DNA from: a virus
Reading direction: 5' to 3' (one strand)
Virus record (IMG/VR): IMGVR_UViG_3300003324_000290
Span: 1-21,373 of that record
Length of the DNA: 21,373 nt
Positions within the stretch are counted from its first letter, which is position 1; each line of letters starts with the position of its first letter. A program made the position numbers and the translations under genes. Shown here in pieces: positions 1 through 21,373 of this stretch. Below the pieces are notes generated by a model, which did not search any database, had not been told where the DNA came from, and saw only the letters and a list, made by a program, of their open reading frames with translations.

Positions 1-35
1 ATGGTACTCCTTATGTTACCTATTCTAATTATACA
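1..35 (-). promoter_or_regulatory. Promoter-like motif and ribosome-binding site for a gene beyond the left edge
   Basis: The minus strand reads GTATAAT, TAGAA, TAGGTAACATAAGGAG, then ends in ACCAT at the window edge. The TATAAT is at 33-28. If the next base outside the window is G, the ATG of the next gene straddles the edge, four bases after AAGGAG. The TG lies directly against TATAAT instead of one base away, but the TATAAT-N5-TAG spacing is kept. Confidence 0.4.
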
Positions 36-37
36 AC

Positions 38-253
38 TTAGAATGGCGCGATACCGCTGGCTCGAACATTCTCGTTTTCGTGAATCCACTTGTCCACGAA
101 GCGAAGAACGACTGTGCCAACCAAAACCCATACACTTGTAGGGTCTAGAGCTGTAAGCTTGGTTGTTGCCCAAGCGACCGCTGCTGATAGTGCTGCGAAG
201 AATGCAAGACGTGCAACTTCTTTAACAGCTTCCCAAATAGCGTTCCAGTTCAT
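38..253 (-). CDS. Holin-like two-pass membrane protein
   Basis: The protein has 71 residues. A short amphipathic N-terminus (MNWNAIWEAVKEVARLAFFA) leads into two membrane helices at ~14-33 and ~38-53, followed by a charged C-terminus (RFVDKWIHENENVRASGIAPF). Small size, two helices and position directly after the endolysin fit a class II holin, which would form the membrane lesion that releases the amidase. AAGGAG lies about six bases before the ATG and overlaps the amidase stop. Its stop is TAA at 40-38. Confidence 0.75.
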   Translation of the reverse strand: MNWNAIWEAVKEVARLAFFAALSAAVAWATTKLTALDPTSVWVLVGTVVLRFVDKWIHENENVRASGIAPF

Positions 254-263
254 TTCCTTCTCC

Positions 264-1700
264 TTATTTCTTTCCCCAAAGGTTGAAAAATCCTTCGAAG
301 AGTTTTTTGATTGCTTCCCACAACGCTTGAATAGCGCTCAATGGAACCGTTGGTTCAGGCGGGATTCCTCCACCTGGGTCCTCTGGAACCGGAGGCACAT
401 CTGGTACCTCTGGAGGCGTTAATGTCAAGCTAACTGTAGGAACTCCATTATAGATACCCTTGCTCAGGCTATACTCAGTGATGCGGTACTCAACGTTGTT
501 TGCGACAGTTAATGCAGACGCAATGAACTCATCGTTGACCTTGAACGACTTCGTTCCGGTTGGTTTTCCAGTCGTGATGTCAATCAGTTCTTGGTCTGCT
601 GCAAACCAGTACTTCGTGTCGTCGATGTCTCGAAGATTCTTAACCCACTCAGGCTTTTCAGGCTCAACTGGAGGCGGTGGTGTTGGTGAGGCTTTCAAGT
701 CTGCTTTCAAGAAACCTGTCGGCTTATTGTTATCGTAGCTGTATGTGCTAAGGTAGAACTCATTTCCGCCGACTTTAGTTTCACCCTTAATTTCGATTTC
801 GGTATCGAGAGGATAAACTTTTTGGACGGCCATATTAGTAACGTCGACAAGCTTAGCGTTCGCAAGTGTGTACATATTTGTTACTTTTGGAAGCGGCTTA
901 CGGTTTGATTGCCATTCTGGAGTGCTTGGTGGAGGTGGCGTTGAGACAACTTCCATATCCACAGCGTTGAATCCGTTTGTGATTTTGTTTGTGAAGCTGT
1001 ACTCTGTTAATAGGTATGTTCCGCCCAATGGGTGGACCACTTTTCCATAGATGTTTATTTTATCTCCAGCGTTAAAGGCCTTCACGACCGTAAAACCGCT
1101 CCAAGACGTAGTGTTAAAATTCCACAGATTAGTAGGTTGTTTTACACACTTATATTCAACAACCTTGTCAAGCTTAGTCCAAACGAATCCAGAGTTTGGT
1201 GGAGGCGTCGGAGTAGGAGTTGGCTGCTGGTTGTACGCTCCGCTCTTCCACTTGTTTGCTTCTTGCCTAATACGGTCAAGTGAGATTGTCCCAGGACACT
1301 GAGTCTGCCACCAGTAGTTGTGTGGGTAAAGCCTCAGCGTTTTACCGTATCGCTCCTCAAGCTGCCAAACCAACCAACCGCTCTTCTTGTAGCCTTCAGC
1401 TCCTAGCGTTGGCTGGTGCTCGATTGAAACAGTTGTAGCGTTTCCTGACTGACTTGTCCAAGCGACGTTGTCAGGATTAACCATCATTGTAATCTTATTG
1501 TCTGATAATACGTAGTTAACGCTTCCGTCAGTTCTTCGAAGGAAGTAATTAACGATGTTGTCATGATTAGAAGCGCCGGTTCCATCACCCCACCAGTGGA
1601 TTGTGACGCCGTCACGTGAATATCGACCGTAGTATGCTTTAGCTTCGGCCGGTGTGAACCACACAGACTTCGGAGCTAGTTTTATCTCTATTGGATACAT
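264..1700 (-). CDS. N-acetylmuramoyl-L-alanine amidase endolysin with three repeated C-terminal domains
   Basis: This 478-residue protein would cleave the bond between muramic acid and the peptide stem. Residues ~1-150 are a type-2 amidase (PGRP/T7 lysozyme-like) domain with zinc ligands His35 (TIHWWG), His127 (YPHNYW) and Cys135 (QTQCPG), plus SIEHQP at 92-97. There is no signal peptide, so release should depend on a holin. Three related ~75-residue beta domains follow (~174-250, 262-337, 351-428). They share a Y-x-(L/I)-(T/S)-x-Y-S strand near the end and are separated by Pro-rich linkers such as TPTPTPPP. They are probably wall-binding modules. The last 24 residues form an amphipathic helix (IQALWEAIKKLFEGFFNLWG) resembling the start of the adjacent holin. 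Its TAA lies in the holin ribosome-binding site. Confidence 0.88.
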   Translation of the reverse strand: MYPIEIKLAPKSVWFTPAEAKAYYGRYSRDGVTIHWWGDGTGASNHDNIVNYFLRRTDGSVNYVLSDNKITMMVNPDNVAWTSQSGNATTVSIEHQPTLGAEGYKKSGWLVWQLEERYGKTLRLYPHNYWWQTQCPGTISLDRIRQEANKWKSGAYNQQPTPTPTPPPNSGFVWTKLDKVVEYKCVKQPTNLWNFNTTSWSGFTVVKAFNAGDKINIYGKVVHPLGGTYLLTEYSFTNKITNGFNAVDMEVVSTPPPPSTPEWQSNRKPLPKVTNMYTLANAKLVDVTNMAVQKVYPLDTEIEIKGETKVGGNEFYLSTYSYDNNKPTGFLKADLKASPTPPPPVEPEKPEWVKNLRDIDDTKYWFAADQELIDITTGKPTGTKSFKVNDEFIASALTVANNVEYRITEYSLSKGIYNGVPTVSLTLTPPEVPDVPPVPEDPGGGIPPEPTVPLSAIQALWEAIKKLFEGFFNLWGKK

Positions 1701-1706
1701 ATGCTC

Positions 1707-1727
1707 TCCTCTATCTTAATTATAACA
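1707..1727 (-). promoter_or_regulatory. Putative extended -10 promoter before the endolysin gene
   Basis: The minus strand reads TGTTATAAT, TAAGA, TAGAGGA, with the TATAAT at 1724-1719. The AGAGGAG is the ribosome-binding site for the ATG at 1700. The whole motif fits in the 28-bp gap between the small membrane protein and the amidase. It would permit separate expression of the lysin. Confidence 0.5.
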
Positions 1728-1728
1728 C

Positions 1729-1983
1729 TTACTGCCGGTCGTATCGCTGGAGTTTGATGTTCGATTCGCGCTCAACTATTTGATAACATTGCTCAATATC
1801 GTCTTGTGTTCTCGTGTTTGCGTTCTTGCTGACAATACAGTTAATTACTCTCACGTACGCGTTGTTTTGCTTTGTCGTTCCTCTTGAGTCAGCGATGATG
1901 ACTAAGATAATCATCACACCTGCGAGCACGATGATGAATGGTGCTAGTTGGAGGAATAACTTCTCAACGAACTTGCTGGCCAT
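1729..1983 (-). CDS. Small single-pass membrane protein in lysis block
   Basis: This 84-residue protein has a short N-terminus, one membrane helix at ~10-31 (LQLAPFIIVLAGVMIILVII) and a polar C-domain with two cysteines (C49, C66) and a helix (DDIEQCYQIVERESNIKLQR). The ATG at 1983 is chosen because GAGG lies six bases upstream. A TTG at 1995 would add four residues but lacks such a site. It overlaps the previous gene by 20 nt. The layout matches that of its upstream neighbour (one membrane helix, two-Cys outer domain), and the two may act as a pair. Function unknown. Confidence 0.62.
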   Translation of the reverse strand: MASKFVEKLFLQLAPFIIVLAGVMIILVIIADSRGTTKQNNAYVRVINCIVSKNANTRTQDDIEQCYQIVERESNIKLQRYDRQ

Positions 1984-2461
1984 CTCCAACCTCAAATGAT
2001 TGACTCTCGAACTCGTTAACGATTCCAGTCTTCAATGGGTTTATGTCATACGTTACTCGAAACTTAATCTTATATGTGTCTGGTTCCAAGTCCTTTGGAA
2101 TAATGATTGGGACGTCTCTTTTCATGCACCCTACTTGAAGGTGTTCATCTGAAACTGGAAGGAACGTTTCCTTCGTGCTACTTACGTAACTTGTTCTAAC
2201 ATGACCTGACTTGTTGTAGTACTTACAGTAATCAACAGTTAAAATGACAATTTCATTTTTCATTGCTTCGTCATGAACTACTCTGTTCGGGAACGGGTTA
2301 TTGTTAACCTTCAAGACGACTGTAGACTGTAGTGACCAATATAAAAACACTCCGATGCAGACTGCTACTACCGCCAGTGCGACGAATACAAGTTTATTCA
2401 TTGCTCTTGTTCTTGCTGTTGGGTGCTCTGGCTCAAGCATTGTTCGCGGCTCTTCACTCAT
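1964..2461 (-). CDS. Membrane-anchored protein with beta-rich outer domain, unknown function
   Basis: The protein has 165 residues. A polar N-terminus of about 22 residues precedes one membrane helix (~23-43, KLVFVALAVVAVCIGVFLYW). A soluble domain rich in beta strands follows, with two cysteines (C79, C112) that could pair outside the cell. The N-terminus lacks a signal cleavage pattern, so it would be anchored with its C-domain outside. It has an AGAGGA site seven bases from the ATG and sits inside the lysis cassette. I do not recognise a family. Lysis timing, a spanin-like role or superinfection exclusion are possible but unproven. Confidence 0.65.
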   Translation of the reverse strand: MSEEPRTMLEPEHPTARTRAMNKLVFVALAVVAVCIGVFLYWSLQSTVVLKVNNNPFPNRVVHDEAMKNEIVILTVDYCKYYNKSGHVRTSYVSSTKETFLPVSDEHLQVGCMKRDVPIIIPKDLEPDTYKIKFRVTYDINPLKTGIVNEFESQSFEVGDGQQVR

Positions 2462-2465
2462 AATT

Positions 2466-2678
2466 TTATCCTCTCACCACTAGACTGACTAGTGCTCCCA
2501 CTACCGCTACTAAAATTAAACCCACCAATCCGTATACAATCTTCTTAATTGGCTCGAATTCTTCCTTTGACACATAGTGAGAACTGACCTTCTGGTCTAA
2601 ACTCTTCATAGTATCCTTAATGTATCCAATGTCGTTTTGGATAACGGCTAGCTTGGTTTCGTTAGTTTCTCTGGCCAT
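2466..2678 (-). CDS. XhlA-like single-pass membrane protein (lysis accessory)
   Basis: This 70-residue protein matches the XhlA/hemolysin-associated family. It has an N-terminal helical, coiled-coil-like half (LAVIQNDIGYIKDTMKSLDQ), the conserved-looking HYVSKEEFEPIKKIVYGL, and one membrane helix at ~47-67 (LVGLILVAVVGALVSLVV). XhlA-type proteins act with a holin and amidase in lysis of Gram-positive hosts. It is the first gene of the lysis block, and a promoter-like motif precedes it. Whether it forms the pore or helps another holin cannot be told. Confidence 0.68.
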   Translation of the reverse strand: MARETNETKLAVIQNDIGYIKDTMKSLDQKVSSHYVSKEEFEPIKKIVYGLVGLILVAVVGALVSLVVRG

Positions 2679-2689
2679 TTCAGATTATA

Positions 2690-2711
2690 TACTCCTACTT
2701 TTATTATAACA
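2690..2711 (-). promoter_or_regulatory. Putative extended -10 promoter before the XhlA-like gene
   Basis: The minus strand reads TGTTATAAT, AAAAG, TAGGAGT, in the gap after the 227-residue gene. The TATAAT is at 2708-2703. A second TATAAT lies at 2689-2684, even closer to the ATG at 2678. The GGAG is 13 bases before that ATG, longer than usual, so the element fits a promoter at least as well as a ribosome-binding site. It would start transcription of the lysis region. Confidence 0.5.
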
Positions 2712-2720
2712 ATTCAACCT

Positions 2721-3404
2721 CTAGAATTCAATCGCGTCAAAGAACTTATTTTGTACAGCGGTTGTGACATTCTGGTTAGAATCCGTTACATTGTTGTTGG
2801 AAGCTCGCCTTGTTCTGACGACGACAGAGTGATTATCTCCACTACTTAATGGACCCGTAACCGACACGGTCTTACTGGAGTAGTTTCCAGAGAAGTACGT
2901 GACGAACCCACCACCGTCGATGTTCAACTGCAGTAGGTTAGCGGTCCTGTTTACCGAAACGCTCACATCGAACCCAACATCTGTAATGTTGCTGAACGTT
3001 ATACTGTTAAACGCAATTTCCTGATAAAGTCCTGGGAGCGACCATGAACCTGACCCAGATGAGTTAACCGTATTGTAGTAGATTCTACCGTCTGCTGAGA
3101 TACCGAAACTTCTGTTACCTGCTGAGTCGTGACCCATTGTGTAGTTACCACTACCGAAAATCGAGTTTTGGTACATCTGAAACGAACCGGTCGCTTGAAC
3201 TAGAGCACCGTCAACCCAAGTTCGTCCCTGGAAGTTTTGAGTCCAATAACCACTTGCGCCACCATAACCACGGACATTCCAGCTAATCGTTGACTGGTTA
3301 GCATCTTCGTTTTGTGAAGCTAGGCTCCACTCAACTCGCATTCGGTTAGGTGATGAACCAAGACCTCCAACTGCGTTGGTCTCAATTGCTCCTGAACTAG
3401 CCAT
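2721..3404 (-). CDS. DUF859-like minor tail / baseplate protein
   Basis: This 227-residue, Ser/Asn/Gly-rich beta protein has the pattern MRVEWSLASQNEDANQSTISW, ... NYTMGHDSAGNRSFGISADG. It resembles siphovirus DUF859-type minor structural proteins (W-L-x-Q-x-x-x-x-N-x-S-x-(I/V)-x-W, then H-(N/D)-x-x-G-x-(K/R)-(T/S)-F). The remainder is probably an Ig-like receptor-exposed domain (DVGFDVSVSVNRTANLLQLN). It is translated straight after the 175-residue fiber with no gap and is likely part of the same tail tip. It ends with TAG just before another TGTTATAAT site. Confidence 0.62.
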   Translation of the reverse strand: MASSGAIETNAVGGLGSSPNRMRVEWSLASQNEDANQSTISWNVRGYGGASGYWTQNFQGRTWVDGALVQATGSFQMYQNSIFGSGNYTMGHDSAGNRSFGISADGRIYYNTVNSSGSGSWSLPGLYQEIAFNSITFSNITDVGFDVSVSVNRTANLLQLNIDGGGFVTYFSGNYSSKTVSVTGPLSSGDNHSVVVRTRRASNNNVTDSNQNVTTAVQNKFFDAIEF

Positions 3405-3932
3405 TTACGCCTCCCGACCAACGCTTAAGACGTCCCACTTTAGGTCGGTCAAGTTGTATCTTGCTGCAACGTATAGAGTCTTGTTCGCGACCGTAGCGGT
3501 TGGAATGGTAACACCGATTGCTCTCCAGATGGCATTCCAAGACAGCGTCCTTGCCGTGCCGTTGTCTTTAATCCTAAACATCACAGCTTGTCCGTGAGCA
3601 GGAGTTCCTGTTGGTGCGTTAATTGAAAGAGTTTGACCAAGAGCGGTTGCAATGTATAAGTCATAGTTATCAGGGTCTGGTGTAAATGACGAAGGGTTAG
3701 ACGTTACTGAGCTTCGAACCTGAGTACGAGCGTCTGGACCAAGCTTCACCTTCGAGACTGAACCGTCTGCAAGCATAGTTTCAGTGATAGCGCCTGCTGG
3801 AATTGGAGGGTTCAAAAAGAACGTGGCACGAGTAATTTTTCGTGTCGTACCGCTTGTCATATCACGAATGATAATCAAGTCGTCATCTGTTGGTGCTGTC
3901 TCTGACCCAAGGTCGATTATTTTAACTGGCAT
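3405..3932 (-). CDS. Short tail fiber / baseplate protein with receptor-tip-like C-domain
   Basis: This 175-residue protein has an N-terminal anchor of the common fiber type (KIIDLGSETAPTDDDLIIIR, then DMTSGTTRKITRATF). A short ITETMLADGSVSKVKLG linker follows, and then a ~95-residue beta domain. That domain (YDLYIATALGQTLSINAPTG, GQAVMFRIKDNGTARTLSWN, TLYVAARYN) recurs at the C-termini of many phage fibers. It would be a trimeric tip fiber attached to the hub encoded just upstream. Its TAA is followed directly by the ATG of the next gene. Confidence 0.7.
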   Translation of the reverse strand: MPVKIIDLGSETAPTDDDLIIIRDMTSGTTRKITRATFFLNPPIPAGAITETMLADGSVSKVKLGPDARTQVRSSVTSNPSSFTPDPDNYDLYIATALGQTLSINAPTGTPAHGQAVMFRIKDNGTARTLSWNAIWRAIGVTIPTATVANKTLYVAARYNLTDLKWDVLSVGREA

Positions 3933-3933
3933 T

Positions 3934-3959
3934 ATGTACTCCTATATCTATTATATCTT
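3934..3959 (-). promoter_or_regulatory. Putative promoter-ribosome-binding motif before the 175-residue gene
   Basis: The minus strand reads AGATATAAT, AGATA, TAGGAGTACATA, then the ATG at 3932. The TATAAT is at 3955-3950. It keeps the TATAAT-N5-TAG spacing of the other sites but has AGA in place of TGT before the hexamer. The GGAG lies six bases before the start codon. It is the only site in the tail-fiber part of the window. Confidence 0.4.
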
Positions 3960-3960
3960 T

Positions 3961-6900
3961 TTAACTTGGAGAGGTTGGGTTCTCCTTTTGCTCTTCCTGC
4001 TGTAGGTTTCGCTTCAAGTCTTCAAGCCGTTTTGGAACTGAAGGTGGAAGAGTGTCTAGTGAAAGTGTCAAGCTGTCTGGCTTGTAGTCAATTCGTACAA
4101 TCTGCATAGTTACATCATCAACGAAGTTACCGAAGTTTGTGAATCCAACCAACTCGCCAAGCTTAATGCTCTCAATTGGGTACACCTTGTCGCTAATTGT
4201 AATCTGGCTGCGGTAACGAGGGTCTTTATAGCGGTCAATCAAGCTGTCAACAATAATGTCAGCTGATTCATATAGCTTAACTCGTTGGTCGGTAACTCTC
4301 TGGAGTCCTCTGCGGTAGTCGCTAATTGAGGTTGCATCTGTGTACTTCCTAAAGATGTTGGTTGCTGCGTTTGTATCGCTAACCGTGTAGAAGTTGTCTA
4401 TGTGAAGTCCAGTCGTATCTGTAAGGACCGCTGCTGACCTGAATCCACTGAGTCGCCCTGACGGGATTGAGTTATCAGTCACGTCAATTACAACCGTTCC
4501 TGCAACGACCACGCTAATCTTGTTCGCGAGCATTCGAAGCTCGATGTGCTTTGTAGTTCCGTTTCCTGGGTCTGCGTACGCACTCGTTCCAAGACTTGTA
4601 AATGAACCAGCAACGCACTTGTAAAGCTGGACCTGGTTTGAGCCAGGCTGGATTCTCGCCATGTAGAATGTCAACGCTGACGGTTGAACGCGACCAATGA
4701 TACCGAAGTCAGCCGTATATGAAAGCTGGTAGTAGTCTGCGTGCACTGAGTAATCATCTGAAAGTGATTGACCACTTGCGATAAAGACGTTTTCAACGCC
4801 TCCAGTTCCAGATGGACGCACTCTCTCAGAGTCGGTGATGACATATGTTGCTGTTGCGTTAGCGTTCGGGTGTCTTGTCCAGGTTGCTCCAATAGCACCA
4901 ACGTGAGCTGATAGGTCGGTTCCTGCGATGTCGCTAAACACATCTTGGACGAATGGGTTAAGAGCTCCACCTGTAAAGTAAACAACGTTGGTTAAGTCCT
5001 CGATGTATTTCTCAAGGTTCAACTCTGTAATGTGCTTACCAAGAATAAACGTATGAGCAGGTGTTGACGGACGAGGGTGAAGGTGGACGTAGTTGGTTGC
5101 CATGTCGTAGTACCAGAACCAGTCGGTCGGTGAAAGCTCAAGACACTTCTTAACAACCTCAAGAATCGTGTTCGTGTTGAAGGCATATGTAACAACCGTG
5201 TTACTGTTCTCAACCGTGTTAGTCTCAGTTTGAAGAGCTACTAGGTTAGCTGGAATGTCGTCAGTAAACGTTCCATTAGTCAGTGTCATGTTTGCTCCAG
5301 TTTGTGAGCCAGAGTTAGCGACCACAAATCCGTTGTTCTCGTCAAACTTGTACCACAGCTTTGGAGTCGCTGGGCGAGTGTTCGTGTTGTAGAGAGCCGT
5401 TACTTGAGTCGAGTTGAGAGCTGAATCGAAAATCATTAGCTCGTCAATCTTACCCTTAAACTTCTGACTCGTTGCAGTACGTCCACCAATTCGTCTAATT
5501 GAAGAAGCTGATGAGAAGTTTGTCGTGTTGACGACTGCACCAGGAGCTGTTAAGGTCTTGCTTACTGCATTAACGTAGATTGTGTGGTTGTTTCCTGTAC
5601 CGTTTCGAACGTAGACGATGTGATTCCAAGCTCCGGCCGTTAATGAGTTGTTTGCAACCACGACACCCGTTCCGTTGATGAGTACATATACAGCATTCGT
5701 TTGTGAGGCTTCTGATGTTGGACCGACCTCGATTTGGAATAATCCAGCCGTGTTATCACAACCGTAAATAGTCTGTCGTGAACCAAGTGAGTCTGGGTAA
5801 ACCCAAGCTGCAAACGTGAAGATGTTAACGTTGGTAAGTCCAAGCGTATGAGCAGAGTTGCTAACAGCATGGCTTGTTCCCGTTCCCTTAAGCTTGAGTG
5901 CTGTATCGTTGTGGAAGTATGTTGGGATTCCTCCGTCGGCGTTAAAAACGTCGAGAGCATTTCTCAAAATCATTCCTGGGTCAAGACTTTCGTAGCTTAC
6001 ACGAGTAGCTCCTCCAGACTCAAGGACGTAGTTGTCCATGTCTGCTCCGTAGCTGAACAGAGTCACTTTTGTGTTTTCGTCTCGACCGTACTGTGTAACG
6101 TAGCGTGAAATGTAACCGGTAAAGACTACAACTCCCTCAAGTGGAGCGTCGTCGTAGTACGCTGTGATTACAACATCCAAGTTGAGGTCAACGTTTGTTC
6201 CAGGACCAATCGCGTTAATTGTCTGAGTTTCTGCAAGGATTGTGTTATTACTGTCAGTTAAGAATGGGTCAGACGTGTCGTCTGCCAGGACGTCGAACTC
6301 ACGGAACTGAGAATCGCTGTTTCGAGCTAGAGTTACCTCGATAGCAGAACCACCAGAGTTGATTTCCTGGCTAATGTTAAGCTCACTGATGACGTCTGTC
6401 CACTCACCTAAGTAAGCGTGGGTATCTGGGTTGTAAATCTTGTAACTGTAGATTTTTCGGTCAAACGTGTTCTGGACGTGAAGAGGACTACCGTTGACAG
6501 AGCCACTAAATAATATCGTACCTGATATATCTCTGTACGCATCTAGCTCAGGACGGTCAGCTCCACCTGAGAATAATATCGTTCCTGATATTGAACCAGA
6601 CCTAGTTGAAATGTTGAAGTTATCGTACTTTGCTGAGACTGATGTACTGTTGTCAGTGTTGTTCCACGTTCCAGCGCTAAACTCAACCGTTAAGCTAGAT
6701 AGGTTGATTGGAGGAGCTGCCGACGTGAAGATGTTCCAGGTTGTGAAGTTAGAGCTGTACTCCCAGTATAAAATGCCACCGTTTTCACGAAGCCTAATAA
6801 ACTTATGAGTTGCCGGAACGTAAGCGACGTTCGACAGGTCACTTCTCGTTCCAGCCACCTTCTTGTATGCTCGAATTGTGTTCTGAGTTACGAAGAAACC

Positions 6901-8226
6901 AACCTCATTAGTTGAGTCGACTCGCATGAGGAAGAATGCTTCCCAGTTGTTGAAGCTCTGGTTTCCCATGTCGACAAGCTGTACCCAAGCCTGGCTTCCG
7001 TAAAGCATGTATCTGTTGTCAGATGTTGCGCCTGAGTAGACTTGAGTTAAAGCTGGACTTGTTAGTACAAGGTTGCTTCCAGAGACTGAGTAGTTGTTGT
7101 AACCGTCCCAAAGTGATGTGTTGAAGGTATCAAATCCATCGCTAATCGTACTTACAAGCGGAGGTGGAGCTGTGAACGTCCAGCCAGTGTTTCCACTGAC
7201 GTTCGTTGAGTGTGTTCCTGCGTACCAAGCTGTCGGTCCGATTGCATGGTTGTCCTTGATTGAGAGGTAGTCTCCTGAGATGTATCCCTGGTTTGAGTAA
7301 AACTCAGCGTAGTTGCCAGCAAGGTTCGTGTTAATCGTAACCAAGTTGCCACTGGTTCCAGAGATAGTCGCAGGACCGTTAATGTTAAGCTTGAATCTGT
7401 TACCAGCGTGGACCGCACCGGTTGTCAGTGTTGTACCAGGCTCAAGCTCTAGAGCATTAACCGTGTTGTTTAAGTTGTAATCGCTTGTTCCAACATAGAT
7501 TGGAATGTTAAGAACACCGCTTCCTGCGTTGTGAAGCTTACCATATGTCTTATCAGCACCACCAAACGTCTTTGATGATGAGCCGTAGAATCGAATCGTT
7601 GCGCTTGCAGCAGACGTTGTTCTATTTGGGTTCGCGTCAAAGGCTGTCTGAATGTTAATTACAGAGGCACCAAGCGTCAACTGTCCAGCGTCATGGCTAA
7701 TACCGTCCCAAGCGTAAACATCGACGTTTTGCCCGTTCGTGTCGATGTGTCCTGAGTACAGTCTAACGCTTAATGGACTTGTAAGAGCGTCCTGGAATAC
7801 CCACTTTGTTCCTCGTGGAGTGTTTTCGTTGAACTTAATCTCAGTGTTGAACAGCGTACCATTCCATGTGATGTTCTTCGTTGAGTTTGAGTTGGTCTGC
7901 TCATAGAAAAACGGAGCTGCAACCGTGTTGCCACCAGTGAAGTAAATGTTGCTGTTACCGTAATATGTACCATGGACGAAGAACCTGAATGTGCTGTTAA
8001 TGCTAATTGTTGCGAAGTCATCTAGGTTTTGAGCTGAGAAGTTTCGAACGTTAACATCGTTTGAGCCAACTGTAATCGTAAACGTACCAGCACTTGAGTT
8101 CTGGTCAATAAATACGTCGTCTGCAGAAGTTGGGACACTAGCACCAGAGGCACCTCCACTAGTAGAGGACCATTTAGTTGTGCTAGTCCAGTTACCTGAA
8201 CCTCCGACCCAGTACCTATTGGCCAT
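3961..8226 (-). CDS. Large tail hub (Gp37-like) with beta-rich N-module and inserted lectin-like domains
   Basis: The protein has 1421 residues. Residues ~1-355 are a beta-rich module opening with RYWVGGSGNWTSTTKWS and ending TNVSGNTGW, common on phage tail and surface proteins. Residues ~360-540 form a ConA/laminin-G-like sandwich (FDTFN..LWDG...FFLMRVDSTNEVGFFVT). Residues ~546-579 hold two copies of SGTILFSG. Residues ~590-770 begin a siphovirus ReqiPepy6 Gp37-like hub domain. A second LamG-like domain (~775-950) and a third sandwich (~1093-1283) are inserted before the last hub segment (~1287-1393: RVTDQRVKLYESADIIVDSL ... LGELVGF). The C-terminus is a charged Gln/Glu-rich tail. It would form the tail tip and bind glycans or other surface polymers. 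ATG with GGGAG inside the end of the preceding gene. Confidence 0.8.
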   Translation of the reverse strand: MANRYWVGGSGNWTSTTKWSSTSGGASGASVPTSADDVFIDQNSSAGTFTITVGSNDVNVRNFSAQNLDDFATISINSTFRFFVHGTYYGNSNIYFTGGNTVAAPFFYEQTNSNSTKNITWNGTLFNTEIKFNENTPRGTKWVFQDALTSPLSVRLYSGHIDTNGQNVDVYAWDGISHDAGQLTLGASVINIQTAFDANPNRTTSAASATIRFYGSSSKTFGGADKTYGKLHNAGSGVLNIPIYVGTSDYNLNNTVNALELEPGTTLTTGAVHAGNRFKLNINGPATISGTSGNLVTINTNLAGNYAEFYSNQGYISGDYLSIKDNHAIGPTAWYAGTHSTNVSGNTGWTFTAPPPLVSTISDGFDTFNTSLWDGYNNYSVSGSNLVLTSPALTQVYSGATSDNRYMLYGSQAWVQLVDMGNQSFNNWEAFFLMRVDSTNEVGFFVTQNTIRAYKKVAGTRSDLSNVAYVPATHKFIRLRENGGILYWEYSSNFTTWNIFTSAAPPINLSSLTVEFSAGTWNNTDNSTSVSAKYDNFNISTRSGSISGTILFSGGADRPELDAYRDISGTILFSGSVNGSPLHVQNTFDRKIYSYKIYNPDTHAYLGEWTDVISELNISQEINSGGSAIEVTLARNSDSQFREFDVLADDTSDPFLTDSNNTILAETQTINAIGPGTNVDLNLDVVITAYYDDAPLEGVVVFTGYISRYVTQYGRDENTKVTLFSYGADMDNYVLESGGATRVSYESLDPGMILRNALDVFNADGGIPTYFHNDTALKLKGTGTSHAVSNSAHTLGLTNVNIFTFAAWVYPDSLGSRQTIYGCDNTAGLFQIEVGPTSEASQTNAVYVLINGTGVVVANNSLTAGAWNHIVYVRNGTGNNHTIYVNAVSKTLTAPGAVVNTTNFSSASSIRRIGGRTATSQKFKGKIDELMIFDSALNSTQVTALYNTNTRPATPKLWYKFDENNGFVVANSGSQTGANMTLTNGTFTDDIPANLVALQTETNTVENSNTVVTYAFNTNTILEVVKKCLELSPTDWFWYYDMATNYVHLHPRPSTPAHTFILGKHITELNLEKYIEDLTNVVYFTGGALNPFVQDVFSDIAGTDLSAHVGAIGATWTRHPNANATATYVITDSERVRPSGTGGVENVFIASGQSLSDDYSVHADYYQLSYTADFGIIGRVQPSALTFYMARIQPGSNQVQLYKCVAGSFTSLGTSAYADPGNGTTKHIELRMLANKISVVVAGTVVIDVTDNSIPSGRLSGFRSAAVLTDTTGLHIDNFYTVSDTNAATNIFRKYTDATSISDYRRGLQRVTDQRVKLYESADIIVDSLIDRYKDPRYRSQITISDKVYPIESIKLGELVGFTNFGNFVDDVTMQIVRIDYKPDSLTLSLDTLPPSVPKRLEDLKRNLQQEEQKENPTSPS
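6509..6591 (-). repeat. Two near-identical 20-bp direct repeats encoding SGTILFSG motifs
   Basis: Plus-strand positions 6509-6528 and 6572-6591 differ at a single base (AATAATATCGT then A or T, then CCTGATAT). They lie 63 bp apart, in frame, inside the tail hub gene. They encode two copies of the ISGTILFSG segment with a 21-residue period, between the first lectin-like domain and the hub domain. They look like a linker duplication. Confidence 0.8.
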
Positions 8227-8231
8227 TTAGA

Positions 8232-8600
8232 TTAGCTCCCGCCGAGGTTGATAACTATGTCACCCGGACTAAAAATTACATTGTCACCTGTTTCTGAGAC
8301 CACGTTGCTTGTTAAAGCACCATAGACTCGGAGTGTTCCACCAGTCGACGCTGTCCTGATTCCCCAGTGGGTAATGGTTCCACCTGGTACACCAGTAAAC
8401 GTGATGGTTGCGTTATTGCTCATTGAGCTTCCTGACGGCGCTCCGAACGTTATCGCTTGACGAGCGTACAGTCCGCCTGAAACCTCTGTTCCAGTATCAG
8501 CTGCTGTAGGGTTTGAAGTATACAGAGCAAGGTACGGAGTACCAGCCGTGATGTCTCCAAAGATTGTCGTCATGAATGCGTTTGATGGAAATGTACTCAT
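8232..8600 (-). CDS. Gp80-like small tail fiber protein
   Basis: This 122-residue protein has the full pattern of the small phage tail-fiber family found in many actinophages. The elements are YLALYTSNPTAADTGTEVSG, GLYARQAITFGAPSGSSMSN, then TITHWGIRTASTGGTLRVYGAL and a final D(I/L)VI.LGG strand. The usual form is LALFTSDP..TEVSGG-YARQ-VTFGA..THFGIF-A..G.LLAYGAL. It is short, without fiber repeats, and lies between the Dit and hub genes. It has a clean AAGGAG site seven bases before the ATG. It is probably a baseplate or tip component. Confidence 0.75.
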   Translation of the reverse strand: MSTFPSNAFMTTIFGDITAGTPYLALYTSNPTAADTGTEVSGGLYARQAITFGAPSGSSMSNNATITFTGVPGGTITHWGIRTASTGGTLRVYGALTSNVVSETGDNVIFSPGDIVINLGGS

Positions 8601-8609
8601 GTTTTCTCC

Positions 8610-9377
8610 TTAAGCGTATTGCTTGTTGTAAGTTATGTTAATCGAAACGTTACGGGTCGTGAAGTCGTCAATGTACTGGAACGACCTAGCTCCTGGGAAG
8701 AAGCTTGGGAACGTTCCTTGATAATCAACAGCAACAGCGTTTACCGTAAGCACCCGGTTTGCGGAATCGACCACGAGCACATCGCCTGCTGACCAGGTCC
8801 TTGTGACTCGTATACCTTGACCGTTTGCACCGTTCAGTAAGCTAATCGTCTTCGTAGTGAATCCAGAACCGGATGTAATTGTAATCGTAAAGTATGGTTC
8901 TGCCTTAAAGCTTCCTTCAATGTTAAGAAGCCAGGTGTTGGTAACGAGAGTGTTTGTAACGTTGAGCAGTGTATCAGTCGCGGTAGCTGCTCCGATTGGG
9001 TTAGAGCATAGGAACGTGAGCGTGAACTTCAAGGTCTTTCCAAAGTACTGCTTCTCAATTCCTTGGAGCGTTCCTGTGTACTCGACGTTTTCACCGCCTT
9101 GCTCAATCATCAACACGCCTTCGTTGACCTGGACGACACCTTTTAAGCGGTCAAAGTTTTGGTCAATCTCTTGCTTGGTCGCTCCACCGACGCCGCCGTA
9201 GATGTAGACAGGCTTGTCCTTGTACTCAGCTGACGTCAGAATTGACTTGTCTGCTCTCGCAATCTTATTGCTCTTCAACTCACGACTTGGCATGTTCGAG
9301 AAGTCATGGTTATAGATTCTCACGCCCTGTAGACTTGAGAGGTTGAAGTTATTGAAATATACTGGTGTGTTATACAT
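8610..9377 (-). CDS. Distal tail protein (Dit)
   Basis: This 255-residue protein follows the tape measure gene and overlaps it by 8 nt (ATGTATAA). The N-terminal region (YFNNFNLSSLQGVRIYNHDF and the DRLKGVV segment) and the middle strand LKFTLTFLCSNPIGAATATD match the sipho_tail/Dit family. In that family the N-domain forms the hexameric hub ring at the tail tip. The C-terminal half is a galectin-like beta sandwich (YFTITITSGSGFTTKTISL and further strands). It joins the tail tube to the hub and carries baseplate parts. Confidence 0.78.
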   Translation of the reverse strand: MYNTPVYFNNFNLSSLQGVRIYNHDFSNMPSRELKSNKIARADKSILTSAEYKDKPVYIYGGVGGATKQEIDQNFDRLKGVVQVNEGVLMIEQGGENVEYTGTLQGIEKQYFGKTLKFTLTFLCSNPIGAATATDTLLNVTNTLVTNTWLLNIEGSFKAEPYFTITITSGSGFTTKTISLLNGANGQGIRVTRTWSAGDVLVVDSANRVLTVNAVAVDYQGTFPSFFPGARSFQYIDDFTTRNVSINITYNKQYA

Positions 9378-12021
9378 TGTTCCCTGCCACTAATCCTGCT
9401 CGGCCAATTTCATCTTGGCGTGTAAGCTTGTTAAGCCATGCGTCACCGTCGACTTCATTGCCTATATTTATTGTACCAATGTGGTTGATGACTGGACTGG
9501 TTGCTCCACCTGTGATGTCCTCTTGTCCAACGACTGGTGTCATTGTTGCTTGAAGGTCTGCTCCACCAAGGCTTGTCAGCGCGTTCTGAACAACCTTTTG
9601 ATTGTCCTCGATTCCCATTGCCATACCCTCCATGACGCTCTTACCGTAACCGGCCATAACGCTTGATGGTGAGTGGATTCCAAGAAGACCCTTAACCTTA
9701 TCCTTGACAGTGTTTGCAACTGAAGCAGCCGCGTCACCGACTGCACCGACCATGTGCTTGATTCCGTTAATGAGACCTTGGACGATTGCCTTACCGGTCT
9801 CAAACAACCAGCTCGCAGCGCCACTGAAGAACTTACCGATTTGGTCAGCTGCTGCCTTGATTGCGTCCCAGACCATGTGAGCGACTGCTGAGATACCTGA
9901 GACAAGTCCTCGAATGATGTCCTTACCTCTCTCGAGCAGCCAGTTAAACGCTGGCCTGAAGAAGTCGATGATTCTTCCGACGATTCCACTAATTACAGCA
10001 TAGATTTGGTTCCAGATTCCACTAATGAAGTTCCAGACCGCTGTGAATACGTTGACGATTAAGTCCTTGTAGAAGTTGAAAGCATTAACGAGGCGCTCCC
10101 AGATGAATCCTAGGACACTTGAAATTACTCCGTATATTGCATTCCAAACCGTTTGAACAACGTTCCAGATGAACCCGAGAACAGTCGAGATGATGTTCCA
10201 CCAGAAGGTTACCGCGTTAACGATTGCGTCCTTTATGAATTGAAGCACCGTTAGTATCACAATTAGAATGCTACCGAAGACAATGATGAACAAGTTCTTG
10301 ATGAAGTCAAGGATTGGCTTTAAGACGTTCCAAATTGCTGTAAATACTGTCACGGTCACACTGTAGATGAATTGCCACGCGGTCACGACAGCGTTCTTAA
10401 TTGTTCCTGCAACGTCAGCGATTGCTCCTCCAACTGTTGAGAAGACATCTCCTAACCACGACATGATTGCTCCGAAGTTCTTGATAAGTAGAACAATTGG
10501 AGCGATGATTGCGATAAGCGGAGCGAACGCTACCAAGAAGCCTATCTTGACAATCTTGATAAACCCTTGAATGTGGTCAGCGACGAATCCAAGGACAATG
10601 CTTAGCAGCTTCAATCCAGCGACGAACGCTAAGATTGGAGCCACTATCGGAAGGATAACAGGAAGCAGCGCAACACCAAGCGCGATTGCGAACGCTTTGA
10701 TATGCTTCGTTACGAACTGGAAGACAGGAGCGAGCTGCTCACCGATTGCTTTTGCGATTGTTGTAATACTGTCCCAAAGGTCCTTAAAGATGTTGACTAC
10801 CGGTTCGATGACTGGCTTCAGATTCTCGAATGCCTTAGTCAAGATTCCAAACTTAAGCTGTAAGAATACAAGTCCGCCGACGAGAGCGACGATAGCAATA
10901 CCGATTGCAACGAACGGGTTAAGAGCAGACACAGCGTTGAACGCTGCCATGGCTCCTGTTCCCGCCTTGATTGCTTTCACGAATTGAATCACGCCAACGA
11001 CTGATTTTGCGATATTGACACCGATAACCGCCACCTTAAGGGCGACGAATCCAGCAGCGAGTCCTGCTATTGCAGCACCGATAGTTCCGAAGTTGTCGAT
11101 AACTAGACTTGCCCAGCGCTTAATCTGCTCTGTGTTGCTGTTTAACCAGTCGAGTAGTGCTTGAGCTGCGTTCTTAAGCTTCTCGAAGATTGAACCTTTC
11201 GCGATGTCTCCAGATTCAGAGATACCAAGAACAGACCGAGTTACTCGGCCGATTTGGTCTTGGATGTTACTCATAACACCGCCGAAGGTGTGAGACTGCT
11301 TCTCCATTAGGTTGAAGAATCGTCCACCCTCACCAGTCATTCCCTGGAGAGCCTTGCGAACGTCCTCGAAGCTAATCTGACCCTCTTCGCTCATCTTGGT
11401 AATCTCTTCTTTTGTCTTACCAAGTGTCTTGGCCAGCTCAGCTACAAGTGGAACACCAGCTTCAGTGAACTGCCTGATTTCCTGACCAGCTAACTTACCC
11501 TTTGTGGCCACCTGACCGAAGGCTAGCGTCAAGAATGGTAGCTTATCACGTCCTACACCTGCAGAGATGTCCCCTAGCGCCTTTAGGTCAGGTAAGATGT
11601 TCTCTGCACTAATACCATAGGCAAGGAGCTGTTTCGCGCCAGTTACGACCTCAGGTAGGGTGAATGGAGTCTTGATAGCGAAGTCAGATAGGTTCTGCAT
11701 CATCTTTCGAGCAGCCTCTGATGAACCAAGCATTGTATCGAATGCGATTCTTGACTGTTCGAAGTCGCTTGCAGTTTTCACAGCAAAAAAGCCAGCAGCG
11801 CCCGCGACTAGACCGAGGGTAATGCCGACCTTCTTAATTGTATTAGCGACGGAGTTGAATCCGTCTTCCATGTTATTCAAAAGCTTCTTGGCGTCTATGC
11901 TGTTAAGCGTAGTACCAAGGGCCTTCGCCTCAGCCGAAGCTTTTGCAACTCCAGCAGTGAACTTCTGGTCATTGACGTCGAAGTCCCATACGACTGAACC
12001 ACCTTGAATTGAACTAGCCAT
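9370..12021 (-). CDS. Tape measure protein
   Basis: This 883-residue protein is the tail length ruler. Residues ~85-265 contain a clear tape-measure core: a SDFEQSRIAFDTMLGSSEAA helix, AIKTPFTLPEVVTGAKQLLA and GQVATKGKLAGQEIRQFTEA. A long hydrophobic region at ~310-700 holds many potential membrane helices, fitting the role of these proteins in crossing the host membrane during DNA injection. Within ~545-700, Trp and Phe recur about every 11 residues. One 22-residue block (IS(T/S)VLGFIW) is repeated in tandem at ~611-654. The C-terminal part has GIHSPSSVMAGYGKSVMEGM, which is widespread in this family. At about 0.15 nm per residue the tail would be near 130 nm (inference). ATG with AGAGGAG; overlaps both neighbours by 8 nt. 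Confidence 0.92.
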   Translation of the reverse strand: MASSIQGGSVVWDFDVNDQKFTAGVAKASAEAKALGTTLNSIDAKKLLNNMEDGFNSVANTIKKVGITLGLVAGAAGFFAVKTASDFEQSRIAFDTMLGSSEAARKMMQNLSDFAIKTPFTLPEVVTGAKQLLAYGISAENILPDLKALGDISAGVGRDKLPFLTLAFGQVATKGKLAGQEIRQFTEAGVPLVAELAKTLGKTKEEITKMSEEGQISFEDVRKALQGMTGEGGRFFNLMEKQSHTFGGVMSNIQDQIGRVTRSVLGISESGDIAKGSIFEKLKNAAQALLDWLNSNTEQIKRWASLVIDNFGTIGAAIAGLAAGFVALKVAVIGVNIAKSVVGVIQFVKAIKAGTGAMAAFNAVSALNPFVAIGIAIVALVGGLVFLQLKFGILTKAFENLKPVIEPVVNIFKDLWDSITTIAKAIGEQLAPVFQFVTKHIKAFAIALGVALLPVILPIVAPILAFVAGLKLLSIVLGFVADHIQGFIKIVKIGFLVAFAPLIAIIAPIVLLIKNFGAIMSWLGDVFSTVGGAIADVAGTIKNAVVTAWQFIYSVTVTVFTAIWNVLKPILDFIKNLFIIVFGSILIVILTVLQFIKDAIVNAVTFWWNIISTVLGFIWNVVQTVWNAIYGVISSVLGFIWERLVNAFNFYKDLIVNVFTAVWNFISGIWNQIYAVISGIVGRIIDFFRPAFNWLLERGKDIIRGLVSGISAVAHMVWDAIKAAADQIGKFFSGAASWLFETGKAIVQGLINGIKHMVGAVGDAAASVANTVKDKVKGLLGIHSPSSVMAGYGKSVMEGMAMGIEDNQKVVQNALTSLGGADLQATMTPVVGQEDITGGATSPVINHIGTINIGNEVDGDAWLNKLTRQDEIGRAGLVAGNNV

Positions 12022-12292
12022 CTTTGGCTCCTCTTTCGTATCGCTTTAGTAGCTTTTTGACACCTTGGCCTTTTTTGGTATGCGGTGCGGCTGCTATTTG
12101 CGTCAGATTGAGGTACCTTTCGGAGTCCTTCTTCCTAGCGGTTTTTAGCAGCAGTACTACGTCCCTTGCTGGAAGTCTGCGCGCGGCAGCTAACGTGTAC
12201 TGTGGGTAGTAGTAACACAGCTCTGCTAGCAGCGCACGCGCATTAAGCTTCTTGGACTGAGATACAACTTTCTGTACCTCTATCCGAGCCAT
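12014..12292 (-). CDS. Second tail assembly chaperone gene (T-like), separate start
   Basis: This 92-residue, very basic and helical protein (SKKLNARALLAELCYYYPQY, then a Lys/Arg-rich C-terminus) lies between the G-like chaperone and the tape measure, the place of the 'T' half in G/GT chaperone pairs. In many siphoviruses T is made only by -1 frameshifting. Here it has its own ATG and a GGAG site nine bases upstream in the end of the G gene. A TAG in its frame at 12301-12299 blocks upstream extension. Its frame is offset so that a -1 slip from G would not enter it. It overlaps the tape measure start by 8 nt. Role by position. Confidence 0.65.
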   Translation of the reverse strand: MARIEVQKVVSQSKKLNARALLAELCYYYPQYTLAAARRLPARDVVLLLKTARKKDSERYLNLTQIAAAPHTKKGQGVKKLLKRYERGAKDG

Positions 12293-12293
12293 G

Positions 12294-12569
12294 TTACTCT
12301 ACTCCAAACTCAGCTTTCACCATTTCTGAGAATGCTTTTATGACTTTAACGTTCGCTTTGCGAATCACGTCCTTAAACGGCGGTGCGTCAGCACTCTCAG
12401 GCTTTAGGAACGCGTAAATCGCGTCGGTTTGTTCCTGGTCTGTCTTTAGGCCTTGGATTTTTTCAATGTCCTCGACTGTTGGATAGACTAGTTTGTAGGT
12501 GTGACCACCCATCTTGACGGTTGGACCGTCTTGCTCACTGATTTCGTCAAAGTTGTAATCTTTGCTCAT
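12294..12569 (-). CDS. Tail assembly chaperone (G-like)
   Basis: This 91-residue protein, of the type 'DYNFDEI...VKMGGHTYKLVYPTVEDIEKIQGL', lies between the tail tube and tape measure genes. The segment GHTYKLVYPTVEDIEKI followed by a small helical C-terminal half is typical of tail assembly chaperones in Gram-positive siphoviruses. It would coat the tape measure protein during tail polymerisation. ATG start with AGGAG about nine bases upstream. Its stop is one base before the next gene's ATG. See the next gene for the absence of a frameshift arrangement. Confidence 0.7.
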   Translation of the reverse strand: MSKDYNFDEISEQDGPTVKMGGHTYKLVYPTVEDIEKIQGLKTDQEQTDAIYAFLKPESADAPPFKDVIRKANVKVIKAFSEMVKAEFGVE

Positions 12570-12597
12570 GGGGCAATGCTCCTGTTATAGGTTAATG

Positions 12598-13104
12598 TTA
12601 GCTAGCTACTGCTATTGTACCTTCCTTGAAGAACTGTACGTTTGCTTCGCCTTGTGCAGGCTCACCGATGAATTGAACTGCAACTTTTCGAATCTTGTCG
12701 TCGAACTCGATGCTGTCAATCTTTGTGCGAGCATTTACAAGTCGGTAGACTTGGCCTGGGTTACCGCAACTTACGATGTCCAGGTCATTGTAGACCGGGT
12801 CGTCATCGCAAGAAAGTGCAGCAACGTCGATGGCGCCGTCACTGTCAGTTACAGTCTCACCGGTACTCATCGTACCACCGTTTGCAACGTGGTACTGAGG
12901 TAGTACAGCGGCGAGTGCTGCAACGTCAGAAGCAAGCAGGGTCAAGGTTACTGTGGCCTTAATTGGCCCGTCGAGCTGGTAAGTGTTGTGCTGCACAGTT
13001 GTGTAGTCTTCGCTGTCCTGCTCGAACTCGTTCTCGATTTCTTCAACATTTGATAGGGTGTTTGCTCCCCAAGTGATGTCGAAGGGTCCTCTTACTAATG
13101 CCAT
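12598..13104 (-). CDS. Major tail (tube) protein
   Basis: This 168-residue protein begins MALVRGPFDITWGANTLSNV and continues into an acidic segment and YTTVQHNTYQLDGPIKATVT. This is the pattern of siphovirus tail tube proteins, in which a short N-terminal strand leads into a beta-sandwich ring subunit. A Cys pair in the middle (SCDDDPVYN and VSCGN) is worth noting. It is the gene expected before the tail-assembly chaperones and tape measure, and it has a strong AAGGAG site. No extra Ig domain is present. It would form the hexameric tube rings through which DNA passes. Confidence 0.72.
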   Translation of the reverse strand: MALVRGPFDITWGANTLSNVEEIENEFEQDSEDYTTVQHNTYQLDGPIKATVTLTLLASDVAALAAVLPQYHVANGGTMSTGETVTDSDGAIDVAALSCDDDPVYNDLDIVSCGNPGQVYRLVNARTKIDSIEFDDKIRKVAVQFIGEPAQGEANVQFFKEGTIAVAS

Positions 13105-13107
13105 TTC

Positions 13108-13509
13108 CTAGCACTCCTTATAGATAGTTAATGTTGCTTGAAGCAGACCGACCTTCCTGTCTTCACCGTCTAAATCGTTGTCGATTGGAAAAGTGGTTGC
13201 TTCAATGTCCACAGTATCAAACCCGTCAAGCTGTGTGCAACCGTCACAGTTAAGGTCTTCTTCAAGTTGGAACATTGCTTGCTCTAACTCTCGGTAGTTG
13301 CGGTTCCGTGAGTATACTTGAAAGATGTATGCCTTCGTCAGCTCTCCCGTTTTGTTCTTGCGAACTGGAGCGCCACCTGATGGAACAATCCACCAGAGTT
13401 TGTCTGGGACTTCGTTTGAACTAGGTGCTTCGCCAATCCAAAGGTCTTGCCCAAGTGTGCCAATACCGAGCGATTGGAGATATGTTGCGAATGAAGCTGC
13501 TACTGTCAT
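13108..13509 (-). CDS. Tail terminator / tail completion protein
   Basis: This 133-residue protein begins with a helix (SFATYLQSLGIGTLGQDLWI). It is followed by LWWIVPSGGAP, a YIFQVYSRNRNYRELEQAMF strand-helix segment and a beta C-terminus that describes small deviations (ATLTIYKEC). This matches the usual size and pattern of tail terminators, often annotated as minor capsid proteins, which form a ring at the top of the tail tube. It lies directly before the major tail protein gene, as expected. Its last codons (AAG GAG TGC TAG) contain the AAGGAG ribosome-binding site of the tail tube gene. Confidence 0.65.
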   Translation of the reverse strand: MTVAASFATYLQSLGIGTLGQDLWIGEAPSSNEVPDKLWWIVPSGGAPVRKNKTGELTKAYIFQVYSRNRNYRELEQAMFQLEEDLNCDGCTQLDGFDTVDIEATTFPIDNDLDGEDRKVGLLQATLTIYKEC

Positions 13510-13862
13510 GTTGTCAATCCTGCTCTCTTCATTGTTTGAGGTGCCATTGCTATGGCCGACTTAACTGCTCTCTCTGCGTAGTGCGGTCCTGTACCAGGTG
13601 TCGTGTATCGTCTGACTGGTGCGTGAGTCGGGCCCACGAATCCAGCTTCCTGAGGAGCAGCGTATTGTTTTCTCCACTCAATCCTACCATGCTTTCCAAG
13701 TACTTGCTTGAGAACGTCGTCTCGAAGGTGTCCTTGGTCCTTTGGCGTGACTGGGCGCGCAAATCTATGTACGTCTTCGATAAGGAACCGCAAAAACAAG
13801 CTAGTCGCTGAGTCTACTCTCAGCTTAACTATTGCTGAATTGTCGGTTACCTTAACTGACAT
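13506..13862 (-). CDS. HK97 gp10-like neck / minor capsid protein
   Basis: This 118-residue protein carries the recognisable family pattern of HK97 gp10-like or 'minor capsid' neck proteins. The elements are a helical N-terminal region, ARPVTPKDQGHLRDDVLKQV, a YAAPQEAGF strand, and YTTPGTGPHYAERAVKSAI near the C-terminus. In known phages this protein lies between the head closure protein and the tail terminator and helps join or complete the tail. ATG start with GGAG seven bases upstream, inside the preceding gene. It ends with TGA overlapping the next ATG (ATGA), so the two are probably translated together. Confidence 0.72.
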   Translation of the reverse strand: MSVKVTDNSAIVKLRVDSATSLFLRFLIEDVHRFARPVTPKDQGHLRDDVLKQVLGKHGRIEWRKQYAAPQEAGFVGPTHAPVRRYTTPGTGPHYAERAVKSAIAMAPQTMKRAGLTT

Positions 13863-14238
13863 AGTTTATCTCCGTTGTTTTCTTAAGCGAGCACTGGATG
13901 TTGTCGATTTGGTTGTCGAGTAGCTTATCCTCTCCAACAATGACGCTCTCTATCCGGTACCAAGCATCTCCTTCGTCCTCTCCAAACTTGTTGTAGATTA
14001 GGAGCATTCCCTCGAGGCGATTGTAGTTGTCTAAGACAAAATCATTCTCGGGGTCTAGGTAGACTTGAGCGTCGGACGTCACTCCAGACTGGTTTTGACC
14101 GTGGACCCAACCTGTGTTAGCTAGGAAAAGGGCGTTTACGTCAACCAGTTCGTCGATGACCTCTGTAGCGTAACCATCGCTGGAACGCTTAACTTTCACC
14201 AACTGGACTGTGTCCTTGTAATCTAATTCGACACTCAT
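13852..14238 (-). CDS. Head closure / head-tail stopper protein
   Basis: This 128-residue, mainly beta protein sits between the adaptor and an HK97 gp10-like gene, where siphoviruses encode the stopper that seals the filled head. The sequence contains GYATEVIDELVDVNALFLA, then a VYLDPENDF strand-turn and an AWYRIESVIVGEDKLL strand, the pattern of short SPP1 gp16-like closure proteins. It starts at an ATG that overlaps the stop of the adaptor (ATGA). There is only a weak ribosome-binding site, so translation is probably coupled. It overlaps the next gene by 11 nt. Assignment rests mostly on gene order and size. Confidence 0.6.
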   Translation of the reverse strand: MSVELDYKDTVQLVKVKRSSDGYATEVIDELVDVNALFLANTGWVHGQNQSGVTSDAQVYLDPENDFVLDNYNRLEGMLLIYNKFGEDEGDAWYRIESVIVGEDKLLDNQIDNIQCSLKKTTEINYVS

Positions 14239-14960
14239 ACCGGCATTACCACAGCTGAACCGTGTTGTCCAGCATACTTTCGTATTACAGCTAGATTGTG
14301 TGGCTCGTCTTGTGGTGCGGTATTGTCGAACTTAGTGTAGCTGTGAGTAGTGATGGATTCGCTCTTAATGTCCTTCTTTGGGTTTGAGTAGTATGTCACC
14401 ATATCTGCCCAGAGGTACAGAAGGTCTTGAGGAATGTTCTCTGAGTCGTCCCATGCCCAGTCAGCGTCAACCGCTAGCTGAACACAGTTCTTGCAATCAC
14501 ATACGCACAGGCAGTCGAGACAGTGCTCGATGTACTTCGCCCAACCAGCATGTCCAAGCTCGACTCGGATGTCGTCTGCGTCAAAGGTCTTGATGGTAAC
14601 TCCTTGAGGGTTGTCCTCTGAGTCTCCTGGTCGTACCCAGACCAACTTCACTTTGTGCAGCTTGACAAACGGGTCGACGTGGAAGTACTTGTCGTTCGGG
14701 TCGTACATGAACAGTCTGTAACTGCCAACTACTTCATCTGCGTCGTCTAAGTTATCGGTATTCACACTTGGGCAAGAGCACTCTGAACGTGATTTCCCAA
14801 GTTCGTTGTAAAGGTTCGTCTCTACCTTTTCGGGGTCAAGTGTGAAGCCTAGCATGGTTTCGAGAATCGCTTGGCTACGGTTAATAGCTGCCGTGACGAT
14901 AGCGTTTCTGGCGCTGCTAACCTTCAATCCTGTTAATTGCTCGTATGTACTAAGCTCCAC
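14235..14960 (-). CDS. Head-tail connector (adaptor, gp6-like) with Cys cluster
   Basis: This 241-residue protein directly follows the capsid gene, the usual place for the adaptor that caps the portal. The N-terminal helical part (YEQLTGLKVSS, then ARNAIVTAAINRSQAILE) matches the first helices of gp6-like connectors. The C-terminal part has the conserved-looking IPQDLLYLWADMVTYYSNPK helix followed by a loop typical of these proteins. The middle holds eight cysteines: ECSC at 60-63 and CLDCLCVCDCKNC at 147-159 next to His146. Such a cluster may bind a metal or be redox sensitive. The start is GTG, with an AAGGGA site eight bases upstream. It overlaps the next gene by ATGA. The adaptor role is well supported by context; the Cys function is unknown. 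Confidence 0.75.
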   Translation of the reverse strand: MELSTYEQLTGLKVSSARNAIVTAAINRSQAILETMLGFTLDPEKVETNLYNELGKSRSECSCPSVNTDNLDDADEVVGSYRLFMYDPNDKYFHVDPFVKLHKVKLVWVRPGDSEDNPQGVTIKTFDADDIRVELGHAGWAKYIEHCLDCLCVCDCKNCVQLAVDADWAWDDSENIPQDLLYLWADMVTYYSNPKKDIKSESITTHSYTKFDNTAPQDEPHNLAVIRKYAGQHGSAVVMPV

Positions 14961-14997
14961 GACTATATTCCCTTACTTAAGTTTTGGTTTACTTGGC

Positions 14998-17103
14998 TTA
15001 GCTTACGCCGGGAGCCAAGATACCTGCAACACGTGTTGGGTCGGTGATAGCACCACCTCGGAAGAAGCTTCCTCGGAGAACCAACTCGTTGCGCTGGTAG
15101 GCAGACTTCACTTGACCACCGTCTTCGTAAGAAGCTTCGGTGCTTAGGTCGTACTGTAGACCACCGCTTGTTCGACCTGTGAACTTGCTCAAGTCAGCGT
15201 AGAACACAGCGTGGTTAACTGTAACTGTCTGACCCTCGACTGTGAAGCTAACTGTAGCTGCAGTGTCAAGGCTTGGAAGCAAGTCGTCGCTTACGATGAT
15301 GTAAGGTCGTCCGAACATGCGAGGCTGGTCGCCTGTAGTGAAGATTTGTGAAAGTGGACCACTGATTCCTGCTCGTAGTGCGTAAGCAAGAATGCTTGCG
15401 TAGCTAGAGTTGTTCAGGATGAAGGTACCGTTTGGTGTAGTTTGAGCGATTTGAGCGTAGGCCTGTAGAAGCGATACCAAAGCTTCAACAGATGGGTTAG
15501 TGTCGTAAACAACACTGTTGCCGTTGCCCTCGACTGCCTGCTCTAGGCGTGCTACAACGAGCTGAGCTCGCTTGCGGTCGTAGTCGTTTCGGTAACCAGC
15601 TGCAACGTCTGACAGAAGGTCAACTGCTAGGAAACGAGTAGCGGCGTTACAAACTGGTGTAACAGCAGCAAGCTCGAATAGGTTAGCAGTGTCGATTTCT
15701 GCACCGTATTCACTGATTGGCTTTAGGTTACCGTCGTTATCGTCGTCGCAGAACTCAACTTCTTCCATTGAGATGTCACCGCTACGAGTAATCCAAGCCA
15801 TTTGTGTGCTTAGAGTCTCTTTCCAGTTGGTAGCGTTTACAAGTGGGGTGTAGTCGTTTCTGTTACCTTCGATGTCGGTAAGCATTTCCTGGCTAATGAC
15901 GAAGTTGCCGAAGTCAGTGATGGTCATAGAGTTCTGAACCAGACCCTTTTCCTTCAAGCCTTCAAGGTTTACTTCGTTAATAGCGTTGAGCTCTGCCCAC
16001 TTGCTCTGGTCGTGACGCTTCAGGATGTCCCAAGCAGCGTTAATCTGCTTGCCGTGGCGCTCTTGCCAGCTCATTGAGGCGAACTCGTTCTTAGCGTTCT
16101 TCACGCCGTTGTCTTGCTTTTTGAACTCAGGCTTCTTAGCACCTTTGTCGAAAGCAGACTGCTCAAGCTTAGTCATTTGCTCTTGCATTGGCTTCAAAGC
16201 GTTTGCAATCAGCTCAGCTAGCTTGTTCTCTGAAACTCCGCCCTTTTCCTCGTCGTCACCCTTGTCGTCGTCACCAGCTGGTGCAGGTACTGCAGGTGCT
16301 TCAGCGTCGTTGATTTGCTTTTCAACACGCTCTTGCTGGTCGCTGCTGACGTCTAGAGTAGCGTTAGGAGCAAGCTCGGTCTCTACCGTGTCTCCGGCTG
16401 CGTTAGTGTAGCTGATTTTAACAGCGAACTCACGGCCGTTCTTGATAGTTACGAAAGTCATTTCTTCCTTGTCCTTATCGTTATTATTGTTATTCTTGTC
16501 GGCGTCCTCTTCCTTCTCACCCTTGTGAGTTTGCTCAATCTTGATGTCTTTTTCCTTAGCATCAAGCTCGAGTTCCTTCTCAAGTTCTGAAGTATCGAGG
16601 CCGTCTTCCTTGGCTTGCTCAATTGAGTTGCGCACAATTGAGTTGACTGTAGCTGACTTGTTATTACCAACAACCACCTGGCTTAACCCGATGAGTTTCG
16701 CGTCCTTGTAGACTCGGTCTTCCTCGGTTGGCCATGGGCCATACGTTTCGATAGAAAAGTTTGTTGGTACCTTAGGGCTCAGCAATAGGTTGTACGCTAA
16801 CCGAGCAAGTGGATTTTCCTTGACAAGATAGTTAATCTTTTTTACTATTACCTTGCTTCCAACCTTAGAAAGGCCTTCAACTCCAGCAATAATGTTTTCA
16901 AGTCTATCAAAGTGGTCTGCAGTTACCTGACCGCCGTACTCTGATAGGTCCATGCTCTTGATGTCGTACCTAGTGCCGTTTCGCTGCTCAGAGTTGTCAC
17001 TAATGACCAAACCTCGCGGAAACGATACTACGCCATCGCCTTCATCAACAAAAGCGTTCTTCTCAACGAGCACGCCTACATGGTTTTTGACAATCTTTGT
17101 CAT
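14998..17103 (-). CDS. Prohead protease - linker/scaffold - HK97-type major capsid fusion protein
   Basis: This 701-residue protein has three parts. Residues ~1-165 look like an HK97-type prohead (U35) serine protease. His64 (TADH) and Ser117 (TNFSIE) have the same spacing as the catalytic pair of that family, and a GLSQVVVGNNKSA segment at ~139-151 matches its usual ELxEVSxVxxPAN strand. Residues ~165-335 are acidic and low-complexity, with a run of five Asn and a predicted coiled coil (LAELIANALKPMQEQMTKLE), fitting a scaffold or delta domain. Residues ~340-701 are the major capsid protein, with the typical late region GRPYIIVSDDLL followed by the basic/aromatic end of the fold. Many phages encode protease and capsid separately. 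Fusions are known, and self-processing would release the shell protein. An internal start at 16461 could add a protease-free form. ATG start; TAA stop at 15000-14998. Confidence 0.88.
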   Translation of the reverse strand: MTKIVKNHVGVLVEKNAFVDEGDGVVSFPRGLVISDNSEQRNGTRYDIKSMDLSEYGGQVTADHFDRLENIIAGVEGLSKVGSKVIVKKINYLVKENPLARLAYNLLLSPKVPTNFSIETYGPWPTEEDRVYKDAKLIGLSQVVVGNNKSATVNSIVRNSIEQAKEDGLDTSELEKELELDAKEKDIKIEQTHKGEKEEDADKNNNNNDKDKEEMTFVTIKNGREFAVKISYTNAAGDTVETELAPNATLDVSSDQQERVEKQINDAEAPAVPAPAGDDDKGDDEEKGGVSENKLAELIANALKPMQEQMTKLEQSAFDKGAKKPEFKKQDNGVKNAKNEFASMSWQERHGKQINAAWDILKRHDQSKWAELNAINEVNLEGLKEKGLVQNSMTITDFGNFVISQEMLTDIEGNRNDYTPLVNATNWKETLSTQMAWITRSGDISMEEVEFCDDDNDGNLKPISEYGAEIDTANLFELAAVTPVCNAATRFLAVDLLSDVAAGYRNDYDRKRAQLVVARLEQAVEGNGNSVVYDTNPSVEALVSLLQAYAQIAQTTPNGTFILNNSSYASILAYALRAGISGPLSQIFTTGDQPRMFGRPYIIVSDDLLPSLDTAATVSFTVEGQTVTVNHAVFYADLSKFTGRTSGGLQYDLSTEASYEDGGQVKSAYQRNELVLRGSFFRGGAITDPTRVAGILAPGVS
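16459..16474 (-). promoter_or_regulatory. Candidate internal translation start in the protease-capsid gene
   Basis: An in-frame ATG at 16461-16459 (Met215 of the fusion) is preceded by ACAAGGAAGAA, a good AAGGA Shine-Dalgarno site four to six bases away. It lies exactly at the junction of the charged linker (KDKEE) and a new folded-looking segment (MTFVTIKNGREF). Starting there would give a 487-residue scaffold-capsid protein without the protease. The site may be chance, since the linker is rich in Lys and Glu codons that mimic such sites. Confidence 0.4.
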
Positions 17104-17190
17104 GTAGACCTCTCATATTAAGTTGCCACAGGACGCGTTATCTTGGCATTTCTCGTATGCTCTTGCAGGCGATAAAAGTTCGCTCTTAGC
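17104..17190 (-). promoter_or_regulatory. Capsid gene leader with Shine-Dalgarno AGAGG
   Basis: This non-coding stretch lies between the promoter-like motif and the ATG at 17103. It is part of the largest intergenic gap in the window. It ends in GAGAGG five bases before the ATG, a usable ribosome-binding site. I see two weak hairpins but no terminator, riboswitch or further gene. Confidence 0.4.
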
Positions 17191-17210
17191 TTCCTATTCT
17201 TATTATAACA
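17191..17210 (-). promoter_or_regulatory. Putative extended -10 promoter upstream of the protease-capsid gene
   Basis: The minus strand reads TGTTATAAT, AAGAA, TAGGAA, beginning eight bases after the stop of the Cys-rich gene. The TATAAT is at 17207-17202. Unlike the other sites it lies about 100 bases before its ATG, so it would give the capsid mRNA a real leader. The leader can form only short 4-bp stems (for example GCGA...TCGC near 17171-17185). A dedicated promoter for the most abundant virion protein would make sense. No convincing -35 is visible. Confidence 0.5.
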
Positions 17211-17217
17211 AAAGTAG

Positions 17218-17433
17218 CTACTGTTCACGCTGTACATTTATGAGTGTTCTAACCTGGCTTTGGCCGTCTACCTCAAAAGCGAACGTTAACTTACAGCTTC
17301 GGCACCAGACCTCGCCAGCGCTTCCAGGATATACCTTCACGCAGACTCGGTTACAGGTGTACAGCATTCCGCTGCTTTTGCTTCTCTTCTTAAACGGACA
17401 CTTAATATCAGTTAGTTTGTGTTCCTTGCTCAT
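17218..17433 (-). CDS. Small Cys-rich, zinc-ribbon-like protein
   Basis: This protein of about 71 residues has five cysteines: IKCPF near residue 12, C-x3-C (TCNRVC) near 27-31 and C-x2-C (WCRSC) near 44-47. The last two pairs, about 13 residues apart, could form a zinc knuckle. The arrangement recalls small Com-like zinc-finger proteins of phages, but I cannot confirm that family. Two adjacent ATGs are available. The second (17433) is preferred because the AAGGA site lies about six bases before it, against three for the first (17436). It ends in TAG at 17220-17218, directly before the capsid promoter motif. A nucleic-acid-binding or regulatory role is only a guess. Confidence 0.6.
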   Translation of the reverse strand: MSKEHKLTDIKCPFKKRSKSSGMLYTCNRVCVKVYPGSAGEVWCRSCKLTFAFEVDGQSQVRTLINVQREQ

Positions 17434-17614
17434 CATCTATCCTTCTATCATGCTTATTGACTGCAGTAGGGTGTTTCTCGACTTTTGTCGTGGCCCTTAC
17501 AGGACGTTTACGTTTATATGCTTTTCTTCGTTCCTCATTCAACTGATAAACCTGCTTAGGGCTCATCTGGTAGTTTGGGTTCTCGGCTAATCTTCGAAGT
17601 TGTTCAAGTGACAT
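17408..17614 (-). CDS. Small basic phage protein of unknown function
   Basis: This 68-residue, very polar protein has a helical N-terminal half (MSLEQLRRLAENPNYQMSPK, then QVYQLNEERRKAYKRKRPVR) and a basic, disordered-looking C-terminal half. It has a strong AGGAG site about seven bases before the ATG. Its 3' end overlaps the start of the next gene by 26 nt. Short proteins of the type LxxLAENPxxxMSPKQ are familiar as uncharacterised phage ORFs, and I do not know their function. The spacing, ribosome-binding site and position in an unbroken gene string support it as real. Confidence 0.6.
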   Translation of the reverse strand: MSLEQLRRLAENPNYQMSPKQVYQLNEERRKAYKRKRPVRATTKVEKHPTAVNKHDRRIDDEQGTQTN

Positions 17615-17624
17615 TCGCTCTCTC

Positions 17625-17969
17625 CTAAGACACTTCTTCTATCGGCGGACGAACGGCGACGATTAGCTGGTCGTAGACAACATGCTTCGTGCTGTCCGCG
17701 TAGGTAATCTTCACCTCGCACCGATAGTCGGTCTTATAGTTCGGGAAGTCTCCGTCCTGAACCTCATAGATTATCGAACCGTTGGCTGCGTCAGTTACAG
17801 TGCAAGACTGGTGTCCTGCGTTCGTAATTGCCTTGGTCTTGATGTTCTGAATGATAAAATCAACAGAACTTGCGTCAGTCAAGTCGATTGGCTGGCGGCT
17901 TCTTTTGTAGCGCAAGCTCAAGTCGATTGCTGGCGCCGTGTTTCCTTGTACGGTCAAATATACTGGCAT
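17625..17969 (-). CDS. BppU-N-like Ig-fold structural protein
   Basis: This 114-residue protein begins MPVYLTVQGNTAPAIDLSL and has the pattern of the N-terminal domain of phage upper baseplate proteins (BppU_N type). That pattern is an opening G-(N/D)-x-x-P strand, then P-(I/L)-D-L-T-(D/N)-A-x-x-V-x-F, a D-x-x-x-G-x-(I/V)-x-Y strand near the middle, and a Y-x-C/x-E-V-x-(I/V)-x-(Y/F) strand before a charged C-terminus. Such domains occur on baseplates and also as small proteins near capsid genes. Here it lies two bases after the stop of the giant repeat protein and a few genes before the capsid, so it may be part of the same surface structure. It uses ATG with an AGAGGA site about six bases upstream. 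The family match is by eye and the role is inferred. Confidence 0.55.
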   Translation of the reverse strand: MPVYLTVQGNTAPAIDLSLRYKRSRQPIDLTDASSVDFIIQNIKTKAITNAGHQSCTVTDAANGSIIYEVQDGDFPNYKTDYRCEVKITYADSTKHVVYDQLIVAVRPPIEEVS

Positions 17970-17971
17970 AC

Positions 17972-20900
17972 TTAGTCCTCTACTCTAATTATAACATTCT
18001 GGTCCATTGACTCTAGCACCACGTATTGAGTGGTATCGCTCTCAAGGACGAATGATTGGTCCTCGGTCTCGAGAGTGACGTGAACTGAAGTTAATGGAGC
18101 TCCGTTAATGAATGCGTCTGTGGTGTGGCTTACCAAGTTCGGTGCTGACTTGTTGGTATCAGTTGTGTGGTAAACACTGCTAACCTTTCGCTTGTTGGCG
18201 TCAGTCGAGTGCTGGACAGTGTGGCGAGTTGTAGTTGTCGCGTCAGTCGTGTGGCTTACAGTGTTCTGAGTCCTCAAAGCTGAGTCAGTCGTGTGGCTGG
18301 TTGTATTTGCCTTGCGCTTAAGAGCGTCTGTCAAATGGAGCTTACTGAAGACCTTTCTCAATAGTGAATCTGTCGTGTGAGAAAGCTGATTAGCTTTTCG
18401 CTTCAAGGCGTCAGTTAAGTGTGATACTGTCAAGCGTCTCTTCTTCAGAGCGTCTGTAGTATGGAAGACGGTTAATCCAGCCTTGCGCTTATTCGCATCG
18501 GTTGTATGCTGGACCTGGTTAGCACCACGCCGGTAAGCGTCTGTGGTGTGGAAGACTGTGTTTCCAGCCTTCTTCTTGTTTGCGTCCGTTGAGTGGCTAA
18601 CTGTGTTTGCTTTTCTCAGAAGCGAGTCAGTTGAGTGTACTAGAGTATTGACTGCTCGCTTGAGTGCGTCAGTTAGGTGGTTTACCGTGAATACCTTGCG
18701 CTTGTTACTGTCGGTCGTATGGCTAACAACGGTTCTTGCTCTCTTCAGAGAATCTGTAGTATGAGAAACAGTCGTTGCTTTTCTCTTGTTTGAGTCGGTA
18801 GTGTGGGTCAACGTGAGACGACGTCGTAAGAATGCGTCGGTAGTATGGAAGATTGTGATTGCTGCACGCTTCTTGTTCGCGTCGGTAGTATGGCTTACGG
18901 TTGTAGCTTTACGCTTGTTCGCATCAGTGTTGTGGCTTCGGCTTGTTGCAGAGTAGAACAAGGCGTCCGTGTTGTGAGATACCGTAAAGCTCTTCTTCAA
19001 GTTCGAGTCAGTCGTGTGCTGAAGAGTGTTTGCAGACCGTAGAAGCGCGTCAGTAGTATGGCTAACTGTTATATCAGCTTTCTTTTTATTAGCGTCAGTG
19101 CTATGGCTTACTGTGTACGCTCGGCGCTTGTTTGAATCGGTTGTATGTGAAACTGTCTGAGCTTTTCTCTTGTTGCTGTCTGTAGTGTGAGACAGAGTCA
19201 AGCGTCGGCGTAGAAGCGCGTCGGTAGTGTGAACGACTGCAGTTATTGTTCTCTTGAGCGCATCGGTTGTATGAGACAGGGTATTTCGTGTTCTCTTGAG
19301 CGCATCTGTAGTGTGGCTAACAGTATTGTTTGCCTTTTTCTTATTGGAGTCAGTGGTATGAGAAACGGTGTATGCTCTCTTCTTGTTCGAGTCCGTTGTG
19401 TGTGAAACTGTGTAGGCACGCCGTTTATTAGCGTCTGTTGTGTGAGTTACGACGTTGGAGCCTCTCAAGAATGAGTCTGTGGTGTGAGTGAGAGTAAGTC
19501 TCTTTCGAAGCAGTGCGTCGGTCGTATGGCTTAGTGTGTTGACGGTTCTCTTAAGAGCGTCAGTTGTGTGGCTGACGATATTGTTCGCTTTTTTCTTGTT
19601 CGCGTCGGTTGAGTGAGCAACGGTATACGCTTTTCGCTTATTAGCGTCTGTCGTATGGCTCACTAGGGTGACGCGTCGCTTGTTCGAATCCGTAGTATGG
19701 CTAAGTGTATTAGCTTTGCGTAGAAGTGAGTCTGTGGTATGCGAGAGAGTGTTGAGGGTACGCTTCAAGGCGTCTGTCGTATGACTTACGGTCTTAATTG
19801 CTCTCAAAAGGGCGTCAGTGGTGTGCGTTAGGACAAGGTTACTCTTTTTCTTGTTGGCGTCGGTCGTATGAGTGACCGTGTTGTTCGCTTTCTTCTTATT
19901 TGAGTCTGTAGTATGTGAAAGCGTGCTCTGCTTGCGCTTTAGAGCGTCCGTAGTGTGAGTAATCGTGTAAGTGACCAAAGCTGGGGTCAAGTAAGCGTCC
20001 GTCGTGTGGCTCAGGGTGTTTCGAGTGCGCTTCAAGGAGTCCGTAGTGTGAGTTACGGTATTGTTGGCCTTCTTTTTGTTCGCATCTGTCGTGTGTGATG
20101 TTGTAGTAACTTTTCTCAGGTTAGCGTCGGTGTTGTGGCCAACCGTGAACTGCTTTCGTTTCAACGAGTCAGTAGTATGTGTTACAGTATTGCTCTTTCG
20201 CTTGAGAGAATCAGTCGTATGAGACAGGCTGAAGAACTTTCGCTTGAGAGCATCAGTTGTATGTGAAAGTGTAAGTCGCTTTCTCAACAAGGCGTCTGTA
20301 GTATGAGTCTGGGTGTACTGTCGTCTCTTGTTAGCGTCCGTACTGTGTGAGACTGTGTAAGCCTTGCGCTTATTGGAATCTGTGGTGTGAGTTAGAGTCG
20401 CTTGCTTTCTCTTAAGTGCGTCAGTGGTGTGTGAAATTGTTAGTGTCTGCTTCCAACCTGAGACGTTTGTTCCAGTGAACCCAGTGCCTCGAAGCCACGA
20501 AGCACCGCCGGTCGCGATGTTGTTACTGATTGTAAGGTAGTTACCGGTGTTGGTTCCTGATGAATCACTGAACGTGAACTGTCCAGAGACGTTCCACCTG
20601 TTCATTGTCACGACGTGGCCAGACGTACCGTTGAAGTTCCACGTTGAACCAGTATATGTGCTTGCACTATCGAAGGTGATATTTGTGTCAGGCTCGAATG
20701 ACCAAGTTGCAGCGGTAATTGAATTGTAGAACTCAACGCCGCTTAGTCCTGAAGTTGACTGGATAGTTATGCTGTTAACGTCTGTTAGGTTGTTACCGAA
20801 GTCGAGGTATCCCCAGCCGCCGAATCCAGACAGGTTAGACCCGTTGTAGACGATGTCGAGGCCAGATTCAACCGGACCAGTATCCCACTGGCCGAACCTA

Positions 20901-21373
20901 TCGTTAATTGTGATTGTTCCGCTTCCAACTAGTTGTCCGCCGTCAGCATACAGGTTGTTAACGTTTAGGTCGTACCCGTTCATGTCGAGCACAGCGCTTC
21001 TTATCCAGGTATAGAACTCGCTTCCAGTTCCCTCTTGGTAGAGGTCACTTTGAAGAATGAACGAACCAGTTGTCGCATTTTGGTCGATTCGGATGTGGTT
21101 GTGCTGGAACGGTATTCCCTTGGTGTCAATCGTGTACTGGTTGTCGTCCTCTGCGATTGCCCACAGGCCAAGGTTCGTTAACGACATTGAGCTTGAGAAG
21201 ATGACATTTCCGTGAACTGTCATGTAGTAGTCTTCACCTTGAAGCGTGAAGGTTTGGTCTATAGCACTTGAGTCGAAGCTCTTAACGTCGATGGTGTCAC
21301 CAGTCGCGTCAACAGTTGAGCCGTCACTACTAAACGAGTTCGCGTCAAAGATAACGTTCTCTGTGTAGGTTGG
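17972..21373 (-). CDS. Giant HTTD-repeat fiber/adhesin-like structural protein, 5' end cut by window edge
   Basis: The frame is open from the last base of the window to a TAA at 17974-17972, giving at least 1133 residues. An in-frame ATG at 21223 exists but is probably internal: the 50 codons before it have no stop and continue the same domain. The first ~310 residues are a Gly/Asn/Thr-rich, beta-rich module that resembles the N-terminal module of the tail hub at 3961-8226 (PT..(D/E).V.(F/I)D.NS at the start, then a VHG motif, GNYLTISNN versus GDYLSIKDN, and TNVSG-W at the end). Next come 783 residues of 55 tandem HTTD units, then a 36-residue acidic, beta-like tail. I see no signal peptide, membrane segment or enzyme motif. 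It is probably a virion fiber or surface protein. Its place just upstream of the capsid gene suggests the head, but a tail or cell-surface role is possible. Function is inference; the repeat structure is seen directly. Confidence 0.85.
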   Translation of the reverse strand, partial: PTYTENVIFDANSFSSDGSTVDATGDTIDVKSFDSSAIDQTFTLQGEDYYMTVHGNVIFSSSMSLTNLGLWAIAEDDNQYTIDTKGIPFQHNHIRIDQNATTGSFILQSDLYQEGTGSEFYTWIRSAVLDMNGYDLNVNNLYADGGQLVGSGTITINDRFGQWDTGPVESGLDIVYNGSNLSGFGGWGYLDFGNNLTDVNSITIQSTSGLSGVEFYNSITAATWSFEPDTNITFDSASTYTGSTWNFNGTSGHVVTMNRWNVSGQFTFSDSSGTNTGNYLTISNNIATGGASWLRGTGFTGTNVSGWKQTLTISHTTDALKRKQATLTHTTDSNKRKAYTVSHSTDANKRRQYTQTHTTDALLRKRLTLSHTTDALKRKFFSLSHTTDSLKRKSNTVTHTTDSLKRKQFTVGHNTDANLRKVTTTSHTTDANKKKANNTVTHTTDSLKRTRNTLSHTTDAYLTPALVTYTITHTTDALKRKQSTLSHTTDSNKKKANNTVTHTTDANKKKSNLVLTHTTDALLRAIKTVSHTTDALKRTLNTLSHTTDSLLRKANTLSHTTDSNKRRVTLVSHTTDANKRKAYTVAHSTDANKKKANNIVSHTTDALKRTVNTLSHTTDALLRKRLTLTHTTDSFLRGSNVVTHTTDANKRRAYTVSHTTDSNKKRAYTVSHTTDSNKKKANNTVSHTTDALKRTRNTLSHTTDALKRTITAVVHTTDALLRRRLTLSHTTDSNKRKAQTVSHTTDSNKRRAYTVSHSTDANKKKADITVSHTTDALLRSANTLQHTTDSNLKKSFTVSHNTDALFYSATSRSHNTDANKRKATTVSHTTDANKKRAAITIFHTTDAFLRRRLTLTHTTDSNKRKATTVSHTTDSLKRARTVVSHTTDSNKRKVFTVNHLTDALKRAVNTLVHSTDSLLRKANTVSHSTDANKKKAGNTVFHTTDAYRRGANQVQHTTDANKRKAGLTVFHTTDALKKRRLTVSHLTDALKRKANQLSHTTDSLLRKVFSKLHLTDALKRKANTTSHTTDSALRTQNTVSHTTDATTTTRHTVQHSTDANKRKVSSVYHTTDTNKSAPNLVSHTTDAFINGAPLTSVHVTLETEDQSFVLESDTTQYVVLESMDQNVIIRVED
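17976..17996 (-). promoter_or_regulatory. Putative extended -10 promoter (TGTTATAAT-N5-TAG) before the 114-residue gene
   Basis: On the minus strand this reads TGTTATAAT, TAGAG, TAGAGGA. The TATAAT is at 17993-17988 and lies inside the last codons of the repeat-protein gene. The AGAGGA at its downstream end also serves as the Shine-Dalgarno site for the ATG at 17969. It has the TGn extension of an extended -10 promoter, and no clear -35 is visible. It is one of six similar sites in the window. Confidence 0.5.
18083..20431 (-). repeat. 55 tandem 14-15-residue HTTD protein repeats (42-45 nt period)
   Basis: I counted 55 units beginning H-(T/S/N/L)-T-D, spanning 783 residues. Forty-four units are 14 residues long, ten are 15 and one is 17. 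The general form is HTTD-(A/S)-(N/L)-(K/L)-(R/K)-K, then four or five variable residues, then T-(V/L)-(S/T). By hand count the array has 138 Lys+Arg, 56 Asp, no Glu and no Cys, so net charge is about +82 before counting His. Two unit types recur: N-type (ANKRK/ANKKK) and L-type (ALKRT/ALLRK). The 15-residue units are nearly all of the ANKKK kind. Codons for the invariant residues vary from unit to unit, so the repeat is much clearer in protein than in DNA. Confidence 0.97.

Follow-up and report, generated by a model that had tools for sequence, protein, structure and literature searches.

Genes that fuse a protease to a capsid protein pose a puzzle of stoichiometry, for a head needs hundreds of shell subunits and few copies of the protease. 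In the herpesviruses, a protease of the same fold class as the one considered here heads a scaffold (UL26) that it shares with a shorter form (UL26.5), which is made separately and is abundant. UL26.5 has its own separate transcript, and the capsid protein is also separate, unlike the gene described below. In lambda, purified gpNu3 presumably has about 131 amino acids, a size that would fit M309 as its start in gene C. The lambda record (J02459) annotates C and nu3, and here, as in our locus, a protease gene contains an in-frame internal start, in this case giving the scaffold alone. The only ATG of gene C with a canonical Shine-Dalgarno (SD) word (at least 4 nt of AAGGAGG at a gap of 4-13) is M309 (AGGAGG, gap 4; L124 in our set), not the annotated nu3 start, M239. 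Further, the lambda nested product stops at the scaffold and the shell protein, E, is separate, whereas the product predicted below includes the shell.

HK97 (gp4/gp5), like the present gene, carries its scaffold, delta, as an N-terminal part of the shell protein, so that scaffold and shell are fixed at 1:1 (PMC10275583). HK97 differs from our locus in having the protease as a separate gene (portal, protease and mcp genes were expressed). Protease and capsid do occupy one gene, as here, in the annotated fusions of Arthrobacter clusters AM, AU and AN and Rhodococcus RRH1 (PMC5513430), Rhodobacter RcC (PMC8601537) and Gordonia EpicDab (PMC9671378). The fusion descriptions in the accessible parts of these three articles do not mention an internal start at the junction; the EpicDab article does remark on an ATG, but one that precedes the protease rather than lying at the junction. 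A search of the open-licence PMC literature for an internal start in protease-capsid fusions returned no report, and none is annotated in the fusion records that we fetched.

We analysed a stretch of viral DNA of 21,373 nucleotides, hereafter the window. From its sequence and those of its relatives, we judge it quite probable that its protease-capsid gene is a nested gene with dual initiation, in which Met1 would open the protease fusion and Met215 a scaffold-capsid protein, an arrangement that would set the protease:capsid ratio.

Architecture of the fusion gene

The earlier note on this DNA had read one frame of 701 residues at 14998-17103, comprising a protease with His64/Ser117 features, an acidic linker and an HK97-type shell. 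The frame is real but lies on the minus strand; on the plus strand the frame of the ORF is full of stops. Both domains fall within one uninterrupted ORF (Table 1). The model of the protease is closest to T4 gp21 (5jbl; Z 13.3, rmsd 2.5 over 136 residues), with herpesvirus proteases next (best Z 5.8, rmsd 4.0, 108 residues). These model comparisons support a prohead protease of the herpesvirus/T4-gp21 type. The candidate catalytic residues His64 and Ser117 are invariant across 24 aligned protease domains.

Met215, the A of which is at 16461, opens a product of 487 residues and is preceded by AAGGACAAGGAAGAA; directly 5' of it the strand reads ATAAGGACAAGGAAGAA-ATG. The AAGGA said to precede this ATG at the linker boundary is present, in fact in two copies. 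The model of the 487-residue product (pLDDT 78.8) runs from a small beta domain through a disordered acidic stretch and a helix to an HK97-fold shell. In relatives, the beta domain begins M(K/T/D)(F/Y)VT(I/V)KN. The shell model matches 8em6 (VIA; Z 17.5, rmsd 3.3, 250 residues) and HK97 itself (2fs3, VIA; Z 15.6, rmsd 4.1, 239 residues). The HK97-type shell of the earlier note is thus borne out in the model (Foldseek, VIA), which supports its assignment as an HK97-fold major capsid protein. The window protein matched none of the Pfam Peptidase_S78 and Phage_capsid, PHROGs or NCBIfam profiles; Pfam Phage_capsid was matched by 2 of 17 relatives, plus L057.

Other features of the window deserve mention. 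Upstream of the protease-capsid gene lies a very long ORF (17972-21373, minus strand; at least 1083 codons, 5' open), the sole match of which is a weak one to a PHROG of unknown function. A 1421-residue protein with a concanavalin-like (Laminin_G_3) domain, encoded at 3961-8226 (minus strand) and following the tail genes, is a possible host-binding protein. A search with PF03237 found no terminase in the window's record.

Table 1. Features of the protease-capsid gene in the window, with domain folds taken from models.
Feature	Position	Strand	Remarks
Fused protease-linker-capsid ORF, 701 aa	14998..17103	-	fused in 28/30 non-truncated family rows, window included
SD of full-length start (Met1), GAGAGG	17109..17114	-	GAGG, gap 5
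Protease domain, residues 1-170	16594..17103	-	AlphaFold model pLDDT 84 (residues 1-200)
His64, candidate catalytic	16912..16914	-	invariant in 24 aligned sequences
Ser117, candidate catalytic	16753..16755	-	invariant in 24 aligned sequences
Acidic linker, residues 171-214	16462..16593	-	C-terminal end is the SD-encoding KDKEE
Internal SD, AAGGACAAGGA	16466..16476	-	2 AAGGA copies, gaps 10 and 4 nt to ATG
Internal start ATG, Met215 (site A)	16459..16461	-	family: Met in 29 rows, SD in 23/29
Predicted short product, 487 aa (beta domain, delta-like helix, capsid shell)	14998..16461	-	
Small beta domain, product residues 1-51, first residue Met215 (MTFVTIKNGREF...)	16309..16461	-	pLDDT mostly >90
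Delta-like helix, product residues 79-107	16141..16227	-	site B of other relatives lies just before it
HK97-fold shell, product residues 176-487	15001..15936	-	Foldseek 8eci, E 1.8e-13

Candidate internal starts in relatives of the window gene

In phage records, tblastn with the window protein found no relative, and the head-gene neighbour as query found no phage relative. The relatives studied here were drawn from IMG/VR and MAG contigs. Eight of 40 rows were dropped (the near-identical L009, L010 and L029-L033, and the capsid-only fragment L018), which left a family of 32 dereplicated rows, the window included, with 80% identity in the closest pair. L041 and L045 are contigs of L082 and L088, respectively, and L042 and L054 are cut by contig ends. 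The gene is fused in 28 of the 32 rows, truncated at contig ends in two (L015 and L017) and unfused in two (L035 and L036).

Two internal positions recur in this family. At site A, which lies at the protease end, 29 rows (all but L015, L035 and L036) share an in-frame ATG, and 23 of the 29 have a canonical SD there. Site B directly precedes the delta helix; its in-frame ATG occurs in 15 rows, all 15 with an SD. The loci with site B, which mostly reads MT..E, are L007, L011, L013-L017, L019-L021, L028, L035, L036, L082 and L088. For comparison, an SD precedes 2 of 151 Mets in eleven other conserved Met columns. What is conserved at the domain junction is an in-frame start with a ribosome-binding site, as in lambda C/Nu3. 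The earlier note had let its proposal depend on the conservation of both elements in relatives, and both are kept across highly diverged linkers. It had also supposed a single internal site; site A was confirmed, but many relatives have site B as well, which on sequence grounds would predict a third, shorter nested product, possibly made in part of the family.

The unfused rows offer a counterpart to the nested product. In L035 and L036 the capsid ORF opens, with its own ribosome-binding site, inside the acidic coil (the homologous linker), and site B is retained. Part of that coil (in L035, VDKINEDGSIKVTVEGEKVTLEPAGEE) is similar to the linker sequence that follows site A in L011. The protease of each lies kilobases downstream on the same contig in an ORF of its own, of 195 and 234 codons when counted from the first ATG. 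ORFs with FRGV...STS...NEV-like motifs lie near the capsid gene (L035:2652-3323 and L036:1790-2743), and they look like ADP-ribosyltransferase-type phage proteins. A separate observation concerns L091, where an unfused protease ORF ends ...GGPGSGNHNP-TGA (2190-2215); the related L036 ORFs continue with Gly (SGNHNPG.GRGVGKPG). Past this TGA the L091 frame has no stop for roughly another 100 codons, which points to either a broken C-terminal extension or read-through.

A competing explanation is that only the full-length fusion is made, that free capsid arises from it by autoproteolysis at 1:1, and that the ATG and SD are by-products of an E/K-rich linker. SD-like words are indeed common in such linkers, which alone yield AGGA-like words at 16% of positions. 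Sites A and B had initially been chosen by eye, and on that account a test over an alignment-defined region was added. Among all in-frame junction ATGs of the family, 41 of 73 have an SD 4-mer; codon positions drawn at random from these linkers would give 12.2, and synonymous resampling 20.6 (maximum 30 in 500; P 0.002, the floor of the test). Outside the junction such ATGs are depleted (22 of 302, where the synonymous mean is 29.1; P 0.024), and in 23 other long ORFs, drawn from 20 of the loci, an SD precedes 14 of 160 ATGs. Both the excess and the depletion argue against a by-product. An energy-based SD test that used the extended anti-SD had been the main test at first. It picked up a conserved GD-Met within the capsid (column 900) too, and gave weak results when codons were resampled synonymously (Fisher p 0.015 for site A and 0.09 for site B); the canonical-word test took over after the data had been seen. 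All of these P values are overstated, because the sequences within a family are related.

A natural control is provided by genomes that seldom use SDs, a habit measured for each locus on its own genes. L002, L003, L023 and L034 have an SD on 0-12% of genes, and have none at site A and none at Met1, an absence that a linker by-product would not explain; the site-A Met itself is still kept. Of the 24 genomes that do use SDs, 22 have one at site A (L027 and L077 have no canonical one), versus 0 of 4 low-SD genomes (Fisher 7e-4 with L026, which has only two genes, left out; p = 3e-3 if L026 is counted as low). The site-A SD tracks SD use in the genome, and the internal site therefore follows the genome's own way of starting genes. 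Local folding is weaker at sites A (-4.65 kcal/mol) and B (-3.60 kcal/mol) than at other in-frame ATGs (-10.83 kcal/mol), a difference that is confounded with, and partly explained by, the A-rich linkers.

Independent protease-capsid fusions

Twenty-eight further fusions were assembled, five named in papers and 23 hand-picked for diversity, not at random, from tblastn hit lists. They span S78-type and ClpP-type proteases (Ostro and Psul1 among the latter) and include MT835495, which has no annotation; the unfused FP_Epona was excluded. The junction window, from the protease end to +160 codons, was fixed before the 23 were fetched but after Circum, Gordon, Maggie, RRH1 and RcOceanus had been examined. 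As first noted, it began at the motif end +5 and took ATG/GTG; as tested, it began at the motif end, with ATG and GTG kept separate. Protease ends were taken from Pfam for the ClpP type and from a motif chosen by eye for the others.

The five phages examined beforehand all have an SD-ATG at the junction; the predicted internal start is M165 in Circum, M160 in Maggie and M214 in RcOceanus. Over the whole set, an in-frame ATG with an SD falls in the junction window in 23 of 28 fusions, or 25 of 28 if GTG is counted (Lactococcus 1706 GTG171, AAGGAG; PensacolaC28 GTG216, AGGAGG). Emperor, SallySpecial and Shewanella phage 1/44 have no canonical SD start in the junction. The human gut phage MT835495 has both site A and site B, each with AAGGAGG. 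In 20 of 28 genes the best internal SD-ATG lies within the junction window (expected 26%; p 6e-7). In Emperor (L108) and SallySpecial (L115), which belong to the same genus, the protease is instead preceded by a strong internal SD-ATG, akin to one that the EpicDab article (PMC9671378) describes in a same-cluster phage.

In this set, the by-product explanation gains from the fact that the encoded residues alone predict a 4-nt SD in most of the 28 fusions; for an SD of at least 4 nt there was no synonymous excess (23 versus 20.9 genes, P 0.10, range 0.10 to 0.33). An SD of at least 5 nt precedes 20 of 81 junction ATGs versus 6 of 234 elsewhere (p 1.4e-8), and the synonymous null gives 12.1 for junction ATGs (P 0.002) and 11.7 for the others (P 0.006). 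In a control on 17 other long genes from five of these phages the count was 3 of 137. Among the 14 most diverged fusions, a subset of our own choosing, 10 were seen versus 5.2 under that null (P 0.002). An SD precedes junction ATGs some 2- to 5-fold more often than expected from position within the junction. We regard the by-product explanation as improbable.

Another possibility is that a Met/Glu/Lys motif is kept as a feature of the protein, for instance as the point at which a protease cuts between protease domain and linker. A cut at that position would be useful, but the residues near the Met vary widely (KDKEE, KEEVK, SEELD, KEQA), the SD falls in different codon phases, and independent fusions have the SD word in common rather than a peptide motif; we give this explanation very little weight. 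The junction Met might also be a relic, the now unused start codon of a capsid gene that formerly stood alone. This would suit the unfused L035 and L036 and FP_Epona, in which protease and capsid are separate genes 13 nt apart, but is hardly credible when Met and SD persist beside linkers diverged beyond alignment, when the SD tracks genome habit, and when both site A and site B are retained, the latter even with an unfused protease.

A probable nested gene for protease and shell

Initiation at an internal start is thus the reading that we prefer. It draws on a conserved site that matches the SD habit of the genome, on an unfused counterpart, and on recurrence in independent fusion families. 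Initiation at Met1 would give the protease-scaffold-capsid fusion, and initiation at Met215 the scaffold-capsid protein without the protease. The long and short forms would co-assemble in the prohead through their common shell domain; as both products share that domain, the fusion would enter as a minority subunit. The built-in protease could then cut the linkers and delta parts in place, free itself and remove the scaffold. The ratio of start rates at Met1 and Met215 would set the protease:capsid ratio, the protease being the part needed at low dose, and the short product would be the more abundant and would set the stoichiometry. In part of the family, starts at site B would add a third form, and with it a graded choice of scaffold length.

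We extend this proposal, with moderate confidence, to a rule. Every lineage of protease-capsid fusions, whatever the class of its protease, would keep or re-evolve a start at the junction, and the relative strengths of the starts would determine how much protease each head receives (and, where site B exists, how long its scaffold is). Such genes would never be truly 1:1; each would conceal two or three products, and would be wrongly annotated across the databases. Possibly new with respect to lambda C/Nu3 and herpesvirus UL26/UL26.5 are the ending of the nested product in the shell protein and the general rule behind it.

The data indicate one general answer to the stoichiometry puzzle of fusions, and this answer is directly testable in cultured phages such as Circum, Maggie, RcOceanus and Lactococcus 1706. 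If it is true, the annotation of many deposited phage genes changes; our four tblastn hit lists hold 82, 244, 144 and 87 records, which overlap and are not all fusions. Moreover, the nested-scaffold logic of lambda and the herpesviruses would then extend to the shell protein itself.

Follow-up and report, generated by a model that had tools for sequence, protein, structure and literature searches.

What a protein built from 55 short, strongly basic repeats does beside the capsid genes of a virus is the question raised by a 21,373-nucleotide stretch of DNA from IMG/VR record IMGVR_UViG_3300003324_000290 (positions 1 to 21,373; hereafter the window). Non-tail fibres have been poorly catalogued, since no homology can be detected in their stalks. 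Coordinates without a prefix refer to the window; G000 is the 43.5-kb virus record, and L numbers denote individual loci.

An HTTD repeat maintained by selection on the protein

Translation of the minus strand from 18083 to 20431 gave 783 residues with a H-[TSNL]-T-D motif in 55 of 55 units (the HTTD repeat). Units are 14 (n=45), 15 (n=9) or 17 (n=1) residues long, and H1, T3 and D4 are invariant. The array holds 138 basic residues (79 Lys and 59 Arg) against 56 Asp, a net charge of +1.6 per unit, together with 6 Gly and 3 Pro, and is devoid of Cys, Glu, Trp and Met; the initial annotation had thus counted correctly when it reported 55 units, 138 Lys/Arg against 56 Asp and neither Cys nor Glu. 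The array shows the 14-residue period, the H-[TSN]-[TIA]-D-[AST] core and the protein-level selection by which we define the HTTD family here. The gene carries the following features in the window:

17972..21373, minus strand: C-terminal part of the 2,335-aa HTTD fibre gene, continuing past a gap to G000 24979
20432..21373, minus strand: beta-rich module splitting the arrays, its N-terminal motif YWVGGSGTW...HWS lying beyond the gap
18083..20431, minus strand: second HTTD array, 55 units, from translation and synonymous saturation
17972..18082, minus strand: short C-terminal tail SVHVTLETEDQSFVLESDTTQYVVLESMDQNVIIRVED, not conserved in relatives

Tandem Repeats Finder (TRF) detected only two short stretches in the array DNA, and equal residues at equal positions of different units shared the same codon in 38.5% of cases compared with 39.1% when codons were drawn at random from those that the array uses (0.385 vs 0.391), which together rule out a DNA tandem-repeat artefact. 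Neighbouring units showed no rise in nucleotide identity. Since codon sharing is no higher than in random draws, synonymous sites are saturated; the array is old, and its HTTD motif is maintained by protein-level selection. A weak super-period of 5–7 units (about 6; lag 5, p=0.001 among 24 lags tested) was detected in this array, whereas the arrays of relatives showed other lags or none, with no common lag; we therefore rejected a six-unit super-repeat as a structural feature and read it as an old block duplication. The spacing of 15-residue units was not significant (p=0.14).

The array belongs to a long modular protein

The 1,083-aa open reading frame of the window proved to be merely the C-terminal part of a 2,335-aa frame on the minus strand of the 43.5-kb record (G000 17972-24979), the window breaking off within the gene at a 34-N gap in the scaffold (G000 21374-21407), which left half of the protein out of view. 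Continuity over the gap is based on the shared frame and on the motif YWVGGSGTW ... HWS ... gap ... PTYTENVIFDANS, which resembles the start of a 1,421-aa protein at 3961-8226. Beyond the window edge lie a Kelch domain, a further array of 13 units and two partner genes. The complete protein thus consists of a Kelch region (Pfam PF24681, E 3e-47), 13 HTTD units (aa 984-1170), the beta-rich module and the 55 units, 68 units in total. Pfam gave no match for the beta-rich module, which by eye is akin to the N-terminus of the 1,421-aa protein, and no match to PF10651 (BppU_N) in the 2,335-aa protein. The 1,421-aa protein, encoded in the tail region, itself has an N-terminal GSGNW module, a laminin-G domain and a weak match to a 3-keto-disaccharide hydrolase.

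Related proteins share this design, in which ligand-binding-type modules are separated or followed by HTTD arrays: Kelch here and in L096, laminin-G in L024 and L111 (E 1.7e-44 and 7.7e-22) and a glycine-rich module in L111 (E 3.5e-26). The Kelch half common to L096 and our protein is 53% identical over 1,214 aligned columns. The L096 array has 69 uninterrupted units as against 13+55 split by the beta-rich module, and the C-termini of the two proteins differ despite the closely related Kelch region, so that either end of the fibre could be the anchored one.

Distribution of HTTD arrays and variation in charge

We scanned IMG/VR with a degenerate DNA pattern for two HTTD tetrads spaced 14 residues apart and retrieved 36 stretches in 29 contigs of 5–228 kb, nearly all of them true arrays. 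The same pattern yielded two real cases in the GTDB species genomes, L069 (a contig of bacterium ADurb.Bin212, genome 1.2 Mb, in a phylum whose listed genomes are 0.5–2 Mb) and L068 (a contig of Candidatus Methanoperedens nitroreducens); the other GTDB matches inspected look like chance or short DNA tandem repeats. A search of 380 genomes of the phylum of L069 and 150 of the order of Methanoperedens returned only the original genomes. Searches of INPHARED (50,697 phage records) and PLSDB by tblastn with our own, neutral and acidic arrays returned nothing credible, E=1 matches in Klebsiella phages being noise, in a search where the low-complexity filter of BLAST may conceal arrays; the 178-aa and 133-aa partners described below also gave no match in INPHARED or PLSDB.

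A PDB sequence search with one array and a profile gave nothing credible, and array segments matched no credible family in Pfam or NCBIfam. The scattered, weak matches to Pfam, PHROG and NCBIfam were attributed to repetitive sequence, except for phrog_30105 (a family with no function or structure attached), to which 11 of the 25 segments matched with a best E of 2.3e-14, indicating that such repeats occur in at least one of its members; our own protein did not match it at E<0.1. We found no paper that describes the repeat. The earlier statement that the unit is assignable to no named fibre family therefore holds for Pfam, NCBIfam, PDB and catalogued phages. With the HTTD core as a search signature and the 178-aa gene as a conserved marker, a class of proposed viral adhesion appendage not found in catalogued phages can now be sought.

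Pooled over relatives, the core reads H1, T/S2, T3, D4, A/S/T5 and L/K7, in units of 14, 15, 16 or 17 residues. The initial annotation had proposed that the repeat may form a rod whose basic patches, one on each turn, could bind a polyanion such as teichoic acid, capsular polymer or DNA. The +1.6 charge per unit here and the +2.0 to +2.3 in L012, L029, L077 and L103 would suit such a rod, but the charge across relatives ranges from −1.4 (L035) to +2.3 (L012), and the same H-T-T-D core is kept at about 0 in L040, L078 and L088; the chain, moreover, carries dedicated lectin-type modules. Basic patches as the purpose of the repeat are thus not supported: polyanion binding is not intrinsic to it, its basic character is a lineage trait, and we consider the polyanion-binding rod very improbable.

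A conserved three-gene cassette

In many contigs the HTTD gene is preceded by two others, in the order ~178-aa gene, ~130-aa gene, HTTD gene. Our own copy of the first (G000 26089-26628; L010:9090-9629, minus strand) belongs to a family whose 33 aligned sequences are 51–87% identical to it. Used alone as a query, the alignment of this family retrieved 37 contigs, 14 of which are also among the 29 array contigs, compared with about 0.0004 expected by chance among 2.9 million contigs. A profile for the family located the gene in 21 of the 29 array contigs in the stretches examined. Conversely, a detectable array is present at 17 of the 37 loci with the gene, many of the others ending early, and the L090-L094 clade has the gene with no array in about 10 kb downstream. 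AlphaFold2 predicted a beta-sandwich for the 178-aa protein (pLDDT 92), which had no convincing structural match in the PDB and weak matches only in BFVD (for example, Bacillus phage G gp173); no confident relative in either marks it as a decoration or collar protein. The family is absent from PHROGs and has no confident Pfam match. In one contig, a 159-aa frame that looks like a LAGLIDADG homing endonuclease (L040:4627-5106, on the same contig as L085:10556-11035) separates the 178-aa gene of the cassette from the ~120-aa one.

The trio has the same order in the bacterial-virus contigs and in an archaeal provirus. In 20 kb of the Methanoperedens contig, one flank holds a roadblock protein and a proteasomal ATPase with an OB domain; a tyrosine integrase comes next and then the trio, here of 186 aa, 145 aa and a 370-aa protein with three HTTD-type units (element L114:6991-13424). 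The contig reads as an element integrated in an archaeal chromosome, not a misbinned phage contig; no hallmark head or tail gene was recognized on these 20 kb. The same three genes in the same order in an archaeal integrated element are unusual for adhesion genes, and the case would allow module exchange between viruses of two domains to be traced. The conserved partner cassette, more than the repeat, is the surprising part of this system.

The cassette lies among head genes

In our own phage the gene order is portal (PF04860), the 178-, 133- and 132-aa genes, the HTTD protein, a BppU_N-like protein and a protease-MCP fusion, the last two within the window:

17625..17969, minus strand: 114-aa gene adjoining the fibre gene, putatively BppU_N-like, 23% identical in a weak alignment to L069:6821-7159
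14998..17103, minus strand: fused prohead protease/major capsid protein (MCP), co-linear with L069:1888-3672 (E 2e-5)

The halves of L069:1888-3672 match a PHROG head maturation protease and a PHROG major head protein, and the fusion at 14998..17103 places the fibre gene in the head module. L069:6821-7159 is a sub-threshold match to PF10651. The HTTD gene is flanked by portal and MCP/protease genes in G000, L069 and L096, the latter two having the same surroundings except that the BppU_N-like gene is upstream. The cassette follows the MCP in L085, L103 and L111 and precedes connector and tail genes in L078 and L107, some flanking genes in relatives being assigned by eye. The earlier claim of a location by the capsid genes and away from the tail fibres is thus supported, and this placement recurs in distant relatives.

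Judged from gene content, the cassette is common to unrelated head modules, since the MCPs match different families (phrog_1328 in L085/L040, a Mu-gpT-like family in L103, the protease-fused type in both G000 and L069) and since the adaptor of L103 (PF24175) is of podovirus type while G000 encodes a siphovirus Dit. Our phage also encodes, between its fibre and capsid genes (17218-17436), a protein of 72 aa that has paired Cys motifs and resembles a Com-type zinc ribbon; at 264-1700 lies an Amidase_2 endolysin and, after it, about three ~75-aa repeats that may bind the cell wall. Unusual cargo recognized by eye comprises two genes of a single phage, for a vWA/DUF2828-like protein (L011:14-1474) and a PTH2-like peptidyl-tRNA hydrolase (L009:13764-14171).

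Some of these data bear on a different placement of the product, as a side fibre that uses an Ig-like adaptor to dock on the adaptor or baseplate of the tail, its gene having reached the head module by shuffling only. At its C-terminus the HTTD protein of L031 carries the fibre-tail adaptor domain of gp77 from podophage GP4 (PF23148, E 5e-17), and it weakly matches PDB 8jou in sequence; this fusion points to the tail, not the head or neck. Pfam did not detect the domain in our own protein. The gene next to the HTTD gene in L103 encodes an SU10-type adaptor, and in lactococcal phages BppU_N occurs as a domain of the baseplate (PMC6669499). However, the HTTD gene of G000, L069 and L096 is enclosed by portal and capsid genes, well away from the tape measure, Dit and tail fibres, and the tail of G000 already has its own fibre-like protein of 1,421 aa. 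We therefore regard a tail side fibre as unlikely.

A probable modular adhesion fibre at the neck or head

The repeat, the selection on it, the modular architecture, the conserved gene trio and its location among head genes are established. The simplest reading of the arrays and modules, taken with the lactococcal neck-passage precedent, is that the gene product is a modular virion adhesion fibre located at the neck or head with the HTTD arrays as its stalk, a reading that we consider likely and that favours the earlier suggestion of a surface-binding appendage in this region. Together, the 68 motif copies probably make up a long stalk to which domains of sugar-binding type are attached. Every 14-residue unit would contribute one repeat to a long beta-structured rod that is probably a trimer; the conserved H-T-T-D-(A/S/T) core would make the repeat-to-repeat contacts, leaving the other positions solvent-facing and freely variable, charge included. 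The stalk would hold ligand-binding-type modules off the particle, Kelch and beta-rich in our phage and laminin-G, glycine-rich and others in relatives. With its gene in the head/connector module behind the 178-aa and ~130-aa partners and beside the BppU_N-like gene, the fibre would be positioned at the neck or head, the partner proteins serving as attachment parts on the virion, and it may keep the particle reversibly on surface glycans, as is thought for neck-passage and head fibres.

The shaft of adenovirus fibres rises about 1.3 nm per repeat. At an adenovirus-like rise, the 55 units would span about 70 nm, or about 26 nm if each unit were a solenoid turn. The initial annotation had suggested structure prediction of four to eight units; AlphaFold2, run on a monomer of eight units with 25 aligned sequences, gave no confident fold (pLDDT 32), a result that fits an obligate oligomer or disorder equally. 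This value leaves room for disorder and, together with the sub-threshold BppU_N-like call in the window, weighs against the neck or head fibre. The array could instead be an intrinsically disordered, sticky linker or brush that spaces lectin modules, its basic versions binding polyanions. It is indeed very polar and Thr/Lys-rich, and relatives tolerate units of 14, 15, 16 or 17 residues. Yet strict 14-residue spacing and invariant H, T and D across saturated synonymous sites are unlike such linkers, and the core is kept in relatives with neutral or negative charge; we think a disordered linker improbable and prefer the stalk of a neck or head fibre.

A wider proposal, which we regard as possible rather than probable, is that 14-residue HTTD repeats build a new fibre fold, which serves as the stalk in an adhesion cassette of three genes that is both widespread and mobile. 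This cassette would be exchanged between head modules of siphovirus-like and podovirus-like type, as well as over the divide between bacteria and archaea, and the 178-aa beta-sandwich protein, being highly conserved, would act as the docking part in every case.

Comparison with known systems

In lactococcal neck-passage structures (NPS), a trimeric fibre is combined with carbohydrate-binding modules and a beta-sandwich of BppU type, and attachment to the portal has been proposed (PMC6669499). Those of the 936 and TP901-1 groups share with our system the head/neck gene context, a nearby putative BppU_N-type domain, an elongated stalk (a probable one in our system), and carbohydrate-binding-type modules on the fibre chain, with variable modules on a conserved base. 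Our gene lies in the capsid/connector region, between the portal and the protease-MCP, and carries such a putative module (Kelch, E 3e-47; LamG in relatives). The NPS stalk, in contrast, is a predicted trimeric coiled coil with BppU fused N-terminally, whereas ours is an HTTD array without such a fusion, a sub-threshold BppU_N-like protein being encoded by a separate gene next door. We know of no NPS counterpart for the two partner genes of the cassette.

Triple beta-spiral and YadA-type proteins also have repeats of 14–15 residues in trimeric fibres. Repeat length is similar, but PDB searches found no sequence relation, and the triple beta-spiral has a 15-residue repeat with a Gly/Pro turn, whereas the main period of the HTTD array is 14 and its 783 residues, with their few Gly and Pro, form no such turns. 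The head fibre gp8.5 of phi29 and Hoc of T4 are, like the proposed fibre, non-tail appendages thought to aid adhesion to the cell surface (PMC7602432). They differ in that gp8.5 is a beta-tulip base with a helical supercoil and Hoc is built of Ig-like domains (PMC7602432), neither with an HTTD-type repeat.

If the HTTD repeat folds as a trimeric rod, it would be a new and very regular protein fibre whose charge is freely varied in nature. The best reading of these comparisons is that our fibre would work like the lactococcal neck-passage fibres without being a member of them. The HTTD repeat is genuine and conserved, and the libraries searched contain no description of it; the repeat is of a new kind, the device to which it belongs of a known one.
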